Source of the DNA: Porphyromonadaceae bacterium
GTDB taxonomy: Bacteria; Bacteroidota; Bacteroidia; Bacteroidales; UBA12481
Assembly: GCA_007280905.1 (NCBI GenBank)
Contig: QYQM01000061.1
Span: forward strand, 1 to 64,000
Direction of reading: 5' to 3'
Length of the DNA: 64,000 bases
The translations under genes and the position numbers were made by a program. The notes beneath the pieces are model-generated. The model was not told where the DNA came from. It searched no databases and was given only the letters and a program-made list of their open reading frames with translations. Below are positions 1 through 64,000 of the stretch, in pieces (the stretch's first letter is position 1; every line of letters starts with the position of its first letter).

Positions 1-8
1 ATTAAATA

Positions 9-43
9 CCCTGCCCCCTCCCTGAACCAGGGAGGGGGCAGGG
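9..43. repeat. 16-bp perfect GC-rich inverted repeat (CCCTGCCCCCTCCCTG-aac-CAGGGAGGGGGCAGGG)
   Basis: Arms 9-24 and 28-43 are exact reverse complements; no adjacent T-run, so REP-like rather than a clear terminator. Confidence 0.85.
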
Positions 44-67
44 GGGTGGGTACTTTTAAGGGCAGAT

Positions 68-671
68 TTACAACCCCTTCTCATATATCCGATACCGCCT
101 CAACGGCTTGGCATCCAACTTCACAATGGCGTTGTTCATCACATCATTATCTTCAAGCACATAATTGATTTCCATCCACAAATCCTTCGAGAAAAGTGAG
201 TCATACAGAGCCCTGTAAATCAGGCTGTCGATCCCTTTTCCATGGTATTCCGGGATCACCGCCAGGGCAAATACGCGATAGTATCGAAGTTTGGGCAATC
301 CAATCAGCAGTTTGAGCCAACCAAAGAGTAAAAGCCTTCCGTTCAGGTTTTTAAGTATGATATTTACATCCGGAAGTGCAATGATAAAGCCGATCGGCCG
401 CCCTTGCGAACAAGCCGATGGGCTCCTTCCAGAAATCGACCGCCAACGTGTCAATAAAAGCTGCGATCCGCCCGATAATCCTGTCGCCGTCTTCAAGCAG
501 GAACAATTGATATACCGTATGATCCAGCGTAGGATTCTTGACCCGGTTGAACTGGCCTTTCAACTCCATACGAAGGGGCGGAACCCACATCGGATCATTT
601 TTATAAAGGGAGTAGGGGAGATTGATGAATTTATTGAGGTCGGAGAGGGTGAGAACGGGACGGATGTTCAT
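68..671 (-). pseudogene. GNAT-like acyltransferase family gene, internally deleted and frameshifted
   Basis: N-terminal part (MNIRPVLTLSDLNKFINLPYSLYKNDPMWVPPLRMELKGQF...GRIAAFID) and C-terminal part (RPIGFIIALPDVN...VFALAVIPEYHGKGIDSLIYRALYD) lie in different frames with the middle missing. Confidence 0.65.
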
Positions 672-1821
672 AGTTATCAATTGTATTGTCATTAATATCA
701 ATATGTTTTATTAATTCCACTAATGTTGAATTTTTGTTTATATCCTTATTGATTTCCAGTAAATAGGTTGCTTCAATCCCAAGAAACAGCACATTATCAT
801 TAAATGCTAACACCTGGAATTCACTGGAAAATTTATAAACTGATGACTGAGTATTAAGGTCATCAAATATCGAATTGCCAAATTTAACATTTCCGGATTT
901 TTTACAATATATTGCTATCCACCTGGCTCGTTGATAATAGATTGTCGCAATAATAAATTTATCAGATTCGGCTACCAGGTGCGCGATATAAGCAAAATTG
1001 TTTTTTTTCAATTCCTGGTTAAGAGCAATAACATCATGAAAATCTGTTTCCAGAATATCCTTCCTAATGTTGTGCTCAAGAAAGTCGAAATGGTATGCAA
1101 TTTCAAATCCGGTTCCGGAGATATGATAAACATTATTTATAAGAGATGCTCCAAAAGAAATGGTACCATTGAAGTTTGAGAAACCATTTATATCTCCCCA
1201 GGCATAATCCTTAAAGTCGAATAATATTTGATTTTCTAACAGATCCGCGGTGTATAAGGCAATCGCCCATTTTCCGTTCGGACGCATAATGTCTATATAG
1301 TATCCCTTTTCTGTTTTAATAAAGGAATTAATATAGTCGTTAATTTTGTGCTCATTTATAAAGTTTCCGCTACCGTCGTATTGTATAATTTTCTTCAAGC
1401 CCCTTGAATAAACTTCAATACAGGAGTCCTCAGAATTAACATAAAAATCTGTCGCCATGACATATTCTCCAGGTCCTTCTCCGATTTTGTCAATCGTGAG
1501 CACATGATCCCCCGCAGATCTGTCAAATGCGATTATTTTCTCCTGGCTATAACCGGATAAAAAGTAATATCTGTTGTTGGAGACTCTCGTTTTTTGAATC
1601 TGACCAAATAAGGATGTGGAGTTTGTTTCTAAGGGGGTGTAGGTAACCTGCGAGCATAGCTTTGATAAAGCGATAGTTCCCTGATATTTGCTGGTTTCTA
1701 TTATGATTCTGTTATCTGAAATGTTTTTTTTCGTACAACCCGAAAATAAAATAGCACAAATAACAAATGAGAAAAATTTTAAACTTTTCACAACACCTGA
1801 ATCTGTAATTTCAAAATTCAA
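631..1821 (-). CDS. 6-bladed beta-propeller lipoprotein (BF2992/DUF4934-like)
   Basis: 396 aa ORF, lipobox FSGC, motif IDKIGEGPGEYVMATDF typical of the family; C-terminus overlaps the GNAT pseudogene. Confidence 0.7.
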   Translation of the reverse strand: MNFEITDSGVVKSLKFFSFVICAILFSGCTKKNISDNRIIIETSKYQGTIALSKLCSQVTYTPLETNSTSLFGQIQKTRVSNNRYYFLSGYSQEKIIAFDRSAGDHVLTIDKIGEGPGEYVMATDFYVNSEDSCIEVYSRGLKKIIQYDGSGNFINEHKINDYINSFIKTEKGYYIDIMRPNGKWAIALYTADLLENQILFDFKDYAWGDINGFSNFNGTISFGASLINNVYHISGTGFEIAYHFDFLEHNIRKDILETDFHDVIALNQELKKNNFAYIAHLVAESDKFIIATIYYQRARWIAIYCKKSGNVKFGNSIFDDLNTQSSVYKFSSEFQVLAFNDNVLFLGIEATYLLEINKDINKNSTLVELIKHIDINDNTIDNYEHPSRSHPLRPQ

Positions 1822-1852
1822 AACTCTCCATTCGAATCTATAAATTCCACCT

Positions 1853-3196
1853 TTAAAAAGCCCATGGCCTCCTATGCTCTCTTGTGAAAAGCTTCATCGC
1901 TTCCGGATCGCCCGGAATGTTGCCGGCTGCCGGATCCCAGGTAACCTTCCGGCCGGTACGGATTGAAATATTACCCAGATGACTGATCGTATCTGAAAGG
2001 ATTGCTTCATCGAGCGGACATAATTCGGGTTTATTTCCTTTGATGGTATCGGTAAAGATTTTAACCAGCTGTGCGCCCTCGCCTCTGATCCAGCCATCGG
2101 CATTGGTGTCCTTGTTCAAAGCTTTGTGGATCTCCGGGTTGTCGGAACTGGCAGTGGACCTGCCCAGAGATATCCAACCTTTTGTGCCAAAGAAAGTAGT
2201 TCCGTTGTTGTCCCATTTGGGACGATACTTCATTACCAGCGGTTCAGCAATCTCATCGCTCATGAAATGTAATTTCAAACCATTGGCATATTCATAATTC
2301 ACGTCCCACGAATTGATCGTGTTCCAGATTCCCCCGGGAGCCCAGAAACCACCTGTGCCTTCGCAAGTATAGTTGCCGGTCATCTGATCTTTGATGCCAA
2401 ACGCCATAATATCCAGCGGATGAGCCCCCCATCCTGCAATAAAGCCCAGACTGTAATCGTAAATGAAATAGGAACTCTGCATATCAACCCGGGCCGGACA
2501 GTAAGGGTGAAAAGGGGCCGGACCGACAAACCGGTCGTAATCCAGTCCGGGAGGGACGGGCTCTTCAATGCATACCGGTGATTGAACCGGATTTACCCTC
2601 GGGCACCAAACGTCGACCCGCTCAACTTTGCCGATATCACCATGTTTGATCATTTCAACCGCCTGCTGCATAAACAGGTACGACCGCTGCTGAGTGCCGT
2701 AATTGAAAAGGACCTTGTTCTGCTTGCACTCTTTGGTGAGCCTTACAAAGTCGGGGTGACTTAATCCCAGAGGCTTGGCCACATGCAGATGCTTCCCGGC
2801 CTGCGCAGCCATTATAGCCAGTGGTATATGCCAATGATCAGGCGTTGTAATCGCCAATGCATCAATATCTTTTCGCTCCAGGATCCGTTCGATCTCATTG
2901 TATGCCTTCAGATCAGCCTGGATGTTTTTCTCCTGATAAGTCTTCTGCGCCAATCCCAGGGCATTTTCCCTCCGGGATTTAAACACATCACAAAAGGCTA
3001 CCGACCGGATCTGATCCGGCCACCGGAGAAAGTAAGAGGTCAATTCATCGGTACCCCGGCCACCCAAACCGACATGGCCGAAATTGATGCGGTCGTTGGC
3101 TCCCTTAACAGTAGAGCAACTGGTGAGGATCATCGGAGAAGTCGCTGCTGCAGCGGCGCCGATGGCTGTGGTTTTGAGGAAGGTTCTGCGTTTCAT
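1853..3196 (-). CDS. Gfo/Idh/MocA family oxidoreductase with Tat-type signal
   Basis: MKRRTFLKTTAIGAAAAATSP signal; NFGHVGLGGRGTDEL Rossmann motif; AKPLGLSHPDF. Confidence 0.9.
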   Translation of the reverse strand: MKRRTFLKTTAIGAAAAATSPMILTSCSTVKGANDRINFGHVGLGGRGTDELTSYFLRWPDQIRSVAFCDVFKSRRENALGLAQKTYQEKNIQADLKAYNEIERILERKDIDALAITTPDHWHIPLAIMAAQAGKHLHVAKPLGLSHPDFVRLTKECKQNKVLFNYGTQQRSYLFMQQAVEMIKHGDIGKVERVDVWCPRVNPVQSPVCIEEPVPPGLDYDRFVGPAPFHPYCPARVDMQSSYFIYDYSLGFIAGWGAHPLDIMAFGIKDQMTGNYTCEGTGGFWAPGGIWNTINSWDVNYEYANGLKLHFMSDEIAEPLVMKYRPKWDNNGTTFFGTKGWISLGRSTASSDNPEIHKALNKDTNADGWIRGEGAQLVKIFTDTIKGNKPELCPLDEAILSDTISHLGNISIRTGRKVTWDPAAGNIPGDPEAMKLFTREHRRPWAF

Positions 3197-3331
3197 GGGT
3201 TATCGGTTATCAGTTGTCGGTTGTCGGTTGTGATTGTTGTGGTAGTTGTGATTGTTGTGGTAGTTGTGATTGTTGTGGTAGTTGTGATTGTTGTGTTTGT
3301 GCACGATCATAACCATCACAACCATCACAAC
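3195..3331. repeat. Heptamer (GGTTRTC) tract followed by 18-bp tandem repeat TTGTGATTGTTGTGGTAG (about 3.5 copies) and a short inverted copy
   Basis: Read directly from 3195-3331. Confidence 0.9.
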
Positions 3332-3337
3332 TTCTTA

Positions 3338-4903
3338 TTACAATTTATCAATCTCATATTTAGTTAGCGGCTTGGCCGGCAAGTAAATCCGGTATTTCAA
3401 ATGTAGCACTTCTCCTTGTTTTAGTTTCATAGGCTCCTTGTAGAGGATGGCCGGACTGAAATAGTACATCGGGGTGGCGGGGTCATTGATGCAGTACCAG
3501 GGCGATGGATAACGCGGATTATCAGGATGATCGAAAATGATGACCTGTTCACGAAGTCCCTGTCCATTGTCAAATTCACAGGCTACCCACCGGATTCGGT
3601 CGCCATAAGCTACAGTTTCCTTCGATTCTGAGAAGTACCGGATATCCCGAAAATCCGTATTCAGCCGGATCGACATACCCGAATATCCGCCCCAGGATTG
3701 CCCGTCAGGCTCTCCCGGAATCGGGGTGCGATCCAGTAGCAGGTCCTTTAATGCGGTGAAGGTGAGGTCGTAATCAATCCAATAGCTCTTATCGGCCTTC
3801 GGTGCTGAAATGGTGATTCGCTGAACCTCCTTCATCACAGAGCTATCTTTTTTGTCCCAGGGATGGTAAATGATGTTTAAATGGATATGATAATCGCCCT
3901 GTTTGGACGAATCCACCTGAACGGATTGGATCTCTGTCATTCCCTCACTGACGTGTTTGGTGGGATCCCCGGTATATTCCCAGTAATTCAATCCATCGAT
4001 GAACTTCCATGAGAACCAGAGTCCCATGTGCCAGAGGTGATCCTGTGGCGATTCTGCGGTCAGCACTGTCCCATTTGGCGAGATCAGGGGATGGAAATGG
4101 GGCTTGCGGTCGGGACGGAAAATGTAGGTGCCAAATGTACCGGTAACCGATATTTCTATACCGCTTGTCCAGGTAGCTGCCCGAATGAGCAATTGCTGCA
4201 GATCCGGGTTGGATAGCACTTTCTCGTCATGACCCAGGATCGTGTAAAAGCTGCGGCCTTTCCCGTAATGATTGATCAGGATAGCCGGGTGTTTTGCTGC
4301 TTCAAGAGTACCGTCCGAACCTTTTTTTTGTGCCCAGCCCAGCGATGTTGCGGAAGGACAGATATCTGTATTCTCCCAGATTTCATCAGTAATTGTGAAA
4401 TCTTTCAACCCTTCCGTGATGGGATGTTTGGTATTCGAGAAATGCACCATTGCCTCGCCGATGCTTCCGTGTGCAGTATTCTTGCCCCATCTTCCGATCG
4501 CGATGGAATGATAGTCCTGCCATCCGTAAAACGAAGATCCGCCGGCATGCAGGAACAGGGCTCCGCCGCCCTCCTTTATAAATTGGGTAAAAGCCTGCTC
4601 TTTCGTTTGATCCCAGCGGGTGGAGGTATCCGGCCAGGTGTTCCAGTTGCTGACAACCAGTCTGAATTTCTGGTAATCAGCGTATTTTAAAGTATCCGGC
4701 CGGTTTGTGATGGCCACCGTAAACAATCCGGATTCCCCGAACATCTTCTTCAGAACGGGTGTCGTTTTTTGCCAGTTGTGGTTGTTTTGTCCCGACAGGA
4801 TCAGCATCGGAACGTACTCCTGTGCTTTTATTTCCAACGAAATCAGTAATCCTGATATCAGAATTGTGGTTAATCGGAGGAGGACAACTGCTATATTTCC
4901 CAT
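3338..4903 (-). CDS. ThuA-like domain plus PmoA/DUF6807-like protein
   Basis: ThuA-like N-terminus (LILSGQNNHNWQKTTPVLKKMF... GGGALFLHAGGSS) and DUF6807-like C-terminus (FRPDRKPHFHPLISPNGTVLTAESPQDHLWHMGLWFSW); signal-peptide start at 4903. Confidence 0.8.
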   Translation of the reverse strand: MGNIAVVLLRLTTILISGLLISLEIKAQEYVPMLILSGQNNHNWQKTTPVLKKMFGESGLFTVAITNRPDTLKYADYQKFRLVVSNWNTWPDTSTRWDQTKEQAFTQFIKEGGGALFLHAGGSSFYGWQDYHSIAIGRWGKNTAHGSIGEAMVHFSNTKHPITEGLKDFTITDEIWENTDICPSATSLGWAQKKGSDGTLEAAKHPAILINHYGKGRSFYTILGHDEKVLSNPDLQQLLIRAATWTSGIEISVTGTFGTYIFRPDRKPHFHPLISPNGTVLTAESPQDHLWHMGLWFSWKFIDGLNYWEYTGDPTKHVSEGMTEIQSVQVDSSKQGDYHIHLNIIYHPWDKKDSSVMKEVQRITISAPKADKSYWIDYDLTFTALKDLLLDRTPIPGEPDGQSWGGYSGMSIRLNTDFRDIRYFSESKETVAYGDRIRWVACEFDNGQGLREQVIIFDHPDNPRYPSPWYCINDPATPMYYFSPAILYKEPMKLKQGEVLHLKYRIYLPAKPLTKYEIDKL

Positions 4904-4919
4904 TTTAGTTACCCGATCC

Positions 4920-6206
4920 TTAACCGGCAAACTCCAGCATTGCTTTGATAAACTGATCGAGTTCTGCGATCGTGGTATACACGCTCGGGGTGACCCGGAT
5001 TCCACTGACTTTTTCCCAGTTAATCGGGGTAGTCAGGATTTTATATTTTGTCATCAGGTACGACTGGAGCTCTTCGGGTTTTTTCCCATCGATGCTGAAA
5101 TTCCCCAATCCACAGGAATATTCAGGTTTCTGAGAAATGTTCAGTGTAACCTTTGGATGGGTCTTGATTGCATTCACCCAGTAATCTTTCAGATAGCGAA
5201 GACGGTGTTCCTTACGGGCCGGACCAATCATGTTGTAAAAATCGATGGCGGTGCTGATGGCCAGTTCAACGGCAAAGGGCCGCGTTCCGATGTTTTCAAA
5301 TTTCCGGATATCGGTGCTTTTAGGATCGGGAGCTGCCATCAGCGGCCATATCTTACCGATTTTATCAGCTTTTACATACAGAAAACCGGTCCCGAACGGG
5401 GCGAACAGCCATTTGTGAAGGCTGGTACCAAAATAATCGCACTCTAGGTCAGGAACTTTGAAAACCAGGTGGGCGAAAGAATGAGCCCCATCAACCATAA
5501 CCTCAACATTGCGGTCGTGAGCAGCCTGTGAAATTTTTTTAATCGGCAGAATCTGTCCGGTCCAGTTGATCACATGGGTTACATTGATCAGTTTCGTCCG
5601 GGAAGTAAATTGATCGGTATATGCTTTAATAATCAGGTCGTCATTTTCAACCGGCATCGGCAGGTCCACCCATTTCAGCACGATCCCGTCGCGCATCTCC
5701 CGTTGTTTCCAGGCATTCATCACGTTCGGGTAATCATATTTGCATAGTACCACCTCATCACCTTTCTCTAAAGGGAATCCGAAAATGATTTGGTCGAGTG
5801 CCTCGGTAGTATTCCTTAGAATGGCAATAGTGTCGGGTAAACATCCCGCGGTTGCCGCCAGTTTGCGGCGCATAGGCTCCCGCTCTTCGCCGAGGATTGT
5901 CCACATGTAATGAGCTGGTCCCTCATTGCTGACGCTTTGGTAATGGGCCACTTTGTCCTGCACAATCTTTGGCTGGGGACTTACCCCGCCGTTGTTGAGG
6001 TTAATCAGGTTCGGCGAAATCGTAAAAGCCTGTCGGATGAATTGCCAGAACTCTTCATCTGTGGCCAATTCTCCAGGTGTGATCGATTCAACCTCGCTTA
6101 ATTTTCGTTCGAATCCGGGCCCTATGGCCGATGCCATTGGTGCCAGTGCCACACCGCCGGCCACTCCCAGTGTCCGGTTGATGAATTCTCTGCGATTGGT
6201 TTTCAT
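4920..6206 (-). CDS. Class V aminotransferase-fold PLP enzyme (isopenicillin-N epimerase-like) with Tat-type signal
   Basis: MKTNRREFINRTLGVAGG signal; NNGGVSPQP, VDGAHSFAHL, GTSLHKWLFAPFGTGFLYV. Confidence 0.85.
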   Translation of the reverse strand: MKTNRREFINRTLGVAGGVALAPMASAIGPGFERKLSEVESITPGELATDEEFWQFIRQAFTISPNLINLNNGGVSPQPKIVQDKVAHYQSVSNEGPAHYMWTILGEEREPMRRKLAATAGCLPDTIAILRNTTEALDQIIFGFPLEKGDEVVLCKYDYPNVMNAWKQREMRDGIVLKWVDLPMPVENDDLIIKAYTDQFTSRTKLINVTHVINWTGQILPIKKISQAAHDRNVEVMVDGAHSFAHLVFKVPDLECDYFGTSLHKWLFAPFGTGFLYVKADKIGKIWPLMAAPDPKSTDIRKFENIGTRPFAVELAISTAIDFYNMIGPARKEHRLRYLKDYWVNAIKTHPKVTLNISQKPEYSCGLGNFSIDGKKPEELQSYLMTKYKILTTPINWEKVSGIRVTPSVYTTIAELDQFIKAMLEFAG

Positions 6207-6333
6207 AGTTATGGGTTGTCAGTTATCGGTTATCGGAAATAAGTCAATCATTTTTGAACTATAAAATTGGTTAAAAAAAACAACTTTAGAAAGGGTCACA
6301 CTGGGCCATTTTCCCTTTACACTTAATCCCAAA

Positions 6334-6450
6334 CCGGTAACCTACAACCATCACCATCACCACAACCACAACCATCACCACAACCACAACCATCATAACC
6401 TGCAACCTGCAACCTGCAACTACCTTATCCCCGATACCCGATACCTGATA
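6334..6450. repeat. Intergenic 18-bp (ACCACAACCACAACCATC) and 7-bp (CCTGCAA / CGATACC) tandem repeats
   Basis: Read directly from the sequence upstream of the ORF at 6481. Confidence 0.85.
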
Positions 6451-6480
6451 TCATCAAGCATAATTTCGTACTTTCAAACC

Positions 6481-7686
6481 ATGAAAAACCTCGCCTCCTT
6501 CCTGATCGCCACCCTGATATTTACCACCCTTCAGGGCCAGAATAACAAGACGAAATCCGCGGTCGAGAATGTAATCATCGTATATAAAACCCATTTTGAT
6601 ATCGGATATTCCTCGACAGTACACGATGTGGTTCATGAATATCACACCGAGATGGTCGACAGGGTACTGGTGGCGATCGGGAAGAACAGCCATCAGTCTA
6701 AGGAAAATCAGTTTGTGTGGACCGTTTCCGGCTGGCCGATGAAGCAGATGCTGTGGGAAGGTCAGGCCCCGGAACGCCGGCAAAAAATCGAGCAGGCAAT
6801 TCGCGACGGCAGCCTGGTGGTGAACATGGAGCATGGATTGCCGCTTATGTTCTGGTGGGAAGGTCCGGATGGCTCACGATTGCTCACACTGTATAACAAT
6901 AGTTACGGCAGCAACCCGTTACCACCCGACAACTGGCCCGAAGCCGGTTGGATCTGCCTGCCGTTCAAAATCGACAATCCCAAATTCCGCCTGGGTCGCC
7001 TGGGTGCCGATATGGATCCGGTTAAAGACTTCAAGGTGGACAACTCCAATTACCATATGTCGTGGATCAATACGGGTGTAGCCATATATGATGGCAACTC
7101 GGGCGCGGGAGTCGGACTTTGCCCGGAAGACTCTCCGGTGGTGAGTCTCGGAGTACCTGGTGAGTACCAGTTCGACAAACGCTATGAACCGTCGAAGTCC
7201 TATATTTATATCAATCTTTACAATAACCATTGGCGCACCAACTTTGCTGCCTGGATAGGTAATGGAGAGCGCATGAGCTCCCGTGTTCGTTTGTGGACCT
7301 ATGATCAATTCAACTCCGAATCCGCACTTTACACTCCGGCCATGGAAACCCGCGTTCCGCTGAAAGTGGGTCGGTCGAGAAGCAACCCAGGTACTCTGCC
7401 CGTTACTCAGTCGGGTATCACCCTCTCGCGCAAAGGAGTAGCACTCACCGCTTTCGGTCCCAATCCCGATGGCCCGGGAACCATCTTGCGCGTATGGGAA
7501 CAAGGCGGGATCACCGGAAATGTGGAAATCACGCTGCCCACGGGCTCAAAGTTTACCAGCGCCACACCGGTAAACCTGAGGGGGGAAAAGATCGGGGAGG
7601 CGGTGCGGATAAGAAACGGGAAGTTTTCAGTCAGCCTGAAAACTTATGCACCAGCCAGCTTCATTTTGGGGTTTTCATCCAATTAG
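6481..7686 (+). pseudogene. GH38-like alpha-mannosidase family gene with in-frame internal deletions (401 aa left)
   Basis: HFDIGYSSTVHDVVHEYH N-term and FWWEGPDGSRLL survive, but the stretch equivalent to MQNDVNG in the GH38 at 18623 is absent; C-terminal region retained. Confidence 0.6.
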
Positions 7687-7951
7687 TGATTAGTATATAA
7701 TTATTAAAAGCCGAAACCAATAGTAATCCAATAATATTAATATGGGAGATAAGGTCGTTTTGATGGCTGTCGGTTGTCGGCCCCCCGGAACTCCGTTTAG
7801 CGTCAAGGGGTCCCCGCTTTCGCGTGTATGATATACTCCGAGTGAAATTTAATGACACTTTTGCTGGATTTCGTTGGCAGCAATAAGTGTGGTATCGGAG
7901 AACGGCACACTCACACTCACACCCACACCCTCTTTTTTCCCCCATTTGAAA

Positions 7952-7980
7952 CTTGTCATCCCCGCGGAGGCGGGGATCCC
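7952..7980. repeat. Dispersed palindromic repeat CTTGTCATCCCCGCGGAGGCGGGGATCCC (copy 1)
   Basis: Same motif at 8106, 24335 and 32437. Confidence 0.8.
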
Positions 7981-8105
7981 GTCGCTGACCACGAAATTTA
8001 GCAGGAGTATTTGAATTTAAAGAGCGACCGCAAGGGTCGCCCCTACAATAAAACCTCATCCCCCAATTGGGTGTGGGTGTGGGTGTGAGTGTGGGTGTGA
8101 GTGCA

Positions 8106-8129
8106 CTTGTCATCCCCGCGGAGGTGGGG
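8106..8129. repeat. Dispersed palindromic repeat, partial (copy 2)
   Basis: CTTGTCATCCCCGCGGAGGTGGGG. Confidence 0.75.
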
Positions 8130-8139
8130 CGGCGACGCC

Positions 8140-8165
8140 GTAGAGACGCATATATGCGTCTCTAC
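8140..8165. repeat. 26-bp perfect palindrome GTAGAGACGCATATATGCGTCTCTAC
   Basis: Perfect self-complement; related palindrome at 14461-14488. Confidence 0.85.
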
Positions 8166-8245
8166 AAAACGGAAATCTTCAAAATTCCACTAACTTTCAC
8201 CTTCAAAAACCCTCGTAAATGCTCATTCTTTTCAATTCTTATCAC

Positions 8246-10748
8246 ATGAAAAATCTCACCCTTCTTTTCGCTCTCTCGTTCTTTACGTCAATCCTTTCTT
8301 TTGCTCAAAAACCTTCCGGAAACATTTTTCTATCGCCCAACCCCACTGCAATGGAGCAATATGCGGCTCAGGAACTGCAGCGCTATCTCTATCAGGTGAC
8401 CGGCGAGAAACTGGATATCCAAACCGGAACCGAAAGGTTAAATCCGAAGAGTTTCATTCTCGGGCAGCAATCCACCAATCCGCAGATTAAAAAGCTTATA
8501 GCAGATCAACTTGGCCCGCAGGGATATGTGCTTAGGAAAGTTGATGGCAACATTGTCATTGCCGGATCGGATCCCGAGGGCGTTCTTTATGGCGTATATG
8601 GTTTGCTGGAGGATCATTACGGGGTAGGATTCTACCTGGGAGGGGATGTGTTGCCGGAAACGAGGCAATCGCTTATACCGGAAACGTTGAATGAAACGAA
8701 AACGCCCGCAGTCGCAATCCGCGGCTTTCTGCCCTGGACGAATTATCCCCAATCGGCAACCTCTTATTCTTGGGAGGATTGGAAATTCATCATTGACCAG
8801 ATGGCTAAGATGCGGCTGAACTTTCTGCACATCCATAATTTTAACGGGCAGGCCGGTCACAACGAGATGTTCCACAACTTTTCGGTTAACGGTATTATGT
8901 CGAGGGTATGGATGGCAACGTCGAAATCCGGACATGGCTGGGCCTGCCCCGGCTGGGATGTGAACGAGTATCGTTTTGGTGCATCCGACCTCTTTGGAGA
9001 TTATGATTTTGGTGCGGATTGCGCCCTTCACAACGAAACGCTTACCAACGAACAGGTTTTCCGCAAAGGCGTCAGCCTGTTCCAAAAGGTGATCGGATAC
9101 GCGCACCAGCGTGGGGTTAAGATCGGTTTGGGCCTCGATATCGATCTGATCATGCCCGATTATAAAATGGAGGCCGACGATCCGGAAGTGATTGCTGCCC
9201 AGGTGGATCAGGTGACTGCCAACTACCCGGATCTGGATTATCTTCTCTGTTTCCAGTCGGAGGATATTGCTTCAAAAACCGAGTTGTGGAAAAAGTGGCG
9301 CCGCATTTTCGACGGGATGTATCAGGGTATGAAAGCGCGTTCCCCTAAAACCCGGATAGCCGTGGCAGGATGGGGCATCGATCCAAAGATGTCGTTCATG
9401 AGCAAGGCCGCCTGGAATGATATGAGCAAAACCACGTCCAAAGATATTTATCACGACTATTCGGTTAAGAACTACGGTGCTGCAGCCGCTGATGCCATCA
9501 CGGAGATCATCAACCAGAATGAACCTTTTGCTTCCGGATTTGGCGAATGTCAGGAGACCCCGGCATTTAAACTGACTGGGACCGATGATTACCTGTTGAA
9601 TATCAAAACCTTTACTCTCAATGGCTGGGAGGTTGATGCCGTAAAACCTGCACAACGTAATGGTACTGAGAATGCACCATGCAGTGAGGGCGGTGAATGC
9701 GTCGGATTTATCAAAAAAGGCAACTGGCTGCAGTACAACGGCATGGACTTTGGCAGTAAAACCTACCGGTGGAGTGCATGCGTTGATATTCAAATTCCTC
9801 GAAAAACCTCCGGTATCTGTTCTGCCGGAATTTGAAAAGGCCAAAGCCCAATTGGACATCATCGATAAATACATCCTGACGGCCACACCAACGCAGCGTG
9901 AACGCCTGATGAATCTTCGATGCCGTATCGCTGCTGCAAAAGATCATATCGGGATGAATAACCGGTTCAATGATCCGCAGTGGACTGAACTTCCCGATGT
10001 GATGCAATCATGGGCACGAAACTTTACGCACCGGGTTACCGACATTTCTTCTCTGGGAAATGTGATGAGCAGCCAAAACCGGTTCGTTCAATTGAACTAT
10101 CTGCCAAAGGAACAGGAGGTGCGGCAACCGATGATGATCAATGCCCCGCTACATCCGGTGGTGATTTCCGCACCTGCATCAACCTTTGCCGGACAACCTG
10201 CGCCGGTGACAGTCAGGGTGTTGGATTCCCACACTTACAAAAGTGTATCTGCAACACTTCACTGGCGGCAAGCCGGCGAGCCGAACTGGAAAAGTGCCCC
10301 GATGGCAAGGAGGGTGAAAGCTATCTTTACCCTCGATGTTCCTGCGGCAGGGTTGGTGGAATATTACCTCACGATTACAGATGGCAACAGCTCCGTTCGC
10401 TGGCCGGTGACAGCGAACCGGTCAATTATCAACATCGGAAAAGCCCCTGTCGTTCCTCAAGCCAAACCCTTATCTGTTAAAATTGATAATCAAACAATTA
10501 GCTGGAAAGCCACTACTGGTGCTTTCTGGTACCGGATCTACCGGAGTAATAAACCGGATTTCAAGCCCGGTCCGGAAAACTTCGTTACCTATGTCCCGGC
10601 CAGCATGCTTTCATTCATCGACGGTGCCCCCGGCTTCGATGGTAAGCCCTTATCAGGCAATCAGTTCTATCGGATAACCGCTGTTGATAAAGCCGGGAAC
10701 GAGAGTGTTGCGAGCGAGTCTGTGAATATCGCTGCACGCATGCATTGA
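8246..10748 (+). pseudogene. GH67/GH20-like glycosidase gene with CBM6-like fragment, frameshifted
   Basis: ORFs 8219-9835 and 9660-10748 lie in different frames; EQYAAQELQRYLYQVTGEKL N-domain, GECVGFIKKGNWLQYNGMDFG CBM6-like motif, then C-terminal part in another frame. Confidence 0.6.
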
Positions 10749-10819
10749 CCTGGTCGTGCCACGGTATAGGTAATGGGTCTCAGTAATCTTAATAATCTCT
10801 TAACTAAATTCTTATTGTT

Positions 10820-10878
10820 TCTTTTCGTCTTCTCTTCTTCTTGTCTTATAGTCTTCTCGTCTTAACGTCTTATAGTCT
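10820..10878. repeat. GTCTTANN octamer repeat tract (locus A)
   Basis: TTGTCTTATAGTCTTCTCGTCTTAACGTCTTATAGTC between convergent genes. Confidence 0.85.
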
Positions 10879-11551
10879 GACTGCCTTCCAAAAGTCCCAG
10901 CATGATCAGATACTGCGCCAGCATATACGTTGCCATGACCATGAATCCCTCGTTGGGAATTGGCGTTGCGAATTTGTTGATGGCCAGCAGGCTATCGGAA
11001 ATCACAAAGAAAACAGAACCGCCAAACAGTATCCAGAAGCTTTTAGGTTCTATAAGGCCCATCCGGTTAAATGCAGCGGCCGACATGCCGAGCAGGGAAA
11101 TAGCGTAAAGAGCAACAACCGGTTTCATGATACCCTCCAGATGAGGGTACAGGAGGACATAGATTCCAACCAGGTAAATCAAAAAGGGTAGTGCCCACAG
11201 AGGTTTGCGTGCAATTAATCCCTTTCCCTGGCCTACGGAAAACTTGCGAAAAGCCTGAATATAAGTAACCTGTGATAGGAAAAATCCGCCAACTCCGGCA
11301 AAAAAGAACATATCACTCTTCCATCCGAACATCAGAAATAGATCACCTGACCATGAAAAAAAGAAAGCCAGCATTACCAGCCATCTGTATGGCTGAGGTT
11401 TAGTCATGATGAGGAAATATGCGGCAATCCAGATCAGTATGAATGGCTTGACAGGATAATCCAGCCACTTGCTTCCGTTCACTGTACCAATCAGTTCCAA
11501 TACTACAATCACTAAAAAAATCAGGTGGAGAATGATAGATTTGGTTTTCAT
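10862..11551 (-). CDS. Lysoplasmalogenase-like YhhN family membrane protein
   Basis: Multi-TM, KPFILIWIAAYFLI, FFFSWSGDLFLMF. Confidence 0.8.
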   Translation of the reverse strand: MKTKSIILHLIFLVIVVLELIGTVNGSKWLDYPVKPFILIWIAAYFLIMTKPQPYRWLVMLAFFFSWSGDLFLMFGWKSDMFFFAGVGGFFLSQVTYIQAFRKFSVGQGKGLIARKPLWALPFLIYLVGIYVLLYPHLEGIMKPVVALYAISLLGMSAAAFNRMGLIEPKSFWILFGGSVFFVISDSLLAINKFATPIPNEGFMVMATYMLAQYLIMLGLLEGSQTIRR

Positions 11552-11633
11552 AAATCAACAATTTGATTTGGATAAATAAAGAAATCAATCATTCTGCAAT
11601 TTAACAAATTCGTTTTGACTTCCCGAAAAAGAA

Positions 11634-11664
11634 AAATCCCGGTCAGTATAAACTGCCGGGATTT
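11634..11664 (-). terminator. Intrinsic terminator downstream of the DUF1573 gene
   Basis: Minus strand AAATCCCGGCAGTTTATACTGACCGGGATTTTTCTTTTT hairpin plus T-rich tail. Confidence 0.75.
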
Positions 11665-11716
11665 CTATATGCGTGATTTGTTAATCGCAAACCGTCAATC
11701 TTTCAGTGGTTCCAAT

Positions 11717-12355
11717 TTATTTGATTACGGGTGGTGTCGTCGGAATACCAAGCGGATTTGTTGGCGTTGTTTGTTCAACTTTCTGAACTTCACCTTTGAT
11801 CGTCAGTGTATACTTCTGTCCGTCATTCAGTTTAACCTGGGCTGATTTTGAGAAAAAGCCGCTCATAGCAGCATTGAAAGTAAGTACAACCTCACCTTTT
11901 TCGCCTGGTTTGATCGGCTCTTTGGTGTATTTTGGTGATGTGCAGCCGCAACTTGGCTGTACCATGGTAATGGTGACAGGATCTTTACCGGCATTGGTAA
12001 TGGTAAAGGTAGCGCTGGCGGGTTTTAGTTGCATAACATTTTTCCCAAAATCATAATCAGTAACATCCCATGTGCAGGTTAATGGTACCGGAGGTGCTGG
12101 TGATGCCACCTGGTTGGCAGCGGCAGGATTACCTGGAGTGGCGACATTTGCGGCAGCCGGCGGTGTTGCCGGGACTCCGGTTACGGGATTAATTCGCTTG
12201 GCCGGTTCTGCAGGATTGGTAACGGCCTGAGTTTCCTGACTCTTCTGTGTTTCTTTCTGTACTTCCTGAAGGGTTACTTTCTTTTGTGCATTTACCGGTA
12301 ATGTGGTAAAAACCAAGGCTCCGGCTGCCAGTATGAACAATGCTGTTTTTTTCAT
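11717..12355 (-). CDS. DUF1573 domain-containing exported protein
   Basis: WDVTDYDFGKNVMQLKPASATFTITNAGKDPVTITMVQPSCGCTSPKY. Confidence 0.85.
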   Translation of the reverse strand: MKKTALFILAAGALVFTTLPVNAQKKVTLQEVQKETQKSQETQAVTNPAEPAKRINPVTGVPATPPAAANVATPGNPAAANQVASPAPPVPLTCTWDVTDYDFGKNVMQLKPASATFTITNAGKDPVTITMVQPSCGCTSPKYTKEPIKPGEKGEVVLTFNAAMSGFFSKSAQVKLNDGQKYTLTIKGEVQKVEQTTPTNPLGIPTTPPVIK

Positions 12356-12490
12356 CGTCGATTGAATTTTAAATAATGAGTCAAAAATAGAACCTTCCTC
12401 TACACCATACAGTTAAAGGGTATCAAATAATTGTTAACGAGTTGTTAAGCAATATTGGCTGCCATCGGTTAATCCGGTATCTTCGCTGCT

Positions 12491-13765
12491 ATGAATCGAA
12501 CTGCAATACGGGTTGTTCTTATCCTCGGAATTCTGGCGATTACCGGAATAATCAGCGTACAGTTCTATTTTGTAAGGCAGGCGATGAATCAGGAAAACCA
12601 GCAGATGAATCAGACCATCACCATCGCGCTTACCTCAGTTGCAGAGGACCTGGCCCGGTATAATGATGCCGAATTACCGCGACAGAATCCGGTTTTTCAC
12701 CACAGCCCGGATTATTATATCGTAAATGTAAACACACATATTGAACCGGACATCCTCGAGCAATTTCTGGTAACTGAATTTAAAATCAGAAGGCTCACAC
12801 TTGATTTTGAATACGGAATCTATGATTGTCAGACAGATAAAATGGTTTATGGCCGGTTGGTCCGTTTTGGTGAGAATCTCAGAATCAAGCCAATGCAGCA
12901 AGGCCTTCCCAAGTCGGCAGATTACCTTTATTATTTCGGGATCCATTTTGCCGGTCGCAATCAGATGATTATGGATTCGCTGGGAATCTGGTATTTCTTC
13001 AGCTTCATTCTTTTTTTAGTGATCATCTTTTTTGTTTATACGCAGATGATTATACTCCGTCAGCGACGGTACACAGAGGTTCAGCGCGATTTTATCAATA
13101 CGATGACCCATGAGTTTAAAACACCGCTGGCATCCCTGACGATGTCGGCCGATGTAATTCAGCGGCCGGATATTCTCCAGGAACCGGAACGCCTCTTCCG
13201 GTATGGAGAGATCATCCGGAGCCAGGTAAACCATTTACTGAAGCAGGTTGAACTGGTTCTGGAGATGGGTGGACCGGCCGGAGATAAGCTCCTGATAAAG
13301 AAAGTTCCTGTCAGGCTCAAGGAATTAATCGCAGAAATTTGCGAACAGATGGAGCTCCGGATTCATTGTTCCAAAGGGTCATTGTCATTGGATTATCAAT
13401 CAAAAATAAAGATGATTGAGGCAGATCCGCTGCATCTCACCAACATCATTCTTAACCTGTTGGACAATGCATTGAAATATTCCGGTGATATTCCGCTCAT
13501 TTCGGTTTCTGTAACAGATTCTCCTTATGGTCTGATGATCGGGGTGCGCGATCAGGGTATCGGCATACCTTCCAAGCTGAAAAAGCGTGTTTTCGATAAG
13601 TTTTACAGGGTACCCACCGGTAATGTCCACAATACCAAAGGCTTCGGTCTGGGACTTTATTATACCAAAAATGTCGTCAGGGCACATGGCTGGAAAATCA
13701 ACCTCGAGAGCAAGGAGGGTCAAGGTTCAACTATTCAGATTATCATCCCGGTTAAAATGAAATGA
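12491..13765 (+). CDS. Sensor histidine kinase
   Basis: DFINTMTHEFKTPLASL H-box, NLLDNALKYS N-box, GFGLGLYY G-box. Confidence 0.95.
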   Translation: MNRTAIRVVLILGILAITGIISVQFYFVRQAMNQENQQMNQTITIALTSVAEDLARYNDAELPRQNPVFHHSPDYYIVNVNTHIEPDILEQFLVTEFKIRRLTLDFEYGIYDCQTDKMVYGRLVRFGENLRIKPMQQGLPKSADYLYYFGIHFAGRNQMIMDSLGIWYFFSFILFLVIIFFVYTQMIILRQRRYTEVQRDFINTMTHEFKTPLASLTMSADVIQRPDILQEPERLFRYGEIIRSQVNHLLKQVELVLEMGGPAGDKLLIKKVPVRLKELIAEICEQMELRIHCSKGSLSLDYQSKIKMIEADPLHLTNIILNLLDNALKYSGDIPLISVSVTDSPYGLMIGVRDQGIGIPSKLKKRVFDKFYRVPTGNVHNTKGFGLGLYYTKNVVRAHGWKINLESKEGQGSTIQIIIPVKMK

Positions 13766-13768
13766 TTT

Positions 13769-14464
13769 ATGGGAAAGCCTCTGGTTCTTTATGTTGAGGA
13801 TGATGAAACGTTAAAATTCATCACCACGGATAATCTCGAACGCGAACAATTTAAGGTTATTGCTGCAACAGATGGAGTAGAGGCATGGGAATTGTTCCTG
13901 CAGCAACCACCGGATATTTGTGTGCTGGATGTAAACCTTCCCGGAATGGACGGATTTACTCTCGCCCGGCAAATCAGGGAAACCAATCAGGATGTTCCGA
14001 TTATTTTTGTTACAGCCAAATCATTGAAGGAGGACAAATTGGAAGGTCTCCTGTTGGGCGGCGATGATTATCTGGTGAAACCATTCAGCATTGAAGAACT
14101 CATCCTGAAAATCCGGATTTTTCTCAGGCGCTCAAAAACCGTTCAGGATCCATCACAGCAAACCCAGATCAGATTTGGCAATTACACCCTTCACCCGGCA
14201 AAGCTTATGCTGACCAGCACAGCCGGAGAAATTAAACTCACATACCGTGAAGCTGAGCTACTGAATTACTTCTTAAAAAATCAGGAGGTTCTGCTGGGTC
14301 GCGAACAAATATTGGAATCTGTTTGGGGTGGAAACGATTACTTCGCCGGACGCAGCCTCGATGTATACATCTCACGCTTACGGAAATATCTCAACGCCGA
14401 TCCGAATATTAAAATCGAGAACCGCCACGGCATCGGGTTCCAGTTTATTTTAAAAAATACGTAA
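13769..14464 (+). CDS. OmpR-family response regulator
   Basis: Receiver LYVEDDETL...CVLDVNLPGMDG plus winged-helix C-term. Confidence 0.95.
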   Translation: MGKPLVLYVEDDETLKFITTDNLEREQFKVIAATDGVEAWELFLQQPPDICVLDVNLPGMDGFTLARQIRETNQDVPIIFVTAKSLKEDKLEGLLLGGDDYLVKPFSIEELILKIRIFLRRSKTVQDPSQQTQIRFGNYTLHPAKLMLTSTAGEIKLTYREAELLNYFLKNQEVLLGREQILESVWGGNDYFAGRSLDVYISRLRKYLNADPNIKIENRHGIGFQFILKNT

Positions 14465-14488
14465 AGACGGATGATCATCCGTCTCTAC
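14461..14488. repeat. Palindrome GTAAAGACGGATGATCATCCGTCTCTAC (possible terminator hairpin)
   Basis: 14-bp arms with one mismatch; same style as 8140-8165; overlaps the end of the response regulator gene. Confidence 0.75.
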
Positions 14489-14495
14489 AATATTT

Positions 14496-14814
14496 TTATC
14501 TCGGTAAACCTCCGAAAAACCGTTTGATATTTCTGTGAAATTTATGGAAACTGTCAGGTTGATAATGCATTAAGATACATTGCTTAGTTATCAAATTGAC
14601 ATCCTTGCCCTGCAAAAGTGCCAACGCCTCAGGGGTGTCAGATGACTGTTGTATCCAAATGTTCTGTATCCCTTTGGCCAGGGCATCTTCAACCACCTTT
14701 GCTGGTAAGCTCTTCGTAAGCCGCGCGTCCGAATTTTTTCGGATTTCTCGAAACCCCGGCCATGGCAATGGGTTCACTGGAGAGGAATTGCTCGATTTGT
14801 TGTTTGGTTGCCAT
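14496..14814 (-). pseudogene. CoA-binding (YccU-like) protein gene, internal deletion plus frameshift
   Basis: MATKQQIEQFLSSEPIAMAGVSRNPKKFGRAAYEELTSKGG* in one frame; AKVVEDALAKGIQNIWIQQSSDTPEAL...FHKFHRNIKRFFG in another; middle missing. Confidence 0.7.
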
Positions 14815-14881
14815 TTTGATAAAAATTTGCACAAAGTTAAAAATTCTATTTTGGTTCGTACCTTTAGGGCAAAACGATTTC

Positions 14882-15553
14882 ATGATGAACTCAACGAATT
14901 TTTCAACCGAAACCCGTGAAATAAGAGATGTCAAACGCGTGCTTCTCAAAGATTATGGCCATCTGTTTATCAGCCAGGGTGAAGAGGAAAGTCTCCGTAT
15001 CGAAGGTGAACCCGATGTGATCTCTACCGTCAAAACTCTTAACAGGGAAGGCGAACTGGTGCTGGATATCGATGCCGGTTGGTTCGATAAAACCTGGAGT
15101 GCGATGACCAGTGCCGTCGAAGGCCGGGTTCTGAAATATCACCTGATGGTTAAAAGCCTGGATGGGATTTTTGTGCAAGGTGCAGCCAGCGTTAAAATGC
15201 AGGGACTGAAAACCGAATCTTTATATCTTACGCTTAAAGGTGCCGGGGAAATAGTAATTATCGGACTCGAAGCCGGTTTGATTGATGTTGACCTGCCGGG
15301 TGCGGGCCGGATTTCATTAGCCGGAAAAACGGATCGGCTCCACGTTTCAATGAAGGGTGCAGGGAGTTTTGACGGGCCCCAGCTCGAATCGCGTGAAACA
15401 AAGGTCCTTCTCCGTGGTGTCGGCAAAGCAACCGTGTGGTCAACTGCCCAACTGGATGCTACGGTTGAAGGCATCGGCGCCATCGATTATTATGGCAATC
15501 CGGTGGTTCGGCAAAATGTTTCTGGTTTAGGCAAAGTGAACGCGCGGAGATAG
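14882..15553 (+). CDS. DUF2807 / GIN-domain (adhesin head-like) protein
   Basis: Repeated beta-solenoid pattern, VQGAASVKMQGLKTESLYLTLKGAGEI. Confidence 0.75.
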   Translation: MMNSTNFSTETREIRDVKRVLLKDYGHLFISQGEEESLRIEGEPDVISTVKTLNREGELVLDIDAGWFDKTWSAMTSAVEGRVLKYHLMVKSLDGIFVQGAASVKMQGLKTESLYLTLKGAGEIVIIGLEAGLIDVDLPGAGRISLAGKTDRLHVSMKGAGSFDGPQLESRETKVLLRGVGKATVWSTAQLDATVEGIGAIDYYGNPVVRQNVSGLGKVNARR

Positions 15554-15554
15554 A

Positions 15555-16238
15555 CTATAACGCCCTGATCTTCAAATTTCTATAAAACGTTTTCGCCCCT
15601 GCATGTTTCCCCTGCAACCCGATATACCCTTTTGTTGCGAGTTGTGAGAATGGAGTGCTAAGCCAATCCGGAATTTCACTGCCATCAGGATTCTTTTTGG
15701 CACTGGTCCATTTCGACATATCCATGGTGGTCACCGGTTTTCCATTGAGAACTACATAAATCATCTGGCCTTTGCAGGCAATACTCATCCTGCTCCATTC
15801 ACCCGGTTTTTTTATCGCTTTTTCAGAGGGTGCCAGATGGCCAAAGATCGATGCGCATTGCCAGGTACCGGGCACATTGGCCCATTTCTCATGCGTATCA
15901 TCGAGGATCTGAATCTCCACCGAATGAGGTATCCAATCCTTTTTGTCGGTGCAATAAACAACCACACCGCTGTTTGCGCCCGGTTCAACGTTGAATTCAA
16001 GGTCCAGAATGAAGTTCTCATATTCAACCTTGGAAAAGATAATCTGATCTTCGTCAGCAGTAAAAACCCCTTTGTCGCAGGTCCATACTTTCGGAGTATA
16101 CTCGGTATCCGATAAATCTTCTTTAAATAATGTCGCCCAGCCTTTAGTATCCGGATGACCTTTTAACGGTAGCGTAACCTGTGCAAAACCAGCCGTAGCT
16201 GTGAGCATCATGGATATTAATAATACTGAAATTTTCAT
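15555..16238 (-). CDS. DUF1080 (3-keto-disaccharide hydrolase-like) exported protein
   Basis: GWATLFKEDL..., NFILDLEFNVEPGANSGVVVYC, YIGLQGKHAGAKTFYRNLKIRAL. Confidence 0.85.
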   Translation of the reverse strand: MKISVLLISMMLTATAGFAQVTLPLKGHPDTKGWATLFKEDLSDTEYTPKVWTCDKGVFTADEDQIIFSKVEYENFILDLEFNVEPGANSGVVVYCTDKKDWIPHSVEIQILDDTHEKWANVPGTWQCASIFGHLAPSEKAIKKPGEWSRMSIACKGQMIYVVLNGKPVTTMDMSKWTSAKKNPDGSEIPDWLSTPFSQLATKGYIGLQGKHAGAKTFYRNLKIRAL

Positions 16239-16265
16239 AAATGCTTAATTATTAGTTATTAATTA

Positions 16266-17759
16266 TTATTTAGGCATTGCCGGTAAATTCCACCCATCCC
16301 GGTAAGTATGCCTGATGTATTCACCGGCACATTCCAGTGCATTGAACTTTGCGTATTGGGTATTGAAATTCGGGTGTCCATCGATAACTTTAAACTCATC
16401 GGCAGTAACTATTTTTAACTCCTCGGTTGCAGAGATATTGGTGAACTTCATGTTCTCAGCATCCCATTTCAGGGATTTATTGAGACCCTGCAATCGAATG
16501 GCCAGCACGCCCAATAGTACCGCTTCGTTGAAAGGTCCGGAATAGACAAAATTTGATGTGGTTTCTTTCCTGTTTTCGGGCGATTCTTTGCAGGCACGTA
16601 TCCAATCCTGCTCATGCGGGCCGTCGACATAACCGATTGCTCCCGGAATACGCGGCAGATATGGGCTAACCTGTGGTAAACGCCCCGAAAGCAAACGACT
16701 GTTAAAGCCGCCGCAACCGCAGATCAGGGTGTCTTTCGATCCAATAAAAAGGCAACCTCCTAACCCATCGGCCATCAGGTTTTCACCTTCGGGAAGCATT
16801 TCGAAAACACTGGGGAGCAATCCCCCATCATACCAATGTACATTAACAACAGGCATGGCTACTTTAGGCATATTATCGCGCGCTTGAAACGAAAACTTCA
16901 CCGTTTCGGCCTGCGGCGCAGATTCAGTATTGATCAAGGTTGAGCTACCCTGTACTTTTTCAGGATAGCCTAATTTCAATGATTGAAAGACAGGGTCCAA
17001 CACGTGGCAAGCCATATCACCGAAAGCACCGGTCCCGAAATCCCACCAGCCTCTCCAGTTCCAGGGGGTATAAGCTTCATGGTACGGTCGCAACTTTGCC
17101 GGACCGATGAACAGATCCCAATCCAATGTTTTCGGTACTGGCATTACCTGTGCCGGACGTTGCAATCCTTGCGGCCATATCGGACGGTCGGTCCAGGCAT
17201 GAACTTCCCTGACCTCTCCAATCTCACCATTCCAGATCCACTCACAGAGCTGACGAACTCCATTACCTGAGTTTCCCTGGTTCCCCATTTGAGTGGCAAC
17301 TCTGTGTTTGGCTGCAAGCCTGGTCAGCAGTCGTGATTCGTAAACCGAGTGGGTAAGTGGTTTCTGGCAATAGACATGCTTTCCGAGTGATAAGGCTGTG
17401 GCGGCAATCGATGCATGGGTATGATCAGCTGTCGCAACCATCACTCCGTCAATCGAACCGCTCATCTCATCAAACATTTTGCGCCAATCCCAATAGCGTT
17501 TTGCTTTTGGGAATTCTTTAAAACACCGGTCGGCATATTTCCAGTCTACATCACACAATCCCACGATGTTTTCAGTGGCCATCCCCACTAAGTTAGGATG
17601 GCCTTTTCCCCCAATTCCGATACCGGCAATGTTAAGCTTATCACTCGGTGCTTTGTGACCAAAACCGCTTACGGTATGACTGGGGATAATGGAAATCCCC
17701 GCAGCTGCAATTGCTGTATTTCTTAAAAAATTACGACGCGAATAATTCCTGGATATCAT
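16266..17759 (-). CDS. Gfo/Idh/MocA family oxidoreductase with Tat-type signal
   Basis: RNYSRRNFLRNTAIAAAG signal; LNIAGIGIGGKGHPNL; CQKPLTHSVYE. Confidence 0.92.
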   Translation of the reverse strand: MISRNYSRRNFLRNTAIAAAGISIIPSHTVSGFGHKAPSDKLNIAGIGIGGKGHPNLVGMATENIVGLCDVDWKYADRCFKEFPKAKRYWDWRKMFDEMSGSIDGVMVATADHTHASIAATALSLGKHVYCQKPLTHSVYESRLLTRLAAKHRVATQMGNQGNSGNGVRQLCEWIWNGEIGEVREVHAWTDRPIWPQGLQRPAQVMPVPKTLDWDLFIGPAKLRPYHEAYTPWNWRGWWDFGTGAFGDMACHVLDPVFQSLKLGYPEKVQGSSTLINTESAPQAETVKFSFQARDNMPKVAMPVVNVHWYDGGLLPSVFEMLPEGENLMADGLGGCLFIGSKDTLICGCGGFNSRLLSGRLPQVSPYLPRIPGAIGYVDGPHEQDWIRACKESPENRKETTSNFVYSGPFNEAVLLGVLAIRLQGLNKSLKWDAENMKFTNISATEELKIVTADEFKVIDGHPNFNTQYAKFNALECAGEYIRHTYRDGWNLPAMPK

Positions 17760-17770
17760 TGGTTTCAGTG

Positions 17771-18544
17771 TTATTTGGTGGATTGAAGTTCTTTAATCTT
17801 GATGTTGCGATACCAGACTTTCGTCCCATGGTTTTGCAGTGAAATATTTCCTTCGACGAATTTCCCCCAATCAGGGAAATTGGACCATTTTCCACTGTTG
17901 CGGAGTTTCAGCCATTCCTCGGAATTCTTCTCATATTTTACTACCACTTCACCATTCAAAATTTGTGTCACCTGATTGCCTTCTACAACCAGAAACAGGT
18001 GATTCCATTCACCAACAGCCTTGTAAGGTTTTACCATTGGGGGATACATGGCATAATTTGCACCGTTGATCTGCCAATCTTCCAACTTGTCAGGCCAGTT
18101 TTCGTGATCTATTATCTGGAACTCCGGACCTGTTTCGTAAGGGAATTTGTATTTCGGATTCTCCACCACCTGGAATATGATACCACTATTAGCTCCTTTG
18201 GTAAGCTTATAGTCAACACTAAATGCAAAATCCCGATACTTTTGATTGGTAATGATATCCTGGTCTTCACCACCCCCTTTGCTATTCATGGTCAAAGCTC
18301 CATCTTCAATAGTCCAGCAATCAGGAAATACTTTCATATTATACCCATGCCAGCCATCTGTTGTTTTTCCATCAAACAGCAATTTCCAACTGTTTTTCTT
18401 TTCTTTGTTAACCAGCGTGTTGGGTGTTGAATTTCTATCCAACTCAGCATAAAGAGATATTGCATCTTTTTTGGTTAATGTACTGCACGAGATAACCGCA
18501 ATAGCCATTAAACAAAGCGAAATTTCTAACGTTAGTTTTTTCAT
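17771..18544 (-). CDS. DUF1080 (3-keto-disaccharide hydrolase-like) lipoprotein
   Basis: LFDGKTTDGWHGYN, FAFSVDYKLTKGANSGIIFQV, ISLQNHGTKVWYRNIKIKEL. Confidence 0.9.
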   Translation of the reverse strand: MKKLTLEISLCLMAIAVISCSTLTKKDAISLYAELDRNSTPNTLVNKEKKNSWKLLFDGKTTDGWHGYNMKVFPDCWTIEDGALTMNSKGGGEDQDIITNQKYRDFAFSVDYKLTKGANSGIIFQVVENPKYKFPYETGPEFQIIDHENWPDKLEDWQINGANYAMYPPMVKPYKAVGEWNHLFLVVEGNQVTQILNGEVVVKYEKNSEEWLKLRNSGKWSNFPDWGKFVEGNISLQNHGTKVWYRNIKIKELQSTK

Positions 18545-18558
18545 TTTTATTAAGCCTT

Positions 18559-18611
18559 TTGATGTTGTGCTAATTATTACTGAAAAATAGTAGTATTTTT
18601 CAGCACATCAA
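18559..18611. promoter_or_regulatory. Inverted repeat in divergent intergenic region (candidate operator or hairpin)
   Basis: CTGAAAAAT (18580-18588) / ATTTTTCAG (18595-18603), flanked by TTGATG / CATCAA. Confidence 0.5.
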
Positions 18612-18622
18612 CATGATCTGAA

Positions 18623-21600
18623 ATGAAAAATCATATGAAAAAAATACTTACCATCGTTTTCCGGTGTTTGCTGATGCTTATTTTTCTTGACGGATCAGTT
18701 TTAGCTCAAACCGACAGCAAAATCTTATATTATCCGGGTTTTGATAAAGGGATCAGCGGGGTGGATTTCAATTACAGATCACCATTACCCCAAAATGAAA
18801 ATGCCTATATCCTCCGGAATTCATTTGAAATTCCGGAAATGAATTGGAAAACTGTATCGGTTAACCAATCAGGCATATCCGGAAAGGTTGCTTTTGTCTT
18901 TATGGCAGCTATGTCAACCGACAATCCGGGTCTCGAATACAGGCTGAAAGTTAATAATGAGGAGGTTTTCAACTTTACCAATTCATCGGAGAAATCCTGG
19001 TCAGTACAAGGCTCCCAAGGCGGTGAATTGTCATTTTACCAGGCGAAAAATATTCCCGGCGTTGAAGTAAACGGATTTATGATATTAACCCTTCCGGCAA
19101 AAAAGATAAAACTTAAAGAACCTTTGGATTTAAAGGTTTCCCTGTTACCGACACAGAAAAATGCATGGATCATCATTTTCAAAAAAGCCATACAATCGGG
19201 TACAACACTGAACAACGTGCCGGTATTGGTCAAAGAAAGCGGTGTGGTGAATCAGCAGGTAAAGATCAGTCAGGTCCAATTCCGGAACCCCTGTCGTGTA
19301 ATATTCACCTCGGGAGGAAAGGAGCTGCTTACCAGCCAGACGAAGATCGGGTTTAACCAGTTCTTCGTTCCGGTTCCAATGGTAAAGTCGGATAAAAAAT
19401 TGGTTATCAACGCAAAATACGAGAACGGAACCAATGAGCAGCTAAGAATCACGCTGACTCCAGTTAAAAAATGGGAGATGTACCTGGTGCAGCACGCTCA
19501 TACCGATATCGGATACACCCGCCCGCAATCTGAGATCCTTGCGGAGCATTTGCGCTATATCGATTATGCTCTTGATTATTGCGACCAGACTGACAACCTG
19601 CCTGATGATGCAAAATTCCGCTGGACTTGCGAGTCTACCTGGGTGGTCCGGGAATATTTACGAACACGTCCGCAATCTCAGATCGACCGGTTTAAAAATC
19701 GGATCGGTGAAGGCCGGATAGAGGTTACCGGGATGTATTTCAATATGGCCGAGATTGCCGATGAGAATATTATGTTCGATTTTCTTCAACCGTTAAGGGA
19801 GATTAAAGATCAGGGGATTACAGTAAAAACAACCATGCAGAATGATGTAAACGGTGTTGCCTGGTGTTTACCTGATTATTTAAAAAATACCGGTGTACGG
19901 TATCTGACTATGGGAATCAACGAAACACGTTCTATCCTGCCATTTAAGATCCCAACCTGCTTCTGGTGGGAAGCGCCATCCGGGTCGCGCCTGCTCGCTT
20001 TCCGGAGTGACCATTATATGACAGGTAATTTTTTCGGTCTGCCTGAGAATAACTCTTTCGATCCGGATAAGCTATTTGAATATTTAAAAAATCTGGAAGA
20101 TAATACTTATCCGTTCGACCGTATTGCAATTCAGTTTTCCGGATATTTTACCGATAATTCACCTCCGTCAACCGGTGCCTGTGAAATTATTAAAGCCTGG
20201 AATGAAAATTATGAATCGCCGAAACTCCGGCTGGCAACTGCCTCAGAGTTCCTGGAATATGTAGAAAAGAATTATTCAGCATCTCTGCCGGTTTACCGGA
20301 ATGCATGGCTCGACTGGTGGACCGACGGGTTCGGTTCCACTTCGCGTGAAACGGCTAAGGTACGCAAGACCCAAAACCTGATGCAGGTAGACGAGGGTTT
20401 ATTTGCAATGGTTTCCATGCTGGGCGGCGACTTATCGGTTGACCTGAAAAGCAAAATCGAACATATAAGCGAAAATGCCCTCTTCTTCGATGAGCATACC
20501 TTTGGGGCCGATGAGAGTATCGATCGTCCCTATTCCGAAAATTCAACGGAGCAATGGTTGCAAAAAGGGGCGTATGCGTGGGAAGCGTTTAAAAAAGTCA
20601 CTTTGCTTAATGAAGATGCCCTGGGCCGGATCCAGCCTTATCTTAAAAAGGCAGACTTTCCTGCGATTTACGTTTTGAATTCAATGGGTTGGGCTCGTTC
20701 CGGAGTGGTTGAACTTTTTGTGGATAATCAAATAATCCCCTCAAAGAAACAATTCAAAATCATTGATCTTTCAACAAATAGGGAGATTCAGGTTCAGTTG
20801 GTCCGAAGCCGGAGTGAAGGAGCCTATTGGGCTTTGAAGGTGGAAAATGTACCTGCGCTGGGTTGGAAAGCCTTTAAAGTTGAAGTAGGCAACCTGGATG
20901 CAGTAGCCCCTGATAATAAGGGTGATGTTTTGAAAACAATTGAAAATCAATATTATAGGTTAAGTTTTGATGTTACAACCGGTGCTGTCAGCAGTTGGTA
21001 CGATAAGGAACTGAAAAAGGAATTACTCGATAAGGAAAATCCCTGGAAAATTGGCCAGCTGGTACGTGAAACCCTTTCCGATAGGAATAATATGAAAGAG
21101 ACTGTACATACAACCGTTACGAATGTGAAAATGGAAAAGGGTGCAAAAGGGGATTTATGGCAGAGTGTAAAATTTTCAGCCGATCTTGAGGGTTTTGAAA
21201 AGGGAACTCCCTTGGCTCCAACCGGGCTGGAATGGGAGATCCGATTGTATAATAAAACCAAATTGATTGAATTTCATTTTCTGGGCAGAAAAGAAATTCT
21301 GACCAATCCAGAAGCGCTATATGTCACATTCCCGTTTAATTTGCCCGGTTCACGGATTGTTTTTGAAACCATAGGCGGCACACTGACTCAGGGAAAACAA
21401 TTGCCAGGTTCGTCGTCCGATTGGAATGTGGCTCAGAATTATGTTTCTGTGAGAAGTGCAGCGGAGCAGATTATAATGGTGAGCGATGAAATCCCGCTTT
21501 GGCAATTCGGAGGGTTTAATTTGGGTAAGTTCGAACGGTATCCTAAACCATGCAAACCCTGGCTCTATTCCTGGGTTATGAATAATTACTGGTTCACAAA

Positions 21601-22021
21601 TTTCCGGGCTTTCCAGGAAGGTGGATTTCACTGGACCTATCAGATCACCACTACAAAAGATACGACCAATTCTGCGGCGGCCCAATTTGCCCGGGGAGTG
21701 CGTAATCCATTCCTGACCAGGACATTCCCTGCCGGAAAAAATGAACTTATGACTTCTGTTTTCGGGACGGTCAATATCGCTGGATCACCAAACATATTAC
21801 TCGTCAATGCCAGACCGTCATTTAATAAGCCTGGCAGCATATTAATCCATCTCCGCGAATTGGATGGAAAACCGGGGACATTAACAATCTCTTCGGCAAT
21901 TGAAGGGCGGCCTATACGCAGAATGGCGGAAGTCAATGTGATCGGAGAGGAAATTGGCCAGCCTTTGGAATCAGTTAAACTAAATCCGTTTGAAGAAAAA
22001 TTCATTCAGATAGAGTATTGA
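18623..22021 (+). CDS. GH38 alpha-mannosidase-like glycoside hydrolase
   Basis: 1132 aa; LVQHAHTDIGYTRPQSE, FRWTCESTWVVREYL, MQNDVNGVAWCLPDYL, CFWWEAPSGSRLLAF. Confidence 0.85.
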   Translation: MKNHMKKILTIVFRCLLMLIFLDGSVLAQTDSKILYYPGFDKGISGVDFNYRSPLPQNENAYILRNSFEIPEMNWKTVSVNQSGISGKVAFVFMAAMSTDNPGLEYRLKVNNEEVFNFTNSSEKSWSVQGSQGGELSFYQAKNIPGVEVNGFMILTLPAKKIKLKEPLDLKVSLLPTQKNAWIIIFKKAIQSGTTLNNVPVLVKESGVVNQQVKISQVQFRNPCRVIFTSGGKELLTSQTKIGFNQFFVPVPMVKSDKKLVINAKYENGTNEQLRITLTPVKKWEMYLVQHAHTDIGYTRPQSEILAEHLRYIDYALDYCDQTDNLPDDAKFRWTCESTWVVREYLRTRPQSQIDRFKNRIGEGRIEVTGMYFNMAEIADENIMFDFLQPLREIKDQGITVKTTMQNDVNGVAWCLPDYLKNTGVRYLTMGINETRSILPFKIPTCFWWEAPSGSRLLAFRSDHYMTGNFFGLPENNSFDPDKLFEYLKNLEDNTYPFDRIAIQFSGYFTDNSPPSTGACEIIKAWNENYESPKLRLATASEFLEYVEKNYSASLPVYRNAWLDWWTDGFGSTSRETAKVRKTQNLMQVDEGLFAMVSMLGGDLSVDLKSKIEHISENALFFDEHTFGADESIDRPYSENSTEQWLQKGAYAWEAFKKVTLLNEDALGRIQPYLKKADFPAIYVLNSMGWARSGVVELFVDNQIIPSKKQFKIIDLSTNREIQVQLVRSRSEGAYWALKVENVPALGWKAFKVEVGNLDAVAPDNKGDVLKTIENQYYRLSFDVTTGAVSSWYDKELKKELLDKENPWKIGQLVRETLSDRNNMKETVHTTVTNVKMEKGAKGDLWQSVKFSADLEGFEKGTPLAPTGLEWEIRLYNKTKLIEFHFLGRKEILTNPEALYVTFPFNLPGSRIVFETIGGTLTQGKQLPGSSSDWNVAQNYVSVRSAAEQIIMVSDEIPLWQFGGFNLGKFERYPKPCKPWLYSWVMNNYWFTNFRAFQEGGFHWTYQITTTKDTTNSAAAQFARGVRNPFLTRTFPAGKNELMTSVFGTVNIAGSPNILLVNARPSFNKPGSILIHLRELDGKPGTLTISSAIEGRPIRRMAEVNVIGEEIGQPLESVKLNPFEEKFIQIEY

Positions 22022-22035
22022 CGATAGGTGACGAG

Positions 22036-22211
22036 TTTAGAGATTCGAAGACCAATTCTGAATTTTGAAGTGTAAGATTCAGGTTGGGGTCAATATAGCA
22101 ATTGGTCAATATGCCAATGAGCTAATGCTTCGATCATCCGGGTAAATTAACCATCAGAGCTCACTTGAATCTGTAACTTCAGCATTCAGAATTGGTCTTC
22201 GAATCTCTAAA
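22036..22211. repeat. 28-bp perfect inverted repeat with about 120-bp spacer between convergent genes
   Basis: TTTAGAGATTCGAAGACCAATTCTGAAT (22036-22063) / ATTCAGAATTGGTCTTCGAATCTCTAAA (22184-22211). Confidence 0.9.
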
Positions 22212-22214
22212 TTT

Positions 22215-23057
22215 CTACTTCTTAACGAAGTTCCCCGTCTGGTAATCCTCAAATGCCTGATAAAGCTCTTCCTTCGTGTTCATTACGATCGGTCCGCGCC
22301 AGGCGATCTCTTCATGAAGCGGCTTACCTCCGATCAGCAGGAAGCGGGCGCTGGTTTTGTCCGATGCAATAAATATCTGATCGCCGGAGATCAGTTTTAC
22401 TAAAGTTCCGGCTCCAATGCGATTTGTCATTTGCTGGTCGAAGTAGGCTGACCCTTCAAACACATAAGCAAAAAAGGTGTGATCCGGATTGACATCAAAA
22501 GTTTGCTGGATACCCACTGGTACGGTCATATCCATAAACAGCGGTTTAACCACAATATCTTTAACCGGACCTGTGAATTCACCAAATTTGCCGGCGGCAA
22601 GACGGATGTGGATACCTTTCCAGTCGAATGCAGGGATGAGATACGCGGGAATATCCTGGTACCGGGGTGCCATCATTTTATGCGAAGCCGGGAGGTTTAC
22701 CCACAACTGAAACCCGCTCAGCACACCGTCAAATTTCTGAGGCATTTCCTGGTGAAGAATGCCGCTTCCGGCAGTCATCCATTGAATATCACCGGATTTA
22801 ATAACCCCTTTGTTTCGCATGCTATCCTCGTGCTCCACCTCCCCGGAAAGCATATAGGTCACCGTTTCAATCCCGCGGTGAGGATGCCAGGGAAATCCTG
22901 CCATGTAATCAACTGGATCATCCGATCCAAAATGATCGAGCATCAGGAAAGGATCTAACCATCCTTTGCGCGGATATCCAAACACCCGCTGCAACTTCAC
23001 TCCGGCCCCTTCTAAAACCGGTGTGCTTCCAAGTGTGCTTTCAATTTTTCTGATCAT
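22215..23057 (-). CDS. Pirin family protein
   Basis: LDPFLMLDHFGSDDPVDYMAGFPWHPHRGIETVTYMLSGEVEHEDS. Confidence 0.95.
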   Translation of the reverse strand: MIRKIESTLGSTPVLEGAGVKLQRVFGYPRKGWLDPFLMLDHFGSDDPVDYMAGFPWHPHRGIETVTYMLSGEVEHEDSMRNKGVIKSGDIQWMTAGSGILHQEMPQKFDGVLSGFQLWVNLPASHKMMAPRYQDIPAYLIPAFDWKGIHIRLAAGKFGEFTGPVKDIVVKPLFMDMTVPVGIQQTFDVNPDHTFFAYVFEGSAYFDQQMTNRIGAGTLVKLISGDQIFIASDKTSARFLLIGGKPLHEEIAWRGPIVMNTKEELYQAFEDYQTGNFVKK

Positions 23058-23069
23058 GGCATCATGGTT

Positions 23070-24260
23070 TTATTCTTTCAGCGATTCCTTAATTAATTGA
23101 AAGGTCCGTTCAATATCATTGTCAAGACCAACCGAAAAACGAATCAATCCTTCCGATAACCCCATTTCGTGCTGAATGTAATCAGGAATCTCCGAAGAGG
23201 TGCTCTTTCCCGAATTGCTGAACAGGGTTTTGAAATATCCAAGACTAACGGCCAGGTAGCCAACTCCTTTCATTTCCATCGCTTCCATAACTTTACTTGA
23301 CTTCTCAGCGGTTATCAGGTCGATGGCAATCATGCCTCCAAAACCAAATCCCGGATTCATCATCGATTTCAAAAGCTCATGGCCAGAATGTTCCGGTACT
23401 CCGGGGTATATGAATTTCAGTCCAATTGTTTTGAATTTATCTGCAAGATATTGAGCATTATAACTGTGCTGCTTCATACGGATATGAAGAGTATGAAGAT
23501 TTTTTAAAATCGATGAGGAACGCATGGGATCGAGCGCTGGTCCAAGCAGCATGGCGGTACCATTATTGACATCAATCAGGGAACAAATGTATTCAGTTGT
23601 TGAACAGATGGCTCCTGCCAGGCAATCGTTTTTCCCGTTGATGAATTTGGTCATGCTGTATACCGTAATATCGGCTCCCAGGCGGCACGGCGATACAATC
23701 ATTGGCGTAAACGTATTGTCAACAATAAGTTTTGCTCCATGGGCATGGGCAATTTTCGAAAGCGCCGGAATATCCGAGATCTGAAGCATCGGATTGGTCA
23801 TCGTCTCCGTGTAAATAAGCTTGGTATTTGGTCTGATGGCCTTCTTAACTGCGACAAGATCGGTGATATTTACAAAGGTGACTTCAATATTGAATTTTTT
23901 GATCCAGTTGCTCAGAAAAGCAAACGTACCTCCATAACAGGTTACACTGGAGACAATGTGGTCACCTGAGGTTACTCCATGCAGCAGTGCGCAGGTTATT
24001 GCGCTCATTCCTGAAGAGGTCACCCATGCAGCTTCCGTGCCTTCCATTGCGGCCAGTGCATCCGATAGATATTTGTTACTGGGATTCCAATGGCGGCTAT
24101 ATAAAAAACAACCCTGTGTTTCTCCGTGGAAAGTATCGGCCATGGTTTTGGCCTGCATAAAAGTAAAGGTGGCACTGTCGGTAATCGAAGGGTTAACATC
24201 TCCATACTCACCAAACTGCAGCAGGTCCTGGATATTTGAAGCCGGATCAAAAGATTTCAT
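23070..24260 (-). CDS. Cys/Met metabolism PLP-dependent lyase (methionine gamma-lyase / cystathionine gamma-synthase-like)
   Basis: SRHWNPSNKYLSDALAAMEGTEAAWVTSSGMSAI, LIVDNTFTPMIVSPCRLGADITVYSMTKFINGK. Confidence 0.88.
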   Translation of the reverse strand: MKSFDPASNIQDLLQFGEYGDVNPSITDSATFTFMQAKTMADTFHGETQGCFLYSRHWNPSNKYLSDALAAMEGTEAAWVTSSGMSAITCALLHGVTSGDHIVSSVTCYGGTFAFLSNWIKKFNIEVTFVNITDLVAVKKAIRPNTKLIYTETMTNPMLQISDIPALSKIAHAHGAKLIVDNTFTPMIVSPCRLGADITVYSMTKFINGKNDCLAGAICSTTEYICSLIDVNNGTAMLLGPALDPMRSSSILKNLHTLHIRMKQHSYNAQYLADKFKTIGLKFIYPGVPEHSGHELLKSMMNPGFGFGGMIAIDLITAEKSSKVMEAMEMKGVGYLAVSLGYFKTLFSNSGKSTSSEIPDYIQHEMGLSEGLIRFSVGLDNDIERTFQLIKESLKE

Positions 24261-24334
24261 GAAATCACGTATTTAGATTAGAATTTCTTTACCAAAATAC
24301 GCAAAATTTGCCTAATAAAATGCGTGCCATTGCA

Positions 24335-24363
24335 CTTGTCATCCCCGCGAAGGCGAGGATCCC
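24335..24363. repeat. Dispersed palindromic repeat CTTGTCATCCCCGCGAAGGCGAGGATCCC (copy 3)
   Basis: Matches copies 1 and 2. Confidence 0.8.
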
Positions 24364-24379
24364 ACAATGCTACTCCGAG

Positions 24380-25343
24380 TTATGCCATAAACCCCGCCAG
24401 CACGATCGCCGTAATGGCTTCCAGTACTACTGGCACCCGCAAGGCAATACAGGTATCATGCCGACCGCCGATCATCAGTTCTTCAAGCTTTCCGCTTTCG
24501 AAATTGATGGTTTGCTGAGGTTGTGATGTGCTTGAAGTAGGCTTGACTACAACCCTGAAAACTAAATCATTGCCGTTGGTCAATCCACCGTTGATTCCAC
24601 CAGCATGATTCGTAGCGGTTTTTCCATCCAGGGATGTGATCCGGTCGTTATGCTCGGATCCTTTCATCTTTGCAGCTGCGAACCCGCTGCCGAATTCAAT
24701 GCCTTTAACAGCAGGGATGGCAAATGCTGCATGAGCCAGCATTGATTCCACGGAATCAAAGAAAGGCTCACCTATCCCAATAGGCATGGGCGATGCCACG
24801 CATTCAATGATCCCTCCGATGGAGTCTTTTTCTTCTATAGCTCTGGCAATAGCTGCTTCAATGTCACTGTTGCCACCTGCTTCCACGAGCCGGGCTGATA
24901 TCTGGATCGCTCCGATCATTTTTTTTGCCACTACCCCGGCTGCTACCAAAGCCAGGGTTAGCCTTCCGCTGAAATGTCCGCCACCCCGATGGTCATTGAA
25001 ACCATCAAACTTCATCTTTGCTACCCAATCTGCATGCCCGGGTCTGGGCTGCTTCAGGATATGGTCATAGTCTCCTGATTTAATATTTTTGATTTTCAAA
25101 TACTATAGTCAATGGAGCTCCCGTGGTGTATCCATTAAACCATCCTGATACAATTCTCGGCTGATCGGCCTCCACTCGTGGTGTGGTACCTCTTGCTCCC
25201 GGTTGCCGGCGTCGGATATCATCCGTAAAATCTGTTTCTGATAATGGAACACCCGGTTTGCAACCATCTATTGTGATGCCAAGAAGCGGACCATGTGACT
25301 CGCCGAAAATGCTGACCCTGAAACGATTACCGAAACTATTCAT
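24380..25343 (-). CDS. aroC: Chorismate synthase, split by an apparent 1-nt frameshift
   Basis: MNSFGNRFRVSIFGESHGP...LTIVFENQ(KY*) then frame change to NIKSGDYDHILKQPRPGHADW...; removing one A from the A5 run (25086-25090) restores the frame. Confidence 0.9.
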
Positions 25344-26589
25344 CGATTCTTCCTCCCAAAGATTTAATATCCTGATAGAAACCAGGATAAGATTTTGCTA
25401 CACACTCTGCACCGGTGATTTGTACCGGAGTACGTGCAATCATGGCCACTGTTGCGGCAGCCATCGCAATCCGATGGTCTCCATGTGAATCCACCTCGCC
25501 GGTTTTCATCAGCGATGGCCCTGTAACATACAGATTTCCATTTTCCACGCGTATGGATATTCCTAATTTGTAAAACTCTTCCTGCAACACCTTGGCACGA
25601 TTACTCTCTTTATGGATCAGCCGCCCCACTCCTTCAATCCGGCTTACCCCATTGCAATGTGCCGCAAGAGCCACCAGAGGAGGGAATAGATCCGGACAAT
25701 GTGTGGCATCAAAATCAAATGCTCTTAATTCATCCCGGCTTACGGTTACACAGTTTTCACCGATCTCAACCCGGGCACCGGCATAACCAAGAGCCTTCAG
25801 AATCTGGCGATCAGCCTGCAACGAATCCGCCTGCAGTCCGCTCACCGTAACCCCTCCCGCCAGAGCACCGGCTACCAGCAGAAAAGCCGCTCCACTCCAG
25901 TCCCCTTCAACAGTAATAGTCGCAAGCCGGTACTTTTGTTTACCCGGGATGCAAAATGTCTCATATTGATGGTGCGATACCGAAATCCCGAATTGTTTCA
26001 ATATATTGATTGTCAGATCAATATATGGTAAACTCTGCAAATTATTGACCGTAATTTCTGAATCTCCCTTGATAACAGGCAAAGCCATCAGCATGCCGGT
26101 TAGTAATTGTGACGATACCGATCCATCGATAGTGGCCTTGCCGCTTTTCAGCGGGCCTTTTATCCAGACCGGCAGAAATCCATCCTGGGATTGACAGCGG
26201 CAACCCAGTTGATTCAATGAATCCGTAATCATCTGTACCGGACGTTTTAGCAAAGAACCGGTGCCGTTCATCAACATGGTCTGATCGGCAAGCGCAGCGA
26301 TCGGCGAAAACATCCGTAAACTCAATCCGGCCTCACCGCAATCCAGCTTCTGTCCTATTGGATTAAAACCGCCTTTGATAACGAGGTGATCCCCCAGGTC
26401 ATCAACGGAGGCTCCCAATTGCCGGATGATTCCCATGGCTGCCTTTGCATCATCGCTCCGCGACGGATTCCGGATAATCGTTGTCCCCCTGGTCAGCAAG
26501 GCCCCGGCTAACGCTCTCTGAGCATAACTCTTCGACGGCGGTGCAACAACCTCTCCCGATACCTTCGACCTCTGAACCGTTATCTGCAT
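25336..26589 (-). CDS. aroA: 3-phosphoshikimate 1-carboxyvinyltransferase
   Basis: PPSKSYAQRALAGALL, DCGEAGLSLRMF, HGDHRIAMAAATVAM. Confidence 0.95.
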   Translation of the reverse strand: MQITVQRSKVSGEVVAPPSKSYAQRALAGALLTRGTTIIRNPSRSDDAKAAMGIIRQLGASVDDLGDHLVIKGGFNPIGQKLDCGEAGLSLRMFSPIAALADQTMLMNGTGSLLKRPVQMITDSLNQLGCRCQSQDGFLPVWIKGPLKSGKATIDGSVSSQLLTGMLMALPVIKGDSEITVNNLQSLPYIDLTINILKQFGISVSHHQYETFCIPGKQKYRLATITVEGDWSGAAFLLVAGALAGGVTVSGLQADSLQADRQILKALGYAGARVEIGENCVTVSRDELRAFDFDATHCPDLFPPLVALAAHCNGVSRIEGVGRLIHKESNRAKVLQEEFYKLGISIRVENGNLYVTGPSLMKTGEVDSHGDHRIAMAAATVAMIARTPVQITGAECVAKSYPGFYQDIKSLGGRIDE

Positions 26590-26635
26590 AATTTGATCTT
26601 CAATTCCCTAAATTTAATCATTCTCCCCTTCTAAA

Positions 26636-26667
26636 AGTCTTATCGTCTTAAAGTATTAAAGTCTTCT
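26636..26667. repeat. GTCTTANN octamer repeat tract (locus B), inside the aromatic operon
   Basis: AAGTCTTATCGTCTTAAAGTATTAAAGTCTTC. Confidence 0.75.
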
Positions 26668-27755
26668 CACTCCCCGTTCATAATCTTTGTTTGTGTGTTG
26701 ATGGATTCCTGATGTATCGCCATAAATAATTTTCGGATAAACTCATCCGACAATCCTTTTGATTGCCCTTCCGCCAGGTATTTTGATATGATCTGATCCC
26801 AGCGTGCCGGTTGAAGGATGGTTACTCCGTTATCTTTTTTGCACTGACCAATACCGGCAGCCACTTTCATACGGTCTTCGAGAATATTAAGCAATTCCTG
26901 GTCGAGGCGGTCGATCTCGCCTCTGAGTTCTTCAAGCTTGTGAATGAACCCGTTGCTTCCGGGATCAGTCCGGCGGAGAATCAGATGATCCAGCAATTGG
27001 CCCAATTCTTCCGGTGTAATCTGCTGACGGGCATCCGACCAGGCATTGTCAGGATCGGGATGCGTTTCAATCATCAGGCCATCATAATTCAGGTCCATAG
27101 CCTTTTGCGAAATTTCTTGCAATAAATTCCGGCGGCCGGAAATGTGGCTCGGATCACAGATAAGGGGTAAATCAGGTCTCAATCGTTTTAATTCAATAGG
27201 AATCTGCCAGTTGGGTGAGTTCCGGTAACGGTTTTCTGAAAAGCTGGAAAATCCTCTGTGCACAGCAGCAATCCGCGTAATTCCAACCTTCTCCAATCGC
27301 TCGATTGATCCGATCCATAAGTCCACATCGGGATTCACAGGGTTCTTTACAAAGATCGGAATATCCACCCCGCTAAGCGCATCAGCTATCTCCTGGATCG
27401 TAAAAGGGTTGACAGTAGTTCTGGCTCCGATCCACAGCATATCCACACCATATTTCAGGGCTTCGTAAACATGCTGTGCATTAGCTACTTCAGTGGTGGT
27501 GAGTAGCCCCGTCTCCTCTTTAACCATTTTGAGCCATTTTAACCCCTTAACTCCAACTCCTTCAAAAGAATTGGGACGGGTACGCGGTTTCCAGATTCCG
27601 GCACGGAATACCTGTGTTCGTGTTGCCTTTAAACGTCGTGCAGTTTCCAGAACCTGCTCTTCTGTTTCGGCCGAACAGGGCCCGGCTATTACCATCGGCC
27701 TCGTAGCATCGAGATTCCATCCGGCAAACGGAGGTGTAGTTATTTTTGATTCCAT
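26667..27755 (-). CDS. Bifunctional DAHP synthase / chorismate mutase
   Basis: VIAGPCSAETEEQVLETA, FRAGIWKPRTRPNSFEG; C-terminal CM: ELRGEIDRLDQELLNILEDRMKVAAGIGQCKKDNGV. Confidence 0.93.
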   Translation of the reverse strand: MESKITTPPFAGWNLDATRPMVIAGPCSAETEEQVLETARRLKATRTQVFRAGIWKPRTRPNSFEGVGVKGLKWLKMVKEETGLLTTTEVANAQHVYEALKYGVDMLWIGARTTVNPFTIQEIADALSGVDIPIFVKNPVNPDVDLWIGSIERLEKVGITRIAAVHRGFSSFSENRYRNSPNWQIPIELKRLRPDLPLICDPSHISGRRNLLQEISQKAMDLNYDGLMIETHPDPDNAWSDARQQITPEELGQLLDHLILRRTDPGSNGFIHKLEELRGEIDRLDQELLNILEDRMKVAAGIGQCKKDNGVTILQPARWDQIISKYLAEGQSKGLSDEFIRKLFMAIHQESINTQTKIMNGE

Positions 27756-28600
27756 GGGTTCAATTTTAATGTTTTTTGAATAATATTAGCTTTTTTTATC
27801 AGTTCTCTAACTTTCTTTGTTTCACCAGATTGGATCAAGTCCTTAAACTGAGTCATCTTCTCAATATAGGTTTCCATAACTTCCACTACATTCTCGCGAT
27901 TCTGATCGAAAACAGGCACCCACATATCCGCCGAGGATGCGGCCAGCCTTACGGTACTGTCAAATCCTCCCGAAGCCAGGTTCAGAATGTTTTTTTCATT
28001 CTGCTCCTTATCCAGAACGGTCAGGGCCAAAGCAAACGATGTCAGGTGCGAAATATGCGAAACATAGGCTGTATGAAGGTCGTGTTCCTTTGAACTCATG
28101 AATATCAGCCTCATATTCATCGCCATGTATAAATTTGTGATTGTCTCCAATGCCTTCGGATGGCTCTGCGACATATCACAAATGATCCCGACTTTTTTAT
28201 TGAAAAGCCCGGGCAAGGCAGCCTCGGGACCAGAGAATTCTGTACCTGCCATTGGGTGGGAGGGTACATAATTTGAACGTTTGGGATGGTTTTTAACCTG
28301 CTCCGTAATGCTCATCTTGGTTGATCCAACATCTGTTACCGCCTGATGGGTCACATAATCCAGAACAAACGGCAACAAGCTGAGAATGCCGTCAACCGGG
28401 ATAGCCAGGATGATCAGATCCGATTGCTGAATACCATCGACCAGCTTGGCAACCTCATCAACCAAACCCCTCTCAAGAGCGATTTTTGCATAAAAAGGGT
28501 TCTTTTCCACACCGATTACCCGTTCTGAAAATCGCTTAGTCTTTAATTCCAGGCCGATAGATCCCCCGATCAGACCCAGGCCGATGATACATACTGTCAT
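27740..28600 (-). CDS. tyrA: Prephenate dehydrogenase
   Basis: VCIIGLGLIGGSIGLELK, DVGSTKMSI, PSHPMAGTEFSGP. Confidence 0.9.
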   Translation of the reverse strand: MTVCIIGLGLIGGSIGLELKTKRFSERVIGVEKNPFYAKIALERGLVDEVAKLVDGIQQSDLIILAIPVDGILSLLPFVLDYVTHQAVTDVGSTKMSITEQVKNHPKRSNYVPSHPMAGTEFSGPEAALPGLFNKKVGIICDMSQSHPKALETITNLYMAMNMRLIFMSSKEHDLHTAYVSHISHLTSFALALTVLDKEQNEKNILNLASGGFDSTVRLAASSADMWVPVFDQNRENVVEVMETYIEKMTQFKDLIQSGETKKVRELIKKANIIQKTLKLNPWNQK

Positions 28601-29769
28601 ATTATTTTTCCATTAATTCTATCTATCGCACTGCTGATTACCTCTTTCGGCTGGCACAAAGAAACCCTTATATATTGGTCCCCCTGTGGCCCGAAAATGA
28701 ATCCCGGGGTGATAAACACCCTCTTCTCCAATAATATCCGATCAGCTAAACTTTGACCGGAGGCTTCTATCGATGGAATCTGCGCCCAAACGAAAAGCCC
28801 CGATTGATCTTTGTCGTACGTGCATTTCAACTTTTCCAGCAGGGCATAGGCCATCACCTTGCGCTCCCGATAAATGGAGTTGATACCTTCATACCACGCA
28901 GGACCCGCTTCAAGTGCTTTGATAGCTGCAAGCTGCATCGGTTTGAACATGCCGGAATCCATCTGGCTTTTAAAGCGCATCAGGTAATCGAGATACTCTT
29001 TTCGGCCTGCCACCATCCCGATCCGCCAGCCAGCCATATTATGTGATTTGCTTAAACTGTTTAGCTCAAGCGAAGTTTCAATGGCATCCGGTACAGCTAA
29101 AAGACTGATTGGTTGATCATTCAAGATAAAACTATACGGATTGTCATTCACCAGCAAAATCTTGTGATACTTCGCAAAAGCAACCAGCTCTTCAAAAAGT
29201 TCCTTTGTTGCCCTTTTGCCGGTAGGCATGTGTGGAAAGTTGACCCACATCACCTTAACCTGATGCAAACCAAGCAACTCGATGAAGTTTAAATCGGGCA
29301 GCCAATTGTTTTCAGGCAAAAGCGGATAAGTGATGACCTTTGCACCCGCCAGCCTGGTCACAGCGGCATAGGCCGGGTATCCCGGATCCGGAACCAATGC
29401 TGCATCTCCCGGACTCAGGAACGACATCGCAATGTGCATCAATCCCTCCTTCGATCCAAATAGCGGCAATATCTGGCTCTCCGGATCAAGCTCTGCTCCA
29501 TAAGATCTTGAATACCATCCTGCAAAAGCTTTGCGCAAATCCGATATGCCCTGATAGGGCTGATAACCATGCGCTTTTTCATCACGGGCCTGAATGGCAA
29601 GTTCCTCAATAACATCTGCTTCGGGTGCCTGATCGGGACTTCCAACCCCCAGGTTAATTACCGGTTCCCCGGTGAGGTCCATCTCCCTGATTTGCTTTAG
29701 TTTGGTCGAGAAATAGTACTCTTCCAATCCTTCAATCCTTGCCGAAGGTTCAATCAGTATTTTTTTCAT
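28597..29769 (-). CDS. Class I/II PLP-dependent aminotransferase
   Basis: NLGVGSPDQAPEADVIEEL, NDNPYSFI, LNSLSKSHNMAGWRIGMVAG. Confidence 0.92.
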   Translation of the reverse strand: MKKILIEPSARIEGLEEYYFSTKLKQIREMDLTGEPVINLGVGSPDQAPEADVIEELAIQARDEKAHGYQPYQGISDLRKAFAGWYSRSYGAELDPESQILPLFGSKEGLMHIAMSFLSPGDAALVPDPGYPAYAAVTRLAGAKVITYPLLPENNWLPDLNFIELLGLHQVKVMWVNFPHMPTGKRATKELFEELVAFAKYHKILLVNDNPYSFILNDQPISLLAVPDAIETSLELNSLSKSHNMAGWRIGMVAGRKEYLDYLMRFKSQMDSGMFKPMQLAAIKALEAGPAWYEGINSIYRERKVMAYALLEKLKCTYDKDQSGLFVWAQIPSIEASGQSLADRILLEKRVFITPGFIFGPQGDQYIRVSLCQPKEVISSAIDRINGKII

Positions 29770-30620
29770 TGGATATGTTTTCCCTGTATGTATTCACCCA
29801 GAATAGATAATTCGTGCGTTAGCGGACGGATCGCATCGAGCGCCTGCCGGTACCTGACCGGATCATCAAACGTAAGATCGACCAGAAAATGATATTCCCA
29901 CTCCTGACCAATGATCGGAATCGATTGAATTTTTGTCAGGCTGATCCTGTAAAATGAAAAAATTGAAAGCACTTGCGACAGGCTGCCGGTTTCATGTGGG
30001 AGGGTGAACGACAAGGATGCCTTATCCGGATGATCCACTTTAAATGGTTGAATGCCATTGGGTTTATACATCAGAAGAAAACGAGTAAAGTTTCGTTTAT
30101 TAGTCTCGATGCCATGTGCCAGGATATCCAGTCCGTACATTTCAGCAGCCCGTTCACCGGCAATTGCTGCCGACCCGGCCAACCCCTTTTCAGCTATCCG
30201 CTTGGCGCTTGCGGCAGTATCATCGGCCTCGATCAGGCGGATTCCCGGATATTCCCTGAAAAAGGTTCGGGTTTGTGCAATAGCCATATAATGGGAATAG
30301 GCTTCCCTGATATTCTCAATGGACTGGCCGGGTAAAGCCATCAGATGCTGGCTGATGCGTAAAAAAATCTCGCCAAAAACCGTAAATCCGGAATCCCGGA
30401 GTAAAACATAATTGGGAAGGAGGGATCCTGCCACAGTATTTTCAATAGCCATTATGGCTACATCTGCCTTTCCGGTTTTTACCGCTTCAAATAAATCCTC
30501 GAATGCCACGCAAGGCACAAGCTCTACTTCGCGGTCCGGAAAATAGTCGCGGGCGGCCTGGTCATGGAATGATCCTGCTATCCCCTGAATCGCTGCCCTT
30601 ATGGTATCTGTCTCTTTCAT
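29766..30620 (-). CDS. pheA: Prephenate dehydratase
   Basis: AAIQGIAGSFHDQAARDYF, NTVAGSL, ETNKRNFTRFLLM, ACT domain SLSQVLSIFSFYRISLTKIQSIP. Confidence 0.93.
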   Translation of the reverse strand: MKETDTIRAAIQGIAGSFHDQAARDYFPDREVELVPCVAFEDLFEAVKTGKADVAIMAIENTVAGSLLPNYVLLRDSGFTVFGEIFLRISQHLMALPGQSIENIREAYSHYMAIAQTRTFFREYPGIRLIEADDTAASAKRIAEKGLAGSAAIAGERAAEMYGLDILAHGIETNKRNFTRFLLMYKPNGIQPFKVDHPDKASLSFTLPHETGSLSQVLSIFSFYRISLTKIQSIPIIGQEWEYHFLVDLTFDDPVRYRQALDAIRPLTHELSILGEYIQGKHIQ

Positions 30621-30640
30621 AGTTAACGTATAAAAATAAA

Positions 30641-30665
30641 AATCCCGGTCTTTTGGACCGGGATT
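30641..30665 (-). terminator. Attenuator terminator upstream of pheA
   Basis: Minus strand AATCCCGGTC-CAAAA-GACCGGGATT followed by TTTATTTTT; perfect 10-bp stem. Confidence 0.93.
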
Positions 30666-30690
30666 CGCTTATATTGATCTTTTTCTTAGC

Positions 30691-30783
30691 CTAAATTCTG
30701 ATCATGGCGTTCCCGGTCGAGCTTTTATAATAAAAGCCGAAAAAGAAGAAGAAAAAATAATATACTCCGGAAAACGCTTGCAT
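30691..30783 (-). CDS. Phe/Tyr-rich leader peptide MQAFSGVYYFFFFFFGFYYKSSTGNAMIRI
   Basis: 30-codon ORF not in the ORF track; 8 Phe and 4 Tyr codons; ends 25 nt before the terminator. Confidence 0.85.
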   Translation of the reverse strand: MQAFSGVYYFFFFFFGFYYKSSTGNAMIRI

Positions 30784-30803
30784 AATTATTTACTATCAGG
30801 GAT

Positions 30804-30834
30804 CAAAAGTAGAAACCGATTCTGAATAAACAAA
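30804..30834 (-). promoter_or_regulatory. Bacteroidota-type promoter of the pheA operon (TTTG-N19-TACTTTTG)
   Basis: Minus strand TTTG at 30834-30831 and TACTTTTG at 30811-30804, matching -33 TTTG / -7 TAnnTTTG. Confidence 0.75.
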
Positions 30835-30907
30835 CGAAATCTTAAAAATTGTTATTTTCACCCTTTCTAATGTGCGAATTAGCTAATTAATAATCAACCA
30901 AACTACC

Positions 30908-33592
30908 ATGAAAGTCCTGACTCCCGTAACGTCCGTAACCCCCGTAACGTTCTTTTCGCTCTTCACTCTCTTGTCGTTCTTCTCCCTTTTTTCATCATGT
31001 ACTACCAAAGAGTTTCACGTTTATTCCGATCCTGCATATAGTCAGCGGGTTGAGGCCCGATTCAATGAAAGGAAGACTCTGGCTGCAAAACGGGACACTG
31101 CTTTATTCGGGGTATTTAATCAGAATTTAACTGTTGCCGAACAGGAAGGTCTGAAATTTCTGTATGCCTATATGCCTCTCAATGATTTGGCTGATTATAA
31201 TGGCGATTTTTATCTTAATCAGGTTCGCTGGAGCCTGAATGCCCGTGAAACTTTTGCCTGGGGAAAATCAATCCCCGAAGACCTGTTTCGTCATTTTGTG
31301 CTTCCATACCGTGTCAACAATGAAAACCTCGACACGGCACGTATTGTCTTTTTCAGGGAATTGAAGGACCGGATTAAAAATATGACCATGCTCAACGCAG
31401 CACTTGAAGTAAATCACTGGTGCCATGAAAAGGTGACTTATCGGGGAAGTGATATCCGTACATCTGCCCCATTGGCTTCATTAAGAACGGCTTATGGCCG
31501 TTGCGGAGAAGAGTCGACCTTTGCAGTGACCGCCCTCCGGGCCGTGGCCATTCCTGCCCGCCAGGTATACACCCCCCGCTGGGCCCACTCAGATGATAAC
31601 CATGCCTGGGTGGAATTCTGGGCCGATGGCAAGTGGCATTATATGGGAGCCTGTGAACCTGAATGTGTTCCCGATCTGGGCTGGTTCACCGAACCTGCCC
31701 GACGGGCCATGCTCATCCATACTAAAGTTTTTGGCGATTATAAAGGCGGTGAGCGGGCTGAAAACCGCGAAACCAACTATGCTCTGATCAATACGCTATC
31801 TACCTATGCTCCAACCAAAGAGATTCACGTTCAGGTCCGTAATGCTGAAGGTACACCCGAAAAAAATGCTTCTGTTGAATTCCAGTTGTATAATTATGCA
31901 GAGTATTATCCGATTTCAATCAAAAAGACCGATGAAAACGGATCATGCAGTTTTGTTAGCGGTTTTGGCGATTTACTCGTGTGGGCTCATACCGACAATC
32001 ATTTCGGCTTTAAAAAGATTACGGTGGCGGATATTGATACACTCAAACTGATAACTGATCAGGAACCTTATGATGGACTCAGTATGGAATTCGATATGGT
32101 ACCGCCGGTTCAACGGGAACCTTTCCAGATCGCCAACGATTGCCGTGATCAGAATAACCGGATGCTCCAAAGGGAAGATTCTATCCGCGGTGCCTATGAA
32201 AAAACCTTCCGCACGGAAGAGCAGGCCCGTAAATTTGCCGCTTCCCTCAATCTGGATCCCGATCAAATCTGGAACTTCATTTCCCGCAGCCGCGGCAACT
32301 ATGCCGAAATCGAAACTTTCCTGAAATCTACTGATCCTGCTTTTCGATCCACTGCCCTTCAACTCCTTGGCCTGATCGCCGATAAGGACCTTCGTGACAC
32401 AAAGGCTGGCATCCTGCTAGATCATCTGCCTAATGTAGTGGTCACCCCGGCGAAGGCCGGGACCCCGTCCCTAACTACGAATGCCGACCTCTTTAACCCC
32501 CGCGTAGCAAACGAAATGCTCGTAGCCTACCAGAAATTTTTAATCTATAAATTCAGACAGGCATTTATCGATGAAATGCGTCAGAGCCCGAAGAATTTCA
32601 TTAACTGGATCCGGCAGGAGATCAAAATCATCCCTTCTGAGAACTATTACAACACCCCGCTAACCCCTGTAGGAGTTTATAATCTGAGAGTGGCCGATGA
32701 GGAATCGCGAAAAATATTTGCTGTTGCCTGCTACCGGACTTTTGGCATCCCTTCCCGGCTGAAACCGGGAACATTGGAAGTTGAGTACTGGTTCCGGGAT
32801 CGTTGGTATAGCGCTGATTTTGGTATATCTGCCACAAGCCCACAACCTGAAGCAACGCTGATTCTCACCAGCGATCCGTCCAATCCCGTTAAGCCTCAGT
32901 ATGAAACTCATTATACTCTTGCCCGATATGAAAAAGGGAAATATAAAACCATGGCTTATGGCAATGATAATTCCGGTGATCCTCTGACTAGTCCGCTAAC
33001 ACTCGCACAGGGTCATTATCTACTTGTAACCGGAAATCGTGTTCCCGGGGGGAAAGTCCTCAGTAACCTTACCTTTTTTAAATTGACAGCCGGCGAAAAG
33101 AAGGAAATGATGATCACCTTGCGGAAGTCCGGTCAGGCCACGGTAGTGATTGGAACGCTCAGCCCGGTTTGGCCGGTTAAGCCGATGGACCGCAATTCTT
33201 TTGATTGGAAACAGATCCTTGCTACCGATCGGGCAATCATCTGCTGGATAGAGCCGGATAAAGAACCATCCAAGCACGTTTTTCAGGATCTGGGAACCCT
33301 GAAAAAAGAAATCGATAAGCTTGATTGCCCATTCATCTTCCTGATTCCTGAAAATAAATTGCCCGCTGGATTCACATCCGATACCTGGAAGAACCTTCCT
33401 TCATCATCCCGTTTTGTAACCATACCGGATTTGTCTTCATTGGCGGAGCTGGAAAAAGTCGCGGGAAAAAGCCTGGCCGGCCAGTTCCCGATTGTTATCA
33501 GGATCAATAAAGATGGGAAAGTGACTTACCTTTCGTCCGGTTATAAAATTGGTATCGGTGAGGAAATCATTAAGGATTTGCTGATGAGATGA
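30908..33592 (+). CDS. Transglutaminase-like domain lipoprotein
   Basis: YGRCGEESTFAVTALRAVAIPARQVYTPRWAHSDDNHAWVEFW (Cys-His-Asp triad context); lipobox-like FSSC. Confidence 0.8.
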   Translation: MKVLTPVTSVTPVTFFSLFTLLSFFSLFSSCTTKEFHVYSDPAYSQRVEARFNERKTLAAKRDTALFGVFNQNLTVAEQEGLKFLYAYMPLNDLADYNGDFYLNQVRWSLNARETFAWGKSIPEDLFRHFVLPYRVNNENLDTARIVFFRELKDRIKNMTMLNAALEVNHWCHEKVTYRGSDIRTSAPLASLRTAYGRCGEESTFAVTALRAVAIPARQVYTPRWAHSDDNHAWVEFWADGKWHYMGACEPECVPDLGWFTEPARRAMLIHTKVFGDYKGGERAENRETNYALINTLSTYAPTKEIHVQVRNAEGTPEKNASVEFQLYNYAEYYPISIKKTDENGSCSFVSGFGDLLVWAHTDNHFGFKKITVADIDTLKLITDQEPYDGLSMEFDMVPPVQREPFQIANDCRDQNNRMLQREDSIRGAYEKTFRTEEQARKFAASLNLDPDQIWNFISRSRGNYAEIETFLKSTDPAFRSTALQLLGLIADKDLRDTKAGILLDHLPNVVVTPAKAGTPSLTTNADLFNPRVANEMLVAYQKFLIYKFRQAFIDEMRQSPKNFINWIRQEIKIIPSENYYNTPLTPVGVYNLRVADEESRKIFAVACYRTFGIPSRLKPGTLEVEYWFRDRWYSADFGISATSPQPEATLILTSDPSNPVKPQYETHYTLARYEKGKYKTMAYGNDNSGDPLTSPLTLAQGHYLLVTGNRVPGGKVLSNLTFFKLTAGEKKEMMITLRKSGQATVVIGTLSPVWPVKPMDRNSFDWKQILATDRAIICWIEPDKEPSKHVFQDLGTLKKEIDKLDCPFIFLIPENKLPAGFTSDTWKNLPSSSRFVTIPDLSSLAELEKVAGKSLAGQFPIVIRINKDGKVTYLSSGYKIGIGEEIIKDLLMR
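32437..32480. repeat. Dispersed palindromic repeat inserted in-frame in the transglutaminase-like CDS (copy 4)
   Basis: GTGGTCACCCCGGCGAAGGCCGGGACCCCGTCCCTAACTACGAA; shares the tail CCCGTCSCTRACYACGAA with copy 1 (7978-7994). Confidence 0.75.
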
Positions 33593-33661
33593 TGTGCTGA
33601 TTATTTGATGTGCTGATGTGCTAATGTGCGTGAGAAAAAAGGTGGACCACCCGGGCCACCC

Positions 33662-33733
33662 CTTATGTTCTTATCCCTCTTATCGTTCTTATCTTTCTTA
33701 ACGTCTTATAGTCTTATCGTTCTTACCGTCTCC
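33662..33733. repeat. GTCTTANN/GTTCTTATC 8-9 bp repeat tract (locus C)
   Basis: Read directly between convergent genes. Confidence 0.85.
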
Positions 33734-34544
33734 CTCTCAGTTTGATTTCCTTCGTTACCCCGTCCTGGGTCACGGTGGCGATGTTGTCGCATTCGACATC
33801 ACCGTAATCAACGGTGATATCGCTCTGGCCTTCAAGTGTAATGACTTTTACTCCCTTGCGGATCCAGCGGCAATTGTTGCTAAGCACCAATGGTTCGGTG
33901 ATGACCCATGAAAAAATATTTCCGTCTCTCCTGGTTCCGGCGGCATGGCCCGTAAGCTGAAATGCATCATCCGACCGGTCGCGCAGGGTTTCAACACCGC
34001 GGGTCTGTACTCTGATATGAATGGCTTCGCGAGTGCGGATAACCCCTTCAATGGTAGTAATCTGGCCCCCGACAATGGTTGATGTCCAGGTAGGATTGCC
34101 ATCTGCGCGATTAAAGGTGGTTGTATTCGTTCCCTCAACCTTATTGTCGTTTACATAATAATTATCAAAAGTGATCACCTTTGTCCAAGCTCTGCCAAAC
34201 TGCGGTGCACTCATATTGATGATGATTTTCCCTTTCTTGACCACACTGTCGCGAACCATGCATCCTTCGGTTCCAAAATCAATCGTGATGGTTTTTGGCC
34301 AGGTCACCCGGTCCATAGGTTCAACCGTAACCGTTCTGCAATCATTAAAACCCGATTTCAGTTCTCCAAAAAAGATATCCGAAGTATATTCAACCTCGTC
34401 CAGCGCATCATCCAAAAGATCTGAACTCAGAATCTGATCCTGGATATTATTTAGCGTCTGAGGAGCTAAAGCAACCTCTTCCTGCTTGCATGCTGAAAAA
34501 GCCACCAGACTCATGGCAACAAGTACCGGAACTATTTTTTTCAT
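33723..34544 (-). CDS. Hypothetical lipoprotein
   Basis: 273 aa, lipobox VAFSAC; no family recognised. Confidence 0.7.
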   Translation of the reverse strand: MKKIVPVLVAMSLVAFSACKQEEVALAPQTLNNIQDQILSSDLLDDALDEVEYTSDIFFGELKSGFNDCRTVTVEPMDRVTWPKTITIDFGTEGCMVRDSVVKKGKIIINMSAPQFGRAWTKVITFDNYYVNDNKVEGTNTTTFNRADGNPTWTSTIVGGQITTIEGVIRTREAIHIRVQTRGVETLRDRSDDAFQLTGHAAGTRRDGNIFSWVITEPLVLSNNCRWIRKGVKVITLEGQSDITVDYGDVECDNIATVTQDGVTKEIKLRGRR

Positions 34545-34602
34545 ACTCTGATTTTTTTAGCGTTTGATGTTTAGACAAAGTTCTTAAGAAATGGTTTAAT
34601 CA

Positions 34603-35550
34603 TCAAAAGGAATCCATCTCCCGGTATGCCGCTATCACTCTTGCATCTCCCACTTTACCAGGCAGCGATTTCCCGTGTTCCATGCAAAGAGTGCCATCAA
34701 ATCCTTTTTCAAAAAGAAACTTGAATATGTTTTTGTAATTGATTTCACCGGATGTAGGTTCATTTCTGCCGGGATTGTCGCCCAGATGAAATGCACCTAT
34801 CTCGCTGTAAGAGGCTTCGATATTCGGAATCAGATTCCCTTCAGTTATTTGCTGATGGTATAGATCGTTGACTATCTTGATATACGGACTGTTCACTGCC
34901 CGGCAAATCAGATAAGCCTGGGGAATCCTGGTCAGGAAAAGTCCGGGATGATCATGGAGGGTATTCAACGGTTCGAGTACCATGGTTAATCCGGCCGGCT
35001 CAAAAATCCCGGCACAATACCGAAGGTTCTCGATCACATTGGCAGTCTGATAATCCCAATGCAAACTTTCATCATACCTTCCCGGTACCACCAGGGCCCA
35101 TTTGGCATTGGTCCTTTTGGCAACCTCAACACCCTGTTTCATCCGGTCAAGTAATAAGGTACGCTTCTCCGGATCGCTGGTCACGAAAGAAGTCACTCCA
35201 AAATCAGCATACAACACAAACGGGCCCAGATCCATTCCCAGCCGGGACAGTTCAGCAGCAATCTTCTGCTGTTCCTCCACAGGCCTGTCCATCAGTCCAT
35301 TATCAAAAATAGCCCGAAAACCTTGTTCATTGCAAAACCGGATATTATCGATCGGATCACTACTCCCAACCGTTTCCCTGAACATTCCGATTGACGGTGC
35401 ATACTTAAGTTTGAATGGCCCTGTCTCAGCGGACTTATTCCTTTGTCCTTGATCCTGAGCCTTGAGTATTGTTGGGGCTGCCACTGCTGCTGCTGCTGCT
35501 ATTGCCGCTTTCTGAATAAACCCCCGCCGACTGTTTTTTTTCTGGTCCAT
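34603..35550 (-). CDS. TIM-barrel sugar isomerase/epimerase (hydroxypyruvate isomerase-like), Tat-type signal
   Basis: NSRRGFIQKAAIAAAAAVAAP; LEPLNTLHDHPG; FHLGDNPGRNEPTSGEINYKNIF. Confidence 0.9.
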   Translation of the reverse strand: MDQKKNSRRGFIQKAAIAAAAAVAAPTILKAQDQGQRNKSAETGPFKLKYAPSIGMFRETVGSSDPIDNIRFCNEQGFRAIFDNGLMDRPVEEQQKIAAELSRLGMDLGPFVLYADFGVTSFVTSDPEKRTLLLDRMKQGVEVAKRTNAKWALVVPGRYDESLHWDYQTANVIENLRYCAGIFEPAGLTMVLEPLNTLHDHPGLFLTRIPQAYLICRAVNSPYIKIVNDLYHQQITEGNLIPNIEASYSEIGAFHLGDNPGRNEPTSGEINYKNIFKFLFEKGFDGTLCMEHGKSLPGKVGDARVIAAYREMDSF

Positions 35551-35561
35551 GGGATTGATTA

Positions 35562-36920
35562 TTATCCTACAAATGCTTCGCCTGGTATGGGTACGGTCTT
35601 AGATACATCATTTACCGGACCGAGGACATAAACCTTCGGTCCAAGATTCAGATCGGAGTTCATCATCTCATCATAGGTTACCTCTTTACCGGTATAAGCT
35701 GATATCCTTCCCATGATCCCGACCATCGTGGAGATCGCGGTGTTTTCAGCCTCATTGATGGGCTTATTGGTCCGTATTGAGGTAACCAGGTCAATGTGTT
35801 CCTGATCATATGGCCCCACAGCGATACTCTTTTCTCCTTGGGCATCAACTATATATGGGAATGTCCAGATATCCTTCCCGGCAAGGTCAACCAGCCTGAT
35901 GTTGTTTCCATTCAGAAGAGCAGCACCTTCGGCTCCCTGAATTCTTTCAAATACCCCACCACCGCAGCCATTGATCTGGCGGCACATACTATGCAAATGA
36001 CGGCCATCTTCGAATACATAGTCGACGCTGAAACTGTCATATTGATCGCCTGTAACCCTGCGCTGCCTCGAACCAAATCCCAGAGCCTTTACCGGATGAG
36101 CTCCAAAGAACCATAGCCCGACATCAATATTATGTACATGCTGCTCAACGATATGATCGCCCGATAACCAGGTCCAGTTCACCCAGTTGCGGATCATGGC
36201 TTCCATCTCGCTCCATTCGGCTTTTGGATTCGTATGCCATAATTTGTCCTGGTTCCAGTAAACATTACCCCCGGTGATTTCACCAATAACTCCGCCGGCA
36301 ACCTTTTTGTAGATCTCTACATAATCGCGTTGATGCCTGCGCTGGGTTCCGGTAATCACGGATAGTTCCATTGCCGCAGCCTTTTTAGCCGAACCCATTA
36401 TGGAACGAGCCCCAACTGGATCAACTGCTACCGGCTTTTCCAGAAAACAATGTTTCCTGGCCTGAACCGCAGCTTCAAAGTGTATAGGTCGGAAATAGGG
36501 TGGAGTAGCCAATAATGCTATGTCAATATTCGTCTGAAGAAGTTTTTCATAAGCATCAAATCCGACGAAACAGTTTTCGTCAGCGATATCCTGGTTCCAG
36601 TCGGCCTTTAACTTGGCCCTGCTTTCGGCCAGTCTATCCGGCAGGAGATCTGCCAGAGCAGTGATTTTTAAATTCGGGCCTGCACTGAGAAAATTCATAG
36701 CAGCACCGGTACCCCGACCGCCGCAACCGATCAGGCCGGCCTTCAGTTCCGGACCATCAGGTGCCTTGTTCAATAAGGTACATAAAGTATAATCAACAGC
36801 CTTTCCTTTACTTTTTGGTGCACAGGAGGTGATGAGCGCAGGACTGATTGCCCCGATAGCTCCAACGGCCGCAGCACGGCCAAGAAAATTCCTTCTTGAA
36901 AGATTTGTTTTATTTGACAT
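35562..36920 (-). CDS. Gfo/Idh/MocA family oxidoreductase with Tat-type signal
   Basis: LSRRNFLGRAAAVGAIG; LKAGLIGCGGRGTGAAMNF; EKPVAVDP. Confidence 0.93.
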   Translation of the reverse strand: MSNKTNLSRRNFLGRAAAVGAIGAISPALITSCAPKSKGKAVDYTLCTLLNKAPDGPELKAGLIGCGGRGTGAAMNFLSAGPNLKITALADLLPDRLAESRAKLKADWNQDIADENCFVGFDAYEKLLQTNIDIALLATPPYFRPIHFEAAVQARKHCFLEKPVAVDPVGARSIMGSAKKAAAMELSVITGTQRRHQRDYVEIYKKVAGGVIGEITGGNVYWNQDKLWHTNPKAEWSEMEAMIRNWVNWTWLSGDHIVEQHVHNIDVGLWFFGAHPVKALGFGSRQRRVTGDQYDSFSVDYVFEDGRHLHSMCRQINGCGGGVFERIQGAEGAALLNGNNIRLVDLAGKDIWTFPYIVDAQGEKSIAVGPYDQEHIDLVTSIRTNKPINEAENTAISTMVGIMGRISAYTGKEVTYDEMMNSDLNLGPKVYVLGPVNDVSKTVPIPGEAFVG

Positions 36921-36962
36921 GGCTTTTAGTATATAATGTTTATCAAAAGTTTAATTGGTTCA

Positions 36963-37035
36963 GGTTGCAGGTTGGGAGTTGCGAGTGGTCAGTTGTTATG
37001 GTTGTTGTGTTGGTTATCGGTTATCCATTATCGGA
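36963..37035. repeat. GGTTRTC-type heptamer tract
   Basis: GGTTGCA|GGTTGGG|AGTTGCG|AGTGGTC|AGTTGTT|...|GGTTATC|GGTTATC|CATTATC. Confidence 0.75.
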
Positions 37036-37078
37036 ACTCAATATATAAATTCCGAATTTAGTAATAAGTTCTTATTCA

Positions 37079-37144
37079 GTCTTCTCTTTCTTTTCTTTCT
37101 TAACGTCTTCTGTCTTTTGTCTTCCCGTCTTAAAGTCTTCCCGT
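37079..37144. repeat. GTCTTANN octamer repeat tract (locus D)
   Basis: GTCTTCTGTCTTTTGTCTTCCCGTCTTAAAGTCTTCCC. Confidence 0.8.
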
Positions 37145-38635
37145 TGACGTGTCGTATTCACAAATCACCCTGAATCCTACATAAAAACAATCCGAATACC
37201 ACCAGATACTCTTTGGTGACTGCGGATCGGTCCTGAGCCAGGATTGTGTTTGTGTGAATTCCCGAGCCGCAGACCGTACCTGGTCAGCCTGGCTTTTATA
37301 ACTTCCCCCTCTTACAACATGTTCGGTTCCCGAGGATGGTCCCTTCGGGTCGGTTACTACCCCCTGGTATTTGGAATAGGTGTCAGGTGCATACCAATCG
37401 GAACAGAATTCCGCAACGTTGCCAAGCATATTCTTTAATCCATACGCGTTCGCAAGCACAAATGAAGGCTCCTGGGTTTTTGCCTGGCTATTCTCTTTAT
37501 AAACCACAAACCGGTTAATCATCGTGGTATCTTTCTTCGAGGAGAGGAATTTCGATTTTACGAAAGTTTTCGGGTTGCCTTCAAAGAAATAAGGAGTCTC
37601 TTTCCCGGCCCTTGCAGCATATTCCCATTCTGCCTCTGTTGGCAACCGATAAGTTTTACCGGTCACGATTGATAGCCATTTGCAATAGGTAAGGGCGGCA
37701 TTAAAACTGGCCGATATAACTGGCCGTTTTCCCTTGCCCCAGTTCTGATCGGGTTGTCCATAGGGCGGGGTTGCACCGATAATGGCATCGACCGTGGTTA
37801 CCGTATTTAAATCAGTTTTTACTGCAGTTTTACCTTGTCGGGCAGTCTGGGAGTAAAACGCCAGATATTCATTCCAGCTGACTTCAACCTCGCCCATAAA
37901 GAACTGACTGACCTGTACCTCTTTAGCCGGACCTTCATCAGGTTTGCGATACGACTCATTATCCGGACTTCCCATTTTAAATGTTCCGCCTGCTATGGCG
38001 ACCATCTTAAACGAAACTCCGGTTTTGGGTATTTTCTCTATGTAGGATTCGAACTTCTCAACTTTGGCCGGTTCCGTAAAAACCTCCCCGGATACAACCT
38101 CTTTACCAAACCCGGCGTTTGCTTTGTGTGAATAGTTCGGATCATAATGGCCGGCATTCAGGTGACAGTTAATGCATCGGATATCTTCGCCTTTTTTTAT
38201 CTGTGCATCATAATACAAATGTGCATCCGATCCTTCCTTGGTTAGCTTCGCCGGATATAGGTTGGGATGGCATTTCAAACAAGTGGATTCAAATACATAA
38301 CCTTTTGCATAGTCAAGCTTTGATTTGGCATCCCAGTTGAATGAGGCTGAGTCCTTAAACCAATAGCTCCAGAGATCCCTTAACCCGGTACGGGCCTTTT
38401 CAGGAAGATAGCCATGGCCTTGCGGAGGAAGGTGACAGTCAACACAATGCGTCCGAAAACCACTCCGGGTTTCATAATGGACAGATTTTTTCCAGGATAG
38501 GTCTGCCTGAGGATGGATGTGGCAGGAAATACAGTATTTGTCACTTGATGTAGCTTCAACAGCCTTATTTCCAGCTAAAATTAACACGATTCCGATGACC
38601 AGGCCAGGAACAAAAAAAAGCCAAATTCGTTTCAC
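37130..38635 (-). CDS. NapC/NrfH-like tetraheme cytochrome c fused to a SUMF1/FGE-like domain
   Basis: Four CXXCH motifs (CISCH, CVDCH, CLKCH, CINCH) then GGTFKMGSPDNE...RLPTEAEWEYAARAG...GNVAEFCSDWY...VVRGGSY; likely GTG start at 38635. Confidence 0.85.
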   Translation of the reverse strand: MKRIWLFFVPGLVIGIVLILAGNKAVEATSSDKYCISCHIHPQADLSWKKSVHYETRSGFRTHCVDCHLPPQGHGYLPEKARTGLRDLWSYWFKDSASFNWDAKSKLDYAKGYVFESTCLKCHPNLYPAKLTKEGSDAHLYYDAQIKKGEDIRCINCHLNAGHYDPNYSHKANAGFGKEVVSGEVFTEPAKVEKFESYIEKIPKTGVSFKMVAIAGGTFKMGSPDNESYRKPDEGPAKEVQVSQFFMGEVEVSWNEYLAFYSQTARQGKTAVKTDLNTVTTVDAIIGATPPYGQPDQNWGKGKRPVISASFNAALTYCKWLSIVTGKTYRLPTEAEWEYAARAGKETPYFFEGNPKTFVKSKFLSSKKDTTMINRFVVYKENSQAKTQEPSFVLANAYGLKNMLGNVAEFCSDWYAPDTYSKYQGVVTDPKGPSSGTEHVVRGGSYKSQADQVRSAAREFTQTQSWLRTDPQSPKSIWWYSDCFYVGFRVICEYDTSTGRL

Positions 38636-38856
38636 GCGTAAAATTGTTTTAAAAATCGCAGCAAGATAATAAATTGACCACAGACCGACCAACCCCAAAC
38701 CTGGAAATCTGTATCAAACTTAAACCTTACCTGGATCTTAAACTTCGGAATTCAGAATTCTAAATTCAGATCTCAGACGGATCTCATCCGGATCTCTTGA
38801 AAGCCTCTTTCACCATTTTGCCTATCTTAGTATCCTTAACCTAAGCAAAACCAAAC

Positions 38857-39512
38857 ATGAAGTCAAGGTTCATACTCATATCTGTATCGTTCTTGATTAC
38901 TGCAAGTTTGATCGCACAAGATCTCCCGGTACCTGCATATACCCCAAAACCAGTTCAGGTTAAGGGTGTTGTAATGCCTTTGATTAATCTGAACGGAGGA
39001 TGGAGTTTTTATTCTGCACCCAACACCCGGGCAGCATACTGAAAAAAGGTTAACATACCTGCCAATTGGAAAGGGAGCCATATAATATTAAAATGCAATG
39101 GACTCTATAGCGATGCTGTTATTTATGTCAATGGCAGGTTGGCTGGTACCCATGAGGGAGGGTTCACCCTGGCCGATACCCTGGCTTCTGCAACATAATA
39201 TGCTGCTCATCCATTGGGTGGAATTACACGCAAAATAGAAATTTTTGCAGTACCCGAAGTTCACCTGTCGCAAATCAATCTATCAACCGGTCTCGATGAA
39301 CAATTTATCAACGCAGATCTTAATATCGATTTGGAAATAAGCAAAATACTCAAAGGGTCATTGGCCGGATCAACAATTGAAGTCGTTCTGTTGATTTCCG
39401 TGCTACCCGTGAAAAAATCAAATGGGCTGAACTGACGAATGGATCCAAAGGAGCGAAAGCCCCTGAAAAAAGGTGATTCTTTTAAAGGTTCTGTAACGTT
39501 ATCTGATTTTTG
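38857..39512 (+). pseudogene. GH2 beta-galactosidase-like remnant
   Basis: In one frame: NLNGGWSFYSAPNTRAAY*KKVNIPANWKGSHIILKCNGLYSDAVIYVNGRLAGTHEGGFTLADTLASAT*YAAHPLGGITRKIEIFAVPEVHLS; two in-frame stops, later frameshifts. Confidence 0.8.
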
Positions 39513-39556
39513 AAACATCCGGGATAATTTTATACATTCACTCGTAAAAATTTATT

Positions 39557-39790
39557 ATGCCGAAGAAATCTGAAAGATCGGTCATGTACAAAGTCTGGCG
39601 CTTCTATATTGATGGATTTAAGGATCTTTCATTATGGGGACGCAGCGTATGGATCATCATCCTGATCAAACTATTTATCATGTTTGTGATCATCCGTCTG
39701 TTTTTCATGCCTGATTTCCTTAAGAAAAATTATACAACCGATGAGCAACGATCCAAACACGTTCTCGAAAATCTAACTTCTCAACTATGA
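39557..39790 (+). CDS. DUF4492-like small protein (cyd operon)
   Basis: 77 aa, one TM helix, overlaps the cydA start. Confidence 0.8.
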   Translation: MPKKSERSVMYKVWRFYIDGFKDLSLWGRSVWIIILIKLFIMFVIIRLFFMPDFLKKNYTTDEQRSKHVLENLTSQL

Positions 39791-41352
39791 TAAGCTCTAT
39801 TGATTTGTCACCGCTGGTCGATTGGTCGAGGGCACAATTTGCCCTGACTGCCATGTACCACTGGCTTTTTGTACCACTGACACTTGGGATCACCTGGATT
39901 ATTGCCATGATGGAAACGATCTACGTGAAAACCGGTGATCCGGAATGGAAGAAGATTACCAGATTCTGGATGAAACTATTCGGAATCAATTTTGCCATCG
40001 GAGTTGCAACCGGTATCATTCTTGAATTTGAATTCGGTACGAACTGGTCAAATTATTCCTGGTTCGTTGGTGATATTTTCGGAGCCCCGCTGGCGATCGA
40101 GGGAATTATGGCTTTCTTTATGGAGTCGACCTTCATCGCAGTCATGTTTTTCGGATGGAACAAGGTGAGCAAAAAATTCCATCTTGCCTCGTCTTGGCTG
40201 GTAGCCATTGGTGCTAACCTTTCAGCCCTTTGGATACTCGTCGCAAATGCCTGGATGCAGAATCCCACGGGAACAGCTTTCAATCCTGAAACAGCCCGCA
40301 ATGAAATGACCTCCTTCTGGGATGTCCTGTTCTCACCGGTTGCCGTCAATAAATTCCTCCATACCATTACATCGGGGATGGTGCTGGCGTCAATTTTTGT
40401 TATTGGTGTCAGTGCCTGGTTCCTGCTCAAGAAACGGGAACCCCGGATGGCTCTCCGCAGTATTACAGTTGCATCGGTTTTCGGCCTGCTGGCTTCGGTT
40501 TCACTGGCCCTCACGGGAGATGGATCGGCTAAACAAATAGCAGAGGTCCAGCCAATGAAGCTCGCTGCCATGGAAGGACTCTACAATGGGAAAAACGAAG
40601 CCGGCCTGGTAGCTATCGGAATTTTGAACGGTCAGAAGAAACGTGATGCAGATGACATATTTGCAGTTAAACTGGAAATGCCAAAGCTGCTCTCATGGAT
40701 TGCCTATGGCGATCCTCAACATTTTGTTGCAGGGATCAACGATTTCACTAAAGGCAATGCTAGCCAGGGAATTCTTTCCATACCCGAAAAGGTGGAACGT
40801 GGAAAGGTAGCCCGGCAAACGCTAACGGATTTTAAAAATGCTAAGTCGGCCGGAAACTTAGTTAAGGCTGATAGCTTAAAGTCAAAGTTCTATGATAAAG
40901 AATTCCTGGATAATAATTTTAAATACTTCGGATACGGATTCAATGATGAGGTGAAATACTATGTCCCTAATGTGCCGCTTACCTTTTATAGCTTCCATAT
41001 TATGGTGATCCTGGGATTCGGATTCATGGTGTTCTTCGCTCTCTTCCTCTTTTTCTCTGCACGCGGTGAATTGCCACGGAGGAAATTCTGGCTCCGGCTG
41101 GCCCCGTGGATTATTCCACTGGCTTATATTGCCTCGGAGGCAGGCTGGGTTGTTGCAGAACTCGGACGGCAGCCCTGGACAATCCAGGATTTGTTGCCGA
41201 CAGTGGCTGCGGTAACTAAGCTGGACTCCGGAACTGTCATGGTGACATTCATCCTGTTCGCAGTCACCTTTACTGTTTTGGCAATCGCTGAAGTGAATAT
41301 CATGGTTAAAGCAATTAAGCACGGACCTAAAGATGAAGGAGGAACCAAGTAA
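39787..41352 (+). CDS. cydA: Cytochrome bd ubiquinol oxidase subunit I
   Basis: DWSRAQFALTAMYHWLFVPLTLG; GWVVAELGRQPWTI. Confidence 0.97.
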   Translation: MISSIDLSPLVDWSRAQFALTAMYHWLFVPLTLGITWIIAMMETIYVKTGDPEWKKITRFWMKLFGINFAIGVATGIILEFEFGTNWSNYSWFVGDIFGAPLAIEGIMAFFMESTFIAVMFFGWNKVSKKFHLASSWLVAIGANLSALWILVANAWMQNPTGTAFNPETARNEMTSFWDVLFSPVAVNKFLHTITSGMVLASIFVIGVSAWFLLKKREPRMALRSITVASVFGLLASVSLALTGDGSAKQIAEVQPMKLAAMEGLYNGKNEAGLVAIGILNGQKKRDADDIFAVKLEMPKLLSWIAYGDPQHFVAGINDFTKGNASQGILSIPEKVERGKVARQTLTDFKNAKSAGNLVKADSLKSKFYDKEFLDNNFKYFGYGFNDEVKYYVPNVPLTFYSFHIMVILGFGFMVFFALFLFFSARGELPRRKFWLRLAPWIIPLAYIASEAGWVVAELGRQPWTIQDLLPTVAAVTKLDSGTVMVTFILFAVTFTVLAIAEVNIMVKAIKHGPKDEGGTK

Positions 41353-42485
41353 TGTTTGAATCTCTGTCATACCTCGTTTTACAGCAATACTGGTGGATCA
41401 TCATTGCACTGTTAGGCAGTGTGCTGGTTTTCCTGATGTTTGTTCAAGGTGGGCAAACACTGCTCGGAAACCTGGGGAAAAACGAAACAGAACGCACCAT
41501 TTTGGTTAACTCCCTCGGACGGAAATGGGAATTCACATTTACCACCCTGGTGACTTTCGGCGGGGCTTTTTTCGCCTCTTTTCCACTTTTCTATGCATCC
41601 AGTTTCGGCGGCGCCTACTGGGTTTGGATGTTAATCCTGTTCGCGTTCATTATTCAGGCCGTCTCCTATCAGTTCCGGACAAAAGCCGGTAATTTCCTCG
41701 GACAGAAGACCTACGAAACTTTTCTGTATATCAATGGCCTCTTGGGTACTATCCTGATTGGTACAGCGTTGGGAACGTTTTTTACCGGATCCCAATTTTC
41801 TCTTAACGAGATGAATCAGGTTACCTGGGAAGGCCCTGCACGTGGTCTCGAAGCTGCTCTCAACTTTCAAAACCTGTCGCTCGGCCTTGCCGTTTTCTTT
41901 CTCTCAAGGGTACTGGCAACCCTCTATTTTATGAATAACGTCGACGAAGAAACAATTTTTACCAGATCAAAAAGGCACCTCATGATCAATACCGTCCCAT
42001 TTCTGGTATTCTTCCTCTTTTTTCTGATCCGGCTGATGTTTATCGAAGGATATGCATATAATCCGGAAACCAAAATGGTCTTTCTGGAAAAGTACAAATA
42101 CCTTCATAATTTTCTGGATATGCCACTGGTTCTGGCCATCCTCCTCATCGGTGTTGTCGATGTTCTTTATGGAATCTGGATTTCACTTCTGAAAAATAAG
42201 TGCACCAAGGGAATCTGGTTTGCCGGATCGGGTACCATCCTTACCGTAATGAGCCTTTTCCTGATTGCCGGATTTAATCATACCGCTTTCTACCCGTCCT
42301 CTTTCGATCTTCAATCATCACTGACCATCGAAAATGCCTCTTCCAGCAAATTCACCCTGTCGACAATGTCGTATGTTTCACTTATGGTGCCTTTTATAAT
42401 AGCATATATATGGTACGCATGGTGGTCCATTAACAAAAAGAAAATCAACCGCGAAGAACTCAAATCGGAAGATCATCTTTATTAG
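41352..42485 (+). CDS. cydB: Cytochrome bd ubiquinol oxidase subunit II
   Basis: YWWIIIALLGSVLVFLMFVQGGQTLL; multi-TM, adjacent to cydA. Confidence 0.95.
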   Translation: MFESLSYLVLQQYWWIIIALLGSVLVFLMFVQGGQTLLGNLGKNETERTILVNSLGRKWEFTFTTLVTFGGAFFASFPLFYASSFGGAYWVWMLILFAFIIQAVSYQFRTKAGNFLGQKTYETFLYINGLLGTILIGTALGTFFTGSQFSLNEMNQVTWEGPARGLEAALNFQNLSLGLAVFFLSRVLATLYFMNNVDEETIFTRSKRHLMINTVPFLVFFLFFLIRLMFIEGYAYNPETKMVFLEKYKYLHNFLDMPLVLAILLIGVVDVLYGIWISLLKNKCTKGIWFAGSGTILTVMSLFLIAGFNHTAFYPSSFDLQSSLTIENASSSKFTLSTMSYVSLMVPFIIAYIWYAWWSINKKKINREELKSEDHLY

Positions 42486-42520
42486 CTAACAAACTCGTCA
42501 CTTGTAACTCTTAAATAATC

Positions 42521-42640
42521 ATGTATATAAAGGAAATTCTCTGGCTTCTCTCCTGGCCCGCATTGATTGCCGCAGCCTATTATATTATACGATATGCTCT
42601 GAAAAAGTTTGAATCGCATCTGCCCGACAAGGAAGATTGA
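42521..42640 (+). CDS. 39-aa single-TM small protein downstream of cydB (candidate bd-oxidase accessory subunit)
   Basis: MYIKEILWLLSWPALIAAAYYIIRYALKKFESHLPDKED*; absent from the ORF track because of size. Confidence 0.7.
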   Translation: MYIKEILWLLSWPALIAAAYYIIRYALKKFESHLPDKED

Positions 42641-42643
42641 GCA

Positions 42644-43402
42644 TCACTCCTTGACTGCAATCGCCAGAATTCCGGAATATAAAATGTATACCGGAATGGT
42701 GAGGAATAATCCGGTATACCCAAAGATGATGATCAAGGACAAGGCAATAGCCGCAAAGAGGTAGGTATATTTATTTTGCTTAAGGCTGAATCCCTTGATT
42801 TTCATTGAGTAAAGCCGCAGGGGACTAACCATCAGGTATGAAACGATTACCGAATATAAGGGTACAAACAGATCGTTATTCAACCAGTCGATCAGAAATG
42901 AATTCGGCTGACTGTGCATCACAAGCGGGAGTGCAAGTACCATTAATCCGTTAGCCGGGGATGGCAGTCCTATGAATTGATGAGATTGCCGCTCATCGAT
43001 ATTAAACTTGGCCAGCCGCAATCCGGCAAATACGGGTAAAAGAAATGGAAGTAACCGCAGTATAAGGGTTCCGGCAGGTTGTGTGAGTGAAAATGGTCTA
43101 CCCTCGCCGAGCTGCTCCTGGATGCCGAATAACAATGCAGCCGGCGCCAAACCGAAAGTGATCAGATCAGCAAGGGAATCAAGCTCCTTGCCGATGGGCG
43201 AATGAGCCTTCAGCAACCTGGCAGCCATGCCGTCAAACAGATCAAAAATGAAGCCCAGCGATACTAGAATTGCTCCTTCCAGGAGGTACCCTCGAAGTGC
43301 AAGCAATACTGCAAGCGATCCGCACAGCAGATTGAGCAGCGTAAGCGTATTCGGGATTTGTTGAACGATGTTTCGAATAATCCGTTTCATAAATTTGGGC
43401 AA
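42644..43402 (-). CDS. pssA: CDP-diacylglycerol--serine O-phosphatidyltransferase
   Basis: DLFDGMAARLLKAHSPIGKELDSLADLITFGLAPA. Confidence 0.92.
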   Translation of the reverse strand: MPKFMKRIIRNIVQQIPNTLTLLNLLCGSLAVLLALRGYLLEGAILVSLGFIFDLFDGMAARLLKAHSPIGKELDSLADLITFGLAPAALLFGIQEQLGEGRPFSLTQPAGTLILRLLPFLLPVFAGLRLAKFNIDERQSHQFIGLPSPANGLMVLALPLVMHSQPNSFLIDWLNNDLFVPLYSVIVSYLMVSPLRLYSMKIKGFSLKQNKYTYLFAAIALSLIIIFGYTGLFLTIPVYILYSGILAIAVKE

Positions 43403-43470
43403 TAAATTAGCATAAAAATAGTTAAAAAGGTTAGTTTACTTATCTTGGCAATCGAATCGTAAAATTTAAT

Positions 43471-44529
43471 ATGAAACAATTAGGATGGGTGATTTCAATA
43501 TGGCTGCTAATTAGTGGTGTAGCATCTGCACAAGTGAAATACTCCAATGAATTTCTGTCAATCGGAGCCGGGGCACGTCTGATGGGAATGGGCGGCGCTG
43601 GTACCGCCATGGTCGATGATGTTACCGCCGGATACTGGAATCCATCCAGGTTGATCGATATTCCGGGTAAATTGGATTTTAGCCTGATGCATGCAGAATA
43701 TTTTGCCGGACTGGCTAAATATGATTATGGCGGGGTTGCTTATAAACTCGATCCTGGCAGTGCCATCGGTCTGTCTTTGATCCGCTTTGCTGTGGATGAT
43801 ATCCCAAATACACTCGAACTCATTGATCAGGACGGGAATATACGCTACGATCGGATAACCAGCTTCTCTGCTGCAGATCTGGGAATTCTGGTCTCCTATG
43901 CTCGGAAGATGAAAATCACAGGGCTCCAGGCAGGAGCCAATGTCAAACTGGTCTATCGCCATACCGGGGAATTTGCAAAAGCCTGGGGTTTTGGAATCGA
44001 TGCAGCTGTTAGCTATTCGCTTGCTAACTGGCGTCTGTCGGCCGTTGCCCGCGATATTACAGGCACATTCAATGCCTGGAGTTTTAAAAAGGATATACTG
44101 GCCCAGGCATTCGAGCTCACTGGCAATGAGCTTCCTGTCAATAGCCTGGAGGTAACTATACCCCGGCTGATTCTGGCTGCTTCACGTGATTTCAGAATAA
44201 ATGATCAACTCAGGGTTGCAGTTGCGTTCGATACCCATTTTACATTTGATGGACGGCGTCATGTTATCCTGCCTCTTGGCCCGATCGGAATTGATCCTTA
44301 TGTCGGAGGCGAACTACGGTTTTCAACCTGGCTATTTGCCCGGGTTGGGGTAGGGAACTTTCAGCTGGTGCCAGGGATGAACGGTAAAAATAACCTGAAT
44401 CTGCAACCCAACCTCGGAGTTGGAATCCAATACCGTAATATTTATATCGATTATGCCCTTACAGATATAGGTGACCTTTCAATCGCCCAGTATTCTAACC
44501 TGATCTCACTACGCTATGTGATTAAATAA
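43471..44529 (+). CDS. PorV/PorQ family protein (type IX secretion related)
   Basis: EFLSIGAGARLMGMGGAGTAMVDDVTAGYWNPS. Confidence 0.85.
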   Translation: MKQLGWVISIWLLISGVASAQVKYSNEFLSIGAGARLMGMGGAGTAMVDDVTAGYWNPSRLIDIPGKLDFSLMHAEYFAGLAKYDYGGVAYKLDPGSAIGLSLIRFAVDDIPNTLELIDQDGNIRYDRITSFSAADLGILVSYARKMKITGLQAGANVKLVYRHTGEFAKAWGFGIDAAVSYSLANWRLSAVARDITGTFNAWSFKKDILAQAFELTGNELPVNSLEVTIPRLILAASRDFRINDQLRVAVAFDTHFTFDGRRHVILPLGPIGIDPYVGGELRFSTWLFARVGVGNFQLVPGMNGKNNLNLQPNLGVGIQYRNIYIDYALTDIGDLSIAQYSNLISLRYVIK

Positions 44530-44557
44530 AAAAAGCCCGGTCATCCGGGCTTTTTTT
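44528..44557. terminator. Bidirectional intrinsic terminator
   Basis: AAAAAAAGCCCGG-tcat-CCGGGCTTTTTTT. Confidence 0.93.
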
Positions 44558-44575
44558 ATTAGACATAAATCTAAC

Positions 44576-44869
44576 TTATTTCTTTTTCTCTTCCATTTTC
44601 ATGCCTTCGCCTTTGCAAGCGGCAGCTTCTTGGGAGGTAGCTGCGCAACCTGCTTTCATTTCACCTTTACCAGCTTCGCAGCATGATGCTGTAGCTTCGC
44701 TTTTTCCAGCTTTAGCTTTGGCTTTGGTTGCTTTCTTATCTTTTTTGTCTTTGTCAACAGCTACAATTTTTGCAGCCGTATCCTTCTGCATGGTAAGAGC
44801 CGGAGCAGCGTAAACACCTACAAAAACCAATAACGAGAGAATCACCAACAATTTTTTCATTTTTTTCAT
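44576..44869 (-). CDS. Small exported Lys/Ala-rich protein with Cys-rich C-terminus
   Basis: 97 aa; signal peptide then KDKKDKKATKAKAKAGKSEATASCCEAGKGEMKAGCAATSQEAAACKGEG. Confidence 0.7.
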   Translation of the reverse strand: MKKMKKLLVILSLLVFVGVYAAPALTMQKDTAAKIVAVDKDKKDKKATKAKAKAGKSEATASCCEAGKGEMKAGCAATSQEAAACKGEGMKMEEKKK

Positions 44870-44962
44870 TTTTAATAATGTGGTACGAAGATAACGTTCT
44901 TTTTGTCTAATCAGTTGTTAAAGAAAAGTTAAACAACTAAGTATTATAACATTTTTAACACT

Positions 44963-45625
44963 TCAATGCCACTCAGCCACCTCAGTTATCCTTCCAACGG
45001 TTTTATCCCCTGGTTTAACAAGCACTTTCGTGCCTCTCGGAAGAAACAGATCCACCCTTGACCCAAACTTGATGAATCCGAGTTCTTCACCCTGCAAAAC
45101 AGTTTTCCCTGGTGGAGGGTAGGTGATAACTCTTCTTGCCATAATTCCGGCGATCTGCCTCATCATTATTTGTTTGCCTTTTGAATCCTCAATAATTACC
45201 GTGCTCCGTTCATTCCGGTCGGATGATTTCGGATGACGGGCGAAAAGATGCCTGCCAGGATTGTAACGCTGATAACGAACAAAACCCGACAATGGTATCC
45301 AGTTAATATGCACATTGTTGCTCGACATGAATATCGACACCCGCGTGCGGTAATCTTCGAAAAACTCTCCTACAAATAATTCATCCACTGAAATAATCGT
45401 GCCATCTGCAGGGGCAATAACCGTCGATCCTGATGTAGGCAAAGGCCTTTCGGGTTTACGGAAGAACCAGCCAACGAAGCAGATAATCAACAGGGAAAGG
45501 AATAATACCAAGTAGAAAAGAAATCCCGGACCAAGACCGATATATGTCAATAAATTGAGAAGTACCAGGATTATGCCGATACCCGACAATGTTTTAATGC
45601 CTTCCCGATGAATACGTATCTTCAT
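44963..45625 (-). CDS. psd: Phosphatidylserine decarboxylase family protein
   Basis: APADGTIISVDE; VHINWIPLSG; IKFGSRVDLFLP. Confidence 0.93.
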   Translation of the reverse strand: MKIRIHREGIKTLSGIGIILVLLNLLTYIGLGPGFLFYLVLFLSLLIICFVGWFFRKPERPLPTSGSTVIAPADGTIISVDELFVGEFFEDYRTRVSIFMSSNNVHINWIPLSGFVRYQRYNPGRHLFARHPKSSDRNERSTVIIEDSKGKQIMMRQIAGIMARRVITYPPPGKTVLQGEELGFIKFGSRVDLFLPRGTKVLVKPGDKTVGRITEVAEWH

Positions 45626-46437
45626 GTTAATAAAGTTATGGTTAGGTACGCCGCAGGAGCTGCAAATATAAGACTATCAAAACGATCCAGTATACCTCCG
45701 TGTCCCGGCATCAGCTTACCCGAATCTTTAACATCTGCTGCGCGTTTCCAGCTGGATTCAACCAGATCGCCAAAGGTCCCTGTGATTACAATTACCGGGC
45801 ACAAAATCCACAGGTGCCATAAAGGAATATCCGGGAATAATGGACGGCTCAGCCAGGTAATCAGTAATGCCATCAATAATCCACCGGCTAAACCTTCCCA
45901 TGACTTCTTAGGTGAGATACGCGGAAACATCTTGTGCTTGCCGATCAGCTTACCGGTAATATAAGCCCCGGTATCATTTAGCCAAAGAATCAGGAAAAGG
46001 AAAAGAACTACCTGGTAGTCAAATCCTTCATGGTAAGGATGATAGACAAGGAGATTGAAAACACTGAACGGAAGACTGACATACACAATACCAAGAAACG
46101 TGAGCGAAGCGGATAGTAAAGGTTGATCCTTCTGCCGGAACATCGGCAGAATCATGAGAACCAGACCCGAAGCCGGTATCAGAAGAAGAATCCGGCTATC
46201 CAACCCGGTGTACCTGATCAGAAAGAATGTGAGAAACAGGATTACCCCGGTCGTTATTCCGGGAACCACCATAGGACGGGATTCGGGAATCGAACAAATA
46301 CGGTAAAACTCGATCATGCCAAGAATCAGGATAAAAAGAAAAACAGCCAGAAAAATCAACGGATGCAACGTGATCGATCCGATCATTACTGCTGCATAAA
46401 TCAGCCCCGAAACTGTGCGTGTCAGGAATTCTTTCAA
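45622..46437 (-). CDS. cdsA: Phosphatidate cytidylyltransferase
   Basis: NDTGAYITGKLIGKHKMFPRISPKKSWEGLAGG; DSGKLMPGHGGILDRFDSL. Confidence 0.95.
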   Translation of the reverse strand: MKEFLTRTVSGLIYAAVMIGSITLHPLIFLAVFLFILILGMIEFYRICSIPESRPMVVPGITTGVILFLTFFLIRYTGLDSRILLLIPASGLVLMILPMFRQKDQPLLSASLTFLGIVYVSLPFSVFNLLVYHPYHEGFDYQVVLFLFLILWLNDTGAYITGKLIGKHKMFPRISPKKSWEGLAGGLLMALLITWLSRPLFPDIPLWHLWILCPVIVITGTFGDLVESSWKRAADVKDSGKLMPGHGGILDRFDSLIFAAPAAYLTITLLT

Positions 46438-46439
46438 AA

Positions 46440-47090
46440 CTATTTGTCATTTAATAAAAACACGTAAAGGTCACGTGGTCCATGCGCCCCTAAAACCAAG
46501 GTTTTTTCAATATCCGCTGTCCGGCTTGGGCCTGTGATAAGCGAAACCTGTGAAGGCATCTCGCTGTATTTACCTTTGATGCCTGATAATGCATCACCAA
46601 TTTCATTAACAAGCTGGGTGGTTCTGCCAATAACAATATGCACCGGAGCGTGTCCGAATACCCTGCGGCCAGAACCTTGTGCTGAAGAAACCAGGATGCT
46701 CCCCGTTCGGGCAATAAGGAATTCACATCCGGTAATTGCCGCTTCAGCTTCTTTAACGGATTCCTGGTCAAATGAATAGGGAATGCCGGTGCGATCAATC
46801 AACTCACGGATAGAAGGCTCAATACAGAAAATTTTTTCCCATTGCTCTTCATGGTATAATATCCTCAACGCAAGAACCAACTCTTTTTGGTTTGGACAAT
46901 AAACAAATTTGCCCTTAACCTGAACGAGGTTACGGGCAAATTCCATATCCGGAAGATCTTCAATATCATTCAGATACTGCGATGAATCATGCCTGAACTT
47001 TGGAAAAGAAGTTTTGACCCTATCCTCCTGACTGTTACGAACAGCTTTGATTTTATCAAGGATCATCCTCCTGGGGTCTCTTACTTCCAT
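46440..47090 (-). CDS. LUD domain protein (lactate utilisation-like)
   Basis: ITGCEFLIARTGSILVSSAQGSGRR; SLITGPSRTADIEKTLVLGAHGPRDLYVFLL. Confidence 0.85.
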   Translation of the reverse strand: MEVRDPRRMILDKIKAVRNSQEDRVKTSFPKFRHDSSQYLNDIEDLPDMEFARNLVQVKGKFVYCPNQKELVLALRILYHEEQWEKIFCIEPSIRELIDRTGIPYSFDQESVKEAEAAITGCEFLIARTGSILVSSAQGSGRRVFGHAPVHIVIGRTTQLVNEIGDALSGIKGKYSEMPSQVSLITGPSRTADIEKTLVLGAHGPRDLYVFLLNDK

Positions 47091-47096
47091 TCTTTA

Positions 47097-49151
47097 CTAT
47101 ATATGGATTTTGGCATCGAGCATTTCCGGCTTATGTCCTTTACGCGGACCAAAAACCCGTTCCAGGTCATCAGCGAACAAAACTTCCTTTTCAAGAAGCA
47201 TCTCGGAAATTTCTTTGTGTCCTTCGCTATATTTCTGTAGAATTCGCTTAGCTCGTTCATAGCCTTCATCAATGATCTTCTTGGCCTCCGCGTCGATCAT
47301 TTCTGCCGTCTTTTCACTGTAAGGTTTATTGAATGCATATTCTGCCTGTCCCGATGAATCATAATAGCTGACTTTACCAATTTTGTCACTCATGCCGAAA
47401 AAGGTAACCATGGCATAAGCTTGTTTGGTAACACGTTCCAGATCGTTCAATGCACCGGTTGAAACTTTGCCAAAGCAGAGCTCTTCAGCAGCCCTTCCGG
47501 CTAATGCGGATGCAATCTCATCAAGAAGCTGTTCTGTGGTAGTCAATTGACGCTCTTCGGGCAGGTACCAGGCAGCTCCAAGAGCCTTCCCGCGCGGAAC
47601 GATGGTAACTTTAACAAGGGGATGAGCATATTCGAGCAACCAGCTAACGGTAGCATGACCGGCTTCATGATAAGCAACTGCCCGTTTCTCATCAACCGAA
47701 ATAATCTTGTTTTTCTTTTCCAACCCTCCGATAATCCGGTCAACAGCATCCAGAAAATCCTGTTTTTCAACCATTTTCTTTTCGCGTCGTGCAGCGATCA
47801 ATGCCGACTCGTTGCAAACGTTTGCTATATCAGCCCCACTGAAACCCGGGGTTTGCTTAGCAAAAAAATCAACATCCAATTCCGGATCATATTTAACATT
47901 CCGCAAGTGAACCTGGAAGATTTCTCTCCGCTCATTCAGATCGGGCAACTCAACATGTATCTGTCTATCGAAACGGCCGGCTCGTAATAATGCCTTATCG
48001 AGAATATCAGCCCGGTTTGTGGCTGCCAGTAAGATCACCCCTGAGTTGGATGCGAATCCATCCATCTCCGTGAGGAGCTGATTCAGCGTGTTTTCACGTT
48101 CATCATTGGATCCGAAATTTGCATTCCTGCCTCTAGCCCGGCCAATGGCATCGATCTCATCGATAAAAACAATACACGGAGCCTTTTCTTTGGCCTGCTT
48201 GAACAGGTCCCGCACGCGGGAAGCACCAACCCCAACAAACATCTCTACAAAATCGGATCCCGACATGGAGAAGAAAGGAACGTTGGCTTCGCCAGCTACG
48301 GCCTTGGCCAATAAGGTTTTACCAGTTCCTGGAGGGCCAACCAATAAAGCCCCTTTCGGAATTTTACCACCTAATTGGGTATATTTCAATGGAGTCTTCA
48401 GAAAGTCAACGATTTCCATGATTTCAACCTTGGCCTCAGCCAACCCGGCAACATCTTTAAAAGAGACGTTTATATTATCTTCTTCTTTGTTAAATATCTT
48501 AGCTTTGCTTTTACCAACACTGAAAATTGAACCGCCTCCGCCACCGCCTCCGCCACCACTCATCCTCCTGAACATGAAGAGATAAAAACCGATAAGAAGG
48601 GCAAAAGGTATAACCCAGCTTAATACCTGCATCAATACATCCGTTCGCTTTTCGGCAGAATATTCCATGCGCTGATCTGCAGGAAGTGCAGCGTTTAACT
48701 CTTCAAGCCTTTTATCGAAAATCTCGATGGAGCTGATTTGAAAGTAAAACTGAGGGCCACGCTCGGAAATAGTACCAAGCCGGCTTTTAAACATCTTCTG
48801 AAATCTCGGATCGCTTAAACGATCTGGTTTGATGTATATCTCAACTGATTCGTTGTTAATGACAACCAGTTTCTCAACATCTCCGGTTTTCAGCATTTCC
48901 TCCCGGAACTGTTTCCAATCAGTTTTTTGCGGTTTACTGCCTTTATTCAAAGTAGCGATGGCAAAAATGCCAAGCACTATTATTGCGTAAACCCACATAA
49001 TGTTGAACTTCGGCTTCTTCTTCATCAGATCACCGGGCTTTCCTTTTGGACCTAGTAAAGGCCGCTGTTTACTTGTATTATTGTCGTCTGCCATTTTTTC
49101 AGTATACTTTCCAGGTAATGATAAATAGTAATAAAGAATAAGACTCTCCAA
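47097..49151 (-). CDS. ftsH: ATP-dependent zinc metalloprotease FtsH
   Basis: [28 protein letters not shown]. Confidence 0.98.
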
Positions 49152-49178
49152 TTATTATACCATCAACGGAAATTGGTT

Positions 49179-49550
49179 TCATGATGCGAAATCTGTCCGG
49201 TGCCCATCTGCCCAGAGTTCCTCAAGATTATAAAAATCCCGGAAAGGCTTCTGGAATATATGCGCAATAACATCACCATAATCGAGTAAAATCCATTGTG
49301 AATTATCATAGCCCTCCCGGTGGTAAGGTTTGCGTCTGGCCTTGTCTTTTACCTGCTCTTCAATTGCCTCAGCAATAGATTTTGCCTGAACGGTTGATCC
49401 CGCATGGGCAATCAGGAAACTCCTGCTGATGGTTGTGTTCAGATGGGTCAGATCTAAAAATGTAATCGCTTCCCCTTTCTTAGAACGTATCGCTTCAATG
49501 ATAATCTCCAATAACTCATTATACCCTGCATCGTCAAGTTTCTTCTTCAT
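49179..49550 (-). CDS. rsfS: Ribosome silencing factor
   Basis: EGYDNSQWILLDYGDVIAHIFQKPFRDFYNLEELWADG. Confidence 0.95.
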   Translation of the reverse strand: MKKKLDDAGYNELLEIIIEAIRSKKGEAITFLDLTHLNTTISRSFLIAHAGSTVQAKSIAEAIEEQVKDKARRKPYHREGYDNSQWILLDYGDVIAHIFQKPFRDFYNLEELWADGHRTDFAS

Positions 49551-49657
49551 ATTTTCCCTTTACCTTAGTTCTGCCTAAGCTCCTATACCCTTAGGTCCCT
49601 GTGTCACTAACCCCTTTTTTTTTATTTTTGGTAAATTTAGTTAGAAATTGAGCTTCC

Positions 49658-50401
49658 ATGCAACAACCAGCAAAGTATTTTCATAAAAGGCTGAATTCTA
49701 CAAATTTATATGCCAGCCTGATGTTGCCGAAACTGCCATCAAGGGAACCTTTCTGGGTTCGTACCGATGATCAGTTTGCCGGCAGAGGACAGGGGAACCG
49801 CACCTGGATCAGCGAACCTGGCCAGAACCTCACCGGTACACTGGCTATTTTCCCTCATCAATTCGAGGTATCCCTACAATTCGACCTGTCAAAAACCTTT
49901 GCGCTCGCAGCTTCCGGTTTTCTTGAACTCTTTATTGATGAAATCCGGATTAAATGGCCAAATGACCTCTATGCAGGAGATCGAAAAATCGGAGGAATTC
50001 TGATCGAAACGGCTATTCTTGGAAAATTTATCGATCATGCCATATTAGGTATCGGGATAAATATCAATCAGGTGAAATTTCCCGAAGATATTCCCAATCC
50101 GATATCAATCAGTATGTTAACCGGATTAAAGTATGATATGGCTGAGATGGAAAACCTCTTCCTCGAATCATTTCTGAATAGATATTATCTGATTGAGTCC
50201 GGTAATTTCGAACAAATTAATAATCAGTATATTAATAAGTTATATCGATTCGACGAATTCGTCCATTTCAAAACCGCCAATAAAGTCTTTATTGCTAAAA
50301 TAATCGGAGTCACTGAATTCGGCCATCTAATCCTCCAAACCAACTCCGGAACCATCCAATCCTATGCCTACCAGGAAGTTGAATATATCCTCCCGTCTTA
50401 A
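49658..50401 (+). CDS. birA: Biotin--[acetyl-CoA-carboxylase] ligase
   Basis: DDQFAGRGQGNRTWISEPGQNLTGT; IKWPNDLYAGDRKIGGILIET. Confidence 0.93.
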   Translation: MQQPAKYFHKRLNSTNLYASLMLPKLPSREPFWVRTDDQFAGRGQGNRTWISEPGQNLTGTLAIFPHQFEVSLQFDLSKTFALAASGFLELFIDEIRIKWPNDLYAGDRKIGGILIETAILGKFIDHAILGIGININQVKFPEDIPNPISISMLTGLKYDMAEMENLFLESFLNRYYLIESGNFEQINNQYINKLYRFDEFVHFKTANKVFIAKIIGVTEFGHLILQTNSGTIQSYAYQEVEYILPS

Positions 50402-50430
50402 AGTCTTAAAGTCTTAAAGTCTTCTTGTCT
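50394..50430. repeat. GTCTTAAA octamer repeat tract (locus E)
   Basis: GTCTTAAAGTCTTAAAGTCTTAAAGTCTTCTTGTCT between convergent birA and pyrE. Confidence 0.9.
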
Positions 50431-51062
50431 CATCTCCCCCACGTTTCAGGCTCTTCTCTCCACTTTCTCAGTAATTCCTCTTGTTGCGGTAAAATGTCTC
50501 CCGTTTGAAGTGCAAGCTCCAGGAGACTGCCATAATTGCTGAGTGTGTCGAGCGGGCAACCTGCCAACCTGAAATTTTCCGCCGATACCGAAAAGCCATA
50601 TGTGAAAATGGCCAGCATGCCTCGTATGTCAAGACCGGCTGAGCGCAGAGCTTTGAAAGCGGCAAGACTGCTGCCACCCGTGGAAATCAGATCTTCGATG
50701 ATGACTGTTTTCATACCTGCGGTGAAATCTCCTTCTATCTGATTGCCCAAACCGTGACCTTTTGCCTCCGGTCGCACATAAATAAACGGTAAATTCATCG
50801 CTTCGGCCACGAGTATCCCATGCGCGATGGCCCCGGTCGCAACTCCGGCAATCAATTCTGCATCAGGATAATACTGACGGATGCGCATCACGAATTCATC
50901 CCTGATTGTTTTTCGCACCAAAGGATATGACAAGGTTTTACGATTATCGCAATATATTGGTGATTTCCAACCCGAAGCCCAGGTAAACGGACTTGCCGGA
51001 GACAGCTTTATTGCTTTAATTTGCAATAAAAGCGATGCGATCATCTTTTCTGTGTCCATCAT
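50430..51062 (-). CDS. pyrE: Orotate phosphoribosyltransferase
   Basis: SPFTWASGWKSPIYCDNRKTLSYP; TVIIEDLISTGGSSLAAF. Confidence 0.97.
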   Translation of the reverse strand: MMDTEKMIASLLLQIKAIKLSPASPFTWASGWKSPIYCDNRKTLSYPLVRKTIRDEFVMRIRQYYPDAELIAGVATGAIAHGILVAEAMNLPFIYVRPEAKGHGLGNQIEGDFTAGMKTVIIEDLISTGGSSLAAFKALRSAGLDIRGMLAIFTYGFSVSAENFRLAGCPLDTLSNYGSLLELALQTGDILPQQEELLRKWREEPETWGR

Positions 51063-51693
51063 GATTCAAAGGTATAAAGTTTTTTTCAACGACTGCCTCC
51101 TGTCGATTTCCACCGCTGATCTGGCATTATGCGGGGTTTGCAGGGAAATGATAGCAGATCTGGACCGAAAGTCCGTTGGGGAAATGATTACTCAGTTTGA
51201 ATCTTCAGGCATTCATAGTTACTGTGTTTGTTATGAGGATCCGGAAGCCTTCTTCACCATGTTTACCGGCTTCTATCAGATTATTGAGGCCGCCGGCGGC
51301 ATCGTGCGACACCCATCCGGAAAATATCTGTTTATCAAAAGATTCGGGAAATGGGATCTCCCCAAGGGAAAGATTGAAAAGGGCGAATCCCCGGAACTCG
51401 CCGCTCTTCGTGAAGTTAGGGAAGAATGCGGAATCGCAAAACTGAAAATTATGAGTGAGCTTCCGTCAACCTATCATACCTATGAACTGGAAGGCAACAG
51501 GATATTGAAAAAAACCTGGTGGTTTGCCATGGATTATAACGATGGCCTCGTCACTAAACCGCAAACTGAGGAAGGCATCACGGAAGCAACCTGGCTCGTT
51601 CCGTCACAATTTGATATGGTACTCGGAAACACATATAGATCTATTGCTGAGCTAATTGGAGAGGTTTCCTGGAATACCGGCGAGACCGCATAG
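51061..51693 (+). CDS. NUDIX hydrolase
   Basis: GKIEKGESPELAALREVREECGI Nudix box. Confidence 0.92.
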   Translation: MIQRYKVFFNDCLLSISTADLALCGVCREMIADLDRKSVGEMITQFESSGIHSYCVCYEDPEAFFTMFTGFYQIIEAAGGIVRHPSGKYLFIKRFGKWDLPKGKIEKGESPELAALREVREECGIAKLKIMSELPSTYHTYELEGNRILKKTWWFAMDYNDGLVTKPQTEEGITEATWLVPSQFDMVLGNTYRSIAELIGEVSWNTGETA

Positions 51694-51695
51694 AA

Positions 51696-52160
51696 TTAAT
51701 CGTCAATGACCATTTTGTCAGGAAGGAACTGACTGGCATCCCCGCCATATTTAAGGATCTCACGGATAATGGTTGAATTGACCGGGGTAAATTCCGGGAC
51801 CGCCAAAATGAAAACTGTCTCCACCTCAGGATTCATCATCCGGTTTATCTGGGCAATCGCCCGCTCATACTCAAAATCTGCAGCCGTTCGTAATCCCCTT
51901 AAAAGATATTGCGCCCCGATCTTTTTGCAGTAATCTACTGTCAAACCCTCATAATAATCCAAGACTATCTTTGGTTCTCCCTGATAAAGCTTCCCAATCA
52001 TTTTCAACCGCTGGTCCAGCGTAAAGAAACTCTTCTTCTCCGTATTGTGGCCAATCGCGATAAAAATCTTGTCAAACAAGGGTAACGCCCTGCTGATCAC
52101 ATTCTCATGGCCTTTCGTAAACGGATCAAAAGATCCCGGGAAGACTGCAATTTTTTGCAT
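51696..52160 (-). CDS. coaD: Pantetheine-phosphate adenylyltransferase
   Basis: AVFPGSFDPFTKGHENVI; LLRGLRTAADFEYE. Confidence 0.97.
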   Translation of the reverse strand: MQKIAVFPGSFDPFTKGHENVISRALPLFDKIFIAIGHNTEKKSFFTLDQRLKMIGKLYQGEPKIVLDYYEGLTVDYCKKIGAQYLLRGLRTAADFEYERAIAQINRMMNPEVETVFILAVPEFTPVNSTIIREILKYGGDASQFLPDKMVIDD

Positions 52161-52202
52161 AACCGACGAGTTATTTATACAAAAGTAGCAAACCGAAAGC
52201 GC

Positions 52203-53354
52203 TCACGCAAACACTCTCACATCTTCCCCAGTAATTGACTGTCCTCCGAGAATAATCAGTCGCTCAATCACATTCCTGAACTCCCGGATGTTGCCGGTCC
52301 AGGGAAGTTTCTTGAGCTCTTCAATGGCTTCAGCATCAATGCTTTTTGGGGGCATTCCCATCTCTGAGCATATTTTTTCTATAAAATGAGTTGCCAGTGG
52401 AGGGATGTCATCTGTCCGTTCTTTAAGTGCCGGAACAGGGATAATGATTACTCCCAAACGATGGTATAAATCTTCCCTGAAACGGTTTTCTGCGATCTCT
52501 TCTTTCAGATTTTTGTTGGTGGCGGCAATCACCCGGACATCCACTGCTATGTCCTTATCTCCTCCAACCCGCGTAATCCGGCCCTCCTGTAATGCCCTGA
52601 GAACCTTAGCCTGAGCTGAAAGGCTCATATCGCCTATCTCATCGAGGAAGAGAGTTCCTTTATCGGCCAGTTCAAATTTTCCTTTCCGTTGCTTGATTGC
52701 AGAGGTAAAAGATCCTTTTTCATGACCAAATAGTTCACTCTCAATTAATTCTGATGGGATTGCCGCACAATTGACTTCCACAAACTGTCCGCCAGTGCGG
52801 TTGCTCTGCTCATGAAGCTGACGAGCTACCAATTCTTTCCCCGTACCATTGGAGCCGGTGATCAGAACTCGAGCATCAGTCGGTGCCACGCGGTCAATCA
52901 TCTCCCGGATCTTTTGCATGGGACCGGATTCCCCGATCATTTCATAATTCCGGGCGACCTTCTTTTTCAGCGTCCGGGTCTCACTGATCAGGGTGGTTTT
53001 ATCCATGGCATTCCGGATCGTGATCAGCAACCTATTCAGATCCAGCGGTTTTTCGATGAAGTCGTAGGCGCCTTTCTTGATGGCTTCAACGGCAGCATCT
53101 ACCGTGCCATGGCCGGAAATCATGATGACCTGAACATCTCCGGTGATCTGGAATATCTTCTCCACCACCTCGAGACCATCCATCTTGGGCATCTTGATAT
53201 CGCAGAGAACAATATCATAATGATTCTCCTTGATCATACCCAATCCGATCACACCATCCTCAGCCAGGTCTATCTGATGGTTTTCATACTCCAGTACCTC
53301 CTTAAGGGTATTCCGGATACTTCGCTCATCATCAATTACTAATATCGCCGCCAT
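52203..53354 (-). CDS. NtrC-like response regulator: receiver + AAA+ domain, no C-terminal HTH
   Basis: VIDDERSIRNTL, GSNGTGKELVARQLHEQS, ESELFGHEKGSFTSAIKQRKGKFE; ends at ITGEDVRVFA. Confidence 0.92.
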   Translation of the reverse strand: MAAILVIDDERSIRNTLKEVLEYENHQIDLAEDGVIGLGMIKENHYDIVLCDIKMPKMDGLEVVEKIFQITGDVQVIMISGHGTVDAAVEAIKKGAYDFIEKPLDLNRLLITIRNAMDKTTLISETRTLKKKVARNYEMIGESGPMQKIREMIDRVAPTDARVLITGSNGTGKELVARQLHEQSNRTGGQFVEVNCAAIPSELIESELFGHEKGSFTSAIKQRKGKFELADKGTLFLDEIGDMSLSAQAKVLRALQEGRITRVGGDKDIAVDVRVIAATNKNLKEEIAENRFREDLYHRLGVIIIPVPALKERTDDIPPLATHFIEKICSEMGMPPKSIDAEAIEELKKLPWTGNIREFRNVIERLIILGGQSITGEDVRVFA

Positions 53355-54691
53355 CAGTTTTTATACTTTAGCCATTTCCAAAGCTCTGCATAGTTTACTT
53401 TTTTCCCGTACATAAGAATCCCTATCCGGTATATCTTTCCGGCCATCCAGATGGTTCCCATGAAAGAGATGATTAACAGGAATGCGGAGAGGCCGAGCTG
53501 CCAGTAGGGGACTCCATAGGGAACCCGCGCCATCATAACAATCGGGGAGGTAAGGGGTATCAGCGAGAAAATGACCGCAATACTGCTGTTGGGGGCTTGC
53601 ATAGCGTTCATCATGACAAATAGCCCCACAATTATGGGAATCGTAATTGGCAGCATGAATTGCTGCGTATCAGTATCATTATCTACGGCTGATCCCACTG
53701 CTGCAAACAGCGAAGCATACAGGAGGTAACCTCCGATGAAGAAAAAGAGGAAACAACCGAGGATCAAAGGGAAATTGACAGCAGAAAATTTTCCGGAGAT
53801 TTCCTTGAACATCTCTTCATATTTACCGGTGCTGGATGCTTTGGCAATTTGGGTGTTGCCCTTTTCCATGATATTGGAACTGATCGATGTGGTCTGGTTA
53901 CCGTCCGGTTTATCCTTAAGGACAGATTGTGCACCATAGAAAATCCCAAAGGTCAGGGCAATCCAGATAACGAATTGGGTTAAACCCACCAGCGCTATTC
54001 CGACGACTTTGCCCATCATCAACTGAAAAGGCTTGACCGAGGATATGATAACTTCAACAATCCGGTTGGATTTTTCTTCCATCACCCCACGCATCACCTG
54101 GGCCCCGAACATGAAAATTAAAAAATACATCAGGAAACCCGAAATGTATCCGATAACCAGCACCAGACCAGCCGATCCGGCTTTTTCTTCACCGGTGCTG
54201 GTCCATTGGATGGTATCCACATTGATATTGGTTGCAATCCGCTGCATGATATCCATGGGGACATTTTCATTCTTGAGCTTGATGTTGGTGAAGAAACCAT
54301 CTAAAGCCTTGACAATATGCTCATTAACTCCAACAGTCGTTTGTTGGTTGGAATAAAGTTGTACTTTGCTCGATACCAGAACATTCTCGGGTATATAGAG
54401 AATGGCATAATAACCGCTTTTGGCGAAATTCTGCTTGATGGTTTCCACTTCGGTACCGCTTACATACTCGAATTTCATGTAATCGGTCTGGGGAATTGCT
54501 CCCTCTGTGATATTGGTTTTGTCAATAACGGCAATGACTTTGGCCTGATTATCTTCCTTGGTGGCCAGGTAACCCGGGATGATAAGCATGGCGGCCAAAA
54601 GCACCGGTGTTAGCAGTGTCATGATAATGAATGATTTCTTCTTGACCCGGGTAGTATATTCGCGCTGAATGACGAGGTTTATCTTATTCAT
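53354..54691 (-). CDS. ABC transporter permease (NatB-like)
   Basis: VIQREYTTRVKKKSFIIMTLLTP; MRGVMEEKSNRIVEVIISSVKPFQLMMGK. Confidence 0.92.
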   Translation of the reverse strand: MNKINLVIQREYTTRVKKKSFIIMTLLTPVLLAAMLIIPGYLATKEDNQAKVIAVIDKTNITEGAIPQTDYMKFEYVSGTEVETIKQNFAKSGYYAILYIPENVLVSSKVQLYSNQQTTVGVNEHIVKALDGFFTNIKLKNENVPMDIMQRIATNINVDTIQWTSTGEEKAGSAGLVLVIGYISGFLMYFLIFMFGAQVMRGVMEEKSNRIVEVIISSVKPFQLMMGKVVGIALVGLTQFVIWIALTFGIFYGAQSVLKDKPDGNQTTSISSNIMEKGNTQIAKASSTGKYEEMFKEISGKFSAVNFPLILGCFLFFFIGGYLLYASLFAAVGSAVDNDTDTQQFMLPITIPIIVGLFVMMNAMQAPNSSIAVIFSLIPLTSPIVMMARVPYGVPYWQLGLSAFLLIISFMGTIWMAGKIYRIGILMYGKKVNYAELWKWLKYKN

Positions 54692-54709
54692 GGTTTTCAG
54701 TTTTTGAGG

Positions 54710-55639
54710 TTATTGTTTGTGATTGGTTCCTTCAACCGCACGAATGAAAATATCATTCATGCTTGGGATTACCTCTTCGAATGAAATAATATCAACCGTT
54801 GAATTGATGGCCGTAACCATGTCCCTCACGGGCATGCGGCTCTGCTGTTTGAGAATCAGGTGGCCGATGTTACCGCGTGTGGGTTCCTCCATAATTTCAA
54901 TTCCTGAATCCAGTGCATTCCTGAGGGCTTGAGCATCTCCTTTAAATTTCAGTTCATAGGTATCGGGTTTAAACCGCGACCGCACTTCATCGATATTTCC
55001 TTCAAGGATGGTTTTCCCTTTGTCGATCAGCGCAATATGGTCGCAAAGTTCCTCAACGGAGGCCATGATATGGGTGGAGAATACGATGGTGGCACCATTA
55101 TCACGGAGACGGAGAATCTCGTTTTTTACCAGGTTGGTGTTGATGGGATCAAATCCGGTAAAAGGTTCATCGAATATCAGCAACTTCGGGTCATGTAGAA
55201 CTGTTACAATGAATTGGACCTTTTGTGCCATCCCTTTTGAAAGCTCTTCAACCTTTTTATCCCACCAGGTTTGAATCTCGAACTTTTCAAACCAGTACTT
55301 AAGCTTTTTTAATCCGTCGGTCCTCGACATTCCTTTCAGTTGAACCAGGTAGAGTGCCTGTTCGCCTACCTTCATTTTCTTGTACAAACCCCGTTCTTCC
55401 GGGAGATACCCGATATGATACACATCTTCCATGGTCATTTTTTTACCACGGAAAAGTACCTCCCCCTGATCAGGAGCGGTAATTTGGGTAATGATCCGGA
55501 TCAGAGTTGTTTTTCCGGCTCCGTTTGGACCCAGCAATCCGAAGATGCTCCCTTCGGGAACATCAATGCTCACTTTGTCTAATGCCAGATGATTCGCAAA
55601 TTGTTTGACTACATTGCTGGCAGTCAGAAAGTTATTCAT
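54710..55639 (-). CDS. ABC transporter ATP-binding protein
   Basis: GLLGPNGAGKTTLIRIITQI; LSKGMAQKVQFI; LLIFDEPFTGFDP. Confidence 0.95.
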   Translation of the reverse strand: MNNFLTASNVVKQFANHLALDKVSIDVPEGSIFGLLGPNGAGKTTLIRIITQITAPDQGEVLFRGKKMTMEDVYHIGYLPEERGLYKKMKVGEQALYLVQLKGMSRTDGLKKLKYWFEKFEIQTWWDKKVEELSKGMAQKVQFIVTVLHDPKLLIFDEPFTGFDPINTNLVKNEILRLRDNGATIVFSTHIMASVEELCDHIALIDKGKTILEGNIDEVRSRFKPDTYELKFKGDAQALRNALDSGIEIMEEPTRGNIGHLILKQQSRMPVRDMVTAINSTVDIISFEEVIPSMNDIFIRAVEGTNHKQ

Positions 55640-55671
55640 AGGTAAAAATTTATGACTTTTATTTTAAGTAC

Positions 55672-56817
55672 TCACTCGAACATTTCCTTCATCCGGCGAA
55701 ATACATTTTTCTCAGCACTCGTAGGGTTTGGAGTAAAATTAGAAGATTTACCAAGATCCTCAACCATTCGCCGCTCATCTTTCGACATCGTTTTTGGAAT
55801 CCAGACATTGATCCTTACCAGAAGGTCGCCTTTGCCATAACCGTTAAGGTCGGGTATCCCTTTTCCTCTAAGCCTCAATATTTTACCTGGTTGGGTTCCG
55901 GGTTCGATCTTTACCTTTACTTTACCATCTACGGTAGGGATCTCAACGGCTGAGCCCAGGGCAGCATCCGGAATAGAAACGAATAAGTTAAACACTAGGT
56001 CGTTGCCATCGCGGATCAAGTCGGGGTGTTCGGCCTCTTCAACCATGATCAGCAGGTCACCATTAATCCCGCCTCTTCGGGCAGCATTTCCTTTTCCGCT
56101 CATTGATAGTTGCATTCCCTCCTGAACACCGGCTGGAATATTGATTTTGATAACCTCTTCCCCTTTAATTATTCCCTCTCCATAGCAGGATGTGCATTTT
56201 TGGGAAATGATCCTACCTTCTCCTCCACAGGCCGGACAAACCGTGGTTGTCTGCATTTGGCCCAGAATGGTATGTGCTACGCGGGTAACCTGTCCATGGC
56301 CATTGCAGGTTGAACAGGCAGAATAGGAAGACCCGTCAGCAGCACCAGTAGCACTACAGGAATCGCATGGTATATATTTATGTACCTTGATTTTTTTCTC
56401 GGCACCTTTAACAATCTCTTCAAGTGTAAGCTTAACCTTGACGCGGAGGTTGGTTCCATGGTTTACCTGTTTCTGGCGTCCCCTCGAAGAACTGCCAAAC
56501 CCGCCAAAGCCCATATCACTGAAAATGTCACCAAAATGGGAGAATATGTCCTCCATATTCATCCCGCCTGCTCCAAAGCCTCCACCTCCATTGCCCAAGC
56601 CTGCATGCCCATATTGGTCGTAACGGGCCTTTTTATCAGAATTGGATAAAACTTCATAAGCTTCGGCAGCTTCCTTGAATTTCCCTTCAGCGTCCTTGTT
56701 TCCGGGATTTTTATCCGGATGCCATTTCATTGCCTGCCGACGATAGGCTTTCTTAATTTCTTCAGGAGAGGCATTCTTTGAAATACCCAGTATTTCGTAA
56801 TAATCTCTTTTTGTCAT
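55672..56817 (-). CDS. dnaJ: Chaperone DnaJ
   Basis: J domain [37 protein letters not shown]; zinc-finger CXXCXGXG repeats. Confidence 0.98.
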
Positions 56818-56835
56818 TTTTCCTGTTTACCGTCA

Positions 56836-57420
56836 TTAATCCCCTACAACTACCCTGGCAAACCGGATAACACGGTCGTGCAGGTAGTAACCTTTCTCAA
56901 TAACTTCAACTACCTTACCCTTTTGCTCAGGATTTGGGGCAGGTATCTTCGTCAGCGCTTCGTGAATATCGCTGTTGAAATCCTGATTCAGACATTCAAT
57001 CTCCTGAATGCCATTCTGTTTCAGGAAATCCCGAAAATTGGCATAAATGAGTTCAATGCCATGTTTAACTGCATCAATATCACTCGTTTCCCGAATCGAT
57101 TGGATAGCTCTTTCAAGATTATCGACTACGGGCAGTATTTGTAGTAATACAGTTTCTCCACCCATTTTGGTGAGATCCATTTTTTCTTTTAATGTCCGCT
57201 TTCGGTAATTATCGAACTCAGCTGATAAACGCAAATACTTGTCGTTCATTTCGATGAGTTTATTGGCCATCTCTTCGAACTCTTTTTTATATCCGCCGAC
57301 AGCTAACTTCTTTTTCTTGCCACTTTCGCTCTTTGGGGATTCCGCCCCTTCGGCCTGCTCCATTTCCTGATCTTTTAATTGTTCAGGAATTTCGGACATA
57401 GTCATGTCATCTGAATCCAT
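56836..57420 (-). CDS. grpE: Nucleotide exchange factor GrpE
   Basis: EFDNYRKRTLKEK; NSDIHEALTKIPAPNPEQKGKVVEVIEKGYYLHDRVIRFARVVV. Confidence 0.97.
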   Translation of the reverse strand: MDSDDMTMSEIPEQLKDQEMEQAEGAESPKSESGKKKKLAVGGYKKEFEEMANKLIEMNDKYLRLSAEFDNYRKRTLKEKMDLTKMGGETVLLQILPVVDNLERAIQSIRETSDIDAVKHGIELIYANFRDFLKQNGIQEIECLNQDFNSDIHEALTKIPAPNPEQKGKVVEVIEKGYYLHDRVIRFARVVVGD

Positions 57421-57521
57421 AAGTATAAATGGGCTTTAAATTATTTAATAAGCGATCTGGCAACCTCAAATTATTTGCCAACTCAAAAGTCCGACAATAT
57501 GGCAGAAGCTGGCTGGAATGA

Positions 57522-58826
57522 TTAAATTCTCCTGATGGAAGCCCCGATTGCATTCAGCCTCCGGTCAATTTCCTGATATCCACGATCAATCTGTTCAATA
57601 TTATATATCACACTGGTACCTTCAGCACTTAGTGCCGCAATCAATAAAGCTACTCCGGCCCTGATATCGGGAGTGATTAAAGTGGCCGGACGAAGTGGTA
57701 AATGCCTGTCGAGGCCGATAACAGTAGCCCGATGGGGATCACAGAGGATGATCCTGGCTCCCATATCAATAAGTTTATCGACAAAAAACAGCCGGCTTTC
57801 GAACATTTTCTGATGAATCAGCAAAGAACCCCTCGCTTGTGTGGCTACAACCAGGAAAACCGACAGAAGGTCGGGTGTTAGTCCTGGCCAGGGGGCATCG
57901 GCTATTGTCATGATCGATCCGTCCATAAACGTCTCTATCTCATAATGATCCTGCGATGGAATGTATAAATCATTGCCCCGCTGTTCAAAGTGGATTCCCA
58001 GCCGGGCAAAGGAATGGGGGATCAATCCCAGATGCTCCGGAAAATATTGCTTGATGGTGATTTCCGAGCGTGTAAGTGCAGCCAGGCCGATAAAACTTCC
58101 GATTTCGATCATATCAGGGAGGATGGTATGATCGGTGCCGGTCAGCTGATCAACTCCTTCAATGGTTAACAGATTTGACCCGATACCGTTGATTCTGGCC
58201 CCCATTCGGCTAAGCATCAGGCACAATTGCTGAACATAGGGTTCACAGGCAGCATTGAAGATGGTTGTTTTACCGGGAGTCAGCACCGCAGCCATCAAAA
58301 CATTGGCGGTACCGGTAACCGATGCTTCCTCAAGAAGCATAAAGGCACCCTTCATGTTTTTTCCGGTAATTACAAATTGTTCTTTCGCTGCATCATAATC
58401 AATTTGTGCCCCCAATCTGGAAAGCCCATGGAAATGGGTGTCGAGCCTCCTCCTGCCGATTTTGTCTCCACCGGGCTGAGGCATGCAGGCCTTTCCGCAT
58501 CTGGCAATCAGCGGTCCCACCAGCATAACTGAACCACGCAGGCGTATAGCCATTTGGCGGAATTCGTCGCTCTCAAGATAATTGATATCGAGTTCAGCAG
58601 CACGGAATGACCAGGTTGAAGGATCGATTTGTTTGGTTTCAACTCCTATTTCAGCCAGTAATCTGATAAGAATTTGAACATCAAGGATTTCTGGAATATT
58701 CCGGATGACTACCGATTCACTGGTCAGTAAAGTGGCACAAATTACCTGTAAAGCTTCATTCTTGGCCCCTTGCGGCGTCAGCTCACCTTTGAGCGGACGG
58801 CCACCTGTGATCTCGAAAGCAGCCAT
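57522..58826 (-). CDS. murA: UDP-N-acetylglucosamine 1-carboxyvinyltransferase
   Basis: PQGAKNEALQVICATLLT; KACMPQPGGDKIGRRRLDTH. Confidence 0.95.
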   Translation of the reverse strand: MAAFEITGGRPLKGELTPQGAKNEALQVICATLLTSESVVIRNIPEILDVQILIRLLAEIGVETKQIDPSTWSFRAAELDINYLESDEFRQMAIRLRGSVMLVGPLIARCGKACMPQPGGDKIGRRRLDTHFHGLSRLGAQIDYDAAKEQFVITGKNMKGAFMLLEEASVTGTANVLMAAVLTPGKTTIFNAACEPYVQQLCLMLSRMGARINGIGSNLLTIEGVDQLTGTDHTILPDMIEIGSFIGLAALTRSEITIKQYFPEHLGLIPHSFARLGIHFEQRGNDLYIPSQDHYEIETFMDGSIMTIADAPWPGLTPDLLSVFLVVATQARGSLLIHQKMFESRLFFVDKLIDMGARIILCDPHRATVIGLDRHLPLRPATLITPDIRAGVALLIAALSAEGTSVIYNIEQIDRGYQEIDRRLNAIGASIRRI

Positions 58827-58839
58827 GGTTTGTCCGATT

Positions 58840-59457
58840 TTAATACCGTTTCTTAAAAGTGTGATTTTGCTTCTGAGGAAACCTTTTCTTGGTGATTACC
58901 GATTTTGGCGGCAAATCTTTGATCTCAGCCAAAACCGTTCCAGCTGGAAGAGTCAGCCTGTCGCGCGATAATTCCCGAAGGGCAATCAGGATGATTTCAT
59001 CCGTTACATTATCTTTATTCCAGGTTAAGTAGGAGATTTTCATGTGATTGGCAATCTGCCGGGTGTATTCAAATTTCTTCTCCTCATCCGTAATCAGAAG
59101 TGCTTTTTCAATTAACAGTTCAGCAATCTTGCCATAATGACGAAACCGTATCTTGGATATCGGATAGGGAACCCTGTCTGGCTTTCCGAGGAAATGGTCC
59201 ATCGAAGGCACCTCAAACGGACAATCGATATCCAGCTGAAAATCAGCAATAAGATGCAGGTGATCCCACAGTTTATGCTTATAATCGCGGTTGTCCCGCA
59301 GTGTTGGGTTGATATTCCCCATCACATCAATAATGATCTGAATGGCGGCATTTCGCTCGGCCCTGTCTGGAATATGTATCGCATAATCAACCATATTTTG
59401 CACGATACGCCCGTATTCAGGCATCCTTAGCCGTTTTTCTTTTTTGCTGTATTCCAT
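58840..59457 (-). CDS. DUF4290 domain-containing protein
   Basis: 205 aa; LRMPEYGRIVQNMVDYAIHIPDRAERNAAIQIIIDVMG. Confidence 0.85.
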   Translation of the reverse strand: MEYSKKEKRLRMPEYGRIVQNMVDYAIHIPDRAERNAAIQIIIDVMGNINPTLRDNRDYKHKLWDHLHLIADFQLDIDCPFEVPSMDHFLGKPDRVPYPISKIRFRHYGKIAELLIEKALLITDEEKKFEYTRQIANHMKISYLTWNKDNVTDEIILIALRELSRDRLTLPAGTVLAEIKDLPPKSVITKKRFPQKQNHTFKKRY

Positions 59458-59501
59458 TGATTTTACATTGAATGGGACAAAGGTAGGGATTTTTACACAC
59501 T

Positions 59502-61802
59502 TCAGGTCTTAATAATTTTCAAGCGTGCAAATTTTAGAAGCAGCTGCTTGTTGCCTGTATCTTTAAAAAACACGGTGGCCATGCGGTTATTTCCTTCTCC
59601 TTCAATCTGCAGAACTTTTCCGTTTCCAAAGCGAGGATGAGTTATCGTCATACCCGACTGAATAGCGGCGGGATCATCCGATTCAAAATTCTCATCAACC
59701 GGTGGCCTGGGACCAGGTTTATTGCTGACAGGAATAATCCTCCTGGCAGGTGGGGGAATGGGGCGTGGAGAATTAAATTCCTCCTCCTCTTCTTCCATAC
59801 TTTGCCCACTGATATTTCTTTGATTCCCCCCACCGGTAACTGTCAGGAATTTCGGATCAATCTCACGGATAAACCTGCTCGGCCGGCAATCCATCAAACT
59901 TCCCCACCGATACCGGGTTTTGGCCAGGGTAATAACTACACGCTTCATGGCTCTTGTGATAGCCACATAAAACAGTCTGCGCTCTTCCTCAATCTCTTTT
60001 GCAGAACCATTCGAAAATGATGAAGGGAATAGCTCTTCTTCAACACCGGCGATGAAAACATAACCAAACTCAAGGCCTTTGGCCGAATGAATGGTCATCA
60101 AACTTACCTTGTTGCGGTCTTCCGGCTTGTCATTATCCTGATCGGTCATCAGGGAAACATTCTGCAGGAAAAAATCCATACCACTGAAACTGGCATCTTC
60201 ACCTTCCTGATTCCCTTGATCAACAAATACTTTGATACCGTTGATCAACTGCTCGATATTCTCAAATTTACTGAGACCCTCGGGTGTGCGATCAAAACGA
60301 TATTCCTCGAGGATGCCGGTTCCCTGCACAACACGCATGGCTAATTCATAAGCATCAACGGTATCCGCTATTGATGAGAATTCTTCGATAAGATGCCTGA
60401 ACTGCAAAAGTTTTTCGGCAGTACCTTTATTAAATTGAGGGACATACGCAACGGGATCTCCCAGCACAAACCAAATCGGGCATTGGGCTTGCATAGCGGC
60501 TTCACTCAGGCGGTCGAGTGTCGTTTTACCGATGCCCCTGGCCGGATAATTAATGATTCTTTTTAAAGATTCATCATCACGGTGGTTCAGAATCAGCCTG
60601 AAATAGGCCAGGATATCCTTGATTTCCTTCCGTTGATAAAATGAAATACTTCCATATATCTTATAAGGGATATTCTGTTTCCTGCATGCTTCTTCAATAA
60701 TCCGTGATTGGGCATGAGTCCGGTATAATACGGCAAATTCTTTAAAATCAGCTTGTTCTTGCAAATGCGTATCCAGAATACGGTTGGAAATAAAAAACCC
60801 TTCCTCCTGATCAGTCAGCGATTGAGCCACTTCAACCAGGGCACCGGTCTCATTTGCCGACCAGATGGTTTTCGGAATACGGCTTTGATTTTTCAGAATT
60901 AAACTATTGGCAGCTTCAACGATAGTCTGGGTCGACCGATAGTTCTGTTCGAGCTTGAAAATCTTGTATTCCGGATAATCAATTCTGAAATTCAGGATAT
61001 TCTCAATCCTGGCTCCACGGAAAGAATAAATGCTCTGAGAATCATCGCCAACGACGCAGAGATTCCGATGGGTCCGGGCGAGGAGGTTAAGGATTGAATA
61101 TTGTGCGTAATTCGTATCCTGATATTCATCCACGAGTATATGCCGGAACTGATCCTGATAACGCTTTAAAATCTCCGGATTGTTTTGAAACAGCAGGAAC
61201 GTGTTCAGCAACAGATCATCAAAGTCCATGGCTCCGGCATTCCGGCAACGCCTGGCATAGGTAATATATATATTAGACATATCTGGCCGCCGGGCGTACT
61301 CATCTACTGCTATCCATTCGCTTCTTGATGGATAACTTTCCGCGGTAATTAACTGATTCTTGGCCGAAGAGATCCTCCGCAGAACTTCACCCACCGGATA
61401 AATGTCGTCATCCAGTTTAAGATCGTGCAAAATACTTCTGATTAGACTTTTCGTGTCATCACTATCATAAATCGTGAAATTCTGGCTATATCCGATAGCC
61501 TGGCATTCTCTTCGGAGGATACGGGCAAAAAGTGAATGAAAGGTGCCCATCCAAAGGGCACGGGTAATATCCGGCTGCATCAGTTGTTCGATCCGGTCTC
61601 TCATTTCCCTGGCGGCCTTGTTGGTGAAAGTGAGGGAAAGAATATTCCGGGCATGAATACCCTGTTCCAGAAGCCAGGCTATTTTAAAGGTGAGTACCCG
61701 GGTTTTTCCCGACCCGGCTCCCGCAATAACAAGCACCGGACCATCCGTTTGCACCACGGCTTCACGTTGAATTGGGTTTAAGTCTTTAAGAAAATTGTTC
61801 AC
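59502..61802 (-). CDS. pcrA: UvrD/PcrA-type ATP-dependent DNA helicase
   Basis: VIAGAGSGKTRVLTFKIAWLL; VDEYQDTNYAQY; VSLMTIHSAKGLEFGYVFIAG. Confidence 0.95.
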   Translation of the reverse strand: MNNFLKDLNPIQREAVVQTDGPVLVIAGAGSGKTRVLTFKIAWLLEQGIHARNILSLTFTNKAAREMRDRIEQLMQPDITRALWMGTFHSLFARILRRECQAIGYSQNFTIYDSDDTKSLIRSILHDLKLDDDIYPVGEVLRRISSAKNQLITAESYPSRSEWIAVDEYARRPDMSNIYITYARRCRNAGAMDFDDLLLNTFLLFQNNPEILKRYQDQFRHILVDEYQDTNYAQYSILNLLARTHRNLCVVGDDSQSIYSFRGARIENILNFRIDYPEYKIFKLEQNYRSTQTIVEAANSLILKNQSRIPKTIWSANETGALVEVAQSLTDQEEGFFISNRILDTHLQEQADFKEFAVLYRTHAQSRIIEEACRKQNIPYKIYGSISFYQRKEIKDILAYFRLILNHRDDESLKRIINYPARGIGKTTLDRLSEAAMQAQCPIWFVLGDPVAYVPQFNKGTAEKLLQFRHLIEEFSSIADTVDAYELAMRVVQGTGILEEYRFDRTPEGLSKFENIEQLINGIKVFVDQGNQEGEDASFSGMDFFLQNVSLMTDQDNDKPEDRNKVSLMTIHSAKGLEFGYVFIAGVEEELFPSSFSNGSAKEIEEERRLFYVAITRAMKRVVITLAKTRYRWGSLMDCRPSRFIREIDPKFLTVTGGGNQRNISGQSMEEEEEEFNSPRPIPPPARRIIPVSNKPGPRPPVDENFESDDPAAIQSGMTITHPRFGNGKVLQIEGEGNNRMATVFFKDTGNKQLLLKFARLKIIKT

Positions 61803-61971
61803 TTTTAAATCTTTAAGAATACGGAAATGTTCAATTTAACGTTAGTGGTTGTAGCACCGGAAAGTACGCCAAAAATAACAATTGTCGCTTATAGAGGCAT
61901 GATCGAAATGTGTCGAATTCCGGCTAAGATTTACTAATATTGTAACTCATTAACAGTAAGCGCTGATATTG

Positions 61972-63213
61972 ATGAAATACCGTTTGTTTTCTCAGACTGG
62001 CCCGATGGCCGCTTTCTTTTTTACATTCCTCCTGCCTGTTGTTCTGATGGCCCAGGAAGGTGATTATACCGTCAGGATCAAACAGCCTGCAGTCGATACA
62101 CTGAAATCCTGCCCGGGTAAAAGTATTATATTTATGGCTGAAGGGCTTAATGCAGATTTTTCTTCCTTCGATCCAAACCAGGTGACATTCACCTGGGATT
62201 TCGGTTATAACGGTCTGGTCCGGACCGGTCAGAACGTTACATTTTCATATCCGGAAGGCGGTCACTATACCGTTCGGCTCTATGTCACAAGCAGAACAGG
62301 AGGACCAGCAGCTAAAAATGTACCCGATATGAATGTTTTCATCGGAATGCGCCCTTCTTTTTCGGGAACCCGTTCTGATCAAACTTCGATTTGCAGCGGC
62401 AATGAAATTGGTTTAACTGGTTTTGTTACATCAATTCCCTGGACAAAGGACACATTCCAGTTTGAAAATACCCATCCTCAGGCTGATTTTACGTGGGATG
62501 GGGTAGGGATTCAGTCCGACCGTAATGGGATAGCCAGGATTAAGCCACCGCTCAATAAGGGTAATCTGAATTATATTTTTAGGGTTACCGACAATTTTGG
62601 TTGTTATCATGACACCACCCTCACCTTATATGGAGTTTATGCTTCCTTTACCGTGGCTCCGAAAAACGGAGAGGCTCCTCTTGAAGTTTCCATGGTGATT
62701 GATTCTGCTTCCAATGGGGGTTCTGAAACAAGCATTACTTATAATTGGGAGTTTTACGAAAATACCGATACATCGAATCTGCTGACCACTACTGAAAAAA
62801 AATTTTCCCTGGAGCGCCCGGGTGAATATACCAGCCGTGTTGTCGCGAAATATCTTCAATGCCGTAATGTTTTTACTTCTGAAGATTATATACGCGTGGA
62901 CTCTTCCCTTTTAGAAATTCCCAATGTTTTTACTCCGAATGAAGATGGTGCCAATGACTATTTCCAGGTAAAAGCTCTCTCCTTAAGAAGTTTCTCAGGC
63001 AGGATCATGAACCGCTGGGGACGAGTCGTTTATGAATGGACCGACCCCAAAACGCTCGAGAAAGGATGGAACGGCAGATATATGACTGATGGCCAGCCTG
63101 CACCTTCCGGAACTTACTATTATATCATCTCGGCAACCGGTTATGATGATGTGATTTATAAGGGAAAAGTCAACGATAAAGTCTATTATGGATTTCTAAC
63201 CTTGATCAGATAA
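61972..63213 (+). CDS. PKD-domain protein with gliding-motility-associated C-terminal (CHU_C) domain
   Basis: TFTWDFGYNGLVRTGQNVTFSYPEGGHYTVRLYVT; IPNVFTPNEDGANDYFQVKAL...NRWGRVVYEW. Confidence 0.9.
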   Translation: MKYRLFSQTGPMAAFFFTFLLPVVLMAQEGDYTVRIKQPAVDTLKSCPGKSIIFMAEGLNADFSSFDPNQVTFTWDFGYNGLVRTGQNVTFSYPEGGHYTVRLYVTSRTGGPAAKNVPDMNVFIGMRPSFSGTRSDQTSICSGNEIGLTGFVTSIPWTKDTFQFENTHPQADFTWDGVGIQSDRNGIARIKPPLNKGNLNYIFRVTDNFGCYHDTTLTLYGVYASFTVAPKNGEAPLEVSMVIDSASNGGSETSITYNWEFYENTDTSNLLTTTEKKFSLERPGEYTSRVVAKYLQCRNVFTSEDYIRVDSSLLEIPNVFTPNEDGANDYFQVKALSLRSFSGRIMNRWGRVVYEWTDPKTLEKGWNGRYMTDGQPAPSGTYYYIISATGYDDVIYKGKVNDKVYYGFLTLIR

Positions 63214-63220
63214 AAAAAAG

Positions 63221-63270
63221 AAGATGTCAATTCTTCAGTGAGTTGACATCTTCCCTTGAATTGACATCTT
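63221..63270. terminator. Hairpin with duplicated 3' arm between convergent genes
   Basis: AAGATGTCAATTC (63221-63233) pairs with GAATTGACATCTT (63258-63270); second arm TTGACATCTT at 63243-63252. Confidence 0.65.
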
Positions 63271-63279
63271 TAATTAAGC

Positions 63280-63999
63280 CTATTCGTCGTCGTCAGCTAT
63301 ATAGGCAGCCTGGAGTTTTTCCTGAACATCCGGCGGACATAAGGCATAGTCACTGAATTTCATGGTGTAGGTAGCCCGGCCATTGGTGAGCGAACTTAAC
63401 GTAGTCGAATACTTATTCAGTTCAGCCAGCGGAACCCTTACCCTAAGGTGTTCATAACGTCCCTCTGAATTCATTCCCAGAATCATGGCACGCCTTCCCT
63501 GAAGGTCACTCATCACATCACCCATGCGGTCACCCGGAACCAAAACTTCTAAATCGTAAATCGGTTCCATAATTTTCGGACCAGCCTTACGGAAGGCTTC
63601 TGCGAAAGCTTTTGCACCAGCCAACCGGAATGAAATTTCGTTGGAATCAACCGGGTGCATCTTACCGTCGTAAACGAATACCCGGATATCCCGGGCATAA
63701 GATCCGGTAAGGGGACCATTCTCCAGTTTTTCCATCAGACCTTTCTGAATGGCCGGCAAGAAACGGGCCTCAATGGAACCGCCAACGATACAATTGTAGA
63801 ATACCAGCTTACCACCCCAATCCAGAGGAATCTCTTCCTTACCGCGGATTGAAAGTTGCATATCCTTACCTTCTATTTTAAACAGGGTTTTTTCAGGGAC
63901 CCCTTCTTCATGAGGTTCAATAATCATATGTACCTCACCAAATTGGCCGGATCCGCCCGACTGCTTCTTGTGACGATAAGAAGCCTGAGCAACTTTCGT
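63280..63999 (-). CDS. fusA: Elongation factor G, C-terminal part (runs off window edge)
   Basis: ...TKVAQASYRHKKQSGGSGQFGEVHMIIEPHEEG...; EF-G domain IV/V-like, acidic C-term. Confidence 0.9.
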   Translation of the reverse strand, partial: TKVAQASYRHKKQSGGSGQFGEVHMIIEPHEEGVPEKTLFKIEGKDMQLSIRGKEEIPLDWGGKLVFYNCIVGGSIEARFLPAIQKGLMEKLENGPLTGSYARDIRVFVYDGKMHPVDSNEISFRLAGAKAFAEAFRKAGPKIMEPIYDLEVLVPGDRMGDVMSDLQGRRAMILGMNSEGRYEHLRVRVPLAELNKYSTTLSSLTNGRATYTMKFSDYALCPPDVQEKLQAAYIADDDE

Positions 64000-64000
64000 A

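Follow-up and report, generated by a model that had tools for sequence, protein, structure and literature searches.

The closest described systems are ribosome-mediated attenuators of enterobacteria. The trp and his leaders of Escherichia coli and Salmonella are organized in segments that pair as 1:2, 2:3 and 3:4, with the control codons by segment 1 and the stop codon in or near segment 2; a stop far along segment 2 is a known route to lower basal readthrough (PMC1183508). pheA is among the known attenuated operons of E. coli (PMC1183508), and the enterobacterial pheA attenuator (pheL; Rfam RF01859) combines a Phe-rich leader peptide, a terminator and an alternative antiterminator before pheA. 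A leader with two short-ORF attenuators has been described for Salmonella mgtCBR (PMC3641672). In Bacteroidota, the main text of a study of Flavobacterium psychrophilum reports a structured 5′ element before pheA, conserved in other Flavobacteriaceae and without Rfam hits, together with strong indications that operons for amino acid biosynthesis are attenuated through leader peptides (PMC9723704), and leader-peptide-like sORFs have been mentioned in passing for B. thetaiotaomicron (PMC7366714).

The locus analysed here lies in a 64,000-nucleotide stretch of a Porphyromonadaceae genome (contig QYQM01000061.1, positions 1 to 64,000; referred to as the window). Judged by its sequence, the minus-strand element before pheA is a full four-segment attenuator with helices 1:2, 2:3 and 3:4 (Table 1). 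It is very probably a ribosome-mediated switch for the pheA-aat-tyrA-DAHP synthase/CM-aroA-aroC operon, with charged tRNA-Phe and tRNA-Tyr as the sensed signals. Its parts, conservation, covariation, spacing and match between leader codons and operon content are established by computation. The element has the features of the attenuator class, namely an ORF of product codons between promoter and terminator, a terminator just before the first gene, a covarying and mutually exclusive antiterminator, a competing 1:2 helix and control codons that match the operon. One further feature of the class, a ribosome that permits the antiterminator while on the control codons and prevents it once beyond them, was found by computation only. 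Unlike the trp and his attenuators, the window element would sense two amino acids, and its RNA without a ribosome is predicted to antiterminate. Relative to the enterobacterial pheA attenuator, it differs in carrying both Phe and Tyr codons, in preceding a long operon that includes tyrA and DAHP synthase, and in its phylum and promoter.

Table 1. Coordinates of the candidate attenuator and of the operon behind it, as positions in the window.
Feature	Position	Strand	Basis or remark
Upstream promoter element TTTG	30831..30834	minus	sequence
-7 element TACTTTTG	30804..30811	minus	sequence; motif upstream of homologous leaders
Segment 1, 5′ part of protector helix 1:2, overlapping the leader start	30767..30786	minus	duplex with segment 2 (30716-30701), -17.5 kcal/mol; covariation, 157 loci
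Leader ORF MQAFSGVYYFFFFFFGFYYKSSTGNAMIRI	30691..30783	minus	30 codons; Phe/Tyr-rich ORF conserved before pheA
Control codons Tyr8 to Tyr19 (YYFFFFFFGFYY)	30727..30762	minus	run occurs once in the genome; computed switch window
Antiterminator 5′ arm GACCGGGA, duplicating the terminator 3′ arm	30711..30718	minus	own-partner pairing; compensatory changes
Part of segment 2 pairing with segment 1 (CCGGGAACGCCATGAT)	30701..30716	minus	duplex with segment 1
Inner antiterminator helix, 5′ strand TGATC	30700..30704	minus	fold
Inner antiterminator helix, 3′ strand GATCA	30675..30679	minus	fold
Segment 3, terminator 5′ arm AATCCCGGTC, also able to pair with the antiterminator arm	30656..30665	minus	sequence; terminator scan; covariation
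Segment 4, terminator 3′ arm GACCGGGATT followed by the T-rich tail	30632..30650	minus	terminator scan; hairpin -18.0 kcal/mol
pheA, prephenate dehydratase	29766..30620	minus	first gene of the operon
aat, LL-diaminopimelate-type aminotransferase	28597..29769	minus	
tyrA, prephenate dehydrogenase	27740..28600	minus	above NCBIfam cut-off
DAHP synthase fused to chorismate mutase	26667..27755	minus	
aroA, EPSP synthase	25336..26589	minus	
aroC, chorismate synthase	24380..25343	minus	frameshift-split

An earlier note on this DNA had proposed a promoter, a leader ORF, a copied arm and a terminator upstream of a pheA-tyrA-aro operon. A re-check of the sequence found each part where it had been placed, with pheA starting at 30620 and tyrA and the aro genes downstream; the protector (1:2) helix and the inner TGATC/GATCA helix had been overlooked. 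The promoter elements TTTG and TACTTTTG are 19 nt apart, and the leader ATG (30783) follows the -7 motif by 20 nt. The peptide holds 8 Phe and 4 Tyr, the antiterminator arm sits within the final part of its ORF, and the stop codon ends at 30691. The intrinsic terminator, AATCCCGGTC-CAAAA-GACCGGGATT-TTTATTTTT (30665-30632), is the top terminator-like match in the 16 kb scanned and ends 11 nt before the pheA start. Since the promoter lies on one side, pheA on the other, and the next gene upstream (30908-33592, plus strand) is divergent from the leader and points away, this terminator cannot close another operon. Within the operon, aroC is broken into two reading frames near 25086 by one additional A in an A-run, which the aroC of a same-genus locus (L031) lacks; the split reflects a real frameshift or an error of the assembly.

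The association of such leaders with pheA far exceeds the background. The window's run of Phe/Tyr codons (six Phe/Tyr, one other, two Phe/Tyr) occurs a single time in the 4.39-Mb genome. When an ORF with at least seven Phe/Tyr in 12 residues was taken as the criterion, 81% of 199 pheA upstream regions contained one, compared with 0.6% of 1,244 further gene starts taken from these loci. Several of the control positives are themselves pheA, read from an alternative start, or reflect an operon whose first gene lies one gene earlier. The motif TANNTTTG, the consensus -7 element of Bacteroidota promoters, was found upstream of 128 of 155 leaders at a median of 22 nt from the leader start, where shuffles predicted 9.3 and control windows gave 6 of 148. 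As a separate observation, one locus (L092) carries near 6057 a Phe/Tyr leader ending in LFYGFYYYFYFSK; the gene behind this leader lies about 1 kb upstream of pheA, which suggests that this operon begins one gene earlier than pheA.

The sampled loci surround pheA homologues; they come from the window's relatives, from its wider order, class and phylum, and from a set of named genomes, a few genomes being represented twice. The attenuator design precedes pheA in 176 of these 205 loci. Leader ORF and duplicated arm, on whose conservation the earlier note had made its reading depend, are kept together with the terminator in all 10 loci of the window's own family with sufficient upstream sequence and in all 19 from other orders of the same class, and compensatory changes were found in the paired arms. 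A leader was also present in 18 of 18 families of the order sampled singly, in 62 of 67 further loci of the order, and in 65 of 78 named genomes (Bacteroides, Phocaeicola, Parabacteroides, Alistipes, Prevotella and others). Within the order, pheA copies without a leader are often not the first gene or lie near a contig end. On this sampling of sequences, the attenuator is a class-wide family that includes common gut bacteria, and not a peculiarity of the window's genome; the leader-bearing loci from other orders likely include flavobacteria. Outside the class, the leader was found in 2 of 13 loci. These two genomes (L171 and L187) have a Bacteroidia-type pheA with a leader, whereas the sampled relatives in the phylum have a different pheA and no leader, and a transfer of pheA together with its switch is possible.

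Comparison of leader codons with operon content provides the strongest evidence that the codons themselves would act as the sensor. Detection of tyrA relied on the window's tyrA and two further tyrA queries; with the window's tyrA as the only query, no link between operon and Tyr content was seen, and the divergent tyrA of Bacteroides-type operons was missed. In the 149 loci with a DAHP synthase gene after pheA, of which 134 have tyrA as well, every leader except one has at least two Tyr in its run, and the sole exception (L169) also has a second leader that is richer in Tyr. By contrast, all six stand-alone pheA loci, from four families, have a run with none or one Tyr (6/6 versus 1/149, Fisher p 4e-10), as exemplified by MITINNSFFFFFFRSDPEKGL and MTRFFTHFFFFFTQQ. 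Three of these four families have detached aat/tyrA/DAHP synthase operons with a Tyr-rich leader and terminator of their own, and in the fourth the contig starts inside the operon. The detached leaders include MIKNISVFAYFYYYFYFSKK, MNNTFGYYAFYYYFFYNN and the tandem pair MTTYTFSYFYYWFRTP and MVNFEFYYGFYYYLD; such operons were seen in L280, L281, L282, L283 and L284, with tandem units in L280 and L282. A single family (f19) contains both states, a fused operon with a mixed leader (L142, L237) and a split operon with a Phe-only leader (L232). The proposal that the leader senses both Phe and Tyr is backed by this codon content, which follows the content of the operon.

These data also bear on whether the attenuator senses only Phe in practice, with the Tyr codons as permissive A+T-rich filler. 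Phe does outnumber Tyr in the window (8 versus 4), and TTY and TAY differ by one base. Against this, 148 of the 149 loci with an operon for more than Phe keep their Tyr codons, stand-alone pheA genes have at most one in the run, detached tyrA operons have Tyr-rich leaders, and the window's Tyr8-Tyr9 and Tyr18-Tyr19 all fall inside the computed switch window. A Phe-only sensor is on these grounds unlikely, and sensing of both amino acids is preferred.

Covariation analysis supports all three helices of the candidate attenuator. In a 15-sequence alignment, 3 of 7 terminator (3:4) pairs and 4 of 8 antiterminator (2:3) pairs have changed on both sides, and shifting the partners by sliding abolished the signal. 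The antiterminator arm pairs with its own terminator arm better than with those of other loci (p 9e-22). Among 157 distinct leaders, the 2:3 duplex reaches -14.4 kcal/mol with its own partner versus -9.8 with swapped partners (p 4e-24), and the 1:2 duplex -13.3 versus -9.4 kcal/mol (p 5e-21); control pairings of segment 1 with other stretches gave no signal. Structure positions were picked by best complementarity, a choice for which the swapped-partner controls correct. Kinship among the loci inflates the p-values, an effect that the swapped-partner tests reduce and do not remove, and independent events were counted roughly by family. Within the genus of the window, ATTATGCAAGCGTTTTCCGG and CCGGGAACGCCATGAT make up the 1:2 helix, which shows compensatory changes, to GCATT/AATGC in L004 and L005 and to GGCAT/GTGCC in L002. 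A narrow pairing test of the GGGA arm core against the 5′ leader had given no signal (p 0.28); the view that the leader has no protector helix was dropped when segment 2 was widened to 25 nt and a strong 1:2 signal appeared.

The same helices weigh on the notion that the short ORF encodes a functional small, perhaps membrane, protein, with the hairpin as the terminator of its own transcript and a separate promoter for pheA. A hydrophobic, Phe-rich peptide could enter membranes and the ORF is widely conserved; the peptide sequence, however, is unconserved beyond its Phe/Tyr content, the codon content shifts with the downstream genes, two overlapping alternative helices covary with the terminator, and the 11 nt between terminator and pheA are too short for another promoter. 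Together these points make a small-protein gene highly improbable and favour the attenuator. A nascent-peptide arrest leader was considered separately and rejected, as the peptides vary freely except in Phe/Tyr content and have no conserved arrest motif.

A very probable working cycle can be outlined for the attenuator. Briefly, transcription would start near 30798 and a ribosome would load onto the leader ORF. With Phe or Tyr scarce, the ribosome would stall at early Phe/Tyr codons and cover segment 1, leaving segment 2 (GACCGGGA and TGATC) free to pair with segment 3, and the operon would be transcribed. With both amino acids abundant, the ribosome would advance into segment 2; the 2:3 pairing would be lost, the terminator 3:4 would form and transcription would stop before pheA. 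We infer in this way that the leader is translated, that termination takes place in the cell and that the operon responds to starvation.

The spacing of the leaders is consistent with this cycle. The last Phe/Tyr codon precedes the antiterminator arm by 9-18 nt (median 13), and a ribosome protects about 10 nt past its A-site codon. In 152 of 157 loci, a ribosome stalled at the last Phe/Tyr codon would leave 80% or more of the arm free; in 122, one at the stop would cover half of it or more. Nascent-RNA partition-function folding with a modelled ribosome yielded a median antiterminator probability of 0.95 on the first Phe/Tyr codon, 0.96 on the middle one and 0.93 on the last; the median was 0.00 for a ribosome at the stop and 0.37 with no ribosome. 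A comparison of terminator and antiterminator folds, suggested in the earlier note as a check, has in this form given the antiterminator on Phe/Tyr codons and a median of 0.00 at the stop, with the window's own unit at 0.83 there. In the window, the probability of 2:3 is 0.66-0.99 at codons 4-19, 0.30 at Lys20 and 0 at codons 21-30, and this boundary between Tyr19 and Ser21 coincides with the last control codon. The antiterminator returns once the ribosome has reached the stop and the arm is exposed behind it, so repression in the window species should depend on the terminator forming first. Without a ribosome the value is 0.98, and antitermination is predicted; given this and the partial return at the stop, tight repression hinges on timing. 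For leaders of the Parabacteroides type the ribosome-free value is 0.00 (L095), which predicts termination. The fully folded window leader favours the terminator at every ribosome position tried, and the switch therefore relies on the order of folding during transcription. Spacers from other loci still gave 2:3 probabilities of 0.55-0.61, compared with 0.24-0.28 for shuffled spacers, so that much of the signal comes from the conserved common arm.

A direct sensor of Phe, Tyr or uncharged tRNA, that is, a riboswitch or T-box with an incidental ORF, would share its position and its terminator/antiterminator logic with the present element. The window has no match to a T-box or riboswitch family, or to any other Rfam family, at gathering score. 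Its best sub-threshold match is itself a leader-peptide family, Phe_leader (RF01859; 22 bits, E 0.25, gathering score 55), and a search of seven relatives returned only a distant cobalamin riboswitch in L109. The leader consists of little other than ORF and switch, with scant space for an aptamer, and its Phe/Tyr codons are conserved and follow operon content. A riboswitch or T-box is accordingly an exceedingly remote prospect beside the leader-peptide attenuator.

The mechanism of attenuation is already known; the pheA family is absent from Rfam and has been hinted at only in flavobacteria. The F. psychrophilum element lies before the same gene, and the main text of that study gives no anatomy, codon logic, covariation or spread past Flavobacteriaceae (PMC9723704). 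In the literature searched, no account was found of the Phe/Tyr switch, of how widely it occurs or of its codon logic; the search was limited, and absence from it is not proof. A comparative study of attenuation in bacteria by Lopatovskaya et al. (2010) may include Bacteroidetes.

Tandem arrangements extend the family further. At least 12 loci have two complete leader-plus-terminator units in series before pheA (L011, L070, L116, L121, L126, L144, L149, L159, L169, L205, L206 and L210), and L018 and L154 are further cases recognized by eye. This is reminiscent of the two attenuators in the mgtCBR leader, with the difference that the tandem pheA units are two full copies of one kind of amino acid switch, each with its terminator. 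L011, from the window's family, combines a first unit resembling the one in L010 (81% over 149 nt) with a second resembling those of L007 and the window (75% over 130-132 nt). A second copy is therefore the probable origin of the window-type unit. On balance, we lean towards a history in which the attenuator is ancestral to class Bacteroidia: upon splitting of the operon, the pheA leader would shed its Tyr codons and the tyrA branch would gain a Tyr-rich attenuator, and serial duplicates, such as the L010-like and window-like units of L011, would represent an intermediate or a graded two-stage switch.

Candidate leader peptides were also observed elsewhere in the window's genome, before hisG, trpE and ilvD (L250, L251 and L253), each with a terminator. 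The hisG leader (MNNNFLHIAHHLHHIMMLETHAEK) is His-rich and the trpE leader (MKQKLNFNNWWWYVT) contains WWW; a quick test of these two found no simple antiterminator arm, and they are candidates by codons and terminator only. ilvD is preceded by two tandem units rich in Ile, Leu and Val, with a terminator after each and matching antiterminator arms in both (10 and 7 bp). Leader-peptide attenuation is probably general in this organism.

RNA-based metabolic control in Bacteroidota is poorly charted, and Rfam holds no model for the pheA element. The switch makes a clear prediction and occurs in genetically tractable gut Bacteroidales, in which it is directly testable. Leader codons set against split and fused operons offer comparative evidence that the codons are sensed, and their matching reveals the re-tuning of such switches after operon break-up or duplication.
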